NCBI GenBank assembly: GCA_947175605.1
Contig: CAMWNH010000003.1
Coordinates: forward strand, 1-64,000
Source: an uncultured Porphyromonadaceae bacterium
GTDB lineage: Bacteria; Bacteroidota; Bacteroidia; Bacteroidales; Muribaculaceae
Length of the DNA stretch: 64,000 nucleotides
Direction: 5' to 3'
The notes beneath the pieces are model-generated. The model searched no databases and was not told where the DNA came from. It was given only the letters and a program-made list of their open reading frames with translations. Position 1 is the first letter of the stretch. Each line of letters opens with the position of its first letter. The position numbers and the translations under genes were made by a program. Positions 1 through 64,000 of this stretch are shown one piece after another.

Positions 1-116
1 CTGAGCGCGCTGTTCTTACGGGAAGCGGGGTAAGTATGTTACTGCAAATTTACAGTTTTTTTTGAAACGACAAAATAATCATTAGATATTAAACATTTTC
101 CTGTTTTCAAATCACC

Positions 117-155
117 GACGGCACGCCCCGGAAGTTTTTTCCGATGCGTGCCGTC
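117..155 (+). terminator. Stem-loop GACGGCACGC...GCGTGCCGTC with nested CGGAA/TTCCG, followed by TTTAT; probable terminator of a gene left of the window
   Basis: 10-bp perfect inverted repeat read in sequence; short T-rich tail on + strand. Confidence 0.5.
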
Positions 156-182
156 TTTATCATGATGGTAATATAGCAGTTT

Positions 183-470
183 TTACTTCTTGAACTTTTC
201 AAGCTGGCGTTCTATGGCCTCGAGAGCCTTGTCGTAAGCCTCCTCGAAGCTGTCGGCTGTCTTCGTGCCCACGGTCTCGTCCACGCCGGGAGCTGTGACC
301 GTCACCACAACCTCCTTGTTGTTTGCAGTTTCAGGCTTCACAACCTTGAGAATTACATCCACGGTGGAAACAGCCGGGAAATGGCGGCCGAGGCGTTCGG
401 CCTTCTTATTGATGTGGTCGGTGAGACGCTGTGCGATCTCGAAATTCACAGCCTGGATTCGTACGTCCAT
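183..470 (-). CDS. hpf: Ribosome hibernation promoting factor / RaiA family
   Basis: MDVRIQAVNFEIAQRLTDHINKKAERLGRHFP...; short HPF/YfiA-type protein; start moved from the longer ORF to the conserved MDVRIQ. Confidence 0.85.
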   Translation of the reverse strand: MDVRIQAVNFEIAQRLTDHINKKAERLGRHFPAVSTVDVILKVVKPETANNKEVVVTVTAPGVDETVGTKTADSFEEAYDKALEAIERQLEKFKK

Positions 471-489
471 AATCATTCGTATTAAGGGG

Positions 490-1455
490 TTAGTATTCAG
501 TATCCTGCGCGCAGCCGTCGTCGGCAAGAGGATGAGCCCGCGCATAATTTTCCTTTATTTCTTTGACAGACAAGTGTGTGTAGCGTTGCGTCGTAGCCAG
601 AGAACTGTGCCCCAGCAACTGCTGCACAGCTGCCATGTCCGCGCCATGGTTCAGCATGTCGGTGGCGAAAGAATGCCGCAGCACGTGGGGCGACCGTTTC
701 GCCGTGCTCACGCGGGCCTCCGAGAGAGCCTTATGCACCGTCCGGTAGACAAGCCCGTAGTAGAGCGGCGATCCGTCGGGACGAATGAAGAAGGCGCCGC
801 CATGAGCGGCAATGCCGAACGTTTCGGCCATCTCCCGACGCGCATGGCGGTAGCTCTCCACCGCCTCGAGCATCTCCGGCCCCAATGGAATCTTTCTTTC
901 CTTATTACGCTTGCCCAGCACCTTTAGTTCACAACGGTCGCAATCCACATCCGCATCCTTCAGGCCCACCAGCTCCGCGGCACGCATCCCCGTAGAGTAG
1001 AGCATCAACACTATCAGATTATCTCGCAACGAGATAAAGTGCTCCACCGTGTCACGCGGAATGCCGGCAGCCTGCTCGCGGGCGGCGAGGTCGAAGAGCG
1101 CCTGCGACTGACTCTCAGGCACAAACGACGGCAGGGGCTTGGGAGCGCGCGGAGCCTTCACTCCACGCGCTGGATTCTGTTCACAAACACCGGTGCGCAG
1201 TCCGAAAGCATAGAACGATCGCAGACTTTGAAGCCTACGGGCCAACGTGACGGACGACAGCCCCTCGGCAGCCTGCTCGGCAATCCACGCGCGCACATCG
1301 GCCTGCGACGCAAGTGCAGGATCAGCATCCGCCACGCCGCTCTCCTTTATCAGAAAGGCACGAAAAGCCTCGAGATCGCGGCTGTAAGCCCTGACCGTGT
1401 GAGGCGATGCGCCCTTTTCGCTGCGCAGATAACTAAGAAAAGCGGCAAATGGCAT
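490..1455 (-). CDS. xerC: Tyrosine recombinase XerC/XerD family
   Basis: SAM-like N-terminus (FLSYLRSEKGASPHTVRAYSRDL), catalytic STGMRAAEL, SPHVLRHSFATDML, LLGHSSLATTQRYTH. Confidence 0.9.
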   Translation of the reverse strand: MPFAAFLSYLRSEKGASPHTVRAYSRDLEAFRAFLIKESGVADADPALASQADVRAWIAEQAAEGLSSVTLARRLQSLRSFYAFGLRTGVCEQNPARGVKAPRAPKPLPSFVPESQSQALFDLAAREQAAGIPRDTVEHFISLRDNLIVLMLYSTGMRAAELVGLKDADVDCDRCELKVLGKRNKERKIPLGPEMLEAVESYRHARREMAETFGIAAHGGAFFIRPDGSPLYYGLVYRTVHKALSEARVSTAKRSPHVLRHSFATDMLNHGADMAAVQQLLGHSSLATTQRYTHLSVKEIKENYARAHPLADDGCAQDTEY

Positions 1456-1507
1456 ACCGCGAAGTTAACAACACCGCCCCACAATTCCAAATTTTACCAC
1501 AAAAAAT

Positions 1508-2260
1508 TCACTCCAGCTCGATTTCCACCGGGCAGTGGTCGCTGCCGGCGATCTGCGGGTGGATGCGGGCCTCGCGGATACGGGGCATAAGCCGCTCCGA
1601 CACGATAAAGTAGTCGATACGCCAGCCCACGTTCTTCTCGCGCGCACGGCCCCGATAGCTCCACCAGGAGTAGGCTCCCGCCTCATCGGGGTGCAGACGG
1701 CGGAATGTATCGGCAAAACCCTCCGACAGCAGACGGCTCATACAGCCGCGCTCCTCGTCCGTGAAACCCGCATTCCGGCGGTTCGTCTTGGGATTGGCGA
1801 GGTCTATCTCTTCATGTGCCACATTCAGGTCGCCGCAGATTATCACCGGCTTCTGCGCGTCAAGCTCCTTGACGAAATTCAAGAACGCCGCCTCCCACTG
1901 CATACGGTAGTCCAGACGCGCAAGCTCGCTCTGCGAGTTGGGCGTATACACGCACACCAGATAAAACTCCGGATACTCCAGACAGGTTATACGGCCTTCG
2001 CGGTCGTGTTCCTCCACGCCCAGTCCCCTGCGCACACTCAGAGGCTTATGACGCGTATAGATTGCCGTGCCCGAATAGCCCTTGCGCTCGGCATAGCTCC
2101 AGTACGACTCATAGCCCTCGAACCGGAGATCTATCTGCCCCTCCTGCAGTTTCGTTTCCTGCAGACAGAAGAAGTCCGCTCCCAAGTTGTTGAATATCTC
2201 GGCAAAGCCCTTGCCGGCTACAGCCCGCAGGCCGTTTACGTTCCAAGAAATAAAGCGCAT
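1508..2260 (-). CDS. xth: Exodeoxyribonuclease III
   Basis: MRFISWNVNGLRAV, CLQETKLQ, CGDLNVAHEEIDLANPK, GSDHCPVEIEL motifs of the ExoIII/AP endonuclease family. Confidence 0.93.
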   Translation of the reverse strand: MRFISWNVNGLRAVAGKGFAEIFNNLGADFFCLQETKLQEGQIDLRFEGYESYWSYAERKGYSGTAIYTRHKPLSVRRGLGVEEHDREGRITCLEYPEFYLVCVYTPNSQSELARLDYRMQWEAAFLNFVKELDAQKPVIICGDLNVAHEEIDLANPKTNRRNAGFTDEERGCMSRLLSEGFADTFRRLHPDEAGAYSWWSYRGRAREKNVGWRIDYFIVSERLMPRIREARIHPQIAGSDHCPVEIELE

Positions 2261-2261
2261 A

Positions 2262-3731
2262 TCAGAATTGGAAATATATGAACGGGGCCACGTCCTCGCC
2301 CTGAAGCTGGAGCACGGCCTGAACTATGATTACAAAAATAAGAAACTTCACCCAGAGCCTCGAGCGCACGAAAGCCTCACCCGCACGCATACGCCAGTCC
2401 GACGGCAGCGCATGCGCCGAGATTATCAGCACCATGAGCGCAAGCCACAGCATACGCGCCGACGCGAAGGCCGACACACCCGCCATCCCGGGCCACTCGC
2501 CTACGAAAACCTGACGCAGCACAAGCCACGAGTCGCCCCAGCTGTCCGCCCGGAAGAATACCCACAGGCAGGCCACGAAAACCATCGTCACAAGCCACGA
2601 CAAGGCCCGCACGGGCCACACGTCGCTCCACGCGCCCAAATGCGGCTTGGCAGCCTTGTGAACGGCCAGGCCCGCGCCATGCATACCGCCCCAGAACACG
2701 AACTTCCATGCCGCCCCGTGCCAAAGGCCCCCGACGAGCATCGTGGCCATATTGTTGACGTAGGTACGCGCCGTGCCCTTGCGGTTGCCCCCCAGAGGGA
2801 TATACACATAATCGCGCAGCCAGGTCGAGAGCGAAATATGCCATCTGCGCCAGAAGTCCGTGAGGTTCTGCGACTTGTATGGAAAGTTGAAATTTTCATT
2901 TAACCTGAACCCCATCACCAGGGCCAGACCGATAGCCATATCCGAATATCCCGAGAAATCGCAGTATATCTGCATTGTATAACCTATTATCCCCATCAGC
3001 GTCTCGAAGGCATTATATCCCGTCGGACTCTGGAATATCAGATCGTTGTACTGTGCTATATAGTCGGCCACGATAGCCTTCTTCACCACCCCCACAAGCA
3101 CGAGCCAGAACCCGTAGTAAAGATCGTGGCGCGAGGCCGGACGGTGCTCGGCTATCTGCCCCAGAAAATCCTTGGCACGCACGATCGGGCCCGCCACAAG
3201 CGCAGGGAAGAAACTGAGGAAGAACGCATAGTCCAGCCAGCGGCGCGTGGGCGCTATCGTACCCTTGTACACATCGATGATATAGCTCACACTCTGGAAC
3301 GTATAGAACGATATTCCCACGGGCAGCACAAGCTCCAGCGGTTGGAAATTGCTTCCCACTATAGCCGAGAGGTTCATCATGAAGAAGTTGGCATACTTGA
3401 AATAGCCCAGTATCCCCAACGAAAAGACGAGCGACACCCCAACACACGCCCTGCGCATAGCCCGCGAGCTGCTGCGCGCGATCACTTGCGAAAGACCCCA
3501 GTCCACCACCGATGTCGCCGCAAGAAGCCCCACGAAAAGCCCGCTGCTCTTATAGTAGAAGAACAGGCTGAACAGCAGCACGAACGCAAGCATCATCGTG
3601 CGGTTACGTCGAGTCGACAGCAGAGCATAAAGCGGCAGAAACAGCAGGAACAGAGCCCAGAACGTGCCGCTGGAAAACAGCATGGGCTCGCCCTCATGAT
3701 AGCCGAAAAGAAGATCTAAAACGTGCTGCAT
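2262..3731 (-). CDS. MBOAT family O-acyltransferase (AlgI-like)
   Basis: Multi-TM protein with DFWRRWHISLSTWLRDYVYIPLGGNRKG and GGLWHGAAWKFVFWGGMHG (MBOAT His region). Confidence 0.9.
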   Translation of the reverse strand: MQHVLDLLFGYHEGEPMLFSSGTFWALFLLFLPLYALLSTRRNRTMMLAFVLLFSLFFYYKSSGLFVGLLAATSVVDWGLSQVIARSSSRAMRRACVGVSLVFSLGILGYFKYANFFMMNLSAIVGSNFQPLELVLPVGISFYTFQSVSYIIDVYKGTIAPTRRWLDYAFFLSFFPALVAGPIVRAKDFLGQIAEHRPASRHDLYYGFWLVLVGVVKKAIVADYIAQYNDLIFQSPTGYNAFETLMGIIGYTMQIYCDFSGYSDMAIGLALVMGFRLNENFNFPYKSQNLTDFWRRWHISLSTWLRDYVYIPLGGNRKGTARTYVNNMATMLVGGLWHGAAWKFVFWGGMHGAGLAVHKAAKPHLGAWSDVWPVRALSWLVTMVFVACLWVFFRADSWGDSWLVLRQVFVGEWPGMAGVSAFASARMLWLALMVLIISAHALPSDWRMRAGEAFVRSRLWVKFLIFVIIVQAVLQLQGEDVAPFIYFQF

Positions 3732-3751
3732 GACCTCGGTTCGCGTTGCCT

Positions 3752-4552
3752 TTACTCGTTAGGGTTGCGCAGCTTGATAATTATCTGCCCCGGAGCCTTG
3801 GCCGGAAGCGGCTTCTGAGGCACTTCCATCCGGATAGGATGCGCGCAATTGTGTGGCATCCAGCGCATCACCGAATCAAGCCACTCCACAGCCGACGCTG
3901 CCGTCGGGTGCGCACCGTCCTTCTTGCGCTCGAACTCCATGCCGTTGCTCAGAAAGAAACATCCCGGAGCGCTTTTAGATGCGATCACATCGTTGATGCC
4001 CGTATCGGGCTTCCAGTTGGGCGGACCGATCCACACATACGGAGTCCGGCCAAGACTCTCCAATATTCGTTCCACCGCCGGGCCGCACTTCTCAGCCGGC
4101 TTGCTCACAAACAACTCGTTAGCCCCCAGACAGATAAACACATAAGTAGGCTTGTACTGCGCCAGTATGCCCCGCAGGAACTCCGTGCCCTGCGCGCCCC
4201 ACTTGCTCGTCGACGAACTGTACCAGCGGTACGAGACGAGTTTGTGTCCGTTCTGCAGACAGTAGTCGGCCATGCGCGGCGAAAGACCGTCCAGCATAGA
4301 ATCGCCGATAAAAAGAATAGTCTGCGAGGTCGTGTCCGTCGGCACATCCTTCACCTTCGCCTCCTCGGCTATCTCCTCCACATGCTCCGGAACTTCCGCC
4401 ACAGCCTCGCGGCCTCCGAACACAGCCTTGGCAAAACCGGCCGACCGCAGTTCATAATCCTCCGTGAGAGCTATTCCGTCGAACACCGACAGCACAAAAA
4501 ACAGGGCAAAGCCCCCTGCCAGAATCAGCCACAGCTCCCTATAGTGACGCAT
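3752..4552 (-). CDS. SGNH/GDSL-family hydrolase or O-acetyltransferase partner, membrane anchored
   Basis: N-terminal TM; ILFIGDSMLDGLSPRM (block I GDS), ICLGANELF, KKDGAHPTA (DxxH block V); adjacent to MBOAT. Confidence 0.8.
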   Translation of the reverse strand: MRHYRELWLILAGGFALFFVLSVFDGIALTEDYELRSAGFAKAVFGGREAVAEVPEHVEEIAEEAKVKDVPTDTTSQTILFIGDSMLDGLSPRMADYCLQNGHKLVSYRWYSSSTSKWGAQGTEFLRGILAQYKPTYVFICLGANELFVSKPAEKCGPAVERILESLGRTPYVWIGPPNWKPDTGINDVIASKSAPGCFFLSNGMEFERKKDGAHPTAASAVEWLDSVMRWMPHNCAHPIRMEVPQKPLPAKAPGQIIIKLRNPNE

Positions 4553-4569
4553 GCCCCCTGTCTCCCCCT

Positions 4570-5070
4570 TCAGTTACTGATTACCATGTACGGCGAAAGC
4601 CCCTGCGTGGCGTGGTAGCGGCGCAATCCGTAGCCATGCTTGGCCGCAGGACCGCTCAGGGGGTGTCCGTAAAGGCTGAACACATCATACGTGCTATGAC
4701 ACTGCGGACACTCGGCCGTAAGAGTCTCCGCATCCACCTTCACGCGCACCGTAGTCTTGCACTCCACGGGGCACGAAAGGTCGTAGACAAGCGTCTGTCC
4801 GTTCACATCCTGAAGCACCAGAAGACCGCCGTAGCCAGTACGGTCGAGGGCCGTAAAAGGATACCCTGCCGGCACACGCTCCCCGTTGTTCAGAATGAAG
4901 CGACGCGAATCCACTGCCCCCCCGGGGCCCCAGGCATTCCAGTCGGCCACCGACTGAAACACGAGATGCACCGGCATCGCCGGCACACGCGTGTCATCGA
5001 GATTGTCGCAGGACACAGCCGTGATGCACAGGGCACACAGCAAGGCCTTCAGGAGAGAGCTTATTTTCAT
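4570..5070 (-). CDS. Rieske-like lipoprotein with an atypical, Cys-rich ligand set
   Basis: MKISSLLKALLCALCITAVSCDN lipobox; SCPVEC...ECPQCHSTYDVFSLYGHPLSGPA resembles the Rieske second-box context. Confidence 0.6.
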   Translation of the reverse strand: MKISSLLKALLCALCITAVSCDNLDDTRVPAMPVHLVFQSVADWNAWGPGGAVDSRRFILNNGERVPAGYPFTALDRTGYGGLLVLQDVNGQTLVYDLSCPVECKTTVRVKVDAETLTAECPQCHSTYDVFSLYGHPLSGPAAKHGYGLRRYHATQGLSPYMVISN

Positions 5071-5131
5071 TTTTCGGAGAGATGGAATTTTGGAGCGCCA
5101 GAAGACCGTCCGGCACACCCGGACTGTCCGC

Positions 5132-5545
5132 TCACACAAGTTTCGAGAAGAGCTCGCCAAACTGATCGGCAGCCTTCTGCATGGTCGGACCGATGAGAGG
5201 CTTCAGCATCATGGGAACCTCAACGTCCACAGCGCCCGTCACCTCCGTTTCCTCGGCGGCCAGAGGCTTGAAGTCTATTTCAAGCTTCATCGGCACCGGC
5301 GAACCTTCGGCTTCAAGCACCACGCGTTCGGGTGTACGCTCCACGGCGCGGAGTTTAACGGCGCCAACCTGCGGGGTCGTAATGGTGATGACATCCTTCG
5401 TGAACGACACGTCGCCGACCTTGGCGCGTTCTTCGGCGGGCATAGATGCGAGAGCCTGCTCCAACACGGAAAAATCAGAAAACTTTTCGGCCACTGCTGA
5501 CGCAGGACGGCCCACGGTCACAGGTTTTGAACTGTAGCGTGCCAT
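5132..5545 (-). CDS. SRPBCC-like small protein
   Basis: MARYSSKPVTVGRPASAVAEKFSDFSVLEQALASMPAEE...; alpha/beta pattern; next to pyrE. Confidence 0.65.
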   Translation of the reverse strand: MARYSSKPVTVGRPASAVAEKFSDFSVLEQALASMPAEERAKVGDVSFTKDVITITTPQVGAVKLRAVERTPERVVLEAEGSPVPMKLEIDFKPLAAEETEVTGAVDVEVPMMLKPLIGPTMQKAADQFGELFSKLV

Positions 5546-5558
5546 ATCTTGTTGATAA

Positions 5559-6197
5559 TTATCGTTTAGGCGACCACGCGGCAGGATCCTTACGCCATTC
5601 CTGGAGCGTGGAGATGTAATTTTCAGTGATGTAGTTTGTCTCGAGAGCCACATCCAGCATGGTGTCGTAGTTGCTAAGTGTCAGAAGCTTCACATTTGCC
5701 TCCTCGAAATTCTTCTCCGCTACAGGGAAACCGTAGGAGAAAAGGGCAACCATGCCCACGACCTCGCAACCGGCGGCGCGGATAGCCTCGACAGCCTTGA
5801 GCGAGCTCTTGCCCGTGGACACGAGGTCCTCGACAACTACCACCTTCTGACCCGGTTTGAGATTGCCTTCGATGAGGTTCTCAAGGCCGTGATCCTTAGG
5901 CGTCGAGCGCACATAGACGTAGGGAAGATGCAGCTCATCAGCCACGAGAGCGCCCTGGGCGATAGCTCCTGTGGCCACACCGGCCACGGCATCTGCTTCC
6001 GCGAAATTCTCCATAACCAGGCGCGACAGCTCAAGCTTGATGAAGGTGCGCACTTCGGGATACGACAGTGTCTTGCGGTTGTCCGTATAGATGGGCGAAT
6101 TCCAGCCCGATGCCCATGTGAACGGATTGGCGGGCTGAAGTTTTACGGCACTGATTTTGAGAAGCTTCTCTGCCAGAAGGCGTGCTACAGATTTCAT
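5559..6197 (-). CDS. pyrE: Orotate phosphoribosyltransferase
   Basis: TWASGWNSPIYTDNRKTLSYPEVR; VVVVEDLVSTGKSSLKAVEAIRAAG PRPP-binding motif. Confidence 0.95.
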   Translation of the reverse strand: MKSVARLLAEKLLKISAVKLQPANPFTWASGWNSPIYTDNRKTLSYPEVRTFIKLELSRLVMENFAEADAVAGVATGAIAQGALVADELHLPYVYVRSTPKDHGLENLIEGNLKPGQKVVVVEDLVSTGKSSLKAVEAIRAAGCEVVGMVALFSYGFPVAEKNFEEANVKLLTLSNYDTMLDVALETNYITENYISTLQEWRKDPAAWSPKR

Positions 6198-6242
6198 AAG
6201 GTTCGTCTTTTTACTTAGAATTGTGCGTATTCTTTTAAGCTG

Positions 6243-6250
6243 CAAAGATA
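6243..6250 (-). promoter_or_regulatory. Bacteroidetes -7 box TATCTTTG upstream of pyrE
   Basis: CAAAGATA on + strand (TAnnTTTG on -), 46 nt from pyrE ATG. Confidence 0.55.
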
Positions 6251-6345
6251 CACACTTTTCAAGCCAAATCCAAATAAATTTTCACTTTCCGCTCGCCGAT
6301 GCCTTATCTCGACGCATGAGTTGCAGACGATTGGATTTTTTTTCA

Positions 6346-6353
6346 TATCTTTG
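6346..6353 (+). promoter_or_regulatory. Bacteroidetes -7 box TATCTTTG upstream of the GT4 gene
   Basis: TAnnTTTG match 42 nt from the ATG at 6395. Confidence 0.55.
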
Positions 6354-6394
6354 CCTCACGGCCATGACCCCTGCCATGCCAGCCACCCGCTCTC

Positions 6395-7510
6395 ATGAAA
6401 ACAAAGATTCTGATCATCCATAACTCGATGGACGGAGGTGGAGCCGAACGTGTGCTCGCGTCCATCCTCAACCGCCTCGACCGCAAGCGCTTCTCTATCA
6501 CACTGATGCTCATCTACGGCAGCGGCGTGTTCATGCGAGAGATTCCCGACGACATCGAGACGCTCTGCCTCTACAAAAGTCCATACGGACTGCCCCATCG
6601 CCTTCTCACGCACTTCCGCGGACCGCGCAACCGCTCGCGTCTGCGCCGGGCCGAGCGCCTGCTTGCCGGCCGTCGTTTCGATGCCATCATCTCATTCATG
6701 GAAGGCCCGGCCGTAAAATTGCATCAGATGCTCAGCCACCACGCCGAACGCAACCTCTCCTGGGTGCATACCGATCTGGAAAAATACCGCTGGTATGATT
6801 TCTGGCTCCGGCTCGACGAGGAACGCGACTTCTACCGCAGCGTCCGCAAAATAGCCTTCGTTTCGGAAGACGCACGCAGGGCCTTTCTGCGAGCCTACGA
6901 CACCCCGGCCAAACTCGAGGTAATATATAACCCCGTGGATACCACGGCCATACGCGCACAAGCCGGCGAAGACTCCAAGCCGGACGGCTCGCCTTTCACC
7001 ATCGTACACGTAGGCCGGTTAGTAGCCCCTAAACGCCAGGAACGGCTCATTCAGGCAGCCCGTATTCTCAAGGACCGCGGCTGCCGCTTCCACATGGACA
7101 TAGTCGGACAAGGTCCTAAAGAAAAGGAACTTAAAGCTCTCGCAGCCGAACTGGGAGTCGAAGACCTGATAACCTTCACCGGCTTCATGACCAATCCCTT
7201 CCCGCTCATCCGTCGGGCCGACGTCTTCTGCCTCACATCCGAATCCGAGGGCTTCGGAATGGTCGTCGCCGAGGCCCTCAGCCTCGACACCCCCGTTGTG
7301 TCCACTGCCGTCACAGGGGTCAAGGAAATCCTCTCGCACGGCGGAGGCCTCCTCACTGGCGACACGCCCGAGGAGATCGCCGACGCCCTCGAGTCCCTCA
7401 TCCGCAACCCCGAACGCCTCACGCAGCTGCGCGAACAGACGGACGCCTCAGCCGCACAGTTCGGCATCGAGGCGGTGATGGAGCAAATAGCCCGCTTTAT
7501 CGAAGACTGA
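6395..7510 (+). CDS. Glycosyltransferase family 4
   Basis: NSMDGGGAERVLASIL; IVHVGRLVAPKRQERLIQAARIL; CLTSESEGFGMVVAEAL. Confidence 0.9.
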   Translation: MKTKILIIHNSMDGGGAERVLASILNRLDRKRFSITLMLIYGSGVFMREIPDDIETLCLYKSPYGLPHRLLTHFRGPRNRSRLRRAERLLAGRRFDAIISFMEGPAVKLHQMLSHHAERNLSWVHTDLEKYRWYDFWLRLDEERDFYRSVRKIAFVSEDARRAFLRAYDTPAKLEVIYNPVDTTAIRAQAGEDSKPDGSPFTIVHVGRLVAPKRQERLIQAARILKDRGCRFHMDIVGQGPKEKELKALAAELGVEDLITFTGFMTNPFPLIRRADVFCLTSESEGFGMVVAEALSLDTPVVSTAVTGVKEILSHGGGLLTGDTPEEIADALESLIRNPERLTQLREQTDASAAQFGIEAVMEQIARFIED

Positions 7511-9022
7511 TCAGCCCTTCAGGCGCTTGGCGATAAATGTCTTGAGAGCAGCCTTTTCGCCGTGCGAAAGGCCAAGGAAATAGACCGCGGCAGGCATCAC
7601 CACACACCACGCCGCGCAGCTCACCATAAGCCGCATAAGCGGCGAAGCAATATACACAGCCGGGAAAATAAGCAACATCGAGCACAGGCCCACAGCACCG
7701 ATGGGCACGAGAACCCCGCGGCAATACGATGCTACCGATACGCCGCAGTAGCGGGCCGTAAAACCAACCCTCACCGACAGCAAAGCTGCATTGATAGCTA
7801 TCAGCACGATAAGCAACCAGAAAGGAGGCTCCCCGGCCTTGAACACAAGATAGGTAATCGGCAAGGCCAGAATCCATACTATACTGATGACGAGCTGGTA
7901 AGCGGCAAGGCGCCCGGCCGCCTGCATCGACACCCACAGCGGGCCCGTAAGCGAATCAAGTATGCAGAAAACCACCATCAGCCGCACAAACAGCGCCCCC
8001 ATCGGCGGAATTACGGTCAACCACAAGGATAGAATGTAGCCCGCATTGACCAGGATAGGCACGCCAAGGAAAAACATCAGATAGAACGACACGCGGGATA
8101 TACGCATGAAAAGCCTGGAGAACTCCTCCTGCGCCCCGGCGGCGAATGTCTTTATCAACTGCGGGTTGGCCGCCAGCTGCACGCTGCGCGTAAAGGACGA
8201 CACGGCGCTCTTCACCTGATTGGCTATGCCCATCGACGCATTGAACGTCACTCCGAAAAAGATATTGAGAATCATTCCGGAGCCCTGCTGATAGGCCACA
8301 TCAGAGATAGATGTCAGCACATTCCAGCCGGCAAACTTCCCAATGGCTGCGATACGCGAAGGCTCGGCCTTCAAGGAGAAATGCACCGAAGGCAAAATCC
8401 TGTGACAAAAAGCGATATAGGAAACATTGATAAGCACGGCCACAGCAATCAGCAGCCACATGTAAATGATAATCTTGCTGCCCGGCATCATCGAAAGCGA
8501 GATGGCCGTAACGAGCTTCAGACACACCTCCAGAATGGAATTGTAGGCATAGAACGACATCTTTTCGTGTGCTATTATCAACGAGTTATATGGCACGCGC
8601 ATCATCTCTATCACCACTATCGCAAGCGACATCTGGAACACGATTCGAGCGGCGTGCATACGGTCGGGAGGAATGTTTAGCTCGCTGTTCAGAAACCACA
8701 GACCGCCCGCCTCGGCTATCAGAAGGAACAAGGCGGCCATCGCAAAAACACAGCCCCAGCAAGCGGCGAACACCTGCTGCATCTCGCGACCCTGAGTCAT
8801 CGCCAGCTCCACGTTCATATATCGCTGGATAGCAGCCGTAAGCGCGCTCGTGAAGAAGGACATGAGTATGGCCAGCCCTCCGATGACCGTATAGATACCG
8901 AAGTCCACCACCCCGAGCTGTTGAAGCACCACGCGACTCGTGAACAGCGTGACGCCCATAGAAAAGAGCATACGTACGGCCATAAACCCCGTATTCTTCA
9001 TTATCAGCTTGTTATCCGCCAT
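7511..9022 (-). CDS. Polysaccharide flippase / MATE-like Wzx family
   Basis: ~12 hydrophobic segments; GVVDFGIYTVIGGLAILMSFF. Confidence 0.8.
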   Translation of the reverse strand: MADNKLIMKNTGFMAVRMLFSMGVTLFTSRVVLQQLGVVDFGIYTVIGGLAILMSFFTSALTAAIQRYMNVELAMTQGREMQQVFAACWGCVFAMAALFLLIAEAGGLWFLNSELNIPPDRMHAARIVFQMSLAIVVIEMMRVPYNSLIIAHEKMSFYAYNSILEVCLKLVTAISLSMMPGSKIIIYMWLLIAVAVLINVSYIAFCHRILPSVHFSLKAEPSRIAAIGKFAGWNVLTSISDVAYQQGSGMILNIFFGVTFNASMGIANQVKSAVSSFTRSVQLAANPQLIKTFAAGAQEEFSRLFMRISRVSFYLMFFLGVPILVNAGYILSLWLTVIPPMGALFVRLMVVFCILDSLTGPLWVSMQAAGRLAAYQLVISIVWILALPITYLVFKAGEPPFWLLIVLIAINAALLSVRVGFTARYCGVSVASYCRGVLVPIGAVGLCSMLLIFPAVYIASPLMRLMVSCAAWCVVMPAAVYFLGLSHGEKAALKTFIAKRLKG

Positions 9023-9041
9023 AATCCTATCCCCCTGTACT

Positions 9042-10091
9042 TTATTGTTTCGAACGCGTCACAGCTCCGCTCACCGCCCGCCACATAGGCTGACGCAGCA
9101 GAAGGTCGAGCACACACGACACAAGGAAGAAAACGAGCAGGAACGCACCGATCATAAAAATACAGTACAAGCCACTATAGTACGAATACAGCTCCTGCAC
9201 ATGCTGCTTGAAATGGATATATATCCATGGATTCATATTCAACAGATAGACAGCGAAACAGCCCGAGCTAAGCACATTCACCACTCGGTTCACGAAGGGC
9301 TTCATCCTCGCAAACAGAATCATATAGCCCACCGACTCCACTACCACCAGCGGATTGGCATAGTTGAGGAATTTCCATACCACATTCGGAATCGCATTCC
9401 AGATAATGAAATATATCGAAAGGCCCGAAATAGCGGCGGGAAGCAGCACGCACAGCAGCCCCACGGGCAGGCTCAACAGCTTGTGTCCGTAGAGGCGTAT
9501 CCAGCGTGCCACCAGATAAAGTCCGACAAACGAGACTGCGCTGTAGCCCCTGTCGAACTGCAGGCTTTCGTATGCCATGGTCGCCAGAGTCTGAAGAGCA
9601 TAGAACGCCAGAATAAGCCCTCCGAGCGAGCGGGCGTCCGACTTCTCGACATAGGCGTTCAGCACCGGAGCAAGCACGAAAAGAACCATATAGCTCATTA
9701 CGAACCACTGTTCATGAGCCCAGACGCTCACAAGATTCCGGATTACCTCCTCTCCCGTAAACGGAGCGTTTCCAAATGCAACAAAGCACAGGTAGACCAC
9801 AAAGGAAGTGAACGCCACCTGAAACAATAACTTCAGAAAGCCCTTGACAGATGCACGGATGCCGAACCATCCGGAAATAAGGATGAAGATATTCACGCTC
9901 ACAATGGCCAGCGACTCGAACGCAACACGCATGGCGCCTCCCAGAGGTGAAGCGTGTAATTCGGCACTTTTGGGAACATCGAGAGCGGCGAAATCGGCAT
10001 GCACGACCAGCACGAAAAACATGGCCAGCAGCCTCAGCAGTTCGAAATTCGAAGCTCTGCCCTTGGGTCCGGTGGTAATGGATTCTATCAT
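9042..10091 (-). CDS. Acyltransferase 3 family membrane protein
   Basis: MIESITTGPKGRASNFELLRLLAMFFVLVVHADF; multi-TM; start at 10091 overlaps the murI stop (ATGA). Confidence 0.82.
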   Translation of the reverse strand: MIESITTGPKGRASNFELLRLLAMFFVLVVHADFAALDVPKSAELHASPLGGAMRVAFESLAIVSVNIFILISGWFGIRASVKGFLKLLFQVAFTSFVVYLCFVAFGNAPFTGEEVIRNLVSVWAHEQWFVMSYMVLFVLAPVLNAYVEKSDARSLGGLILAFYALQTLATMAYESLQFDRGYSAVSFVGLYLVARWIRLYGHKLLSLPVGLLCVLLPAAISGLSIYFIIWNAIPNVVWKFLNYANPLVVVESVGYMILFARMKPFVNRVVNVLSSGCFAVYLLNMNPWIYIHFKQHVQELYSYYSGLYCIFMIGAFLLVFFLVSCVLDLLLRQPMWRAVSGAVTRSKQ

Positions 10092-10918
10092 AGCTCGATT
10101 TTTTGTGCGCATACGGGATGTCCCATAAACATCGTGGCCAGTTCCGAGAAGGCCGATGCCTCCTCCGTAGTAAGGTAGCGGGTAGTACCCCCGCGTGTAA
10201 TTTTCGCATCCATTTCGGGATGACGGCGAAGATAGTCCACCAGCGAGGCGGCCACGATATCGCCCTGCGAGAGTATCTTCACGTGCGGCGGAAGATGCCG
10301 CTTGATGGTATCGAGCAACAGCGGATAGTGAGTGCAACCCAGGATCAGCGAATCTATTTCCGGGTCCTGCGCCAGAAGCGCCTCGAGGTCGGCCTTCACA
10401 AAACAGTCGGCGCCCTCGCTGTCCGCCTCGCAGGCCTCCACTATGGCAGCCCAGAGCTTGCATGCGCGCGATGTCAGCCGGAATCCCGGATAAGCCTTCC
10501 CTATCTCGATATCATAAGATTGCGATGCCACGGTGCCGGGCGTACCCACAAGTCCGATATGCCCCGCGCTGTGCGCGCCGACGGCCTCCACCGTCGGGCG
10601 TATCACACCCAGCACGCGCCGTTCCGGATCGAGCTCCGGAAGATTCCGCTGCTGGATGCTGCGCAGCGCCTTCGACGAGGCCGTGTTGCAGGCAAGAATC
10701 ACCAGATGACAGCCGCTCCTGAACAGATATTCGACAGCCTCGAGCGTGAAACGGTACACCGTTTCGAACGAACGCGAGCCGTATGGCGCACGCGCGTTAT
10801 CGCCCAGATAAAGGAAATCGGCATCGGGGAGCGCCTTCTGCAGCGATCGCAGGATGGTAAGGCCGCCATAGCCGGAATCGAATACTCCGATCGGACCGGG
10901 AGCTGTCGGTAGTGTCAT
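10088..10918 (-). CDS. murI: Glutamate racemase
   Basis: GPIGVFDSGYGGLTILRSL; LVILACNTASSKAL; SLILGCTHYPLL. Confidence 0.95.
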   Translation of the reverse strand: MTLPTAPGPIGVFDSGYGGLTILRSLQKALPDADFLYLGDNARAPYGSRSFETVYRFTLEAVEYLFRSGCHLVILACNTASSKALRSIQQRNLPELDPERRVLGVIRPTVEAVGAHSAGHIGLVGTPGTVASQSYDIEIGKAYPGFRLTSRACKLWAAIVEACEADSEGADCFVKADLEALLAQDPEIDSLILGCTHYPLLLDTIKRHLPPHVKILSQGDIVAASLVDYLRRHPEMDAKITRGGTTRYLTTEEASAFSELATMFMGHPVCAQKIEL

Positions 10919-10951
10919 GATTGGATATCGTTAAGACTGATTAGGGGAAAT

Positions 10952-11002
10952 ACACCCCCGGATTTCCGTGCCGATTACATGACACGAAAAACTCGGGGGT
11001 GT
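10952..11002 (-). terminator. Long stem-loop ACACCCCCG...CGGGGGTGT between pgi and murI
   Basis: 9-bp perfect arms, 33-nt interior with GTG/CAC pairing; no strong U-run. Confidence 0.4.
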
Positions 11003-11028
11003 GAATCTTAGGAATGGCGCACCGGCGC

Positions 11029-12366
11029 TTATTCTGCAGCCAGACGCTTGCGGATAGCTTCTGTCTCAGCCTCGTAGCCGGGCTTGGCCAGAAGGGCGAA
11101 CATATTCTTCTTGTAAGCCTCGACGCCGGGCTGATTGAAGGGATTCACCTCCAGCATATAGCCGCTGATGCCGCAAGCTGCCTCGAAGAAGTAGATGAGC
11201 TTGCCCAGGCAGTGCTCGCAGAGACCGGGAAGGACAATCTGCATATTGGGCACGCCGCCGTCCACATGGGCCAGACGCGTACCGAGCTCGGCCATCTTGT
11301 TCACCTCATCCACACGCTTGCCGGCGATGTAGTTAAGGCCGTCGAGGTTCTCGGCATCGCTCGGGATGCGTACCTCGTGCTTCTGATTGGCCACGGAGAT
11401 TACCGTCTCGAAGATGGTGCGCTCGCCGTCCTGAATCCACTGGCCCATCGAGTGCAGGTCGGTGGAGTTGTCCACGGCTGCGGGGAAGATGCCCTTGTGG
11501 TCCTTGCCTTCGCTCTCGCCGTAGAGCTGCTTCCACCATTCGCCGAAGTAGTGGAGCTTGGGGTTGTAGTTCACGAGAATCTCGATTTTCTTGCCGTCGC
11601 GGTAGAGGGCGTTGCGGGTCATGGCATAGGTTACGGCTGTCATGTCCTTGCCGGAGAGAGTTGCCTTCTGCATTTCGCGGGCACCTTCCACGAGGCCCTT
11701 GATGTCGTAGCCGGCCACGGCGATAGGCAGCAGGCCCACGGGAGTGAGAACCGAGAAACGGCCGCCCACATTATCGGCGATAACGAAAGTCTTGTAGCCT
11801 TCCGAAGTAGCCAGCGTGCGCAGGGCGCCGCGCTTGGCATCGGTGATTGCCACGATGCGTTTGCGGGCTTCGTCCTTGCCCATCTGAGCCTCGAGCTGCT
11901 CCTTGAGCAGGCGGAAAGCGATGGCGGGTTCGGTTGTCGTGCCGCTCTTGGAGATGACAATAATACCGAACTTCTTGTCCTTCAGCAGGGCCTGAAGTTC
12001 ATAGAGATAATCCTCGCCGATATTCTGACCGGCAAAAAGTACCTTGGGAGCGCCGGGCAGATATGCGTCGAAAGAATTCGACAGAGCCTCGATAACGGCC
12101 TTGGCGCCAAGATAGCTGCCGCCGATGCCGATAGCCACTACATATTCGCAATCCTCGCGCAGAGCCTTAGCCGTCTCCTCGATGTCGCGGAGCAGCTTTT
12201 CGTCGGTCTCGGAGGGAAGCTTTACCCAGCCGAGGAAATCATTGCCGGCACCCGAGCCGTCAGTGAGCTTCGAAAGGCTGGCGGCTGCCTCGGGGGCAAG
12301 AGCCTCGATATCGGCGCGGCTCACGCTGGAGAACACGTCGGAAATATTGAGCTGAATCTTTTCCAT
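11029..12366 (-). CDS. pgi: Glucose-6-phosphate isomerase
   Basis: [37 protein letters not shown]; start reassigned to [12 protein letters not shown]. Confidence 0.95.
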
Positions 12367-12412
12367 ACTTGTTAGATTGTGTTTTAGATGTACGGGGTGA
12401 GAAAATTTTGTG

Positions 12413-12420
12413 CAAAAATA
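12413..12420 (-). promoter_or_regulatory. -7 box TATTTTTG upstream of pgi
   Basis: TAnnTTTG on - strand, 47 nt from ATG. Confidence 0.45.
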
Positions 12421-12547
12421 GTGATTTTCGGCGGGATTACGGATGCCCGTACCATAAAAAATAGCTCGGGGCACCCGCATTTTGCAAAATAATTCGTATC
12501 TTAGCGCAAAAATAAAATCATCATCACATCCTTTCACATTCCAACGT

Positions 12548-14128
12548 ATGTTTAAAGACCAGCCCAAGGGCCTGATACCCGCCGCAATGAGCAACATGGG
12601 CGAACGCTTCGGCTACTACATCATGAATGCCGTGCTCGTTCTTTTCCTTTGCTCCAAATTCGGCCTCAGCGACGAAACCAGCGGCATCATCTACTCCTGC
12701 TTCTACGCAGGCATCTACATCCTTAGCCTCGTAGGCGGCTATATTGCCGACAAGACCCAGAACTACAAGGGCACCATCATCCGGGGTCTTATCATCATGA
12801 GCCTCGGCTACGCGATTCTCGCCGTGCCCATCCTCTCCACTTCCGACAACATAGGCTGGCTCCTGCCACTTACCTGCTTCTCCCTCTTCCTCATTGCATT
12901 CGGCAACGGTCTCTTCAAGGGCAACCTGCAGGCTATCGTAGGTCAGCTTTACGATAATCCCCGCTACGCCGACAAGCGCGACTCGGGTTTCCAGATTTTC
13001 TACGTATTCATCAATATCGGCGGCCTCATCGCCCCCTTCGTGGCTCCTATGCTACGCTCGTGGTGGCTGGGCGTGCACAACCTCACCTACAACGCCACCC
13101 TCCCCGCTCTCGCCCACGAATATCTCTCGCTCGGCGACAACATGAACATGGAGAACGCCAATAACCTCTATGCCCTGATCACACAAGTTGGCGGCGACGC
13201 ATCGGCCGACATCAGCGCCTTCTGCACGGAGTATCTCGATGTCTTCAACACGGGTATCCACTACTCCTTCATCGCCTCCATCGTGGCCATGCTCATCTCC
13301 CTCACCATCTTCATCATCTACAAGAACGGGCTGCCCAATCCGCCCAAGAAAGCCGCCGTCGAAAGCGTCAACTACACGCCCGAAGAGAAGATTGCCATGG
13401 CCAAGGAAATCAAGCAGCGCATGTATGCCCTCTTCGCAGTGCTGGGCATCGCCATATTCTTCTGGTTCTCCTTCCATCAGAACGGCACATCGCTCTCGCT
13501 CTTCGCCCGCGACTTCGTTCGCACCGATGCAATCGCTCCCGAGATATGGCAGGCCGTGAATCCCTTCTTCGTCATCGTGCTCACGCCCGTGGTCATGTGG
13601 ATCTTCGGCAGCCTCGCCGCCAAGGGCAAAGAGATTTCAACTCCCCGCAAGATAGGCATCGGCATGGGCATCGCCGGCCTCACATACCTCTTCCTCATGG
13701 TCTACTCCTACGCCAAGGGCTATCCTTCCGCCGAGGTATTCAAGACCATGGAGACATCCGCAGCCGAAGCCCTTAAGAGCGGCTGGTGGATCATGTTCGT
13801 CATCTACTTCTTCCTCACCGTTGCCGAGCTCTTCATCTCGCCCCTGGGTCTTTCCTTCGTTTCGAAAGTGGCGCCCAAGCACATGCAGGGCCTCTGTCAG
13901 GGTCTGTGGCTCGGCGCCACCGCCGTAGGCAACCTCTTGCTGTGGGTAGGACCGCTCATGTACAATAAATGGCCCATCTGGGAGGCATGGGGTGTATTCC
14001 TGCTCGTCTGCCTTATCTCCATGTGCGTCATGTTCGGCATGGTCAAGTGGCTCGAACGCGTCACCTCCGAACCCCAGACACCCGCCGCTCCCGAAGCCCT
14101 CGAGACTTCGGAGGAAGACGTAATCTGA
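12548..14128 (+). CDS. Peptide MFS transporter (POT/PTR family)
   Basis: [52 protein letters not shown]. Confidence 0.9.
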
Positions 14129-14164
14129 CACCCTCGTTTCTCCCCTCTCCCATAATTTGAAATC

Positions 14165-14195
14165 GACACGCACGGGGCATCTCCCCGTGCGTGTC
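14165..14195 (+). terminator. 13-bp perfect stem-loop downstream of the POT transporter
   Basis: GACACGCACGGGG-CATCT-CCCCGTGCGTGTC, followed by TGATAATCTTT. Confidence 0.65.
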
Positions 14196-14214
14196 TGATA
14201 ATCTTTCCAGGCCT

Positions 14215-14727
14215 ATGTTCATCTTCCGCCTCCTGCCCGCTCTATTGCTTTTCTCGCTTTCAGCCGTCCACACGTCGGCCGGAGAGCCTCCACGCAGCAT
14301 AGAGCTGCATTTCGCGGCAGGATATTCCGACCGCTTAGCTCTCGACTCGACCATGACCGTCGAGCTTCACGACGGCATGCTTGAATTTCGCACCGGGAGC
14401 GGACATGTCCTATTCGCCTCCGACGAGCTCACCGGCTGGGACCTATCGTCCGAATCGGGCCGTCCGCTACTCAACGACGTCGTCACATCCGAAGGCTCCG
14501 TCACTTCTGACCGCCCCCGCGGTGGAGCACTCGTACAAGTGTCCGGACGCCGAATTCACGTCCTCGTCCCGGAGAGTGGCCTGCGGTTGACCCTTAGTCG
14601 CGCCGACGGCGTCATGCACGTATCCGCAACTACCGACAGCGAAGGCCGCTGGCACTCACCCGAACTTACTCCCGGAATATACATTCTGGAACTAAGCGGC
14701 AGTAATTATAAATTCTTGATACAATGA
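14215..14727 (+). CDS. Secreted hypothetical protein, partner of the CotH-like gene
   Basis: Signal peptide MFIFRLLPALLLFSLSAVHTSAG; C-terminus [20 protein letters not shown]; 4-nt overlap with the next CDS. Confidence 0.7.
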   Translation: MFIFRLLPALLLFSLSAVHTSAGEPPRSIELHFAAGYSDRLALDSTMTVELHDGMLEFRTGSGHVLFASDELTGWDLSSESGRPLLNDVVTSEGSVTSDRPRGGALVQVSGRRIHVLVPESGLRLTLSRADGVMHVSATTDSEGRWHSPELTPGIYILELSGSNYKFLIQ

Positions 14728-16193
14728 AAACACGGCTGTCAATCATATTGAGCATACTGCTGTTCGGCATCCTCGACATGGCTGCCGATACGCCCTATGT
14801 CTACGTATACCGCAACGACAGCGCCTTTCACTATCTCGATGTCACTCGCCCGCTGCAGTTCTCCTACTCGTCCATGACAGCCGACAGTACACGCCAGCTC
14901 GTCATTATACGGCCCGAGGACAGCGACAGCATGTTCGTGCCCTTCGATGCAGTCGACAGCATCCGCCTCGCAAACAAGGCAATACCCGACATCTACATAA
15001 ACCTTACCGAAGAACCCGAGCTAACCGATCTTATACGCCAACGAGGTAAAAGCTATATCTATCCCGCCAAGCTACGCATGGACGGTCACGGAGCATACGA
15101 CGACATCGAAGAACTGGATGTGGAATTCCGAGGCAGAGGCAACTCGACGTGGTGGATGCCCAAACTGCCATATCGTTTTAAGATGGCGAAAAAACGGTCG
15201 GTATGCGGCTTGCCGAAAGCCAAGACTTTCGCCCTCCTCGCCAACTTCATCGACGGCTCCCATGCCCGCAACTTTTTTGCTCTCAGAGCCGCGCAGATGC
15301 TCGAAATGCCATATACCAATCATGCCATTCCCGTGCGCGTGCATCTCAACGGCCACACCAAGGGTCTCTACATGCTCACCGAAAAGATCGGAATCGGATC
15401 CGGAAGTGTTGATATCGATGAAGAAAAAGGCATGCTTTTCGAACTTGACATAGCCCTTGACGAGGACTACAATCATATCTATAAATGGATTGCGGGGAAT
15501 AGCGAATACCTGCTTCCCGTGATGGTCAAGGACCCAGACATAAATGAAATAGCCGAAGGTCGCGGGATTAACCCCAATGAATATTGGCTTAAGTGGCGCG
15601 ACGATTTCTCAGCCTTTGCCGACAGCATCACTTCCTCGACTCCCGACTCCGACCTTAGTTCCGTTCTCGACATAGATTCCGCCGTGAATTATTTTTTGGT
15701 GTATAACATAAGCGGCAACTCGGAGATCACACATCCCAAGAGCGTCTACATGCACAAAGACAGCATCGACGACGTCTACCACTTCGGACCTGTGTGGGAC
15801 TTCGACTGGGCATATACTTACTCCCGGGGAACCGGCACACAGAGTGCCAATTTTATCCTTTTAAACCCTTATGGCGAAATGGATGGAAAGCACTTTTTTC
15901 GCATAATCGTGAGAAATAAGGAATTCCAGAAACGTTTCGGCGAGCGCTGGAATTACTTCAAGACGGAATGTTATCCCCGCCTGCTCGAAGAACTCGACGA
16001 GTACGCCGAACTTATTCGCCCCGCTGCATACGAAGACGGATATATCTGGAAAGACGGACACATCAGTTATGGCGACGGCGAACCCACTTCACTTCATCAC
16101 AAAAAACGCATAGACGAACTGAAGGCATGGCTCAAACGGCGCGTTTCATATATTTCCGCCGCTGTGAATTACGCCCTCGCCCCAAGATATTAG
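14724..16193 (+). CDS. CotH kinase family secreted protein
   Basis: [57 protein letters not shown]; signal peptide. Confidence 0.87.
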
Positions 16194-16209
16194 AACACAC
16201 CCCCGCCAT

Positions 16210-17265
16210 ATGGATTATACACATAACTCCGACACCGACGGATTCGACATCCGGTCCTCACGCGAGACGCCACCCCCGGCAAGTTCCGAAGCCGACGTCG
16301 AGAAGGCTCTGCGCCCCTCGGACTTCGAAAGCTTCAACGGCCAGGAAAAGATTATAGAGAACCTCCGCATCTTCGTGCGGGCCGCCCGCATGCGCGGCGA
16401 AGCCCTCGACCACATACTCCTGTTCGGCCCCCCGGGACTTGGCAAAACCACGCTTTCCGGCATCGTGGCCAACGAGCTTGGCGTGGGCATGAAGATCACT
16501 TCCGGCCCCGTCCTCGACAAGCCCGGCGACCTCGCAGGCATACTCACATCACTGGAGACCAACGACGTCCTCTTCATCGACGAAATACATCGCCTTAGCC
16601 CCGTTGTGGAGGAATATCTCTACTCGGCCATGGAGGACTACCGTATCGACATCATGATCGACAAAGGCCCGGGAGCCCGGTCCGTACAGCTCTCGCTGAA
16701 CCCTTTCACCCTTGTCGGAGCCACCACCCGCTCCGGACTGCTCACCTCGCCCCTGCGAGCTCGATTCGGCATCTCATGCCATCTCGAATACTACGACCAT
16801 GAGGTGCTGGCACGCATCATACGCCGCTCCGCAGCCCTCCTGCGCGTAGAAATCTCCGATGAAGCCGCAGTGGAAATAGCTCTACGCAGCCGTGGCACGC
16901 CACGTATTGCCAACGCCCTGCTCCGGCGCGTGCGCGACTTCGCGCAGGTCGTGGGCTCCGGCAAAATCGATCTTGAAATCGCGCGCTACGCCCTCGAGGC
17001 CCTGAACATCGACCGCTACGGCCTTGATGAAATCGACAACAAGATTCTCACTACCATCATCCGCAAGTTCAAAGGCGGCCCCGTCGGGCTCTCCACCATC
17101 GCAACCGCGCTCGGAGAAGACCCCGGCACCATCGAGGAAGTCTACGAACCATACCTGATCAAGGAAGGCTTCATACGCCGCACGCCCCGCGGGCGCGAAG
17201 TCACGGACCTCGCATATAAGCATCTCGGCGTGAACAAATACGATGACTTCGGTCTATTCGGATAA
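16210..17265 (+). CDS. ruvB: Holliday junction DNA helicase RuvB
   Basis: [54 protein letters not shown]. Confidence 0.97.
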
Positions 17266-17301
17266 GCCACCCTCAATCACATTCCACCCACACCCACGAC
17301 T

Positions 17302-18798
17302 ATGGCAGGAATAAAAAGTCTGGCCAAGGACACCGCAATTTACGGCCTAAGCTCCATCCTCGGGCGCCTGCTCAACTGGCTGCTCGTGCCCATATACACA
17401 CGCGTATTCGCCAACGGGGAGTACGGCATCGTCACATTCGACTACTCCACCGTGGCCCTGCTGCTGGCCCTGCTCACATACGGCATGGAGACCGGCTTCT
17501 TCCGCTTCGTCAATCACGAACGCTGGCGCAATCCCATGGAAGTCTACTCCACCACTCTGCTGTCGCTGGCCGCGAGCTCAACGCTCTTTGTAGTGCTCGT
17601 TTGCGCGTTTCTCGACCCCCTGGCAGCCTTCATGCGCACCCCTGACAGGCCATCATGCACCTTCTTCCTCTTCACTGCCGTAGCCCTCGATGCCTTCACG
17701 GCCATACCCTACGGCTACCTCCGCTTTCGCTCGCAGGCCCTGCGCTTCGCCACCGTACGCTTCACAAACATAGGCATCAACATAGCCCTAAACCTTTTCT
17801 TCCTGCTTGGCTGCCCCTTGCTCGCCGCGCACGCGCCGGCCACGGTCAGCTGGTTCTACGATCCGGATTACGGTATCGGCTACATATTCCTGAGCAACTT
17901 CATAGCCTCCGCAGCTAATCTGCTGCTGCTCTCGCCCCAGCTACGCGGCTTCCGTTGGACCTTCAACACGCGCCTCTGGAAGGAGATGCTGCGGTACTCC
18001 TGGCCACTGCTCGTGCTTAGCTTCGTAGGACTCATGAACCAGAACCTCCCCAATATCATCTTCCCCTATCTCGCCACGCAACTCACCCCCGCCGAGGCCG
18101 ACGCTGCCCTGGGCACATACGGCGCCTGCTACAAGATAGGACTGATAATGATCATGTTCCTCCAGGCCTTCCGCTTCGCCTACGAGCCCATGATATTCGC
18201 CCGCGACAAGAAGCAGGGCGCTCCCGCCGTCAAGCTCTACTCCGATGCCATGAAATACTTCATCATCGCCTCCATGTTCGTCTTTCTGGCCGTGATGTTC
18301 TATCTCAATGTCATCAAGCTCTTTATAGGACGCGGCTACTACGGCGGCCTCGGCGTCGTGCCCGTCATAATGATCGCCGAGCTCTGCTTCGGAGTCGTAT
18401 TCAACCTCTCGGTGTGGTATAAGATCACCGACCGCACCATCTGGGGCTCCTATCTTTCGCTCATAGGCTTCGCCGTGATGCTTGTCATGAACGTCCTGCT
18501 CGTGCCTCGCATATCCTTCTACGGCTGTGCATTCGGCGCCCTGGCCAGCTACGGCATCATGATGCTCGTCAGCTATTTCGTGGGTCAGAAATACTATCCC
18601 GTGGACTATCCCCTGCGGCGCATAGCCTTCTACGTCCTCCTGACAGCCGCCCTGTATTTCGCAGGCACCTTGGGCGTGGATGCAATAACAAGCAACGACT
18701 GGATCGCAGGCTCAATGCGCGCCGTGGCCCTCGCAGCCTTTATTGCTGTGGTCGTGCGTGTGGAACACATACAGCTTCGAATCCCTGCCCGGCGATGA
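17302..18798 (+). CDS. Polysaccharide/lipopolysaccharide flippase
   Basis: Multi-TM; LAKDTAIYGLSSILGRLLNWLLVPIYTRVFANGEYG. Confidence 0.88.
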   Translation: MAGIKSLAKDTAIYGLSSILGRLLNWLLVPIYTRVFANGEYGIVTFDYSTVALLLALLTYGMETGFFRFVNHERWRNPMEVYSTTLLSLAASSTLFVVLVCAFLDPLAAFMRTPDRPSCTFFLFTAVALDAFTAIPYGYLRFRSQALRFATVRFTNIGINIALNLFFLLGCPLLAAHAPATVSWFYDPDYGIGYIFLSNFIASAANLLLLSPQLRGFRWTFNTRLWKEMLRYSWPLLVLSFVGLMNQNLPNIIFPYLATQLTPAEADAALGTYGACYKIGLIMIMFLQAFRFAYEPMIFARDKKQGAPAVKLYSDAMKYFIIASMFVFLAVMFYLNVIKLFIGRGYYGGLGVVPVIMIAELCFGVVFNLSVWYKITDRTIWGSYLSLIGFAVMLVMNVLLVPRISFYGCAFGALASYGIMMLVSYFVGQKYYPVDYPLRRIAFYVLLTAALYFAGTLGVDAITSNDWIAGSMRAVALAAFIAVVVRVEHIQLRIPARR

Positions 18799-20075
18799 AA
18801 ATTCTTATCATCAACCACAGCGACACACGCGGCGGCGCATCGGTGGTGAGCCGCCGCCTGCTCGATGCCTTCATCTCCGAAGGCGTCGACGCCCGCATGC
18901 TCGTGGTGCACGCCTCTCCCGAAGGCCTCCGGAATCCCCGCATCGCCTGTGCGGCCTCGCCCGCATCCGTCAAGCGGACATTTCTCGCCGAAGAGGCTTG
19001 GAACTGGGCCAACATAGGTTTCTCGCGCTCCGACCTCTTCAAAATCGACTCCGCCACCTTCGGCCTGCCGCTCCACCGCCACCCCAGGGTCTTGGAAGCC
19101 GATGCAATACTGCTCAACTGGGTCAACCAAGGCATGCTCTCTCTCGACGAAATAGGCCGCATCGCCGCCATGGGCAAACGCATCGTATGGACCATGCACG
19201 ACATGTGGCCCGTCACGGGCATCTGCCACCACGCAGGCCAATGCCTCCAATACACCCGCAGCGACGCACCCTGCGCGCGCTGCCCCTTTGTCCACGGGCC
19301 CACACGGCTCATCCCCGAACTCTCGGCCCGCACGGCCCGGCGCAAAATCTGGCTCTACGACAGCATCCCCGATATCGAATTCGTAGCCGTCAGCTCATGG
19401 CTCGGCCGTAAAGCAGCCGAAAGCGCCATCACCGGCGGCCGCCGCATCTCCGTGATTCCCAACGTATTCCCCGTCGATGACTTCCACACCCTGCCCCGCA
19501 CCACGCGCGCCGAGGCATGCCTGCCCTTCCCAGACGACACGCAGCTCGTGCTCATGGGTGCAGCCCGCCTTGACGACCCCGTGAAAGGATTCGACACAGC
19601 CGTACGCGTGCTCAACCGTCTCGACAGCATCCGCGGGCGACGACCCGTGGCCGCCGTATTCTTCGGACAGCTGCGTCGTCCCGAAGTGCTCGACAGCCTG
19701 CGCCTTCCGCACGTTCATCTCGGCCCGATCGCCGACAAAGCACGCATAGCCGAGCTCTACGCCCACGCCTCCGCCGTGCTCTCTACCTCGCACTACGAAA
19801 CCCTCCCCGGCACGCTCATCGAAGGACAGGCCGCCGGTGCATGGCCCGTGAGCTTCGACCGCGGCGGACAAGCCGACATCATATCCGACCCGAGCCTCGG
19901 GAGCCTTATACCATACGGCGATGACGACAGCATGGCCCACGCGCTGAACGATGCCCTCGCGGCAGACACACCTGCCCGCCGCGAGCACCTCAGCGCCGCC
20001 GTAAGGGCCAAATACAGCCCCCGCACATTGGTTAGGAAATATATGGAACTACTATCGGCCGAGCTCGCGCGATAA
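18795..20075 (+). CDS. Glycosyltransferase family 4
   Basis: MKILIINHSDTRGGASVVSRRLLDAF; ALSTSHYETLPGTLIEGQAAGAWPVSFDRGGQADI. Confidence 0.87.
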   Translation: MKILIINHSDTRGGASVVSRRLLDAFISEGVDARMLVVHASPEGLRNPRIACAASPASVKRTFLAEEAWNWANIGFSRSDLFKIDSATFGLPLHRHPRVLEADAILLNWVNQGMLSLDEIGRIAAMGKRIVWTMHDMWPVTGICHHAGQCLQYTRSDAPCARCPFVHGPTRLIPELSARTARRKIWLYDSIPDIEFVAVSSWLGRKAAESAITGGRRISVIPNVFPVDDFHTLPRTTRAEACLPFPDDTQLVLMGAARLDDPVKGFDTAVRVLNRLDSIRGRRPVAAVFFGQLRRPEVLDSLRLPHVHLGPIADKARIAELYAHASAVLSTSHYETLPGTLIEGQAAGAWPVSFDRGGQADIISDPSLGSLIPYGDDDSMAHALNDALAADTPARREHLSAAVRAKYSPRTLVRKYMELLSAELAR

Positions 20076-21365
20076 CACTTCTGCAAGCGCCCCCGGCTCG
20101 TTTCTCGGCACAAGGAACGAGCGGCAACCCGCACGCTCGCCGGCCTCCACATCATTCGCGCTGTCGCCTATCATTATCGACTGCGAAAGATCGATATTGA
20201 AATCCCGAGCCGCGCGCAGAAGCATACCCGGCTTCGGCTTGCGGCACTCGCAATCGAACTTCAGCTCCGGCACCTCGCCCTCGAAACCCTTGTCGGGATG
20301 ATGAGGGCAATAATAGAGCGCATCGATGTACGCCCCCTCGCGGCCCAGTTCCGTAGCCATCTTGCGGTGTATCTCGTCCAGCTCCTCCACCGTCACCTCC
20401 CCGCGCGCTATCACAGGCTGATTGGTAACGACAATAGCCAGATAGCCCGACGCATTAATCATGCGCACGGCCTCCGCAACACCCTCGATGAGCTCGAAAT
20501 CCGCGATGTCGCGCAGGAAGCCCTTGTAGACATTCAGCGTTCCGTCGCGGTCGAGGAACACCGCCCGCTGACGCTGCGAGAGATTGCGTGCAGCCACAGT
20601 GCCGTTCATGAAATCCTTACGCACAGCCTCGAATCGCTCCGGCGTGCCCATGTCCTTCACATACTCCGGACTGTCATAGCAATACAGCTCACCCGTCCCG
20701 GCCAGAGGCTTCAGCAGATCACGGTCAAGATCCACCTTCTTCACCTTCCCGTCCGGCCCCGGCAGCCCCACGGCATCAGCGTCAATCCCGCTGCGGTCCA
20801 GCACCCGGGGACTGATCACATGCAGTCCCGCGTTCACGCGGTTGTCATAATACTCCGGCCGCGCATCCTCCTTCGTCAGCCACGACAGCACACGGTGCTC
20901 CCCGTCGGCAATGATAAGGCCGCTGTCATAGGGATGGCTGTTGGGGTGCGTGAAAAGCGTCACCGCACCGCCGTGACTGCGGTGATAGTCCACGAAACGC
21001 TTGAAATCTATATCGAACAGCGCATCGGCATTCAGCAACAGGAAATCCTCCGTCAGCCGATCGCGCAACTTGAACAGCGCACCCGCATTGCCCAGCGGCA
21101 CCTCCTCGTTGAAGTACTCGATCTTCACGCCGAAAGGCTTTCCCGTGGCAGGAGACACGCCCGATCCGTCGCCGAAATAATCCATGATCACATTGCCCAG
21201 ATGCGACACCGTGATGATGATGTCATCGAAGCCCTGCTCGCGCAGACGCTCCAGCTCGTGCTCCAGCACCGGACGGCCGTCGATCTTTATCATGGGCTTG
21301 GGGATATCGCTGAAGAGCGATGAGATTCGCGTGCCCTTGCCCCCGGCCATTATTACGCACTTCAT
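20052..21365 (-). CDS. Bifunctional sugar nucleotidyltransferase (HddC-like) fused to D,D-heptose 1,7-bisphosphate phosphatase (GmhB-like HAD)
   Basis: N-term MKCVIMAGGKGTRISSLFSDIPKPM; C-term AVFLDRDGTLNVYKGFL, CPHHPDKGF...CECRKPKPGML Zn motif, IMIGDSANDVEAG. Confidence 0.9.
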   Translation of the reverse strand: MKCVIMAGGKGTRISSLFSDIPKPMIKIDGRPVLEHELERLREQGFDDIIITVSHLGNVIMDYFGDGSGVSPATGKPFGVKIEYFNEEVPLGNAGALFKLRDRLTEDFLLLNADALFDIDFKRFVDYHRSHGGAVTLFTHPNSHPYDSGLIIADGEHRVLSWLTKEDARPEYYDNRVNAGLHVISPRVLDRSGIDADAVGLPGPDGKVKKVDLDRDLLKPLAGTGELYCYDSPEYVKDMGTPERFEAVRKDFMNGTVAARNLSQRQRAVFLDRDGTLNVYKGFLRDIADFELIEGVAEAVRMINASGYLAIVVTNQPVIARGEVTVEELDEIHRKMATELGREGAYIDALYYCPHHPDKGFEGEVPELKFDCECRKPKPGMLLRAARDFNIDLSQSIMIGDSANDVEAGERAGCRSFLVPRNEPGALAEVLSRELGR

Positions 21366-21393
21366 ATTCCGCGACTATCTGCCTGTATAAGTG

Positions 21394-21981
21394 TTACTTC
21401 TTGTATTCCTTCCCGAAAATCGCCTCCTCCACCAGACAGCAGATGATATGTCCTATCAGCGTCTGGCATTCCTGTATGCGGGGCGTTGATTCGCTCGGCA
21501 CCTTGATCACAAGGTCCGACGCATCCATCTTACAGGGCTTCGAGCCCGTCAGGGAGATAGTGTAGATATTCTTGCGGCGACATTCCTCGAGCGCCTCCAC
21601 AATATTGGCCGAGTTGCCCGACGTGGAAATACCTATGAACACATCGCCCTCGCGCCCCTGTGCCTGCACCTGACGCGAGAACAGCTTCTCATAGCCGTAA
21701 TCATTGCCTATGGCCGTGAGGATGGACGTATCCGTGGTCAGAGCCACCGACGGCAGCCCCGGTCGGTCGAAATAGAACTTGCTCACGAATTCCCCGGCAA
21801 GGTGCTGCGCATCGGCCGCGCTGCCTCCGTTGCCGGCAAACATTGTCTTGCAGCCGCGGCGATAAGCCTCTATGCACACTTCCGCTGCCTTGCGGATGCG
21901 GCCCGTAAGCTCCGCATCGTCCGCTATCGCCTGCTTCACGCGGGCGCTCTCGCTTATCTGCGATTTTATGATGTCTTCCAT
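21394..21981 (-). CDS. gmhA: Phosphoheptose isomerase (SIS domain)
   Basis: KTMFAGNGGSAADAQHLAGEFVSKFYFDRPGLPSVALTTDTS; SGNSANIVEAL. Confidence 0.92.
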   Translation of the reverse strand: MEDIIKSQISESARVKQAIADDAELTGRIRKAAEVCIEAYRRGCKTMFAGNGGSAADAQHLAGEFVSKFYFDRPGLPSVALTTDTSILTAIGNDYGYEKLFSRQVQAQGREGDVFIGISTSGNSANIVEALEECRRKNIYTISLTGSKPCKMDASDLVIKVPSESTPRIQECQTLIGHIICCLVEEAIFGKEYKK

Positions 21982-21989
21982 CTCCTGTC

Positions 21990-23030
21990 TCACACTTTGT
22001 CCGTATCGTAGATCTTCCAGCCGTGGCCTCCGCCCTCCGTGAACTGGAAGGGCATCACGAAGCCCGGCAGGCGCCCCAACGCGTCGATCACATTCTTCTT
22101 CTTCACCGGATCCACCATGAACATGATGAAGCCTCCGCCACCGGCGCCGCTCACCTTGCCCGAGATGGCACCGGCCTCCAGAGCCGTATCGAAAGCCTCC
22201 TGGATCATCGGATTGGAGATGGCGTCCGCCATCTTCTTCTTATTCTCCCAGCCCTGCCCCAGAATCTTGGCAAAGCTGTGCATGTCACCCTTGAGCAGCG
22301 CGTGCTTCATGTCCACGGCCGATTGCTTGATGGCATGCATGGCTTCGATTACCTCATTATCACCCTTGGTGGTGTTCTTGCACTGCTCGTCGATGATTTT
22401 CGCGCTGCTGCGCGAAGCGCCCGTGAAGTAGAGCAGCAGCGAAGCCTCGAGCTCGTCGATAATCCAGCGCTTGATTTTAAGCGGATTCACGATCACAAGA
22501 TCATCCTTATGGAACTCCATGAAGTTGAAGCCGCCGAAACTTGCCGCATACTGGTCCTGCTTGCCGCCGGCGAGCTTCAGATCCTTGCGCTCGATTTCGA
22601 ATGCCAGGCGTGAGGTCTCATAATCGCCCAGAGGCAGCGAGAGCCATTCGATGAATGCCTTCAGTATGCACACGACCATCGACGACGACGTGCCCAGTCC
22701 CGAACCGATCGGTGCGTCGTTATACGTGGTGATCCGGAACCCCCGAGGCTCGATGCCGAAATCGCGCACGATACGGTTGTACGTGCCCTTCACCAGCGAG
22801 GCATCGCCGTCTATTTCGAGCGTTGGCCCCAGAGGATAGCTCTTGAAGCACTTCGCATCGTAGGAGTTTATGATTATCTCGGGATTGTCGATTTCCTCGA
22901 TCGTACAGTAAGCGTACAGATTTATAGTTGCATTCAGCACCAAGCCGCCATAAATATCGCTGTAGGGCGACAGGTCGCTTCCGCCTCCGGCCAGACCGAT
23001 ACGCAAGGGTGACTTACTTCTTACTATCAT
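21990..23030 (-). CDS. hddA: D-glycero-alpha-D-manno-heptose 7-phosphate kinase (GHMP family)
   Basis: SKSPLRIGLAGGGSDLSPYSDIYGG; DAPIGSGLGTSSSMVVCIL; GAISGKVSGAGGGGFIMFMV. Confidence 0.9.
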   Translation of the reverse strand: MIVRSKSPLRIGLAGGGSDLSPYSDIYGGLVLNATINLYAYCTIEEIDNPEIIINSYDAKCFKSYPLGPTLEIDGDASLVKGTYNRIVRDFGIEPRGFRITTYNDAPIGSGLGTSSSMVVCILKAFIEWLSLPLGDYETSRLAFEIERKDLKLAGGKQDQYAASFGGFNFMEFHKDDLVIVNPLKIKRWIIDELEASLLLYFTGASRSSAKIIDEQCKNTTKGDNEVIEAMHAIKQSAVDMKHALLKGDMHSFAKILGQGWENKKKMADAISNPMIQEAFDTALEAGAISGKVSGAGGGGFIMFMVDPVKKKNVIDALGRLPGFVMPFQFTEGGGHGWKIYDTDKV

Positions 23031-23103
23031 CTTCAGGTATTTTGGGTATAGATAATGATGGGCGCCACCGGTTTTCTCTCGCTTAGAGCTCCGGTAGCAT
23101 CGG

Positions 23104-23111
23104 CAAATTTA
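23104..23111 (-). promoter_or_regulatory. -7 box TAAATTTG upstream of the heptose operon
   Basis: TAnnTTTG on - strand, 74 nt from hddA ATG. Confidence 0.45.
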
Positions 23112-23174
23112 ATAAAATTATTGCAACTATCCAAAAAACACACCGCGCGCAGACGGCACTTCCGGACTATCCGA

Positions 23175-23735
23175 TTACTTTTTGTGCGTTTTGTGTATAC
23201 CTATGCCCAGCTTGTCCAGAAAACGGATGATGTACGGGTCCAGCCGCGTGGACTTGAACACCACATTGCGCTGCATCTGGAAGTTCCAGCACAGCGACAC
23301 CATCAGCGCCACGAACAGACGAGCCGCAAAGAACGTACCATCGTCCGAAATGCCCTTCACGACATGATGCAGCCACTCCCAGTCCCGCACAAGCGAATAC
23401 ACAATCTGCGTGCCGAAGCTGTTCAGCAGCAGCGACCCGGCCCATACGAAGGCAAACTTCGTCAGCGCCGCGCGCCACATCACGCCCTGCGCGTGGAAGG
23501 TGAAGTAATAGTTGATTATGCAGTTCAGCACGCCGCCTACAAAGGCGCCGATAGCCGTCGATAGCCACGCCGAAAGATCGAAGACCGAAAACACCAGCAA
23601 GGCCGTGAGCGTATCTATCCACCCGCACACCTGCGACGACATACTCGAGCGCAACAAGGTGAAGAAGAACCCGTCGCTATGCAGGATCTTCGACTTAAGA
23701 CTCGAGTTCTTGCTGTTGTCGGACTCCCCGGCCAC
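23175..23735 (-). CDS. GtrA family membrane protein
   Basis: Four TM segments, FVGGVLNCIINYYFTFHAQ, NFQMQRNVVFK. Confidence 0.78.
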   Translation of the reverse strand: MAGESDNSKNSSLKSKILHSDGFFFTLLRSSMSSQVCGWIDTLTALLVFSVFDLSAWLSTAIGAFVGGVLNCIINYYFTFHAQGVMWRAALTKFAFVWAGSLLLNSFGTQIVYSLVRDWEWLHHVVKGISDDGTFFAARLFVALMVSLCWNFQMQRNVVFKSTRLDPYIIRFLDKLGIGIHKTHKK

Positions 23736-23744
23736 CGCTCTGTC

Positions 23745-24440
23745 TTACTTGTTTTTATGATAAGGTTTGGGAGGATCCTCGCGGGCCAGCATCTTAAGGT
23801 CCTTGGCCAGGCTCACGATGTAGATCAGGAACAGTGCCGTGGCCACAAGCGCGCCCGCGCAGTCGTAGAGCGACCAATCCTGCCCCAGCACACGGATGCT
23901 CACTTCCTTCATCGGGAAGTAGGCGTAGCAAAGACAAACCGCTATGAGGATCAGGCGCATCTCCGTCGGCCCCATGCTGGCATAGGTCAGCCGGAACTTG
24001 CCTATCACTATGGTCGAGAGATAGGTGTAGATCGACAGGCAGAGATAGCCGCCCATGATGAAGAGCGATATACTCAGCTGCATCATGGGCGAGAGGCCCA
24101 TGCCGATGCAGAACAGGCAGGTGGTGAGCGCGTCAAGAGAATGGTCGATAAAGAAGCCGTACTTCGGGCGCTGCGTGCCGCGATACCGCGCCATTGTGCC
24201 GTCCAGGCTGTCGCCGTACCAGTTCAGCAACAGGCAGAACGACGAGGCCCAGAAATAATATACATTCACATTTGCCAGCCAGCAGAACACCGCGTAAAGA
24301 ACTGCGGCAAACACACCGAAATAGGTGAGCATATCGGATGTTACCCATTCGGGCTGCCGTTCCACGAGCCATCCTACGGCCTTTTTCTCAAGTCGGTTGA
24401 GAACGGACGTCTGGATGCGCTCCGCATTTTCATTTCCCAT
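23745..24440 (-). CDS. CDP-alcohol phosphatidyltransferase family protein
   Basis: GDSLDGTMARYRGTQRPKYGFFIDHSLD matches the DxxDGxxAR...G...D...D signature; multi-TM. Confidence 0.87.
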   Translation of the reverse strand: MGNENAERIQTSVLNRLEKKAVGWLVERQPEWVTSDMLTYFGVFAAVLYAVFCWLANVNVYYFWASSFCLLLNWYGDSLDGTMARYRGTQRPKYGFFIDHSLDALTTCLFCIGMGLSPMMQLSISLFIMGGYLCLSIYTYLSTIVIGKFRLTYASMGPTEMRLILIAVCLCYAYFPMKEVSIRVLGQDWSLYDCAGALVATALFLIYIVSLAKDLKMLAREDPPKPYHKNK

Positions 24441-24537
24441 GTTCGCTTGTATCTTGTTTTGTATTTTTTCGTTTTTAAGGCTTAGACCCGGGGCTGCTGC
24501 GTCGCGCTCGCTGCCTGATGCGGGACTTTACGCATTG

Positions 24538-24545
24538 CAAAGTTA
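24538..24545 (-). promoter_or_regulatory. -7 box TAACTTTG upstream of the CDP-alcohol phosphotransferase gene
   Basis: CAAAGTTA on + strand. Confidence 0.5.
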
Positions 24546-24579
24546 ACACTATTTTTTCAATTCAGGGCCATAAGTGCAT

Positions 24580-24610
24580 AAAAAAAGCCGCCCGGCTTCA
24601 CAGTCGGGCG
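24580..24610 (-). terminator. Rho-independent terminator at the end of the beta-glucan PUL operon
   Basis: On - strand CGCCCG-actgtgaagc-CGGGCG-gcTTTTTTT. Confidence 0.85.
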
Positions 24611-24616
24611 ACCCCA

Positions 24617-24636
24617 TTCTGATTAATTAATCAGAA
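24617..24636. repeat. 20-bp perfect palindrome TTCTGATTAATTAATCAGAA
   Basis: Self-complementary over all 20 bases; between GH128 stop and terminator. Confidence 0.85.
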
Positions 24637-24677
24637 GTGTTTGACAATTATAACTATACTCATATTCTCATATTTTC

Positions 24678-26147
24678 TTATTTCACGAGCACCTTGCGCG
24701 AGCCCACAAGATAGATGCCTGCAGGCAGGCCCTTGGTGGCTTCGCCGGGAGCTACCGCGCTGCGCACGCGCATGCCCTGCGTGTTATACACGTCCACGGG
24801 TGCGTCCGCCTTGTCTGACTCAACGTTCACGGCATCGATGCCGGCCACCGACGAAAGGCGCAGAGCCGAGATGCGGATGCCCGAAGGCTGGTAGGGAGCC
24901 TCATCCTTCAGGCGCAGTGTCTGCTTGCCGGCAGGAAGCGTAACCTTGAAAAGCTCCGTATTGTAGTTCTCGTCGGAATTGCTCAGCGTGAAACGGCGGG
25001 CGGCACACAGCTTCGTGGCCTTGCCGTTAGCGTCCACCGAGCAGATGCTCATCATCGGATCGAAGCGTGTGGGCTCACCCATACCCGAAACCACCAGTTC
25101 CAGATTATAGTCGCCGGCTTCGGGAACATCGAACTGATAGTCCAGCGTAGCACCGCCGTTGAACTGTTTGATTTCAATGGGCTTGGGAGCATCGGGATTA
25201 GCGCCCGAGCCTATACCTGCAACATTGCGGGCGTGATAGTCCGTGGCAGCAACAAACTGGCCCACGGGATGGTAGTACTCAGGATCATATTCCCAGAGAT
25301 AGGTATATACCTTACCCTGCTCGGTCAGCGTGTTGATGATATTCTTGTCTTCGTCAACCGTGGTCTTGAGCAGGCCGTAGTTGGGCTGATTATTGCCGTC
25401 CGACACACCCTGGGCCATGAACCACGAGTAGCGGTAGATGCACTCGGAGCTCTCGAGCCATTCCACGCATTCGACCATCGACGAAATCTGCGTTTCGGGC
25501 GCTACGTACACATTTCCCGCACCACCGGGCCAGTAGCACCACTCGGTCACCCAAACCTGCTTGCCGTACTTGGCATAGAATTCCTCGGCCGTCGACTTCA
25601 TGAGGCCGAAACCGCCGTAGTTGTGAAGAGCCGTGTAGTCGAAGGCGTCGAGGCCCACGAGTTTAACGAACTCGTCCATCCACTTGGCAGGAGTGCTGTA
25701 CTGCGGATTCGACGAATAATTGAGCGCGGGAGCCACGATCTTGAGGCCCAGTTCGCGCGCCAAGGCAACAACGGCGGGCCATGCCTCGGCAGCCTGGGCG
25801 GGCGTCAGGTTGGCCTGATTGGTGAAGTTAGGTTCGTTGAAGCCCAAGAGATACTTCACCTCCGGATGTTCCTTGCAGTATTTGCGGATGTTCTCGGCGC
25901 TGTAGCTGCGATTCCAGGTCATCGGGCAGAAGTCCATGCTGCTCTCATAGTTCTGCACCTGATACTGATAACCGGCCGAAGGCGTATTACCCCAGTTATA
26001 CCACCAGCACGAGCCCTTCTCGATCTGTTCTATCTCGCCTGCGTATGTGAACTTGGCGCACACACCGCGCTTTTCGCTACGGGCTTCGGCGCCGGCAGCA
26101 ACCAGCGCAACCATCCCCAGTGAAAGAAGAATTTTATTGATTTTCAT
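24678..26147 (-). CDS. Secreted glycoside hydrolase, GH128-like (Asl1/endo-beta-1,3-glucanase type), with T9SS-like C-terminal tail
   Basis: SCWWYNWGNTP; YLLGFNEPNFTNQANLTPAQAAEAWP; VWVTEWCYWPGG; tail GLPAGIYLVGSRKVLVK. Confidence 0.8.
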   Translation of the reverse strand: MKINKILLSLGMVALVAAGAEARSEKRGVCAKFTYAGEIEQIEKGSCWWYNWGNTPSAGYQYQVQNYESSMDFCPMTWNRSYSAENIRKYCKEHPEVKYLLGFNEPNFTNQANLTPAQAAEAWPAVVALARELGLKIVAPALNYSSNPQYSTPAKWMDEFVKLVGLDAFDYTALHNYGGFGLMKSTAEEFYAKYGKQVWVTEWCYWPGGAGNVYVAPETQISSMVECVEWLESSECIYRYSWFMAQGVSDGNNQPNYGLLKTTVDEDKNIINTLTEQGKVYTYLWEYDPEYYHPVGQFVAATDYHARNVAGIGSGANPDAPKPIEIKQFNGGATLDYQFDVPEAGDYNLELVVSGMGEPTRFDPMMSICSVDANGKATKLCAARRFTLSNSDENYNTELFKVTLPAGKQTLRLKDEAPYQPSGIRISALRLSSVAGIDAVNVESDKADAPVDVYNTQGMRVRSAVAPGEATKGLPAGIYLVGSRKVLVK

Positions 26148-26198
26148 ATTGTTTACTTATGATTCTGATTGGTAAAATTCAATGTCGTATTTCGCGGA

Positions 26199-28466
26199 TT
26201 ATTCCACCGTGAAGGACTTGGACTCGCCGCTGGCGCTGTCCTGTGCTATCCACACCCGGAACTCACCCGGCTCGGTCACACGCTCGCTGCGGGCGTTGTG
26301 GAATGCCAGGTCATCGGGCGTGAGTGTGAAGCTCACGGTGCGCTTCTCTCCCGGAGCCAGCTCGATTTTCTCGAAGCCTTTTAGCTCCTTCACCGGGCGG
26401 CAGAGCGATCCCACTACGTCGCGAACATAGAGCTGTGCCACGGTGGCGCCCTTCACGCTGCCCGTGTTTTCAATTTCGCATGTAGCCCTTATGCTGCCGT
26501 CCTTGGCGTCCATCTTGTCCGTCGACAGCACCACAGGGCCATAACTGAAATCCGTGTAGCTGAGACCGTAGCCGAACGGATAGAGCGCGCCGTCGCCGCA
26601 GTCCATGTAGAAGCTCGTGCAGCCCGTCGAGGTCTGCCCCGCTTCCTGAGGCAGCTCGTCCATGAGCACCATGCCCTCGGCCGGACGACCCGTATTCTTG
26701 TGCGAGTAGTAGAGCGGAGCCTGTGCCGAGGCGCGAGGGATGCCGGCAGGAAGATGCCCCGACGGATTCACACTTCCGCTAAGCACATTCGCGATTGCAG
26801 GACCGCCCATCGTTCCCGGGTGGAAGCAGTAGAGAATAGCATCCGAATTGGCCACCACGTCGTTTATCTCCATAGGGCGTCCCGTCATCACTACGGACAC
26901 CACGGGCTTGCCCGTGGCTTTCAGCGCCTTGAGCATTTCCTTCTGGGCGCCGGGGAGCGTCAGGTCCGTGCGGCAGTGTGCCTCGCCGGACAGAACGGCT
27001 TCCTCGCCGCATACGAATACTATCACGTCGGCCGTGCGGGCCTTGACAACTGCCTGCGCAATGCCTGCCTTGTCCGTGTCGCGGCTATAGGTCAGACCGG
27101 GGGCGGCTACGACTTTATCCTTGCCGTACATATCGTTGAATGCATCCAGCACCGTCACGGTGTGCTCCTTCTCCGCATCGAAGCTCCACGTGCCGTTCTG
27201 GTCATGCTTAGCGTCCATCATCGGGCCCGTCAGCGCTACACGCACTCCGGGCTTCAGCGGAAGCACTCCACCCTCGTTTTTCAGCAGGATCGCGCTCTGC
27301 TCGGCCGCATGCTGCGCGGCAGCCAGATTGCCCTCCGTGTAGAATCTGCGGGCATTGGCCGTATCCACATACGGATTCTCGAAAAGCCCCAGACGGAACT
27401 TGAGACGCAGCACATTACGCACCAGATCGTCGAGCGTCTTCTCGCTCACCTTGCCCTGCTCCACAAGATCCTTCATGTGCGAAACGTAGGCGTAGCTCAT
27501 CATGTCCACGTCCACACCGGCCTTGGCGGCTGCCTCAGCCGCGTCCTTCAGGTCGGCCGAATAGCCCTGCGGAACAAGCTGTCCGATGGAATTCCAGTCG
27601 CTGCACATGACGCCGTCCCAGCCCCATTCGTCGCGAAGAATATCGCGCATCAGGTGTGTGTCGGCGTTGGTCGGCATGCCGTTTATATCATTGAATGAGC
27701 ACATGAACGTCGCAGCTCCCGCATCAGCGCATGCGTGGAACGGAGGCAGATACACATCGCGCAGATGAGGTTCCGGGATCCACGTCGTATTGTAGTCCTT
27801 GCCACCCTCGCTGGCTCCATATCCCACGAAGTGCTTCACACAGGCCGCCATCGTATTTGGCTGCGTCATGTCTTCGCCCTGATAGCCCTTGACCATGGCC
27901 ACTCCGAGCGTCGAGGCCAGATAAGGATCCTCACCGAAACTCTCGGCAATGCGACCCCAGCGCGCATCGCGGCTCACGTCCACCATGGGCGAGAATGTCC
28001 ACCGCACACCCACCGACGACGCCTCGTCGGCAGCCACGCGCGCGCCCTCCTCGATTAAAGCCGGATCCCAGCTCGAGGCCTGACCCAGAGGGATAGGGAA
28101 GATGGTCTTGAATCCGTGGATCACGTCGCGTGCCACGATCAGAGGTATGCCCAGACGACTGTTCTCCACAGCCTCACGCTGAAGCTTATTCACCGTGTCA
28201 GGGTCAACTTCATTGAGCAGCGAACCCACAAATCCGTTGCGCACCTCCGCAAGGCGCTGAGGATTAGCGCCCGTGCCGGTCAGCTGATTCAGCTGTCCGA
28301 TTTTCTCCTCTATGGTCATCTGCGAGAGCAGGGCCTCTATGCGGGCTTCAACATTATCCTTGTCATCCCCCCCGGCTACGCTCTTTACGCACGAACTGAT
28401 AGCTCCTCCGGCTACAATTACGCCGAGCAGTCCGAATGCTATGGACGGAAAGAGTTTCTTATTCAT
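26199..28466 (-). CDS. Glycoside hydrolase family 3 (beta-glucosidase), lipoprotein
   Basis: VARDVIHGFKTIFPIPLGQASSWDP; GVMCSDWNSIGQL nucleophile region; C-terminal FnIII-like domain; SSC lipobox. Confidence 0.93.
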   Translation of the reverse strand: MNKKLFPSIAFGLLGVIVAGGAISSCVKSVAGGDDKDNVEARIEALLSQMTIEEKIGQLNQLTGTGANPQRLAEVRNGFVGSLLNEVDPDTVNKLQREAVENSRLGIPLIVARDVIHGFKTIFPIPLGQASSWDPALIEEGARVAADEASSVGVRWTFSPMVDVSRDARWGRIAESFGEDPYLASTLGVAMVKGYQGEDMTQPNTMAACVKHFVGYGASEGGKDYNTTWIPEPHLRDVYLPPFHACADAGAATFMCSFNDINGMPTNADTHLMRDILRDEWGWDGVMCSDWNSIGQLVPQGYSADLKDAAEAAAKAGVDVDMMSYAYVSHMKDLVEQGKVSEKTLDDLVRNVLRLKFRLGLFENPYVDTANARRFYTEGNLAAAQHAAEQSAILLKNEGGVLPLKPGVRVALTGPMMDAKHDQNGTWSFDAEKEHTVTVLDAFNDMYGKDKVVAAPGLTYSRDTDKAGIAQAVVKARTADVIVFVCGEEAVLSGEAHCRTDLTLPGAQKEMLKALKATGKPVVSVVMTGRPMEINDVVANSDAILYCFHPGTMGGPAIANVLSGSVNPSGHLPAGIPRASAQAPLYYSHKNTGRPAEGMVLMDELPQEAGQTSTGCTSFYMDCGDGALYPFGYGLSYTDFSYGPVVLSTDKMDAKDGSIRATCEIENTGSVKGATVAQLYVRDVVGSLCRPVKELKGFEKIELAPGEKRTVSFTLTPDDLAFHNARSERVTEPGEFRVWIAQDSASGESKSFTVE

Positions 28467-28506
28467 TAGTCTTGAACTATAGTCTGTAATGATTGGTCTT
28501 TGATGT

Positions 28507-29700
28507 TTAGAATGTCAGTTTCGCAGCAGCCGTACCACCCTGCGAAAGACGAGCCTGCACCACGAATACACCCGAGCCCAGAGCCGATGTATTCACGAAG
28601 CTTTCGCCACGGGCCACCTCGCGTCCGCACAAGTCATACACCTGCATGTCCACAGCTCCCGCGCAGCTCACGCCTCCGTTTTCGTGCTTTATCATGCCGG
28701 ATTCCGAATCCTTGTCGACAAGCACTCCTTCGATGCCGGCCTCGGTGAGAGGATCGCCCGGATCCGTAAAGAACTGGCTTTCATCAGGCGTACCCTTCTG
28801 ATAGATCTTCACGTAGTTGATATACATCGAAGCCCGCTGACCGTTCTCTTCGTTCAGGGCCGTGATCTGATTCGCATCATAGATTCCGGGGAAGTTGCCT
28901 CCCACAGCAAGATTGAAGAGTATGAAGAAATCCTTGTGGAAAAAATTTCCGGCCCAATTGGGGAAATTTTCATTCTCGCCTTCTATATTCTTCTTGAAGT
29001 AAGGCTCCTGATCGGGATACTTGTCAAGATCGCAGTACATGGCTATGGATTTTTCATCCCATATCATCGTGTAGAGATGGAATTCATCGTCCTGCAGGCT
29101 GTAGGCATGATTGTGGTGGGTGGCCGAACTCATCTGAGGCATACTTTTTCCCCAGTGGCAAGCTCCGTTGAAGAATGTTTCCTGCTGATTTTTCCGTATG
29201 CCGTCGGCATGTCCGAACTCCATGATGTCGATTTCGCCGCACTTGGGCCACTTCACGGCATCATAGTCATTACCCATCAGCCAGAATGCCGGCCAGAGTC
29301 CGTTAGCAGTCTTCGGAAGCTTGATCGCAGCTTCAACCTTGCCGTGCTTGAACGCGATCTTGTTTTTCGAATTCACGCGGCCCGATGTGAAGGGCTTGCT
29401 CCAGAACGACTCGCGCTTGGCCGTGAGGATAAGGCAGCCGTTGCCCTTATCGTCCTTGCCTACTATGGCATTGTCCGAATCGTTCACATAGAACTGAAGC
29501 TCGTTATTGCCCCCGCCTCCACCGTTCAGCTCCACATGCCAACGGTCGGGGTTAAGCGCATCGCCATCGAAGAGGTCCTGCCACACGAGCTTGTAGCCGT
29601 TCACTTCGCCCGAACCCGTCTGAGCTTCCTGCGCATTGGCTTCGGGGGCGCAAAACATCAGTGCGCCCAGCAGTCCCGCTATGAATTGCCTTGTTTTCAT
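28507..29700 (-). CDS. Glycoside hydrolase family 16 (laminarinase-like)
   Basis: YKLVWQDLFDGDALNPDRWHVELN; CGEIDIMEFGH catalytic ExDxxE; signal peptide; Por-type tail. Confidence 0.92.
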   Translation of the reverse strand: MKTRQFIAGLLGALMFCAPEANAQEAQTGSGEVNGYKLVWQDLFDGDALNPDRWHVELNGGGGGNNELQFYVNDSDNAIVGKDDKGNGCLILTAKRESFWSKPFTSGRVNSKNKIAFKHGKVEAAIKLPKTANGLWPAFWLMGNDYDAVKWPKCGEIDIMEFGHADGIRKNQQETFFNGACHWGKSMPQMSSATHHNHAYSLQDDEFHLYTMIWDEKSIAMYCDLDKYPDQEPYFKKNIEGENENFPNWAGNFFHKDFFILFNLAVGGNFPGIYDANQITALNEENGQRASMYINYVKIYQKGTPDESQFFTDPGDPLTEAGIEGVLVDKDSESGMIKHENGGVSCAGAVDMQVYDLCGREVARGESFVNTSALGSGVFVVQARLSQGGTAAAKLTF

Positions 29701-29703
29701 TCT

Positions 29704-31341
29704 TTATTTCACGAGCACCTTGCGGACACTCTTTTCTGTCTTTACGATATAGATTCCTGCGCCAAGGCCCTGAAGGTCAGTGCCGCGGCGCACTTCGCGA
29801 CCGAAGATGTCATAAACAGCTCCTTCGCCGCAATCTTCAGCTACATTCGCAGCCTCGACTCCCGTCAGCGAGCCCTTGTGTGCATACAGATTGTCGATGT
29901 AGATGGCATGCTCGTCGCCCGCTGCACGCGATGCAGTAGCGTTCACGAACTTGAACTGGCCAAGCTTCGCGAAATTCACGTTGGGAAACTCCGACAGGGG
30001 CATATCGAACGAACACCATTTGTCAGCCGAAAGCTGCTTCACGGATTTATCGAGATCATAGGTCGGGAAAAGCGAAATGGGATAGATCTCGATTTCCATG
30101 TCGCGCGTCGAATAAAGATCTATGTGCAGATACTTCATATCGGACAGATCGACCAGATCGTCGCTGTGCGAGAACTGCAGGCCCATGTAGTTGAAGTTGG
30201 TCATACGCATGGCCTCGTTGCCCTCAAGGCTCACCTTCTCCGTTTCGGTGGTTTGTCCCCACCAGCCCACGAAAAGATCGGGAACGACCGAAGCGTATGT
30301 ATCTGAATAGAAACTCTTAACAAGGCTTGCATCTGTCGTGGGCTCGGGAGCTGCTGTCATGGTCGTGGGTTTGGGAACGATCGGTTCGGGAGTCGTACCG
30401 CCGATAGGATCGCCTGCATCGGCGAATGTATGGCTCTCGTCTGAACCCCCTTTCTGATACACCTTCACGAAGTCGATATACATCGACTGCTCCTGATTGT
30501 TGCCGCTGTTCAGCGCCGTAACGCCGTTAGCGTTGAAAATCTGAGGAAATTGACCGCCGACAGCAAGATTGAACAGAATAAAGTTCTCCTTGTGGAAATA
30601 GTTGCCGGGATAGTCTGCAACTCCGGGCTGATTGTCCGTTATGCCCATTATGTAATAGGGCTCCTGATTCGGGTATTTATCAAGATCGCAGTACATGGCT
30701 ATACTGTTCTCGTCCCATATGCACGTATAGAGATGGAACTCGCCGTCCTGAAGGCTGTAGTCATGCGTGTGGGCGCGGGCATAGTTCGGTTGAGGCCAAC
30801 CCTGGCCCCAGTGGCATGCGCCGTTGAAGTAGCGGTCCTGTGTGCCGGCGCCGAAAGCATCGCAGTGGCCGAACTCCATGATGTCGATTTCTCCGCAGCG
30901 GGGCCAGCCCACCTCGTCGATATCATTTCCCATCATCCAGAATGCTGGCCAAAGGCCGTTGGCAGTTTTGGGAAGCTTTATGGAGGCCTCAACCTTGCCG
31001 TGCTTGAAGCTGATAAGCTTCTTCGAATTCACACGTCCGGACGTGAAGTTCTTACCCATATAATTTTCGCGCTTGGCCGTGAGGATCAGACAGCCGTTGC
31101 CCTGATCGTCTTTACCAACACGCACATTGCGGTCCGTGTAGTATTGCAGTTCATCGTTGCCGCCGCCGTCGCCGTTAACTTCAATGTTCCAGCGCGAGCG
31201 GTTCAGCTCGGTGCCGTCAAAAAGATCCTGCCACACGAGCTTGTAACCATTGGTTTCGCCTGAACCGGTGGTAGGGGCGCCATAAGACTCGCTCACTGCG
31301 AGAGCGGCTATGGCAAATATGGTGAGTTTAAGTAGTTTCAT
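29704..31341 (-). CDS. Glycoside hydrolase family 16 with additional C-terminal beta-sandwich module and T9SS-like tail
   Basis: YKLVWQDLFDGTELNRSRWNIEVN; CGEIDIMEFGH; tail LGAGIYIVKTEKSVRKVLVK. Confidence 0.92.
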   Translation of the reverse strand: MKLLKLTIFAIAALAVSESYGAPTTGSGETNGYKLVWQDLFDGTELNRSRWNIEVNGDGGGNDELQYYTDRNVRVGKDDQGNGCLILTAKRENYMGKNFTSGRVNSKKLISFKHGKVEASIKLPKTANGLWPAFWMMGNDIDEVGWPRCGEIDIMEFGHCDAFGAGTQDRYFNGACHWGQGWPQPNYARAHTHDYSLQDGEFHLYTCIWDENSIAMYCDLDKYPNQEPYYIMGITDNQPGVADYPGNYFHKENFILFNLAVGGQFPQIFNANGVTALNSGNNQEQSMYIDFVKVYQKGGSDESHTFADAGDPIGGTTPEPIVPKPTTMTAAPEPTTDASLVKSFYSDTYASVVPDLFVGWWGQTTETEKVSLEGNEAMRMTNFNYMGLQFSHSDDLVDLSDMKYLHIDLYSTRDMEIEIYPISLFPTYDLDKSVKQLSADKWCSFDMPLSEFPNVNFAKLGQFKFVNATASRAAGDEHAIYIDNLYAHKGSLTGVEAANVAEDCGEGAVYDIFGREVRRGTDLQGLGAGIYIVKTEKSVRKVLVK

Positions 31342-31499
31342 TTCAGGAGGAACACAAGCATTGTGTTCAGAGATTATGATGGTTTAATGATTGGAAAAGT
31401 AAGGAGAAAGGATTGGGAGCAAACAAACAAACTTTTTTACCGGCAAAAATTGCACGACTTGGAAATCAGGGCGCTCGCATCGCGAGTGAGGAGTGAAAG

Positions 31500-31538
31500 G
31501 AGGGCGCGACTCGCGGCTATCGCTGCGGCCGCGCCCTC
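31500..31538 (-). other. Intercistronic GC-rich stem-loop between the CBM-like gene and GH16
   Basis: GAGGGCGCG...CGCGCCCTC 9-bp arms; no U-run. Confidence 0.55.
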
Positions 31539-31565
31539 GTTTGTAGGGTTATGGTCTATACGTGA

Positions 31566-32492
31566 TTACTTCACGACAACCTTGGCAACCTTGTTGCCGG
31601 CCTTGGCGATGTAGAGACCTGCGCCGATGCCTTCGAGGCCCATGACGGAGCTGTTGGCACGCTTAACGGTCTTGCCTGCGAGGTCATAGAGAACGATGCT
31701 CGATGCGCCTGCAGCGTTGATGGTGCGGCCCGTGATTACGAGGTCGGTACCTTCTGCTTCTACGCCCTTGATGCCTGCTTCCTTGGTGGTGTAAAGATAG
31801 ATAGCGTCGAAGTCGAAGTTCTGGCCGGATACGCCGCCTGCGAGGAACGAGAAGTAGTTACCCTTATAGTCAGCGACTGCGGGAACGGTGAAGGTGGGGC
31901 AAAGTTTCTTAAGATCGGAGAACTTCACGTCAACTGCCTGCCATTCGTCAGAGGGAGCGGGGCCTACAGGGGGGAAAGTGGTGCCGTTGTCCACGAATGC
32001 ATCACCTACAGAGATCTGTGCGGGCTTGTTGCCGGCATCACCTGCGAAGAGGATGAGGGCGAGCGACTTGACGGGATTCGTCATTGCGCAATAGCCGAGG
32101 TGGAAATAGGTGTCGTCGTCGAGGTCGGAGAAGTCAGTGCCCGGGCCTACAGCGCACATACCGGCGCCGGACCAACCCACAGTACCTACGGTCAGAGCGA
32201 TGTGGCCGTTGGTCTGGAAGTCAGCACCTACAGGGCTGGCGGAAGTTTCGTTGCCTACCAGAGTGTTGTCCCAGATGTAGAGGAAACGGGTTTCGTCGTT
32301 GATCTGCTGATCAATTACGTTTACACCCTTGGCGGTCAGAGCGTCCATGGCTGCTGCATCCAGAGACCATGCGTAAACGGTCTTGACACCCTTTTCAAGT
32401 ACGGGTGCTACACCTGCGTCATCAGTCACGTACTGAGCGTTTGCGCCCATGGCAACGGCGGCCATAGCAGCAAGAAGAGTAAATTTTTTCAT
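31566..32492 (-). CDS. Secreted PUL protein, beta-sandwich/CBM-like, with T9SS-like C-terminal tail (SusE/F position)
   Basis: Signal peptide MKKFTLLAAMAAVAMGANAQ; tail VLYDLAGKTVKRANSSVMGLEGIGAGLYIAKAGNKVAKVVVK. Confidence 0.72.
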   Translation of the reverse strand: MKKFTLLAAMAAVAMGANAQYVTDDAGVAPVLEKGVKTVYAWSLDAAAMDALTAKGVNVIDQQINDETRFLYIWDNTLVGNETSASPVGADFQTNGHIALTVGTVGWSGAGMCAVGPGTDFSDLDDDTYFHLGYCAMTNPVKSLALILFAGDAGNKPAQISVGDAFVDNGTTFPPVGPAPSDEWQAVDVKFSDLKKLCPTFTVPAVADYKGNYFSFLAGGVSGQNFDFDAIYLYTTKEAGIKGVEAEGTDLVITGRTINAAGASSIVLYDLAGKTVKRANSSVMGLEGIGAGLYIAKAGNKVAKVVVK

Positions 32493-32522
32493 GTGTATGA
32501 AAAGTTTAATGGTTGGTAATTT

Positions 32523-32542
32523 GCCGGGGCCGAAGCCCCGGC
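32523..32542 (-). other. Intercistronic stem-loop with cUUCGg tetraloop downstream of susD
   Basis: On - strand GCCGGGGC-TTCG-GCCCCGGC, 8-bp perfect stem, no U-run. Confidence 0.8.
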
Positions 32543-32571
32543 GTTAGTTATTGGTTGTTTTGAGTCTCAGA

Positions 32572-34167
32572 TTAGTACCCGGGGTTCTGTTCCATCGGGT
32601 TCAGGTTGATTTCCTCGGCGGGAATGGGATAGATTTCCGACTGGCCGGGGATGAAGTTGCCCATCTCGGCGCGCACCTCGGCCGTTTCCGTTGCAGGATA
32701 GCCCGTGCTCATGTTGAAGATCTCCGGACCGATGCCCCAGCGAACGATGTCATACCAGCGGTGGCCTTCGCCTGCCAGCTCTACTCGGCGCTCGTGGCGG
32801 ATAGCCTTGCGCAGATCGTCCGTTGTGTCCTTATAGCCGCGATAGCCGGGGAAGGCGGGTAGAACGCTGCCGGAAGCCATGTTGCGAGCGCGGCTGCGGA
32901 CTTCTTCAAGCGCCCACTTGGCGTCCGTAATGCTCTTGCCGCTTTCCAGAGCTGCTTCTGCAAAGAGCAGGAGAGCGTCGGAAGCGCGGAGCTGACGGTT
33001 GTTGAAGGGCGAACGCGTGGCGTGTGCCAGCGAGGGGAATGCTCCGTGTTCCCAGTAGGAGATCTTGCGGTTGTAGTAGGAGTTGCCCAGATAGTCCACT
33101 TCAGCAATACCCACTTCGGCAGCATCGGGAAGACCGATGGTCAGGTCGCGGCGAGGGTCGCCGGCCTCGAATTCGTCAAAGAGGTTCTGTGTCGGGTGTC
33201 CGAAGCCCCAACCTGCGTTGCCGCCCATGCTCGGGAGACGCGGACGCGACAGAATGGTCGAGAATGTGCCGCGGGTGAAACCGAAGCCGTCGCCATAGTC
33301 GCTCGTTGGCTCTTCCATATACTGGATCTCGAACACGCTCTCGGGGCCGTTTTCGCCGGCAAGCGTAAAGTTGTCGCCGAAATCGGAGCAGAGGCTGTAC
33401 TGGCCGCCCTTATACTGCGTGTCCACGAACTTCTTGCCCCACGTGTAAGCGTTGTCGTAGTCCTTCATGAACAGATACACCTTGCAGAGCATGGCCTGTG
33501 CGGCGCCCTTGGTGGCACGGCCGAGGTCTGCTGCTGCATATTCGCTCTTGTTCCAGAGCGACTTTTCTGCCTCGAGAAGGTCGCTGATGATGTGCTCATA
33601 CACGGCCTCGGCAGTTGCGCGGGGCTGAACCCACTTGTCGCTCGAGTCGATCACGAAATCCACCAGAGGAACACCGCCGAACACGCGCACCAGCTGGAAA
33701 TAGTAGTAAGCGCGGAGGAAGTATGCCTCGGCCAGAAGGCAGGCCTTGCGGCTCTCGTTCATCTCGTCATCCGGCTCCATCTTCACAACCTCCTGCAGTG
33801 CAAGATTGCATCGTGCGATGCCCTGATACTTGGCACGGTAGAAGTTAAGAAGAATGGGGTTGTTGGCGTTCACCTTGAAATTGTCGATATCGTACACATC
33901 GCCGCCGTCGGCAAGGTTCTGACCGCCCTTGAGGGCATCGTCGGATGCGATATCCCCGATATACCATTCAGGGAAGTAGCAGCCGTTGAATTCCCATGCC
34001 AACGGAGTGTAGCATGCATTCACGTTCTGGATGGCAACCGCACCGCTGATATAGAAGTCATCGAAGCGGGTCGTGCCGGGAGCGTCCTCGTCAAGCCAGT
34101 CGTTGCAAGAGCTCATGCTCAGGCTCATAGCCACGGCGACAGCACCTATATAAAGTGTCTTTTTCAT
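32572..34167 (-). CDS. susD: SusD/RagB family nutrient-binding outer-membrane lipoprotein
   Basis: MKKTLYIGAVAVAMSLSMSSCNDWLDEDAPG; YFLRAYYYFQLVRVFGGVPLV; RHERRVELAGEGHRWYDIVRWG. Confidence 0.95.
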   Translation of the reverse strand: MKKTLYIGAVAVAMSLSMSSCNDWLDEDAPGTTRFDDFYISGAVAIQNVNACYTPLAWEFNGCYFPEWYIGDIASDDALKGGQNLADGGDVYDIDNFKVNANNPILLNFYRAKYQGIARCNLALQEVVKMEPDDEMNESRKACLLAEAYFLRAYYYFQLVRVFGGVPLVDFVIDSSDKWVQPRATAEAVYEHIISDLLEAEKSLWNKSEYAAADLGRATKGAAQAMLCKVYLFMKDYDNAYTWGKKFVDTQYKGGQYSLCSDFGDNFTLAGENGPESVFEIQYMEEPTSDYGDGFGFTRGTFSTILSRPRLPSMGGNAGWGFGHPTQNLFDEFEAGDPRRDLTIGLPDAAEVGIAEVDYLGNSYYNRKISYWEHGAFPSLAHATRSPFNNRQLRASDALLLFAEAALESGKSITDAKWALEEVRSRARNMASGSVLPAFPGYRGYKDTTDDLRKAIRHERRVELAGEGHRWYDIVRWGIGPEIFNMSTGYPATETAEVRAEMGNFIPGQSEIYPIPAEEINLNPMEQNPGY

Positions 34168-34227
34168 TTGCTTACAGTTGATTTGAAGCTTTGACTTCAC
34201 TTTCTTGTTTGTTACTGAGGAGAAAAA

Positions 34228-37200
34228 TTAGTAAGTGATGTTCACACCGAAGAGGAAGGTGCGGCTCTGCGGATAGTTACCGTAGTCTACACCGCCGTTA
34301 ACCTCGGGGTCGAAGCCTTTGTACTTCGTGACCGTGAACAGGTTGGAACCCTGGATGTAGAAGCGGCAGTTCTCGAAACCGGCGCGGCTGATCAGGTGGC
34401 GCGGCAGGGAGTAGCCGATCTGCAGGTTCTTCAGGCGGAAGTAGTCGCCCTTCTCCAGGAAGCGGTCGCTGGCGTAGTAGTTGACAGAGTTACGCGGATT
34501 GGGAATGCAGCCCTCGGGATTGTCTACCGTCCATGCGTCCTTCATGATGGGCGAGAGTACGCTCGTAGCGCCGCTGCTCTCAAGACGGTGACGCATCTGG
34601 TTGTAGATCTTGTTGCCGCCTACGCCCTGGAAGAAGAGCTGCAGGTCGAAGTCCTTCCAGTATGCTCCGAGGTTGATACCATAGTTCAGCCAGGGAATCG
34701 ACGAACCGAGGTCCACACGGTCGTTGTCGTCGATTGTTCCGTTCCCGTCGCTGTCGATGTACTTGGCATCGCCGGCATGGAAAGGAATGTTTTCTGCCGT
34801 ATAGCCCGTGAGGTAAGCGAGAGCCTCCTCATCCGTGCGGTAGATACCGTCGTACTGATAGCCCCAGAAGTAGTAGAGCGGATAGCCCTCGTCCACAACC
34901 TGCACGTTTGCGAAGTTGGTGGGGATGCGTGCACCGCCGTTAAGTGCGGTCAGCTTGTTGTCGATGAACGATACGTTGCCGCCAACACTGTAGGAGAAGT
35001 CACGCGTAACGGTGTTGCGGTGCTCGAGGCTGATTTCAATACCCTTGTTGCGCACCTTACCCACATTGGCAGTAGCCGAGTAACGGTTGCCCACCTGTGC
35101 GGGAGCGTTCACGCTCATGAGCATGTCGTTGGTGTTACGGATGAAGCCGTCCACCGAACCGGTCAGCTTGTTGTTCCAGAAACCGAAATCAACACCAAGG
35201 CTCCACTGTTCGGTATTTTCCCAGTGACCGCCGCGGTTCACCCACGTCAGCACCGTGGCGCCGTTGGCAAGAGACTGATCGGCACCGAAAACGTAGTCGA
35301 CAAACGTAGGACCGTTGTTGAACATGCTCAGCGTAAAGGCATTGTTGGAGATATTGTCGTTACCTACCTTACCCCAGCCGAAACGCAGCTTAAGATTCGA
35401 AAGATTCGTGAAGTCCTTCATGAACTCTTCCTGGTCGATACGCCATGCAAGCGAGAAAGAGGGGAAGTAGCCCCAGCTGTTCTCGGGGAACTTGCTCGAA
35501 CCGTCGGCACGGAAGTTCACAGTTGCCAGATAGCGGTCGTTGAAGCTGTAGAAGAGGCGGCCGAGCCACGAGAAACGACGGTTGCGGGCCACGCTGTCGC
35601 CGGGACGTCCGAAATCATCGGTCACCTGCGAGAGATACCAGTTCTTCTCGACGGGGTTCAGGATCATCGAACCCGAGCTGCCGATGCTGTAATAGTTGTA
35701 TTCTTCGACCGTCTGGCCCACCATTGCAGAGAAGTTATGCTTGCCGATGGTGCGGGCATAGGTCAGGATGTTATCCACGTTGTAGTAGTAGGCGCGGGCC
35801 ATCGAGGACGACAGGAAATTCTTTTCGCGACGGTCGTATGCGCTCACCTCATACGCTTCCATGAAGCTCTTGTCCGTGGTGATACGATAGTCGAAGCTGT
35901 AGCTCGTGCGGAACGTGAGGTGCTTGATAGGCTGGATTTCTGCGAACACGTTACCTACCCAACGCTCGTTGCGGGTCTTGGGATGAGAGTATTCGACCAT
36001 GCTCAGCGGGTTGGTCACGTTCTTGAAGTTCGAACCGGCGGAAATACCGTTGCTCAGATCCTTGCCGTTGCGGTTCACGCTGCCTTCCGGATAGCGCGTG
36101 GGATCCCAGGGAGCCATTGCGAAGGCAGCCGAGAGGATATTCGCGCCTGCGCTCTCGCTGTTATCACCGCTCTCGTATGCATTCTGTGCTACAGAAGCCA
36201 TGAACGAGATGTTCTCGCCAACCTTGAGCCAGGGGAGTGCCTGATAAGTCGTGTTCAGACGTGCGGTGAAACGGCTGTAGTCGGAACCGATGATGATACC
36301 TTCCTGCTTGAACCAGCTGCCGCTCATCGAATATGTGAACTTGTCGCCGCCGCCGTCGATGCTGAGGTGATAGTTCTGAATCATACCGTCGCGGAACACA
36401 ACGTCCTGCCAGTCCGTATCTACGGAAGAATAGTCAAAACCGGTAGGATTCTTTTCAGGATCATATACGGTGGGATAGTAAGGCGAGGAAGCGACACCCT
36501 GATAAATTGAAAGCCACTTGTTGAAGCCCTGCTCCTCATACACCTTCTTCGAGCTCTTGTTGCCGTTGATTGCAACATATGTGTCAGCGAAGTCCTTGGC
36601 GTTCATCACATCGAGCTTCTTCCAACGCTGCTGCACGCCCACGTATGCATCGAGGGTCACGCGCGCACGCTGGTCGCGAGAGCCACTCTTAGTGGTAACG
36701 AGGATCACACCGTTCGCACCGCGCGAACCGTAGATGGCTGTCGCGGAGGCATCCTTCAGGATTTCGGTGCTGGCGATATCGTTGGGGGAAAGGAAGTTGA
36801 TGTCGTCGGTAATAACGCCGTCCACAACGTAGATGGGCGATGCGCCGTTGATGGTTCCGACACCGCGGATACGAACTTCCGCTCCTGCGCCCGGACGTCC
36901 GCTAAGGGAGTTCACGGTCACACCGGCAGCCTGACCCTGAAGGGCGTTGGCAAGCGACGCTGCGGGAGTCTTCTGAAGCTTGTCGGCGCCCACGGTCGTC
37001 ACCGAACCCGTGAGATCGCTCTTCTTCATTGTACCATAACCTACGACAACGACCTCGTCAAGCTCGTTGGAGCCTTTCATGACGATGTCGAGAGTGCCGG
37101 CAGCGGTCACTGTCTTTTCAACAGGATCGCAACCTACATAGGTAAACATAAGTTTTGCACCGGGAGCCACAGTGATAGTATATATACCATCGATATCTGT

Positions 37201-37362
37201 AGTCACGCCGTTGCGTTGGTTACTCAGGTCACGGACGGAAACGCCAATCAGCGGTTCTCCGTCTTCGGCCGAGGTGACGGTTCCCGTCACACGTAAGCCT
37301 TGGGCAAACACAGGGGCTATACCCAGAAGCATGAGAAACAAGAGTGTAGTTAATCGAGCCAT
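34228..37362 (-). CDS. susC: SusC/RagA family TonB-linked outer-membrane protein
   Basis: VTGTVTSAEDGEPLIGVSVRDL; LDEVVVVGYGTMKKSDLTGSV; plug AALQGQAAGV-like region; beta-barrel end LFGVNITY. Confidence 0.96.
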   Translation of the reverse strand: MARLTTLLFLMLLGIAPVFAQGLRVTGTVTSAEDGEPLIGVSVRDLSNQRNGVTTDIDGIYTITVAPGAKLMFTYVGCDPVEKTVTAAGTLDIVMKGSNELDEVVVVGYGTMKKSDLTGSVTTVGADKLQKTPAASLANALQGQAAGVTVNSLSGRPGAGAEVRIRGVGTINGASPIYVVDGVITDDINFLSPNDIASTEILKDASATAIYGSRGANGVILVTTKSGSRDQRARVTLDAYVGVQQRWKKLDVMNAKDFADTYVAINGNKSSKKVYEEQGFNKWLSIYQGVASSPYYPTVYDPEKNPTGFDYSSVDTDWQDVVFRDGMIQNYHLSIDGGGDKFTYSMSGSWFKQEGIIIGSDYSRFTARLNTTYQALPWLKVGENISFMASVAQNAYESGDNSESAGANILSAAFAMAPWDPTRYPEGSVNRNGKDLSNGISAGSNFKNVTNPLSMVEYSHPKTRNERWVGNVFAEIQPIKHLTFRTSYSFDYRITTDKSFMEAYEVSAYDRREKNFLSSSMARAYYYNVDNILTYARTIGKHNFSAMVGQTVEEYNYYSIGSSGSMILNPVEKNWYLSQVTDDFGRPGDSVARNRRFSWLGRLFYSFNDRYLATVNFRADGSSKFPENSWGYFPSFSLAWRIDQEEFMKDFTNLSNLKLRFGWGKVGNDNISNNAFTLSMFNNGPTFVDYVFGADQSLANGATVLTWVNRGGHWENTEQWSLGVDFGFWNNKLTGSVDGFIRNTNDMLMSVNAPAQVGNRYSATANVGKVRNKGIEISLEHRNTVTRDFSYSVGGNVSFIDNKLTALNGGARIPTNFANVQVVDEGYPLYYFWGYQYDGIYRTDEEALAYLTGYTAENIPFHAGDAKYIDSDGNGTIDDNDRVDLGSSIPWLNYGINLGAYWKDFDLQLFFQGVGGNKIYNQMRHRLESSGATSVLSPIMKDAWTVDNPEGCIPNPRNSVNYYASDRFLEKGDYFRLKNLQIGYSLPRHLISRAGFENCRFYIQGSNLFTVTKYKGFDPEVNGGVDYGNYPQSRTFLFGVNITY

Positions 37363-37452
37363 TGATGGATGGATTGGTTTGAAAAAATTGTGGTAAGTAA
37401 GGTTAAGGCTAAGAAAAAGGATTTTCAGAATGGTTCTTGTGTTTCGACGCTG

Positions 37453-37460
37453 CAAAATTA
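37453..37460 (-). promoter_or_regulatory. -7 box TAATTTTG of the susC promoter
   Basis: CAAAATTA on + strand; 90 nt from susC ATG. Confidence 0.5.
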
Positions 37461-37504
37461 TATATAAAGGAAGACAGATTTGCAAAAACCAACTCAATAA
37501 AAAC

Positions 37505-37554
37505 CCTACAATGCGATTTTAACAACCCTACAACACTCCTACAATGCGGTTTTA
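37505..37554. repeat. Helically phased direct repeats CCTACAA (3 copies), outer pair extended to CCTACAATGCG(A/G)TTTTA
   Basis: CCTACAA at 37505, 37527, 37538 (spacing 22 and 11 bp); 17-mers at 37505-37521 and 37538-37554 differ at one base. Confidence 0.85.
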
Positions 37555-37676
37555 TCATGCTGTATATCTGCCCGTTACGAAAAACATGTTTTATAACATA
37601 CTTTTTGACAATACACAACCCGATATATTTTGCGAAATTTGCATCAGGAAAAATTTTCCGACCATACCGAATATTC

Positions 37677-40601
37677 ATGAAGACTTCGAAGCATTATATC
37701 TTTAACAACATTTTTTACATAACCGTACTGATTGCTGCGTGCCTGTCGTGTCCGTTCACGGTGGACGCGTCATTCCCCACGGTGCGGAACTTTCCGCGCA
37801 CCGTATATTCCTGGGGATCTCAGAACTGGTCGTCCGACGAGGATAGCAACGGCATGATGTACTTCGGAAACAAAAACGGACTGCTCACATTCGACGGAAC
37901 CCGCTGGCGCAACTATATTCTTCCGAATCTCTCGACAGTCCGCGCCGTGCTCGTGGACGACGCAAATTCACGCGTTTACCTCGCAGGCTCGGAGGAATTC
38001 GGATACTACAGCTTCAACCCCGATACGCGCCGTATAGCCTATACATCTCTCTCAAAGGACTTTCCGGAAGCGCCCACCAGCTACGGCGAAATATGGAAGA
38101 TACATGAAGGCGACAATACGATATGGTTTCAGGGCGACCACGCCATCTTCGGCTACAGCACAAAGGGCGAGCACTTTGTAGCATCCGTTAGGGAGAAAAT
38201 ACTTACATCGGCATACATAAACGGTGTGCTCTACGCCGCTCTAAACGAAAAAGGGCTATGCCAGATGCGCGACGGACTATTCACGCCACTCGATTCAGGA
38301 GGACCGACCGATGGGAAGCGCATCGTAGCAATATGTCCCTTCGGCAACGAAGTCCTGATAGTCACGCAGTTCGACGGAATCTTCCTTTACGGCCCATCGG
38401 GCGTCAAGAAAATGGCGACAAATTTCGACAATTTCTTGCGCGAAAACCAAGCATTCTGCGCAGACACGCAAGGCACGGAGCTTGCCATCGGGACCGTCAA
38501 CGGAGGACTTGTCGTATGCAATTTTGGAGCAGACACTCCACCCACTTATTCCAACACCGACTCGGGCATGCAGAACAACACGGTACTGTCCGTGAAATTC
38601 GATAGCCACCACAACATCTGGTGCGGACTGGATAACGGTCTGGACTATGTATGCTACGACGCTCCATTCCGTTCAATCCTCTCACGCGCAAATGCTTGCG
38701 GTGCCGGATACGCATCACTTGTAAGCGCAGGAAAACTCTACCTGGGTACCAATCAAGGACTCTACACCACACCATTCAAACCCGACTACGACTTCGAAAC
38801 CCCACGACGCGAAATTCCCGGTCAGGTATGGAAGATCACCAACATCGGAAATGCCGTTGCAGCATGCACGGACGCGGGACTGTTCATTGACAACGGACGC
38901 GGATTCGAACACGTGGAAAACACTGCAGGAACTTGGGACATCGAGCTCCTACCCGACGCGCCGGGATATGCCCTCGCCTCAACGTATGAGAACTTCATTC
39001 TACTCGAAAATTCGGGTGCTCGATGGAACAACCGCGGACGCGTGGCCGGCTTCTCGGACATCAACGGCAAATTTATAATAGACAACGACGGCGCGATATG
39101 GATATCCCATTGGCTCAAAGGCGTCTATCGCCTCCATCTCGACCTTGCCAAGCAGCGCTTCGATGTCGTTGACTTCTTCGATTCCACCCGAGGCCTTTCG
39201 TCCAACGAGAACACCTCTGTGGCAATGCACGACGGCACACCGGTAATAAGCTGTTCCGGAGGATATTACACCCTCCAAGGCAAAGGCACGAACAACGAAA
39301 AGATGGTGCCCCACCCCGAGCTTAACCGCTATTTTAGCGCCCAGGTCTCGCCCCATCTCTATCATAGCCCCGGGGGCGAGGTCTGGAGTGTGACCCCTGA
39401 CAACGTTTACGTGATGCGCGCACGCGCCGACGGCTCGCACGCAGTCGATTCCGTGACCTTCTCGCCCATGAGCCGTTCGATAATCCCCGGCTTTGATTCC
39501 TTCAACTTCGTGGATGAGTCGCACGTGATAGCATCTGCCGAGGATGGCTTCTATGAGCTCGACACACATCGCGCTTTCAGCGCACCACGCCTCACGAGCC
39601 GCCACGGCGCACTCGTCAGCGCCATATACGCCAATCAGGATTCGCTGGTCTATCTTGCTTTCGGTGCCGCCGAAGCCAATGAACCGCGCTTTTCCAACGA
39701 CCTGAACTCCCTGCGCTTTGAGTTCGCTGCCCCCGGCCATACAGGCGAAGCCAAGAACATAGTATTCAGCCACTATCTCGAAAACTACGACGACGATTGG
39801 AGCAGTTTTACAGACGCGAACAGCAAGGAATATACCCAGCTGCACGAAGGCGACTACACGCTGCACCTGCGCGCCTACAACTCGGCCACACACAGCGTGG
39901 ACGAGCACAGCATACGCTTCTCCGTGCTCCCGCCTTGGTATCGCAGCACGTGGGCCAAGGTCATCTACACACTTCTCACGCTCATGCTCTTCTACACCGG
40001 CTTCAAGGTCGTCTCGTACGTATCCGAGCGCAACTCCCTGGCCGTAGCCCGACGCAAGGAGGAAGAGATGGAACATCTGCGCGCACGGGCCGCAGAAGAA
40101 TCCCTACGCAAGGAAAACGAAATCTCCGACCTCAAGAACCAGCAGCTTGAACAGGACATCCGACACAAGGCCGGCGAGCTCTCGAATATAACCATGAACG
40201 TCGTGCGCAAGAACGAGATTCTCATGAACATATCCTCGCGCCTGACGAAAATACAGCGCATGCTCGAGGTGGCTACCCCGGCGGAAACGAATGCTCAGCT
40301 CACCAAGATCCAGACTCTGATCCAGGAGAACCTCAGCCACGACGACGACTGGAAAACCTTCACAGGCAACTTCGACGCCGTGTATGAGGACTTCACCAAG
40401 CGCCTGCGCGAACTGCATCCGTCGCTCACGCCGGCCGAGCTGCGTGTGTGCTGCTATCTGCGCATGGGCCTAAGTTCCAAGGACATGGCCCCTCTATTCA
40501 ACATCTCCTACCGCTCTGTGGAAATGACACGCTATCGTCTACGCAAGAAGTTGAACCTCGATCGCGAAGACAAGCTTACGGACTATCTGAACAGCCTCTG
40601 A
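37677..40601 (+). CDS. PUL regulator: periplasmic beta-propeller / Y_Y_Y sensor, TM, coiled coil and LuxR-type HTH
   Basis: N-terminal propeller-like repeats, FEFAAPGH...YRSTWAKVIYTLLTLMLFYTGF TM, E/R-rich coiled coil, C-term LTPAELRVCCYLRMGLSSKDMAPLFNISYRSVEMTRYRLRKKLNL. Confidence 0.88.
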   Translation: MKTSKHYIFNNIFYITVLIAACLSCPFTVDASFPTVRNFPRTVYSWGSQNWSSDEDSNGMMYFGNKNGLLTFDGTRWRNYILPNLSTVRAVLVDDANSRVYLAGSEEFGYYSFNPDTRRIAYTSLSKDFPEAPTSYGEIWKIHEGDNTIWFQGDHAIFGYSTKGEHFVASVREKILTSAYINGVLYAALNEKGLCQMRDGLFTPLDSGGPTDGKRIVAICPFGNEVLIVTQFDGIFLYGPSGVKKMATNFDNFLRENQAFCADTQGTELAIGTVNGGLVVCNFGADTPPTYSNTDSGMQNNTVLSVKFDSHHNIWCGLDNGLDYVCYDAPFRSILSRANACGAGYASLVSAGKLYLGTNQGLYTTPFKPDYDFETPRREIPGQVWKITNIGNAVAACTDAGLFIDNGRGFEHVENTAGTWDIELLPDAPGYALASTYENFILLENSGARWNNRGRVAGFSDINGKFIIDNDGAIWISHWLKGVYRLHLDLAKQRFDVVDFFDSTRGLSSNENTSVAMHDGTPVISCSGGYYTLQGKGTNNEKMVPHPELNRYFSAQVSPHLYHSPGGEVWSVTPDNVYVMRARADGSHAVDSVTFSPMSRSIIPGFDSFNFVDESHVIASAEDGFYELDTHRAFSAPRLTSRHGALVSAIYANQDSLVYLAFGAAEANEPRFSNDLNSLRFEFAAPGHTGEAKNIVFSHYLENYDDDWSSFTDANSKEYTQLHEGDYTLHLRAYNSATHSVDEHSIRFSVLPPWYRSTWAKVIYTLLTLMLFYTGFKVVSYVSERNSLAVARRKEEEMEHLRARAAEESLRKENEISDLKNQQLEQDIRHKAGELSNITMNVVRKNEILMNISSRLTKIQRMLEVATPAETNAQLTKIQTLIQENLSHDDDWKTFTGNFDAVYEDFTKRLRELHPSLTPAELRVCCYLRMGLSSKDMAPLFNISYRSVEMTRYRLRKKLNLDREDKLTDYLNSL

Positions 40602-40657
40602 TTCACCTCCGGCCCCTGAAAAGCCGCGCGCAGCTTGGGAAATACACCCTAATTGTG

Positions 40658-40665
40658 TAACTTTG
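40658..40665 (+). promoter_or_regulatory. Bacteroidetes promoter upstream of the EPS operon: -33 TTGG (40635), -7 TAACTTTG
   Basis: TAnnTTTG with a TTGG 23 bp upstream; ~85-nt leader. Confidence 0.6.
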
Positions 40666-40756
40666 CAAATAATTTCACAAATTTCTCTTTAACACAATAA
40701 TTGCAAAAGGACCAGCGTTATTATTCCAACGCTATTTATCCTACTCCAAACGCAGT

Positions 40757-41560
40757 ATGAGACTTAAGACCCTCGTTATCATAGGAGCCGCAGTGCTCGC
40801 GCTATCGTCTTGTTCGTCATCAAAGACGGTACTCCCCTACTTCACAGATATTTCCGCCATCGAAGAAGGCAGTTTTGATGCCGGCAACTATACACCGGCC
40901 ATCAAGCCCGACGATGAGCTTTTCATATCCGTACAGTCCGAAGTTCCCGGTGCATCCGCGCCCTACAATCTGCCTATGGTGAATCCTGCGTCGCGCGACC
41001 AGCTGACCTTAGCCACCACACCGCGCCAGCAGACATATACCGTTGATTCGCAGGGCTATATCCACTTCCCCATCTTAGGCCGCATCAAGGTCGAAGGTCT
41101 CACCTGCGAGCAGCTCCAGGCCGAGCTTACAAAGAAAATCTCCGCTGACGTCACCGATCCGCTCGTGACAGTAAAGCTCGTCAATTTTGCAGTCGTCGTG
41201 GCAGGTGAAGTAGCCAAACCCGGAAAAATTCTCGTTAACGGCAATCGCATCAGCGTGCTCGATGCTATCGGCGCCGCCGGAGATCTCACGCCATACGGCG
41301 AACGCTCCAACGTGCTCGTGATCCGCGAGGAAAACGGCAAACGCGTATTCCATCACCTCGACCTCAACTCGTCGAAAACACTCACCTCCCCCTACTTCTA
41401 TCTCCAACAGAACGACTACGTTTACGTAGAGCCGAATAAAGTACGCCAAGCCAACTCGAAATACAATCAGGACAATGCCTACAAGCTGACGGTGATTTCC
41501 ACCATCGTGAGCGCCGCATCCGTAGTCGCATCCCTCGTTATCGCACTGGCCATCAAGTAA
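40757..41560 (+). CDS. wza: Polysaccharide export outer-membrane lipoprotein (Wza/BexD type)
   Basis: ALSSCSSSK lipobox; QTYTVDSQGYIHFPILGRIKVEGLTCEQLQAEL; SLBB-like GEVAKPGKILVNGNRISVLDAIGAAG. Confidence 0.92.
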   Translation: MRLKTLVIIGAAVLALSSCSSSKTVLPYFTDISAIEEGSFDAGNYTPAIKPDDELFISVQSEVPGASAPYNLPMVNPASRDQLTLATTPRQQTYTVDSQGYIHFPILGRIKVEGLTCEQLQAELTKKISADVTDPLVTVKLVNFAVVVAGEVAKPGKILVNGNRISVLDAIGAAGDLTPYGERSNVLVIREENGKRVFHHLDLNSSKTLTSPYFYLQQNDYVYVEPNKVRQANSKYNQDNAYKLTVISTIVSAASVVASLVIALAIK

Positions 41561-41592
41561 AACCGCAAACATCGTCACAATTCTGAAATACG

Positions 41593-43887
41593 ATGCAAAG
41601 AAAATCCAACTCCGAATATTTCGACCTTAAAGGCCTGCTCGGAAACTACCTGAAACACTGGTATCTGTTTGTAATCTCCGTGCTCGTCTGCGGTTCCGCA
41701 GCCTTTCTATACACCCGGGTGAAGAAGCCCATCTACGGTGTACGCGCCAACATCGCCATCAATACCGGCAACGAAAATCCCATCTCCTCCCTCGGCGCTA
41801 TGGGTGCGCTTTTCGGCGATGGCGGTTTCATTGACGACGAAATATTCGTCATCACCTCCCATACTGTCTACAAGGAAGTTGCGAAGAAACTTCAGACGGA
41901 GGTCAATCATTTCGTACGCGAAGGATTTATGGACTCTCGCTTCGCCTACGACGATTTCCCCGTGCAGATCTACATGGAGCCGTCCATTCCCGATACCCTC
42001 TCGACAGGACTTGGATTCACAGTGAAAGTAGACGAAAAAGAACGCGTATCCATCAAAGGCAAAGCAAATAAGACGCAAATTGCCGAAGTCAAGGACGCGA
42101 CCTTCCCCGTGACGGTCGAGACCCCGTACGGCAACTTCGTATTCAACAAAACCGAACATTTCAAGAAAGGCGAGCCGCTCAAGACCGTGATAGCCGTCGA
42201 GAGCTACAACTCCGCGGCCGAATCCTTGGCCAAGAACGTAATCAGCGACATCGCATCCCGCAAGAGCAATGTCATTGAAATGGCCATAAACACCACCAAC
42301 CCCGAATACGGCATGGCCATCCTCAACGAGATAATGGCTGAATACAACCGCAAGGGCGTGGACCAGAAGAACCTTCAGGGCGAGAAAACGGCGGAGTTCC
42401 TCGACAACCGTCTGAAACTTCTGGCCGGCGATCTCGACCTGGCCGAGACTGACATCCAGAAATACAAGCAGAAGGAAGGCATCGTGGACCTTGAAGTGGA
42501 GGCCACCTATCAGAGCCGAAAGAAAGGCGAAGTTGAAAATCAGCTCATCGAGGCCCAGACCGAAGCTGAGATTCTGAAAATGATAGGCGAATTCATCGCC
42601 GACCCGAAAAACGCCAACGCGCTGGTGCCCATGACCACATCCACAGAAGGTCTATCAAACGCCATAAAGACGTATAACGAGCTTATCATCAAGCGCATGG
42701 AGCTCGCCAACAATGCCCGCCCGAACAACTCCTCGCTACGCCTGCTCGACGAGCAGATCTCGGCGATGCGTTCGAACATCAACACCTCGCTCACAAAAGC
42801 ATACGACACACAGCGCATTGCCGTCAAGGAGCTTGAAAACGCACGTCGCGCCGCCGATACCCGCCTTGGCAACATCCCCTCGCAGGAACGCGCCTTCCGC
42901 GACATGCTTCGCCAGCAGACAATCAAGGAAAACCTCTACGTGTTCCTTCTCGAGCGCCGCGAAGAGAACGCCATACTCCTTGCGAATGCCGTTCCCAAAG
43001 GCACCATCATCGACGAGGCATATACGCTGATCGACCCCCTGTCGATGGACCGCAAGCTGCTCTGGCTCATCGGCCTGTTCATCGGCCTCCTGCTGCCGCC
43101 CATATTCCTGTGGATCAAGAGCATCCTTAACGATAAATTCGAGACCACATCCGAGGTCAAGCGCCTCACGGATGTGCCCGTCCTCGGCGAAATCTGCATC
43201 GACCGCACGGGCCGTTCGCTTGTCGTGTCACCCAACGACACCTCATCGACCACCGAACTGTTCCGCCTGCTGCGTTCCAATCTGCAGTTCATTCTTAGCG
43301 GCAACAACGATAAGGTGATCCTGATGACCTCCACATCCTCCGGCGAAGGCAAGAGCTTCATATCCACGAATCTCGCAGCCACATTCGCGCTTATGGGCAA
43401 GAAGGTCATACTCATAGGTATGGACATCCGCAAGCCCCGCCTTGCGTCCTACCTCAACATCAACCCCCGCTTCGGTCTCACGCAGTATCTCGCATCCAAC
43501 GACATCGAGCTCAAGCAGATCATCACCCACATGACCGAGATTCCGGGCATGGACGTTATCGTGGCCGGGCCCGTACCGCCGAATCCCTCGGAACTCCTTA
43601 CAAGCAACAAGGTCTCCGAGATGTTCAAGGAGCTGCGCAACATGTACGACTACATCATCATCGACTCCGCACCCGTGGGCATGGTCAGCGACACATTCTC
43701 GCTCGACCGAATCTCCGATGCCACGATCTACGTGTGCCGCGCCTCCTACACGAAGAAGCAGGATATAGACTTCGTGAACGAGATCTACGAAAACAAACGT
43801 CTGAAGAACCTCTCGCTTGTCGTGAACGGCACGAGCTCCAAGAAAGGCTACGGCTACGGCTACGGCGATTCCGAGCAACAGCGATAA
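41593..43887 (+). CDS. wzc: Wzc-like polysaccharide co-polymerase / BY-kinase
   Basis: Wzz N-term, GNVR region, VILMTSTSSGEGKSFISTNLAATFALMGKKVILIGMDIRKPRL; Tyr-containing tail GYGYGYGDSEQQR. Confidence 0.93.
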   Translation: MQRKSNSEYFDLKGLLGNYLKHWYLFVISVLVCGSAAFLYTRVKKPIYGVRANIAINTGNENPISSLGAMGALFGDGGFIDDEIFVITSHTVYKEVAKKLQTEVNHFVREGFMDSRFAYDDFPVQIYMEPSIPDTLSTGLGFTVKVDEKERVSIKGKANKTQIAEVKDATFPVTVETPYGNFVFNKTEHFKKGEPLKTVIAVESYNSAAESLAKNVISDIASRKSNVIEMAINTTNPEYGMAILNEIMAEYNRKGVDQKNLQGEKTAEFLDNRLKLLAGDLDLAETDIQKYKQKEGIVDLEVEATYQSRKKGEVENQLIEAQTEAEILKMIGEFIADPKNANALVPMTTSTEGLSNAIKTYNELIIKRMELANNARPNNSSLRLLDEQISAMRSNINTSLTKAYDTQRIAVKELENARRAADTRLGNIPSQERAFRDMLRQQTIKENLYVFLLERREENAILLANAVPKGTIIDEAYTLIDPLSMDRKLLWLIGLFIGLLLPPIFLWIKSILNDKFETTSEVKRLTDVPVLGEICIDRTGRSLVVSPNDTSSTTELFRLLRSNLQFILSGNNDKVILMTSTSSGEGKSFISTNLAATFALMGKKVILIGMDIRKPRLASYLNINPRFGLTQYLASNDIELKQIITHMTEIPGMDVIVAGPVPPNPSELLTSNKVSEMFKELRNMYDYIIIDSAPVGMVSDTFSLDRISDATIYVCRASYTKKQDIDFVNEIYENKRLKNLSLVVNGTSSKKGYGYGYGDSEQQR

Positions 43888-43926
43888 TCCAACGATGCCA
43901 TACGGCTGCACCGCGCAGACTCAGCT

Positions 43927-45264
43927 ATGATTGATAAATACAAGCTATATTACCGCACATTCCTGGTCCTGTTCTGGACAGGAATGTGCATTGGTTTTAT
44001 ATGCGATGAGATTCCGCCCCTGGCCGCTATCCGCAATCCGCTGCTCATCGTGGTGGACCTGATCCTCGCGATTCTGGGATTTCTTACCATGCGCACCCGC
44101 TCCGACAAAGTCATATTCTGGAGTTTCATGGCCATTGGCGCAGTCTCATCGTTCCTTGTCAATCATGTGTCAGCCCTTACATTCTTCAACGGCACGCGCG
44201 ACTTTTTCGGCCTGCTTTTCTGCATCCCCATACTGCACTTCTTCCTCAGCGGGGATCGCGCCGGCGAATTCAGGGACAAATTCGACAAGCAGGTGCGCAT
44301 ATGGCTGATACTTCAGGCCGTCTGCATCACCTTCCAGTTCCTGAAGTACGGAGCCAACGACCACGGCGGCGGCACGATGGGCTTCGGCGGTTCGGGCATG
44401 ACCTCCATCCTCATTTATCTAAGCTCATTCTATCTCATCATGAAGGACTGGGACTTCGATGACGTATGGGGCAGCGTGCGCCGGCACAAGTGGACCATCA
44501 TACTTCTTTATCCCACCTTCCTGAATGAGACAAAAATCAGCTTCATACTGCTTGCAGCCTATTGCGTGCTGATATTCAAGCCCACGAAGGCCATGCTTAT
44601 CAAGATGATATATGCCCTGCCCGTAGCCATTGCAGCCATGTGGGGTGTGGGCTATCTCTATCTCAAAGCCACGAACCAGTCGGATGACGTCTTCACATAC
44701 GAATTCTTTGAGGAATATCTCGTAGGCAGCGACGTAGACTACTGGGTAGACCTCGCCCTCAAGATGCAGGACGGCTATTTCGATCAATGGATGCTCGATC
44801 CGGAGGACTACTGGGCCGTCGACATACAGCGCATGACCAAAATAGCACTCGCCCCCGATATTCTCAAAAAAGAGAACGGCGGTATATGGCTCGGAGCGGG
44901 TCTCGGACAATTCAAAGGCGGCACAATGACGGAAGCTACAAAGTTCGCACGTCAGAACAACTGGCTCCTGCAAGGCTCAAAGCCCTGGATATTCTTCGTA
45001 ATCATACAGATAGGCCTTATCGGCATAATCTGGTTCTTCTGCATGATCATCCGCAATCTGTTCGGGCCCAAGGACTACACGCCGGAGATAAAGCGAATGC
45101 TCATCTTCGCATCCACGGCCTTACTCCTTATACAGTTCTACGACACCTCCTTACGCTACTACCAGTTCTGCTTCCTCTTCTTCTATCTGTGCTTTGCAGT
45201 ACGGGGCATTCCCGCCGACGGCAAAAAGAAGAAGGAATCGAAAACACTTATTCCCGCACATTAG
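43927..45264 (+). CDS. Putative EPS polymerase (Wzy/O-antigen ligase-like multi-TM protein)
   Basis: ~11 TM segments, position after wzc; GIWLGAGLGQFKGG. Confidence 0.6.
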   Translation: MIDKYKLYYRTFLVLFWTGMCIGFICDEIPPLAAIRNPLLIVVDLILAILGFLTMRTRSDKVIFWSFMAIGAVSSFLVNHVSALTFFNGTRDFFGLLFCIPILHFFLSGDRAGEFRDKFDKQVRIWLILQAVCITFQFLKYGANDHGGGTMGFGGSGMTSILIYLSSFYLIMKDWDFDDVWGSVRRHKWTIILLYPTFLNETKISFILLAAYCVLIFKPTKAMLIKMIYALPVAIAAMWGVGYLYLKATNQSDDVFTYEFFEEYLVGSDVDYWVDLALKMQDGYFDQWMLDPEDYWAVDIQRMTKIALAPDILKKENGGIWLGAGLGQFKGGTMTEATKFARQNNWLLQGSKPWIFFVIIQIGLIGIIWFFCMIIRNLFGPKDYTPEIKRMLIFASTALLLIQFYDTSLRYYQFCFLFFYLCFAVRGIPADGKKKKESKTLIPAH

Positions 45265-45274
45265 CCCACGACAC

Positions 45275-46252
45275 ATGGAGAGACCCAAAATTTCCGTCTG
45301 CATACCGGTCTACAACGTCGAGAATTACCTTCGCCGATGTCTGGACTCCATCCTCTCGCAATCCCTGCGGGAGATACAGCTTGTGTGCGTCGACGATGCC
45401 TCGCCTGATGGCTCTGCCGCGATTCTTCAGGAGTACGCGCTGCGGGAGCCCGAGCGGATAAAAATAATCAGCAAAGAACGGAACGAAGGACTGATGGCCG
45501 CCCGGCGCACGGGATACAAAAACGCCGATGGAGAATATTTCTTCTTCTGCGACAGCGACGACTACCTGCCGGCCGATACACTCGAAACGCTCTACAAGGC
45601 CGCGATAGCTGCGGATGCCGACATCGCCGCAGGCGATTTTTACTATGAGAAGGCCGACGGTCGGCGCACGCTCGTGCAGCGCTCGCTGCAACTTGACACG
45701 ACGCCCGAACGCTACCTGCGCGCAATCATGACGGGCACACTCTGCACACTCTGCGGCTCCATCTACCACCGCCGGCTATTCGAAGGCAGGGACTACACCA
45801 CCTTCATGAATCATTCCTTTGCCGAGGACAGGCTGCTGCTCACACAGCTATTGCGCGTGGCAAAGCGAATCGAACCCGTTCACTTCGGAAGCTACGTCTA
45901 CTTCCTGAACAACGCGTCCATGACGCAGAACCGGCTTTCCGACCGACAGCTTACCCAGCTTCTTAAAGCTCAGGACTGGGTGCGCCGCTTTCTTTCGGAC
46001 AGCCCGGAATTCGCGCCCGTTGCGCTGCGGCACTATGTACGCTACCTAAGCTTCCTCCTTGAAAGCGGATACGACTCGAAGTTCATATCCGGCTTCACGC
46101 CTGATAATCGCGAGCTCCTGTCTTTCAAGAAATTGAACAACATTTTAGGGACCCGGTTGGCCTGCCACACGACGCTTTGTCTACATTCAAAACTGTATAG
46201 GGACACGGCGGCTGCCGCACGCCGGACCATACGAAAGATACTCGGACGATAA
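45275..46252 (+). CDS. Glycosyltransferase family 2
   Basis: MERPKISVCIPVYNVENYLRRCLDSILSQSLREIQLVCVDDASPDGS; FFCDSDDYL. Confidence 0.92.
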   Translation: MERPKISVCIPVYNVENYLRRCLDSILSQSLREIQLVCVDDASPDGSAAILQEYALREPERIKIISKERNEGLMAARRTGYKNADGEYFFFCDSDDYLPADTLETLYKAAIAADADIAAGDFYYEKADGRRTLVQRSLQLDTTPERYLRAIMTGTLCTLCGSIYHRRLFEGRDYTTFMNHSFAEDRLLLTQLLRVAKRIEPVHFGSYVYFLNNASMTQNRLSDRQLTQLLKAQDWVRRFLSDSPEFAPVALRHYVRYLSFLLESGYDSKFISGFTPDNRELLSFKKLNNILGTRLACHTTLCLHSKLYRDTAAAARRTIRKILGR

Positions 46253-47323
46253 ATGGCCAGAATACTGTTTATCAACAACTCCTACCCCACTCCCGCCTTC
46301 CCTGCCGCCGGAACATACGCCCGAACCATGGCAGAAGAAATGGAGCAGGCCGGGCACACTGTGGACGTGGAGGCACTCCGACCCTCAGGAAACGGAGCAT
46401 TACACAAGATCCGCGACTACGCCTCATTCTGGAAGCGGCTCCTCAGCCGCAAACTCGGAGGATACGACTTGCTGTACGTCAACCACTTCACCTACAGCTT
46501 CCCCTTATTTCTCAATCCCACGCTCCGCAAAAACGCCGCGAAAGTCATCATCCACTGGCATGGAAAGGAGCTCGTGAGCACATCGAAATTTAATGCCATG
46601 ATGGTGCAGGCATTGGATCGGAGCCTCCGGGACTTCCGCCACGTGGCACCGTCGGAGTACTTCAAAAATAAGATTCTTGCGGCCACCGCACTGGACCCCT
46701 CGCAGATCATTGTCTCACCCAGCGGAGGAGTCGATATAAGCCTATTTAGACCGCGTTCCGATGGCAAGGCGGAGGAAGCCTTTATCCTGGGATTTCCGGG
46801 CGGTATAATCACAACAAAAGGCGCCGACGTGCTGCTGGGCGTAATGCAGGCCCACCGCCGCCTCGAGCGTGCGACAGGACGACCAGTGAAATTCCGCATT
46901 ATACACTATGGCGCGGAATTCGACGTATATCTACCGCGTTTCCGGGCAAGCGGAGCCGAGCTCGAGATCATGCCTAAAATGTCCAAAGAACAGATGCCCG
47001 ACTTCTACAGCGGACTGTCCGTGGCCCTGACCTTATCCTCCGCCGTAATCGGCGAGAGTCTCGGCCTGGTGTCGCTGGAAGCCATGGGATGCGGTGTTCC
47101 CGTAATCGCGCACGACATCTGCGCCTATCCCGAATTTGTAATTCCGGGACGCAGCGGTGAACTCGCGACCTACTCTCCTGATCCGGCTGAACGCACGGCC
47201 GGGGTGCTGGATGCCATCGAACGCATTGCCGCAAATCCCTCATCCTATGCCCCCCGCGAGATTATCGAGCAGGGCTACTCACGCGAATCTGTTGTGGACT
47301 TCTACCGCAACGCTCTTCTCTGA
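46253..47323 (+). CDS. Glycosyltransferase family 4
   Basis: MARILFINNSYPTPAFPAAGTYARTMAEEMEQAG; GLVSLEAMGCGVPVIAHD. Confidence 0.9.
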   Translation: MARILFINNSYPTPAFPAAGTYARTMAEEMEQAGHTVDVEALRPSGNGALHKIRDYASFWKRLLSRKLGGYDLLYVNHFTYSFPLFLNPTLRKNAAKVIIHWHGKELVSTSKFNAMMVQALDRSLRDFRHVAPSEYFKNKILAATALDPSQIIVSPSGGVDISLFRPRSDGKAEEAFILGFPGGIITTKGADVLLGVMQAHRRLERATGRPVKFRIIHYGAEFDVYLPRFRASGAELEIMPKMSKEQMPDFYSGLSVALTLSSAVIGESLGLVSLEAMGCGVPVIAHDICAYPEFVIPGRSGELATYSPDPAERTAGVLDAIERIAANPSSYAPREIIEQGYSRESVVDFYRNALL

Positions 47324-47337
47324 AACAACGCAAGCGA

Positions 47338-48552
47338 ATGAAAAAGATAAGCGACTCCCTCTTAAAGCTCAAAAAATACTGCGAGAAAGAAGGATTCAAG
47401 GGCTATGACCCCTATGACGGACTGAATTCCCGTGTATTCAAGGCCCTGCCCTTCGTGGGGCGCTCCGCCATCGCCCGCCTCGTGTGGATTCAGCTTTTCA
47501 AGCGCATGCCCTTCAACCTGCGTCCCCTCGCCGGAATACGCAAGGACTACAATGCCAAGGGCATCGGCCTCCTGCTCGACGGCTATCTCTCGCTGCTCGA
47601 AATCATCCGCCTGCGCCCTGAAATGCAGGTCAACTTCGGCACGAAACAGGAACTGACCGCTACCATAGAGCATCTTGCGGGACTCCTGCTTGAGCTGCGC
47701 TCGCCGGACACATCGGGGGCAGCCTGGGGCTACAACTTCCCTTGGCAGTGCCGCAGGGAATTTCTCTTCCCTGCCAATGAACCGACGGTTGTGGCCACAA
47801 ATTTCTGCGCCTCGGCATTGCTGCGCGCCGCCGACATGCTGGACCGCGAGGACTGGCGCAAAGTAGCTCTGAGCTCGGCAAAATTCGTCACCGACGATTT
47901 GCGTCGCACTCCGCACAAGGGCGGATTCATATTCTCTTACTCGCGCATGCCCGGCAACGACACCATCTACAATGCCTCGCTTCTGGGCTCGCGTCTGCTG
48001 TCTCTTTGCGCCAATGCGGGAGCTCCCGACGCCTCGCTTCTGAAAGACCTCGCCGAACAGTCCGTCAAGGCCTGCTGCGCCGATCAGCGCCCCGACGGTT
48101 CATGGACCTACGGCGTAGCGCCCGTCACGGGCTGGGTGGACTCCTTCCATACCGGCTACAACCTCGACGGACTCGTCGCATACGAACAGTGCACCGGCGA
48201 TACGCGCTTCCACGACAACATCGTCAAGGGCCTTGACTACTACGTCCGGACCTTCTTCAACCACGAGACAGGCCAGGCGTCATACTACAACAACCGTATA
48301 TACCCTATCGACATACATTGCCCCGGACAGCTGCCCGTGACACTCAGCCGCACGGGCACCTACGCCGTGCATCGCGACCTGGCCTTGAAAGTACTTCATC
48401 ATGCCATCGACACGATGCAGGCGCCTGATGGCTACTTCTACTATCAGCTGAAGCAAGGCATTTCAAGCCATATCAGCTACATGCGCTGGAGCAATGCCTT
48501 CATGTTTGCATCGCTCGCCACGGCCTTGCTCGAGGAGTGCCGCCTTAGATGA
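47338..48552 (+). CDS. EPS-locus protein, predicted alpha/alpha-toroid (six-hairpin-glycosidase/VpsJ-like)
   Basis: GWVDSFHTGYNLDGLVAYEQCTGD, NRIYPIDIHCPGQ, repeated helical pattern; last gene of operon. Confidence 0.55.
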   Translation: MKKISDSLLKLKKYCEKEGFKGYDPYDGLNSRVFKALPFVGRSAIARLVWIQLFKRMPFNLRPLAGIRKDYNAKGIGLLLDGYLSLLEIIRLRPEMQVNFGTKQELTATIEHLAGLLLELRSPDTSGAAWGYNFPWQCRREFLFPANEPTVVATNFCASALLRAADMLDREDWRKVALSSAKFVTDDLRRTPHKGGFIFSYSRMPGNDTIYNASLLGSRLLSLCANAGAPDASLLKDLAEQSVKACCADQRPDGSWTYGVAPVTGWVDSFHTGYNLDGLVAYEQCTGDTRFHDNIVKGLDYYVRTFFNHETGQASYYNNRIYPIDIHCPGQLPVTLSRTGTYAVHRDLALKVLHHAIDTMQAPDGYFYYQLKQGISSHISYMRWSNAFMFASLATALLEECRLR

Positions 48553-48572
48553 TATAAAGCGATATAAACGGC

Positions 48573-48606
48573 GAGAGCCGGCTGCATTTCGTGGCCGGCT
48601 CTCTTT
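48573..48606 (+). terminator. Terminator of the EPS operon
   Basis: GAGAGCCGGC...GCCGGCTCTC-TTT, 10-bp stem. Confidence 0.75.
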
Positions 48607-48628
48607 GTCATATATCGCGGATAGGGAT

Positions 48629-49366
48629 TTATTCCTCCTCTTCCTTCATATTGTGGAATACGTTCTGCACGTCCTCGTCTTCCTCGATCTTGTCGAGAAG
48701 CTTCTGCACGGCTTCGCGCTGCTCGGGCGTAACGTCCTTGAGATCGTTGGGAATGCGTTCGAACTCAGAGGAGATGATCTCGTAGCCATTCTCTTCGAGA
48801 TACTTCTGGATGTGCGAATATTCTTCGAACGCACCATAGAGCACAACCTGCTGGTTGCCGTCCTCGTCTTCGTCATGTCCGAGTTCGTCCACACCGTAGT
48901 CGATGAGTTCGAGTTCCAGATCGTCGAGGCTCACGCCATCCTTGGGTTTGATCTTGAACACGCACTTGTGGTCGAAAAGGAAGGTAAGGGAGCCCTGTGT
49001 GCCCAGCGTGCCGCCGAACTTGTTGAAGTACGAACGCACATTCGCCACGGTGCGGGTATTGTTGTCCGTAGCAGCTTCGACAAAGATTGCGATGCCGTGG
49101 GGGCCGTAGCCTTCGTAGGAAATTTCCTTGTAGTCGCCTGCATCCTTCTCGGTAGCCTTCTTGATAGCGCGTTCCACGGTATCCTTAGGCATGTTTGCAG
49201 CCTTAGCGTTCTGCATCAGTGCGCGCAGGCGGGGATTGGTGTCAGGATCCGGGCCGCCGGCCTTGGCAGCGATAGTGATTTCTTTGCCTATACGCGTGAA
49301 CGTACGCGACATATTGCCCCAGCGTTTGAGCTTGCGGGCCTTGCGGTATTCAAATGCTCTTCCCAT
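48629..49366 (-). CDS. yebC: YebC/PmpR family protein
   Basis: KARKLKRWGNMSRTFTRIGKEI; ANMPKDTVERAIKKATEKD; YEGYGPHGIAIFVEAATDNNTRTV. Confidence 0.95.
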   Translation of the reverse strand: MGRAFEYRKARKLKRWGNMSRTFTRIGKEITIAAKAGGPDPDTNPRLRALMQNAKAANMPKDTVERAIKKATEKDAGDYKEISYEGYGPHGIAIFVEAATDNNTRTVANVRSYFNKFGGTLGTQGSLTFLFDHKCVFKIKPKDGVSLDDLELELIDYGVDELGHDEDEDGNQQVVLYGAFEEYSHIQKYLEENGYEIISSEFERIPNDLKDVTPEQREAVQKLLDKIEEDEDVQNVFHNMKEEEE

Positions 49367-49411
49367 AGTGTGGAATAATCTGTATGTTTTGTTGTTATTG
49401 TATTCGTGTGT

Positions 49412-51925
49412 TTAGCGCAGCTCGGCATTGAACTTCGAGCGCAGCGTGTCGATGATCTTGCCCATCACCTTCTCGATATGCTTGTCCTGAAGCGTCTTTT
49501 CGGGATCCTGGAGCGTCATGGAGATAGCGTAGCTCTTCTTGCCGGCAGGGAGATTCTTGCCCTCGTAGACATCGAAAAGCGAAACGCCCGTGAGCAGCTT
49601 GCGCTCGGCGTCGCGCACGGCCTTCTCCACCTCGGCGAAGCTGATTCCGTTGTCCAGCAGCAGCGAAAGATCGCGCTTCACGGGTTGCGTCTTGGGCAGG
49701 GGCACGAATTCGGTCTTCGTCTTCAGCGAAGCGCGCGAAAGCTTGTCCCAGAAAAGCTCGCAATAGAAGACCGGAGCTTTCACATCGAGCTTGCGGGCGA
49801 GCGAGGGAGCGACACGGCCGATGAAGCCCACGGTGGTGCCTCCACCCATGATGATGCGCTGCTTCTCGGCGAAGATATCGCCCTCGGGCAGCGTGGCTTC
49901 CGTATCGAACATCACTTTGTCCAGACCGAGGCGACGGAAGATGTTCTCGACCGTACCCTTGAGGTCATAGTAGCTTGCTTCCTCCTCCTTGCGCAGCCAG
50001 TGGCCGGCGGGGCGGCTGTTGCCGCTAAGCCACAGGGCCAGACGCGACTCCTCATGGTATGCGGCAAGTGAGTTGCTGTCGTCCAGGCCGTCTCCGCTCT
50101 TGTAAGCGTAAACCTTACCGAACTCGTAGAGCGCAAGGTCCGAGGCGCGGCGGTTGATGTTGTGAGCCAATGTTTCGAGACCGCCGAAAAGCATCGTGCC
50201 GCGGAGCACGTTCAGCTCCTGGCTCAGAGGATTCAGCAGATGCACGAGGCCCGACACGGGATATTCCGCAAGGCCTTCGTAATAGCCCTCGGCTGTCAGC
50301 GAATTGTTGAGAATCTCGTTGTATCCGGCGCCCACGAGCTGCTCTGAAATGAGGCGTCGCAGGGCGTCGTCCTTGTCCGTGGCCGTCTTGTACGAGATGC
50401 AGGCATGCAGCTCGTCGGTCATCTCTATGTTGTTGTAGCCGTATATGCGCAGGATCTCCTCGATTACGTCGCAGGCGCGGCGCACGTCGAAACGATATGT
50501 GGGAACTTCGAGTTCGAGCACTTCCTCACCGCATTCGGCGCATGTCTTGCGGCCGGCAATGCGGATGTCAAGCGCCTCGAGAATCGTGTCGATAGTTTCG
50601 GCTGGTATCTCACGACCGATCAGACGGGCCACCTGTCCGTAGCTAAGCTCTACGGCGTAAGGCTTCACAGGCTCGGGATAAAGGTCGATAAGACTGCCTA
50701 CAATCTCGCCTCCGGCAAGCTCCTTGACGAGCATTGCGGCAAGCTTGAGGGCATATACGCAGCCGTTGGGGTCGACGCCACGTTCGTAACGGAAGGACGA
50801 ATCGGTGCTTATGCCCAAACGGCGTGCCGTGCGACGCACGCTCGTGGGATTGAAGCATGCGCTTTCAAGAAATATATCCGTCGTGCGCTCGGTGGTGCCC
50901 GATTCGAGGCCGCCGAACACACCGGCGATGCACTTAGCGTCCGTGCCATCGCATATCATCAGATCGGCGGCACTGAGTGTGCGCTCCACCTCATCGAGCG
51001 TCACGAATTTCTCGCCCTCAGCGGCACGACGCACCACAACCTTGCCATCCTTAAGCGTTGAGGCGTCGAAGCAATGCAAAGGCTGGCAGAAGGCATGCAG
51101 TATGTAGTTGGTGATGTCGACGATATTGTTGTGCGGACGCATGCCGATAGCCGTCAGGCGCTCCTTGAGCCACTCGGGCGACTCCTTGACCGTTACGCCC
51201 TTGATGGTAAGGCCGCAATAGCGGGTCACACCGCCATCGGCACGGCTGATATCTACGCTCACGCCTGCCTCGTCGGGGCGATCGATCTTAAAATCCTCCA
51301 CACTCGGGCGCACAGCCTTCATAGGCGTGGCATGCACGGTCTGGCGGGCAGCCACGTCACGGGCCACACCAAAATGGCTGGCAGCGTCGATACGGTTGGG
51401 CGTCAGGTCCACTTCCAGCACATAATCATCCTCAACATGATAGTAGTCGGCTGCGGGACGGCCGATGAATGCATCGGCCTCAGGCCCCAGCACGATAATT
51501 CCGTCATGCGATGTGCCGATGCCGATCTCATCCTCGGCGCAAATCATGCCGAAGGACTCCACGCCACGGATCTTGGATTTCTTGATTTTGAATTCCTTAT
51601 CGCCGTCATAGAGGGTAGTTCCGACCGTGGCCACAACCACCGTCTGTCCTGCCGCTACATTAGGCGCACCGCACACGATCTGCACCGGGCCGTTGGCCTG
51701 TCCGAGATCCACTGTGGTGATGTGCAGGTGATCGCTGTCGGGATGCTCCACGCAGGTGAGCACCTTGCCTATGACAATTCCGCGAAGTCCTCCGCGGATA
51801 CTCTCCACGCGCTCTATGCCGCCCGTTTCAAGACCCACGGACGTGAGGGCCGCCGACAGCTCTTCCGGGCTCAGCGTCAAGGCCGGCTCGAGATACTGCT
51901 TAAGCCATTTATAGGATATATTCAT
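49412..51925 (-). CDS. pheT: Phenylalanine-tRNA ligase beta subunit
   Basis: MNISYKWLKQYLEP; EMAP/tRNA-binding IVIGKVLTCVEHPDSDHLHITTVD; B3/B4, B5 and FDX-ACB-like C-terminus. Confidence 0.96.
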   Translation of the reverse strand: MNISYKWLKQYLEPALTLSPEELSAALTSVGLETGGIERVESIRGGLRGIVIGKVLTCVEHPDSDHLHITTVDLGQANGPVQIVCGAPNVAAGQTVVVATVGTTLYDGDKEFKIKKSKIRGVESFGMICAEDEIGIGTSHDGIIVLGPEADAFIGRPAADYYHVEDDYVLEVDLTPNRIDAASHFGVARDVAARQTVHATPMKAVRPSVEDFKIDRPDEAGVSVDISRADGGVTRYCGLTIKGVTVKESPEWLKERLTAIGMRPHNNIVDITNYILHAFCQPLHCFDASTLKDGKVVVRRAAEGEKFVTLDEVERTLSAADLMICDGTDAKCIAGVFGGLESGTTERTTDIFLESACFNPTSVRRTARRLGISTDSSFRYERGVDPNGCVYALKLAAMLVKELAGGEIVGSLIDLYPEPVKPYAVELSYGQVARLIGREIPAETIDTILEALDIRIAGRKTCAECGEEVLELEVPTYRFDVRRACDVIEEILRIYGYNNIEMTDELHACISYKTATDKDDALRRLISEQLVGAGYNEILNNSLTAEGYYEGLAEYPVSGLVHLLNPLSQELNVLRGTMLFGGLETLAHNINRRASDLALYEFGKVYAYKSGDGLDDSNSLAAYHEESRLALWLSGNSRPAGHWLRKEEEASYYDLKGTVENIFRRLGLDKVMFDTEATLPEGDIFAEKQRIIMGGGTTVGFIGRVAPSLARKLDVKAPVFYCELFWDKLSRASLKTKTEFVPLPKTQPVKRDLSLLLDNGISFAEVEKAVRDAERKLLTGVSLFDVYEGKNLPAGKKSYAISMTLQDPEKTLQDKHIEKVMGKIIDTLRSKFNAELR

Positions 51926-51958
51926 TGTATTGGATGTGTATTTTATTCGGCTGATGCA

Positions 51959-51977
51959 GGCAGGCTCGCAGCCTGCC
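51959..51977 (-). other. 5'-leader stem-loop of pheT
   Basis: GGCAGGCT-cgc-AGCCTGCC, 8-bp perfect stem between the predicted promoter and ATG. Confidence 0.55.
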
Positions 51978-51989
51978 CCTAACAAACTG

Positions 51990-51997
51990 CAAATTTA
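51990..51997 (-). promoter_or_regulatory. -7 box TAAATTTG upstream of pheT
   Basis: CAAATTTA on + strand. Confidence 0.5.
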
Positions 51998-52033
51998 GCA
52001 ATTTTCGCCCAAAACATCAACCCCGCGCACACA

Positions 52034-52072
52034 AAAAAATCCGGAGACACAGCCTCGGGGCCGCATCTCCGG
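52034..52072 (-). terminator. Rho-independent terminator of secDF
   Basis: On - strand CCGGAGA...TCTCCGG followed by ATTTTTTT. Confidence 0.88.
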
Positions 52073-52111
52073 ACGGGAGAATTGTTTTTGTGTGCAATTG
52101 CGCCTGAAGAC

Positions 52112-55003
52112 TTATGCCTTCTTTGCGGCGGCAACCTTCTTGCGACGCGAATCAGTGAGATAAGCGACGGGAGCTGCCACGTAGATTGTAGCCAGCGTGC
52201 CGATGATTACACCGAAGAGCATCGCGAAGGTGAACGAGCGGATGGCATCGCCACCGAGGATGAAGATGCAAAGCAGCACGAGAATCGTCGAGCAGGATGT
52301 CATGATCGTACGACCGAGTGTCGTGTTGATCGATGTGTTGATGGTAGTGAAGAAATCCTGCTTGGGATACAGGGCCGCATTCTCACGCACGCGGTCGAAC
52401 ACAACCACCGTATCATTGATCTGATAACCGATCACCGTCAATATAGCGGCAATGAACGACTGGTCGACTTCCATAGCGAAGGGCAGCACGCCGTAGAAGA
52501 TCGAGTAGAAGCCCACGATGGTGAATGCCGTGAACGCAACGGCAGCAAGAGCGCCGATGGAGAAGGCCACATTGCGGAAACGGATGAGAATGTAGAGGAA
52601 CATCGCGATCAGTGCGATGAACACTGCGATGTAGGCGTCGGCACGCATATCGTCGGCAATCGACGGACCAACCTTCTGCGACGACACGATACCCTGCGAG
52701 GCGTCGGTGGTCGAGAACTGCTCCGTGGTCATGCCTTCGCGGAGATAGGGCTTAAGAACCTTGAAGAGCTTGGCGTTGATTTCCTTGTCGGTCTCGGCGC
52801 CGTCATACTCCGACGAAATCTTGTAGTTGGTGGAGATACGCACCTGATTGGAGCTCTCGATGGTGATGACCGAAACGGAAGCGCCTTCGAACTCAGGAGC
52901 GAGTGCGTTCTGCAGCTCGGTGGTGCTCACGGGCTTCTCGAACTTGACGATGTAGTTGCGACCGCCGGAGAAGTCGATGCCCTGGTTGAGACCGCGGACG
53001 AAGAGCGATACGATCACGATAGCAATCATCACGAATACCACGGTGAAGCTGGCCTTGCGCTGACCCAGGAAGTTGATGTTGCTGTTCACGAACATCTTGC
53101 GGCTCAGGCTCGTAGCGAAGGTGAGTTTGTTGAACACCCGGGTCTTGCTGATCCACATGAAGAACAGGCGGCTCAGGAACACTGCCGTGAAGAACGAGCA
53201 TACAAGACCGATGATGAGCGTGGTGGCGAAGCCCTTGATGGGACCGGTGCCGAAGAGTAGCAGGATCACGCCGGTGATGATCGAAGTGAGGTTCGAGTCG
53301 AAGATAGCCGAGAAGGCGTTCGAATAACCGTCGGCAAGTGCGTTGCGCACGTTCTTGCCGGCACGAAGCTCTTCCTTGGTGCGCTCGAATATGAGCACGT
53401 TGGCGTCGACGGCCATACCCAGCGAGAGCACGATACCGGCGATACCCGACATCGTCAGTACGGCCTGGAAGGACGAGAGGATGCCGATGGTGAAGAAGAG
53501 GTTGCAGACAAGGCAGATGTTGGCGATAAGGCCCGGGATGAAGCCGTAGAAGACACACATGAAGATCATCAGGAGCACGAGAGCCACAACGAACGACACG
53601 AAACCGTCGTGGATGGCCTGCTTACCCAGCGAGGGACCTACAACCATGTCGCTGATGATGTGTACCTTTGCGTCCATCTTACCGGACTTGAGCACGTTTG
53701 CAAGGTCGCGGGCCTCCTCGATGGTGAAGTCGCCCGTGATGGAGGACTGGCCTCCCTCGATGGCCTGATTGACGTTGGGTGCGGAATACACCTGATCGTC
53801 AAGCACGATAGCCACCTGCTTGTTGATGTTCTGACGCGTTACGCGGGCCCAGTCGCGGGCACCCTGCGGATTCATGCGCATCGACACTTCATTGCCGCGC
53901 AGAGGATCGTAGTTGGAGGATGCGTCGCTTACGGCCTTACCGTCCAGCGCGGGCTGACCGCCGTGAGCGCGGAGGGAGTAGAGAGCATAGCCCAGGTTCA
54001 CTTCCTTGCCGTTGGCATCAGTGCGGACGGTGGGCTTCACGCTCCAACGCAGCTTCAGGTCGGAAGGAAGGAGATTCTTGGCATAGTTGGTGGCCAGGAG
54101 CTCGTTAACGGCTGCCATGGCCTTGGCATCGGGAGCGTAGCCCACGGTTGCGCCGTAGCCGGGCTGCTGCATCACAGCCATGAGAGCCGAAGGATTATAG
54201 ATCGAATCGGCGGCGAGAGCGCTCACCAGAGAAGCGAGCTGGCTCTGCACTTCGGAAGCCTGATATGTTTCGTAGAATTCAAGGTTGGCGCTACGCTGCA
54301 GAAGGTCGCGGACACGTTCGTGATCCTTCACGCCGGGAAGCTCCAGCAGGATCTGGCCGTCCTTGCCCTGAAGCACCTGAATGTTGGGCGATACAACGCC
54401 GAACTGGTCGATACGGTTGCGGAGCACATTGGTGGCGGAGTTGTCCACACGGTCCTTCACCTGACCCTTCAGGGTGGCCTTTACTGCATCATCGCTGCTG
54501 CCGGAGGCAACCACGCCCTGGAAGAGGACGGAGAAGTCGGCCTGAGGCTTTGCTGCGCGATACTCGTTGACGAATGTCGAAACGAAATCCTCGCTCTTGT
54601 GAGACTCCACAGCCGCGTTGGCGCGCGCGAGAGCCGATTCGAACACGGAGTCCGTGGCGCCGCTCTTCATGCTGCGGATCATGTCAGGCATATCCACCTG
54701 AAGTATTACGTTCATACCGCCCTTGAGGTCGAGACCGAGGCCGAGGCCCCACTTGCGGACATCATTCAGAGTGTAGTAGCCTAAGTACACCTTCTCTTCG
54801 CCGAGAGAATCCATGTAATGCTTGTAGGCCTGATTGTAGACTGCGTCGTCGTTGTCACCGCTCTCGGCCAGGGCGTAGCTTGCAGCGTTATCCTCATACT
54901 TGTTCGAAATGAACGTGAACGAGAGATAGAACAAGCATACAACCACAAGGCACACAGCGATAACACCGGCTACGATGCTGCCTAAGTTTCCTTTGCTTTG
55001 CAT
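52112..55003 (-). CDS. secDF: Fused protein translocase SecDF
   Basis: GLDLKGGMNVILQVDMPD; two 6-TM halves; AVDANVLIFERTKEELRAG; NDTVVVFDRVRENAALYPK. Confidence 0.96.
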   Translation of the reverse strand: MQSKGNLGSIVAGVIAVCLVVVCLFYLSFTFISNKYEDNAASYALAESGDNDDAVYNQAYKHYMDSLGEEKVYLGYYTLNDVRKWGLGLGLDLKGGMNVILQVDMPDMIRSMKSGATDSVFESALARANAAVESHKSEDFVSTFVNEYRAAKPQADFSVLFQGVVASGSSDDAVKATLKGQVKDRVDNSATNVLRNRIDQFGVVSPNIQVLQGKDGQILLELPGVKDHERVRDLLQRSANLEFYETYQASEVQSQLASLVSALAADSIYNPSALMAVMQQPGYGATVGYAPDAKAMAAVNELLATNYAKNLLPSDLKLRWSVKPTVRTDANGKEVNLGYALYSLRAHGGQPALDGKAVSDASSNYDPLRGNEVSMRMNPQGARDWARVTRQNINKQVAIVLDDQVYSAPNVNQAIEGGQSSITGDFTIEEARDLANVLKSGKMDAKVHIISDMVVGPSLGKQAIHDGFVSFVVALVLLMIFMCVFYGFIPGLIANICLVCNLFFTIGILSSFQAVLTMSGIAGIVLSLGMAVDANVLIFERTKEELRAGKNVRNALADGYSNAFSAIFDSNLTSIITGVILLLFGTGPIKGFATTLIIGLVCSFFTAVFLSRLFFMWISKTRVFNKLTFATSLSRKMFVNSNINFLGQRKASFTVVFVMIAIVIVSLFVRGLNQGIDFSGGRNYIVKFEKPVSTTELQNALAPEFEGASVSVITIESSNQVRISTNYKISSEYDGAETDKEINAKLFKVLKPYLREGMTTEQFSTTDASQGIVSSQKVGPSIADDMRADAYIAVFIALIAMFLYILIRFRNVAFSIGALAAVAFTAFTIVGFYSIFYGVLPFAMEVDQSFIAAILTVIGYQINDTVVVFDRVRENAALYPKQDFFTTINTSINTTLGRTIMTSCSTILVLLCIFILGGDAIRSFTFAMLFGVIIGTLATIYVAAPVAYLTDSRRKKVAAAKKA

Positions 55004-55118
55004 GTAATAATTATGATTTTATTTGTTAGAAAATTCTATGGTTGATTTTTCGGCTCGCAAATATACGATTTTTTCCTGAAATAGCCGCTATCTCGCGCTA
55101 TTTTTTTAAAAAGTAATT

Positions 55119-55150
55119 GGAGCAGAGGCGCGGGGAGACGCGTCTGCTCC
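55119..55150 (-). terminator. Terminator downstream of the AAA+ gene
   Basis: GGAGCAGA...TCTGCTCC, then on - strand AATTACTTTTTAAAAAAA. Confidence 0.65.
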
Positions 55151-55163
55151 ATTTCAGGCATCT

Positions 55164-57182
55164 TCAGCCTGCAAATCCGAGACGAGCCGGACGAAGGGTG
55201 CGGACGGCATGCAGAGGCACATCCTCGGGCAAAATGAGCCGGAGCTGACGGTCCGTAGGGGCGTCAAGGACAGACACGCGGGCTGCCATCGCAGGAAATA
55301 CTTCGGTCTCAAGCAAGTTCAGCACATGTCGGGCATTGCCGAAGGTTGCGTCCTTCTGGAGCAGGTCCAGCCGGAGCGTATCGGCAAGTTTCACCCGCGC
55401 TTCCGGCGAGAGCTCGAAAGCATTCTCGTCGCAGAAACGCGCGCCTATCTCCAGAAGCTCCTCCGCAGTGTAGTCCGCGAACCTGTAGCGATTGCTCTGC
55501 GGGAAACGCGAGGCAAGGCCGGGATTCATCTCGAACATCTTGAGGATACGGTCCTCATAGCCGCCGAGAATCAGCATCCAGTCGCGACGGCTACTGTCCG
55601 CAAGAGCGGTGAGCAGTGTCTCGATGGCCTCGCGACCGGGGTCCTTGGGGTCGGCCTCCTTATATAGATTGTATGCCTCGTCTATGAACAGCACTCCGCC
55701 GTCAGCCTCCTCCAGGGCCTCATGCATGGCCTTGGTCTCGTCGCCATAGAATTTACCTACAATCTGCGAACGCTCGCGCACCACGACATGGCCCTTCGAG
55801 AGCATCCCGGCCTCCTTCATCAGGCGCCCCATGAGTTTCGCCACGGAAGTCTTGCCCGTGCCGGGCGCTCCGAGAAAGAGCGCATGCAGCGGTGGAAGTT
55901 TCGACGAGATGCCTCGGTCGGCGCGCAGCTTGTGGAAGCGCACGAGCTTCACATAGGAGTCGACCTTCGTCTTCACATCGCTTAGCCCGACCATCTTCGA
56001 GAGCTCGTCGATAGTCGAAGCGTCGGAATCGGGCCGGGAGCCAGCCTGTTCATCCTCCGCGTAAAGTGCATCTATGCGCCTTTTGTCGAGCCAATCCATG
56101 CCCTTCCGAGGGGTGTAACGCTCAATGACCGCAAGGTGCTTCCCGCGGAAGCAGCCGCGCTCGGGAAGCAGGTCGGACGTCAGGATCGTCCCCACGAAAC
56201 CGGCAATCGGCTCGTCGAATACCCGCAGCTCAACATACACCGGACCCGGCACGGACCGGCGCACATCCTCCCTGGCTGCGAACGACACGGCGCAAGGCAT
56301 GGATCCACCGCCTCTCGTGACCACAAGGGTACGCTCCTGATGGCGCTGGCCGTTCGCAAAATGATAGGTAATGGTCGCTTCGGGATCCATCCCGAACTCC
56401 TCCCTGTCCCAGCCATTGAGCCGCAACTGAAACACAGCATAGAGATCGCACGGATCGGGTCTGTCACGCTCCACCGGCTCCTCATCGCTGCCGCCCTCAT
56501 CGCCATCGCAATCTTCATCCTCTTCCGATTCAATCTGGCTCTGAATGAACTCCTCGAGGAGCTTGTCCGGATCAAAGTCATCGTCATCGTCGCAGCTCAT
56601 GCTCTCCGACGTGAAAACGGGCAGAGGCTTGCTGCGCAGCAAATCCTCCGGATTATCAGTAAGTTCGCCGAATCCCGCCGCATAGGGCTCGAAAACGTCC
56701 GCCAGGTCATCCGGGAAGTCCAGCACTTCGAAACGATACTGCGGATCGCGCTCTTCCAATTCGTCATCATGCGAGCTGTCGAGGCTTATGGAGACGACGT
56801 AGGAGCCCTGCTCTAAAGTCTCGCCGAGGGTTACGATGCTATGCAAACGATAGTTCACCGCAGCATGGGGCAATGCCAGTGCGAGAGTGCTTTCGCCCAC
56901 TATCCTGTCGGGAGCTCCGGAGACTCCGAGGAGCCGGACATAGAGATGCAGCTTCAGACGCGAAGCGGCCGGCCGACGGGCTGCCCGATATTCACGCACG
57001 TCGTCCCCGCTTAGCGTGAGACAGACTTTCACGGCATTGAAATTCTCCGAGGCGCGGTAAAGGTTGTTGAGGCTTTCGGTCTGATCGCCGTCGAACATCA
57101 TTTCCGGGTTGCAGATGCGGATGGGCTTGGCCCGCAGCTCCGTCACAGTCAATACATGTGTGGATGTGTAGAAATGTGCCAT
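55164..57182 (-). CDS. CbbX/SpoVK-type AAA+ ATPase with N-terminal beta domains and acidic linker
   Basis: Walker A ALFLGAPGTGKTSVAKLMGRLM; Walker B GGVLFIDEAYNL; C-terminal FGNARHVLNLLE; N-terminus without AAA motifs. Confidence 0.85.
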   Translation of the reverse strand: MAHFYTSTHVLTVTELRAKPIRICNPEMMFDGDQTESLNNLYRASENFNAVKVCLTLSGDDVREYRAARRPAASRLKLHLYVRLLGVSGAPDRIVGESTLALALPHAAVNYRLHSIVTLGETLEQGSYVVSISLDSSHDDELEERDPQYRFEVLDFPDDLADVFEPYAAGFGELTDNPEDLLRSKPLPVFTSESMSCDDDDDFDPDKLLEEFIQSQIESEEDEDCDGDEGGSDEEPVERDRPDPCDLYAVFQLRLNGWDREEFGMDPEATITYHFANGQRHQERTLVVTRGGGSMPCAVSFAAREDVRRSVPGPVYVELRVFDEPIAGFVGTILTSDLLPERGCFRGKHLAVIERYTPRKGMDWLDKRRIDALYAEDEQAGSRPDSDASTIDELSKMVGLSDVKTKVDSYVKLVRFHKLRADRGISSKLPPLHALFLGAPGTGKTSVAKLMGRLMKEAGMLSKGHVVVRERSQIVGKFYGDETKAMHEALEEADGGVLFIDEAYNLYKEADPKDPGREAIETLLTALADSSRRDWMLILGGYEDRILKMFEMNPGLASRFPQSNRYRFADYTAEELLEIGARFCDENAFELSPEARVKLADTLRLDLLQKDATFGNARHVLNLLETEVFPAMAARVSVLDAPTDRQLRLILPEDVPLHAVRTLRPARLGFAG

Positions 57183-57293
57183 GTTTAGATCTGTTTTTAG
57201 TGGTTTAAAGGTCAATAAAATAGTTGAAGTATAGCGGTTTGATGTGTCATGTCAAGTAATAGATCAGATTGGCGTAAGGAAAAGAGAAGCATT

Positions 57294-57474
57294 GCGCCGC
57301 GCCTCGGAGCAGGCGGCGCTTGGCTCCCATAGGAGCCAGAATCCACAATGTCAAAGATCGCCTTTTCAGAGCCCGCATGTGTCTTGGCATGCAGCCGCCG
57401 AAGTCAATGTCCGAAGCTCTCCGAAAAGAGCCGCAGACAGACAGCCATACCCTGCGGGCTACGAAAGCCCGTGC
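57294..57474. ncRNA. Candidate structured RNA or structured leader (five tandem stem-loops); strand unresolved
   Basis: GCGCC-GCCT/AGGC-GGCGC (57294-57319), TGGCTCC-CATA-GGAGCCA (57321-57338), GCATG/CATGC (57375-57392), GCTCT/AGAGC (57416-57431), GGGCT/AGCCC (57456-57470). Confidence 0.35.
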
Positions 57475-57689
57475 ATGGTTCGCGTGCTTATAAAGCTGAA
57501 AAGGAAAAAAATCAGGACAATTCCATCAGTCCTCCCTTACCTGCTCGTGCTATACTGCTGTAATTCTTCTTTGCCAAAATGTAAGAGAGTTTAAATATTG
57601 AAAAATTGAGGAATTGTAACGGGTGTGTTTAAGTATTACATCACCCCGGTTGCCTTTGCAAAGAGGGCCTTCTCGGGATGATGTCACAA

Positions 57690-57720
57690 AATTAGCCGGA
57701 ATTTTTCATCCCGGCTAATT
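57690..57720 (-). terminator. Terminator downstream of the 57753-58253 gene
   Basis: AATTAGCCGG...CCGGCTAATT, 10-bp arms, TTTTGTG on - strand. Confidence 0.7.
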
Positions 57721-57752
57721 AAATTAGTTAATCTGTGTTAATGGCGTCGATT

Positions 57753-58253
57753 TTATCGTTCGACGCCTGTCGGAGCCATCTTCACATACAGCGTATCCAC
57801 CGAGATGCGCACATCGTAGGGCGTTGCCTGCTCCGTGCGCGTGGGCACGGTAGAGTGCGTGTAGTAGAAGCTCTGCTGCTTGTCCCAGGAAGGAAGGCTG
57901 AGATTGCGCGTTTCGCCGGCCGGTATCTCACAGTCCACAGCGGCACTGCGCTTGTGCAGCTGTCGTCCGGAGGCATCGAGATACTCGATCGTCAGGGCAA
58001 GCCTCACGGCCTCGCTCTCGGCATGATTGGTGACGAAGAAAGTCTCGCGACGCGAACGGAGGGGCTTGTCGTAGCCCGTAACGCGAAGAGTCTCAACGCC
58101 CGGTGACACGAGGACATAAGGCACGGGGGTGGCAGCCGACTCCACAGCCCCGGACTGTGCGGGGCGAAGATTGGCTCGCGTGGTGCGCTGGGCCGAAAGA
58201 ATCGGACCGACAAGCGCCACGGCAAATGCAAGGAAGAGAGAAATACGTTTCAT
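57753..58253 (-). CDS. Secreted hypothetical protein
   Basis: Signal peptide MKRISLFLAFAVALVGPILSAQ; beta-rich. Confidence 0.65.
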   Translation of the reverse strand: MKRISLFLAFAVALVGPILSAQRTTRANLRPAQSGAVESAATPVPYVLVSPGVETLRVTGYDKPLRSRRETFFVTNHAESEAVRLALTIEYLDASGRQLHKRSAAVDCEIPAGETRNLSLPSWDKQQSFYYTHSTVPTRTEQATPYDVRISVDTLYVKMAPTGVER

Positions 58254-58274
58254 TATCGTAATGTGTAATGTGGT

Positions 58275-58814
58275 TTATAGCTCTACCGGCTCGACGGCCG
58301 AACGCCCGTCATGGCTTATGCGAACGGCGCCTTCGAGGTCGGAGGGCCTTGGATTTTCACGTTCCAGAGTCACGCGGAAGAAGTAGGGAAGCCAGCGATG
58401 AAGACTCACACGGCGGTGGCGCGAATAGGGCTTGAACAAGAGGCGATGGCCGGTATCGTCCAACTCGAGCGTGGCAGTATATGCTCCTTTCAAGGACTTC
58501 TTCTTGGCTCCGGGCGCGGCGTCCATCACGCATTCATAGACGCCAGGGCGAGCGGCAGCCATAACGCGTCCGCACACGGTGCCAGGGGGAATGCGCCAGT
58601 CGGGCGACTCGATCATGCGAAGTTCGAAAACGCCTCGCTGCCCGGGACAGGCCTGCAATTCAAATACCGCGCCGCCACCCGTAGGCGACATCTGCCAAAG
58701 GCCTTCCACCGGATCTGACGCCGCGGCGTCGCCGGCATAGCTCCGCGGAACCGTGAAGAAGGCACACGCCCACACCAGGACACGGAGAGCGATGGCGCGG
58801 GCGTGGCGGATCAT
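58275..58814 (-). CDS. Secreted uncharacterised protein (possibly DUF2147-like)
   Basis: Signal peptide; VEGLWQMSPTGGGAVFELQACPG; 4-nt overlap with the upstream CDS. Confidence 0.55.
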   Translation of the reverse strand: MIRHARAIALRVLVWACAFFTVPRSYAGDAAASDPVEGLWQMSPTGGGAVFELQACPGQRGVFELRMIESPDWRIPPGTVCGRVMAAARPGVYECVMDAAPGAKKKSLKGAYTATLELDDTGHRLLFKPYSRHRRVSLHRWLPYFFRVTLERENPRPSDLEGAVRISHDGRSAVEPVEL

Positions 58815-60139
58815 ATTGTCGAGAATTTATAGGTGAAGCCTATGGAGAGGATTTCCTTGAGCTGCAGCTTGCTCCACTTCGTATCGGGCTGCTTGGGCGT
58901 CTGCGAATCGTAGCGCGCATGGCAGAAGATCTGCGTGGTCAGGAAGCGGTTGATTTCGAACACCATCGTGTTCTCCCAGTCGGCCTGAATCAGGTCGTAG
59001 TCGGTGAAGAGCCACACGCGGGAGTTGAGCGAGATGTTGGATGCTATCTTCCAGAAAATCTTCACCTCCGCGCTCGAACCGAACTTGCTGACCGTGCGAG
59101 CGCCCTCGCGGATGCCATAGGCCGTCTCGTCCATTTCTTTGTTGATGCATGTGCGCAGGCTGTAGGAGATGGGAGCGATCGACGCGTCGAACGTGAAGTT
59201 CTTTTTAGGCGAGGCATAGTTGTAGGTCATACCGACACCGGCCGTAAGTTCGCCGGGCGAGAGGAAGGACGAGCGCATCGTGCGCGAATTGACGTTGAAG
59301 GAGTTCAGCAGCTGCGTCTTGAACTGGGCCGTGAACGAATAGTACCACCGGCGTGCAGCCTTCACACCGAAGGTCGTGTTCACCTGGAAGAGATCGTCGG
59401 AAATGTTGTAGGTGTGTATGGAATCATCGGGCGCCGAATTCATGCCGAGCTTGTATTGCGCCGTGGTCTCGAACAGCAGATTGGGATGGAACTCCTGGTT
59501 GAGCTTGACATTGTAGTAGATATTGCCCAGCACGTTCAGGTTGTTGTTGCCGCCCTGATACCAGTTGGGGGAGACGTATGCCTGCGAAAACTGCAGACCG
59601 ACGTTGAACTTGTGGAGCCAATGCTGCTTGCGTGCCGGCCCGGGCTCGACCGTGGCCACGACTTCATCCACCGTGGGCATCTCGCGCATCTCGATCGTGA
59701 AATTCGAGGGGTCCACCACGGGCGTGAACTTGGCCGGCGCCTGCGGCAGCAGGGCCTGGTTGTAGGGCACGAGTTCGGGATGCGAGAAAAAGAATTGGCG
59801 GCGCATCTCGCGCATGGTGCGCGCAAGACGATTCTCCTGCGCCATAAATCCTTCGTCCACAGCCTCGAAGACAGGCTCCTGATCGGCAAAGGAGAAATGG
59901 TCGTAGACGGCAGGCAGGAAGAACCATTCAGGGAAAAGAGCGTCCGCGCCTGAAAGGTCGTAGGAGGGAAGGATAGGATCCGTAATCATTCCCACGCTCT
60001 CGCGAATGGGCATCACAAGCTCCACAAGCGTGCTGTCCGGAGCCGGAAGAATCACGTCCTGCGCCGCAGCGTTGTCCGGTGCGAGAGCCATTGTCATTAC
60101 ACAAACAGGCACAAGCAAGGGACGGAATATCGTCTTCAT
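58811..60139 (-). CDS. DUF3078-like predicted outer-membrane beta-barrel protein
   Basis: Signal peptide; WLHKFNVGLQFSQAYVSPNWYQGGNNNLNVLGNIYYNVKLN; alternating barrel strands; ends GFTYKFSTI. Confidence 0.75.
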   Translation of the reverse strand: MKTIFRPLLVPVCVMTMALAPDNAAAQDVILPAPDSTLVELVMPIRESVGMITDPILPSYDLSGADALFPEWFFLPAVYDHFSFADQEPVFEAVDEGFMAQENRLARTMREMRRQFFFSHPELVPYNQALLPQAPAKFTPVVDPSNFTIEMREMPTVDEVVATVEPGPARKQHWLHKFNVGLQFSQAYVSPNWYQGGNNNLNVLGNIYYNVKLNQEFHPNLLFETTAQYKLGMNSAPDDSIHTYNISDDLFQVNTTFGVKAARRWYYSFTAQFKTQLLNSFNVNSRTMRSSFLSPGELTAGVGMTYNYASPKKNFTFDASIAPISYSLRTCINKEMDETAYGIREGARTVSKFGSSAEVKIFWKIASNISLNSRVWLFTDYDLIQADWENTMVFEINRFLTTQIFCHARYDSQTPKQPDTKWSKLQLKEILSIGFTYKFSTI

Positions 60140-60172
60140 AAGTCTGTACTTGGTTTTATGCGGTTGAATGTA

Positions 60173-60922
60173 TCAGTTCTTTTCAGGCTTGAAAGCCGTG
60201 TAGAGCGTGCATGCTCCGAAAGTCATGGGTCGGAAGCTGCAGCGTTCGAAGCCGGCTTCGCTCATGATGCGGGTCATGCGTTCGCCCTGTGCCACCGCCG
60301 CGATACTCTCGGGCAGATAGGTGTAGGCCCGCGCATCCTTGCTGACGATACGTCCGGCCAAGGGTATGAGGGTGCGGGTGTAGAGACGGTAGAGGGCCGC
60401 GGGCACAGGCTGTGTGGGCGTGGAGAGTTCGAGCACGGCGAGCACGCCGCCGGGACGCAACACACGCAGCATCTCGCGATAGCCGCCTGGGATGTCGGCA
60501 AAATTGCGGATACCGTACGCAATGGTGACGGCATCAGCCGAATCGGACTCGACAGGAAGGGCCAGACCATCGCCGCGGCGGAAGCGGATACGCTCCTCGA
60601 GTCCGGCCTCTGCCACCTTTCGGCGTCCGACAGCCAGCATACCCTCTGAGAGATCGACACCCAGGACCGACGCCTCGGGCAGCGCGCGGGCCAGCGAAAT
60701 AGCCAAATCGCCCGTGCCCGTGGCAATGTCCACGATCGCGCACGGAGGCGGCACAAGGCGTGTGAGCGTACGCACGGCCTTGCGTCGCCAGAGTTTGTCG
60801 ATGCCCATGGTCATGGCGCGGTTCATGAAGTCGTAGGACGGGGCGATGCTGTCGAACATCTCCTCTACCTGACTTCCCTTATCGCGCTCATCGCCGTAGG
60901 GTGTGATTTTTTCTACATCCAT
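60173..60922 (-). CDS. ubiE: Demethylmenaquinone methyltransferase
   Basis: MFDSIAPSYDFMNRAMTMGIDKLWRRKAV; VDIATGTGDLAI; ITIAYGIRNFADI; ATG overlaps purC stop (TGATG). Confidence 0.94.
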   Translation of the reverse strand: MDVEKITPYGDERDKGSQVEEMFDSIAPSYDFMNRAMTMGIDKLWRRKAVRTLTRLVPPPCAIVDIATGTGDLAISLARALPEASVLGVDLSEGMLAVGRRKVAEAGLEERIRFRRGDGLALPVESDSADAVTIAYGIRNFADIPGGYREMLRVLRPGGVLAVLELSTPTQPVPAALYRLYTRTLIPLAGRIVSKDARAYTYLPESIAAVAQGERMTRIMSEAGFERCSFRPMTFGACTLYTAFKPEKN

Positions 60923-61869
60923 CAAAGACTGAGAGTGGACAGGAAGTCCAGAACGTTTTTCTCGATTCGATCCTGCAGATTCTGCTCCGGAGCGGGCACG
61001 AACTTGCGTCCGGTGACGTGCTCGTAGAGCTCAATATATCGGCGAGAGATGTTTTCGCACACTTCAGGCGTCATTTCAGGCACGGTCTCGCCCTGTCGGC
61101 CCATGAAGCCGTTCTCGATGAGCCACTGGCGCACGAACTCCTTCGAGAGCTGTCGCTGCGGCTCGCCCTTGGCAAAGCGCTCGGCATAGCCTTCGGAGTA
61201 GAAATAGCGCGAGGAGTCGGGGGTGTGGATCTCGTCGATAAGGATGACCTTGCCGTCATATTTGCCGAACTCGTACTTGGTGTCCACGAGGATCAGCCCC
61301 TTCTCGGCAGCCATCTTAGTGCCGGCGGCAAAGAGCTTGCGGGTGTACTCCTCCATCTTCGCATAATCCTCCTCGGACACGATGCCGCGGGCAATGATTT
61401 CCTCACGCGAGATGTTCTCGTCGTGTCCTTCCTCGGCCTTGGTCGTGGGAGTGATGATGGGCTCGGGGAATCGCTGGTTCTCCTTCATGCCCTCGGGCAG
61501 CTTCACGCCGCAGATTTCACGCACACCGGCGGCATATTCGCGCCATGCACTGCCGGTGAGGTATCCACGGATGATCATCTCCACACGGAATCCTTCGGCG
61601 CGCACGCCGGCCGTGACCATAGGATCGGGAACGGCGAGTTTCCAGTTGGGCACTATGTCCTTGGTGGCATCCAGGAAGTATTCGGCTATCTGGTTAAGCA
61701 CCTGTCCTTTGTATGGAATTCCCTTGGGGAGAATCACATCGAAGGCCGAGATGCGGTCTGTGGCTACCATCACCAGCAGATTGTTGTCGATGGTGTAAAC
61801 GTCGCGAACCTTGCCGTGGTAGACGGCCGTCTGTCCCGGGAAGTTGTAGTTGGTCTCTGTCAAAGTCAT
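60922..61869 (-). CDS. purC: Phosphoribosylaminoimidazole-succinocarboxamide synthase
   Basis: [59 protein letters not shown]. Confidence 0.95.
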
Positions 61870-61906
61870 AGTGATATGATTGGAAGTGTGTTATAATAAT
61901 TCTGTG

Positions 61907-62896
61907 TCAATCCTGAGAGGCACCGTCCGTATGGGACCCGGATGCGCTCTCGGGGCTATCTTCTTTTTCGTAGTGTTCGTAAGCCTCCACAATGCGCTGC
62001 ACAAGATGATGGCGGACGATATCGGCCTTGGTGAACTCGACCTTCCCTACCCCCTTCACGCCCCGGAGCACGCGCAATGCCTGCACCAGACCGCTCTGTG
62101 TGCTTCGCGGGAGATCGATCTGCGAGGTATCGCCCGTGACAATCATCTTGGCGTTCTGGCCCAGACGCGTCAAGAACATCTTCAGCTGGTGGGTGGTGGT
62201 GTTCTGAGCCTCGTCGAGCACGATAATGGCATCGTTGAGCGTGCGGCCTCGCATGAAAGCCAGGGGAGCGATCTGAATCACTTTGGATTCCATGTACTCC
62301 TTGAGTTTCAATGCCGGAATCATGTCCTCGAGCGCATCGTAGAGGGGCTGCAGATAGGGATCTATCTTGTCCTTCATGTCGCCGGGAAGGAAACCGAGCT
62401 TCTCTCCAGCCTCCACGGCAGGGCGCGAGAGGATGATCTTGCGAGCCTCGCGGTTCTTGAGAGCCCGGACTGCAAGCGCTATCGCTATATATGTCTTACC
62501 CGTGCCGGCCGGACCGAGCGCGAAAGTCAGATCGTTATGGTTGTATGCATCCACGAGGGCGGCCTGGTTGGGGTTGCGGGCCTGTATAGGCTTGCCGTTG
62601 ATGCCATAGATTATGACGCCGTCGCGCTTTAGTTCGCGCGGGGCCTCGCCCTTGACGATGGAAATTATGGCCTCCTCGTTCAGTGCATTATACTTTTCCG
62701 TCCACTCCACAAGCTCTTTCATGCGGCGCTCGAATTCGGCTGTCTCCGAGTCCTCACCTATCACGCGGATTACTGATCCACGGGCGGAGATGCGCAGTTT
62801 GGGAAAGAGGTTCTTGACCAGCTGCAGATTGGCGTTGTTCACGCCATAGAAGGTCAGGGGATCGACCGAGTCTACGATAACTATCCGTTCAATCAT
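61907..62896 (-). CDS. PhoH family ATPase
   Basis: FALGPAGTGKTYIAIALAVRALKNREARKIILSRPAVEAGEKLGFLPGD; VLDEAQNTTTHQLKMFLTRLG. Confidence 0.94.
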   Translation of the reverse strand: MIERIVIVDSVDPLTFYGVNNANLQLVKNLFPKLRISARGSVIRVIGEDSETAEFERRMKELVEWTEKYNALNEEAIISIVKGEAPRELKRDGVIIYGINGKPIQARNPNQAALVDAYNHNDLTFALGPAGTGKTYIAIALAVRALKNREARKIILSRPAVEAGEKLGFLPGDMKDKIDPYLQPLYDALEDMIPALKLKEYMESKVIQIAPLAFMRGRTLNDAIIVLDEAQNTTTHQLKMFLTRLGQNAKMIVTGDTSQIDLPRSTQSGLVQALRVLRGVKGVGKVEFTKADIVRHHLVQRIVEAYEHYEKEDSPESASGSHTDGASQD

Positions 62897-62910
62897 CCGG
62901 GAAGCAACCT

Positions 62911-63357
62911 TTATTTCTTTTTGAAGGACTTCAGAAGTTGCGGTGCCTGCGCGGCGGACGCACCGTTGAAGATCACGACGGTGTAAGACTTGTCATTTTT
63001 ATCTCCAGCGATTGCAAGCACGGTGTCGCCGTCCTTGCTCGTGACCAGATGCACGGGTGTGCCATCGGCCGTGACCATTGTCGTGTGCACGCCGTCCTTG
63101 ATCAGCGCATTGGCCAGCACGGTTGCGAGCGCCGAGGGCGTAATGTCGCCCTGGGCTTCCTGAACTCCGAATGCGATGGCGCCGCGCGAGTCGGCGGGCG
63201 TGTAGACTTCCATGTTCATGGTCTCGGAAATCGTCTTGTTGTAGGTATATCCGTCGGGGGCGTCCATGGAGCATGTGCGCGAGCTCAGGCGGTTGGCTGC
63301 GGAGGCACCTGCAATGGCAGCGACCACAATGAGGAGAAGTGTGAGTGTACGTTTCAT
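62911..63357 (-). CDS. Secreted hypothetical protein
   Basis: Signal peptide MKRTLTLLLIVVAAIAGASA; no recognised domain. Confidence 0.65.
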   Translation of the reverse strand: MKRTLTLLLIVVAAIAGASAANRLSSRTCSMDAPDGYTYNKTISETMNMEVYTPADSRGAIAFGVQEAQGDITPSALATVLANALIKDGVHTTMVTADGTPVHLVTSKDGDTVLAIAGDKNDKSYTVVIFNGASAAQAPQLLKSFKKK

Positions 63358-63404
63358 ATCTGCTTGTTTGTAACTATCGGGAGACCGAGCTTCCTTTCTG
63401 ACGG

Positions 63405-63412
63405 CAAAGTTA
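63405..63412 (-). promoter_or_regulatory. -7 box TAACTTTG upstream of the 62911-63357 gene
   Basis: CAAAGTTA on + strand. Confidence 0.5.
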
Positions 63413-63456
63413 CGTTTTTTTCAACACATATCTATTCTGTTCGGGGGGAAATTTTG

Positions 63457-63464
63457 TATGTTTG
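63457..63464 (+). promoter_or_regulatory. -7 box TATGTTTG upstream of mdh
   Basis: TAnnTTTG, ~87 nt from ATG. Confidence 0.5.
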
Positions 63465-63550
63465 CGTCAGGAATAATGGCGAGCAGGCTCAACACCCGGC
63501 GGCTTGCGGACGTTATATAGTCGTGAGAACCCCTAAAACACAATATACTC

Positions 63551-64000
63551 ATGAAATTCCTTACTGATGAAAAGCTTGTCATAGTCGGCGCCGCCGGTAT
63601 GATAGGCTCTAACATGGCCCAGACGGCCATGATGATGCACCTGACTCCCAACATCTGTCTTTACGATCCTTACGGCCCGGGCCTGGAAGGCGTGGCCGAA
63701 GAGATGGCCCACTGCGGCTTCGAGGGTGTAAATCTCACCTACACGAGCGATATCGCCGAGGCTTTCCGCGATGCGAAATACATCATTTCCTCGGGTGGCG
63801 CGGCCAGAAAGGCCGGCATGACCCGTGAGGATCTGCTCAAGGGCAACGCTGCCGTGGCCGAGGAACTGGGCAAGAACATCCGCAAATACTGTCCTGACGT
63901 GCGTCACGTGGTCGTAATCTTCAACCCGGCCGACATTACCGGCCTTATCACGCTGCTCTACAGCGGCCTGAGGCCTTCGCAGGTATCGACACTGGCAGCT
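63551..64000 (+). CDS. mdh: Malate dehydrogenase (truncated by window end)
   Basis: KLVIVGAAGMIGSNMAQTAMMMHLTPNICLYDPY; SSGGAARKAGMTREDLLKGNA; runs off the window. Confidence 0.88.
   Translation, partial: MKFLTDEKLVIVGAAGMIGSNMAQTAMMMHLTPNICLYDPYGPGLEGVAEEMAHCGFEGVNLTYTSDIAEAFRDAKYIISSGGAARKAGMTREDLLKGNAAVAEELGKNIRKYCPDVRHVVVIFNPADITGLITLLYSGLRPSQVSTLAA

Follow-up and report, generated by a model that had tools for sequence, protein, structure and literature searches.

A conserved, 11-bp-phased direct-repeat array in the divergent susC/regulator control region of a Muribaculaceae PUL

The window analyzed here is a 64,000-nucleotide stretch of DNA from an uncultured Porphyromonadaceae bacterium. 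It contains a PUL whose susC homologue diverges from a regulator gene across a 314-bp intergenic region. The susC ATG (37362, minus strand), the susC -7 box (37453-37460), and the regulator ATG (37677) all lie where the original prediction had placed them. The genes concerned are as follows.

26199-34137, minus strand: remainder of the PUL, encoding SusD, a 308-aa protein (probably surface glycan binding), GH16, GH16, and GH3.
34228-37362, minus strand: susC homologue (Pfam Plug / TonB_dep_Rec), first gene of the PUL and presumed target.
37677-40601, plus strand: regulator gene (974 aa), with signal anchor, beta-propeller sensor, Y_Y_Y domain, TM helix, coiled coil, and LuxR/GerE-type HTH.

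We take the GH16/GH3 content to fit beta-1,3- or mixed-linkage glucan, and the predicted substrate of the PUL is a beta-glucan. At all 18 related loci examined, a susC ortholog was present with the same PUL. Directly downstream of the regulator, positions 40757-43887 carry Poly_export/SLBB polysaccharide export and Wzz-type kinase genes, apparently an exopolysaccharide/capsule locus.

Within the regulator, Pfam retrieved a Y_Y_Y domain (E = 4.5e-8) and a C-terminal match to GerE (PF00196) that was weak (E = 2.2e-4; 21.2 bits, below the gathering cutoff of 23.5). An AlphaFold model (mean pLDDT, 81) comprised a propeller sensor, a long helix including the membrane span, a poorly modelled coiled coil, and a helical C-terminal HTH. 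The best PDB matches to the sensor by Foldseek were the HTCS sensors BT4673, BT4663, and BT3049. The regulator shares with HTCS (e.g., BT4663 and BT3049) a periplasmic propeller/Y_Y_Y sensor, as well as probable direct-repeat operators near susC. In contrast to HTCS, it carries a predicted LuxR-type HTH, and the histidine kinase, the receiver, and the AraC HTH were all missing from the Pfam results, which consisted of Y_Y_Y and GerE only. As modelled, it joins an HTCS-like periplasmic sensor to a predicted LuxR-type HTH and lacks a kinase. A paralogue with 35% identity is encoded elsewhere in the same genome (G000:C4:54006-56807, L019), with neither a divergent susC nor a palindrome of the kind described below.

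The intergenic region contains direct repeats. As originally reported, CCTACAA occurs on the plus strand at 37505, 37527, and 37538 (spacings of 22 and 11 bp), and the outer copies extend to 17-mers, CCTACAATGCGATTTTA and CCTACAATGCGGTTTTA, that lie 33 bp apart and differ by one mismatch. A scan of the 2.24-Mb genome for the 17-mer CCTACAATGCGRTTTTA with 0 mismatches returned the two window sites only. Among 5,000 dinucleotide shuffles of the intergenic region, three CCTACAA copies arose in none, a 17-mer pair with at most one mismatch in two, and any 7-mer in three copies whose spacings are multiples of 11 bp in one. An Rfam search of the region for an RNA element gave no match.

The orthologous regions define both the repeat unit and its surroundings. 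We compared 33 non-redundant susC/regulator intergenic regions (<75% identity; mean, 44%), aligned without gaps by anchoring each on a palindrome found in nearly all of them. Offsets below are counted from the first base of this palindrome (37585), and locus counts refer to the 33 loci.

37453-37460, minus strand: susC promoter -7 box TAATTTTG, at offset -132 (±1) in 32/33 loci.
37493-37499, plus strand: box0, CTCAATA (offset -92), weak (6/7 in the window), 11 bp before box1 and adjoining the susC -33 region.
37504-37510, plus strand: box1, CCCTACA (offset -81), at least 6/7 in 20/33 loci.
37526-37532, plus strand: box2, CCCTACA (offset -59), containing the best-conserved box column (C in 29/33 loci).
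37537-37543, plus strand: box3, TCCTACA (offset -48), at least 6/7 in 16/33 loci.
37565-37577, plus strand: IHF-like site TATCTGCCCGTTA (offset -20), matching 7/9 of WATCAANNNNTTR, with a T/A tract (37550-37554) 11 to 16 bp upstream; likewise absent from the original prediction.
37585-37600, no strand assigned: Crp/Cur-type palindrome CATGTTTTATAACATA (offset 0), one mismatch from TATGTTnTAnAACATA, near-invariant in orthologs, and absent from the original prediction.
37614-37620, plus strand: box4 position, CACAACC (offset +29), degenerate in the window (5/7), 77 bp from box3 and in the regulator -33 region.
37634-37641, plus strand: regulator promoter -7 region GAAATTTG, a weak TAnnTTTG match (conserved xAnnTTTG, +49 to +56).

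The conserved unit is CYCWACA (C[CT]C[TA]ACA), which begins one base 5' of CCTACAA, at 37504, 37526, and 37537. Because the weaker box0 lies on the same grid, the array has an 11-22-11 layout (box0-11-box1-22-box2-11-box3), of which boxes 1 to 3 had been recognized before. The boxes, the IHF-like site, the palindrome, and box4 were found in register at the listed offsets across the 33 loci. The array region holds 72 strict CYCWACA boxes, and their phases concentrate on a single 11-bp grid (Rayleigh R, 0.94). Every within-locus spacing (55/55) was 11, 22, or 33 bp (±1), and 81 of 82 strict boxes occupied one strand, with one on the other. Grid position -70 was nearly always empty, so the layout is one of two pairs. 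Loci varied on the common grid, some having boxes at -92/-81/-59 (11-22) and others at -81/-59/-48 (22-11). The box0 offset was conserved at a lower level, with a strong CCCTACA in L013, L035, and L040. At the box4 offset, at least 6/7 was matched in 14/33 loci, whereas no other downstream offset exceeded 6%. Since the 33 loci are related, these tests are not independent, and p-values overstate their independence.

The orthologous loci thus keep the boxes, their strand, their spacing, and how far they lie from the susC promoter. The loss of repeats or spacing in orthologs that would have spoken against the original prediction was not seen, and the fixed geometry is a feature which that prediction did not include. 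Judged from the alignment, the repeats belong to a larger island that is highly conserved and presumably regulatory. An AT-rich region with short repeats could, in principle, present such a pattern by chance or through residual homology and be functionless. Given the shuffle controls and a phase-locked conservation that persists at 44% identity between variable flanks, we consider this explanation extremely improbable. The claim that all copies occupy one helix face holds within the 44-bp array, where drift is small. It does not extend to box4, 77 bp away, because 11-bp steps against 10.5 bp per turn accumulate a large drift over that distance.

The geometry also has a boundary. Conservation stops at the regulator promoter, and the distance from palindrome to regulator gene ranges from 82 to 255 bp among loci (a spread of 173 bp); the rigidity is therefore a property of the control region alone. 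With start sites approximated from the -7 boxes according to the usual layout of Bacteroides promoters, box0 and box1 would lie at about -46 and -57 relative to the susC start, while the palindrome and box4 would lie at about -52 and -28 relative to the regulator start.

BT4338 is the regulator later named Cur. In Ravcheev et al. (2013; PMC3878776), the consensus for this Crp-family protein is wwwTATGTTnTAnAACATAwww, which the window palindrome fits, and a Crp-family protein is encoded in the same genome. A near-match palindrome lies 65 nt before the ATG of that gene (L136), directly after a -7-like TACCTTTG. This placement suggests autorepression and parallels what has been reported as autoregulatory in BT4338 orthologs. 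The resemblance to Cur/BT4338 sites covers both the palindrome and a Crp-family gene that itself has such a site upstream; the window palindrome is distinguished by its constant placement within a divergent region between a PUL regulator and susC.

In IHF-assisted regulatory regions of Escherichia coli, an IHF site lies between activator sites and another site. The window resembles these in having a WATCAANNNNTTR-like element with an upstream T/A tract between sites; this candidate IHF-like site is weak in the window (7/9). At least 7/9 was matched at this offset in 19/33 loci, compared with 2.5% of shuffles; because the match was sought after the conserved columns had been seen, this enrichment is suggestive only. 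The genome contains one clear short HU/IHF-family gene.

Several observations bear on which protein binds the boxes. A scan of 397 genomes for the three-box pattern gave 33 matches, about 21 of them at the regulator locus, while the reversed control gave 1. Outside the locus, most matches in relatives came from a repeat next to a recombinase or from 11-bp tandem repeats, and these were rejected as PUL operators. At L171, L183, L186, L191, and L197, CTCTCAACA / CTCTACA direct repeats occur near a tyrosine-recombinase-like gene and the end of a PEP-utilizing (ppdK-like) gene and are possibly integration-arm repeats. At L170 and L182 (and L190), CCCAACAGTTA forms 11-bp tandem repeats inside or beside coding sequence. 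Within the window genome, matches to a two-box pattern were no more common than in the reversed control, and thus no other target was found there. Regulator homologs with >36% identity, belonging to the same family, are mostly divergent from susC, and the array with a divergent susC and a GH16/GH3 PUL was also found in another family (L071/L127). Regulators at approximately 30% identity mostly lack both the divergent susC and the array.

In a diverged clade (clade B), the boxes read CTCAC at an 11-bp spacing, and the regulator's recognition helix reads VETARYR in place of VEMTRYR. Counted from the susC -7 box, the CTCAC boxes still hold to the grid, at offsets of 41/52, 51/62, and 129/151. We assign the boxes to the adjacent regulator because the array is nearly confined to its loci, because the boxes change with the recognition helix, and because no other regulator gene was seen among the PUL genes examined. 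The same three observations weigh against a different transcription factor, such as an HTCS/AraC protein or an unknown global factor, occupying the boxes while the adjacent regulator acts elsewhere. Inverted repeats are the usual targets of LuxR-type HTH dimers; the window boxes are purely direct repeats, which counts against binding by such a domain and in favor of another factor. We consider this alternative unlikely. The array is instead probably the operator of the PUL's own membrane-spanning regulator, set in a divergent control region of fixed geometry. The original prediction had proposed this operator, and the 33-locus conservation and the agreement of box sequence with HTH clade support it, with binding by the regulator as the step that we infer. 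That prediction had also allowed for autoregulation, and the recurrence of box4 at the regulator -33 region supports a putative autoregulatory contact in many relatives, although the box is degenerate in the window.

SusR-like regulators provide the closest layout for comparison (Ravcheev et al., 2013; PMC3878776). There, SusR-like proteins are predicted to recognize direct repeats whose centers are separated by 67 or 77 bp, the motifs consist of two sites with a long, nonconserved spacer, and the SusR DNA-binding domain is described as unlike that of other known transcription factors; in 2013 these DNA sites were predictions that still awaited experimental tests. The distance between box3 and box4 is 77 bp in clade A and 67/78 bp in the clade B loci L063/L065. 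Both systems place direct-repeat sites upstream of susC with a long spacing of 77 bp (67 bp in clade B), so the array may work like a SusR-type operator, the likeness being one of layout. The window differs in its dense, 11-bp-phased array with a distal box and in a regulator that joins an HTCS-like propeller sensor to a LuxR-type HTH with a weak GerE match. By analogy, the dense phased array may represent a SusR-type direct-repeat operator in a new form.

The same spacing could serve mainly autorepression, the regulator bridging boxes 0 to 3 and box4 over an IHF bend and silencing both promoters until ligand is present. Such looping would suit the position of box4 at the regulator -33 region, 77 bp from box3 with the IHF-like site between, as well as the 67/77-bp-spaced direct repeats of Bacteroides SusR-type motifs. 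Box4 is, however, poor in the window and missing from many loci, box0 abuts the susC -33 element in the manner of an activator site, and the characterized SusR-type regulators are activators (PMC3878776 and PMC6874557). We therefore regard a primarily silencing role as quite unlikely.

For the regulator acting on its own operator, we infer the following assignment of proteins to sites, sign of regulation, ligand, and looping. The LuxR-type HTH would bind CYCWACA boxes head to tail, in two pairs that each have an 11-bp spacing and are separated by 33 bp along the same face of the helix. The resulting oligomer would start beside the susC -33 element and contact RNA polymerase there, activating susC when beta-glucan oligosaccharide is sensed in the periplasm. 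The palindrome, some 50 bp ahead of the regulator start site, would be occupied by a Crp/Cur-family protein that makes expression of the regulator depend on carbon status. Looping and autoregulation are suggested by a putative IHF/HU-type bend between array and palindrome, together with the recurrent box4 at the regulator promoter, 77 bp from box3. A bolder version, which we offer tentatively and hold to be doubtful, treats the region as a rigid divergent module: the kinase-less, HTCS-sensored, LuxR-type membrane regulator would polymerize head to tail on the 11-bp-phased array, and the fixed IHF-type bend and Cur site would couple its own promoter, so that tethered sensors, carbon status, and looping form one switch.

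In the literature searched, we found no paper on Y_Y_Y-LuxR PUL regulators and no description of an operator for them. For this regulator class, the region would provide an operator grammar at base resolution, conserved across dozens of genomes. The grammar makes predictions about spacing, the oligomeric state of the regulator, input from Cur, and looping, all of which can be tested with reporters, and the region is a candidate part for building promoters that respond to beta-glucan.
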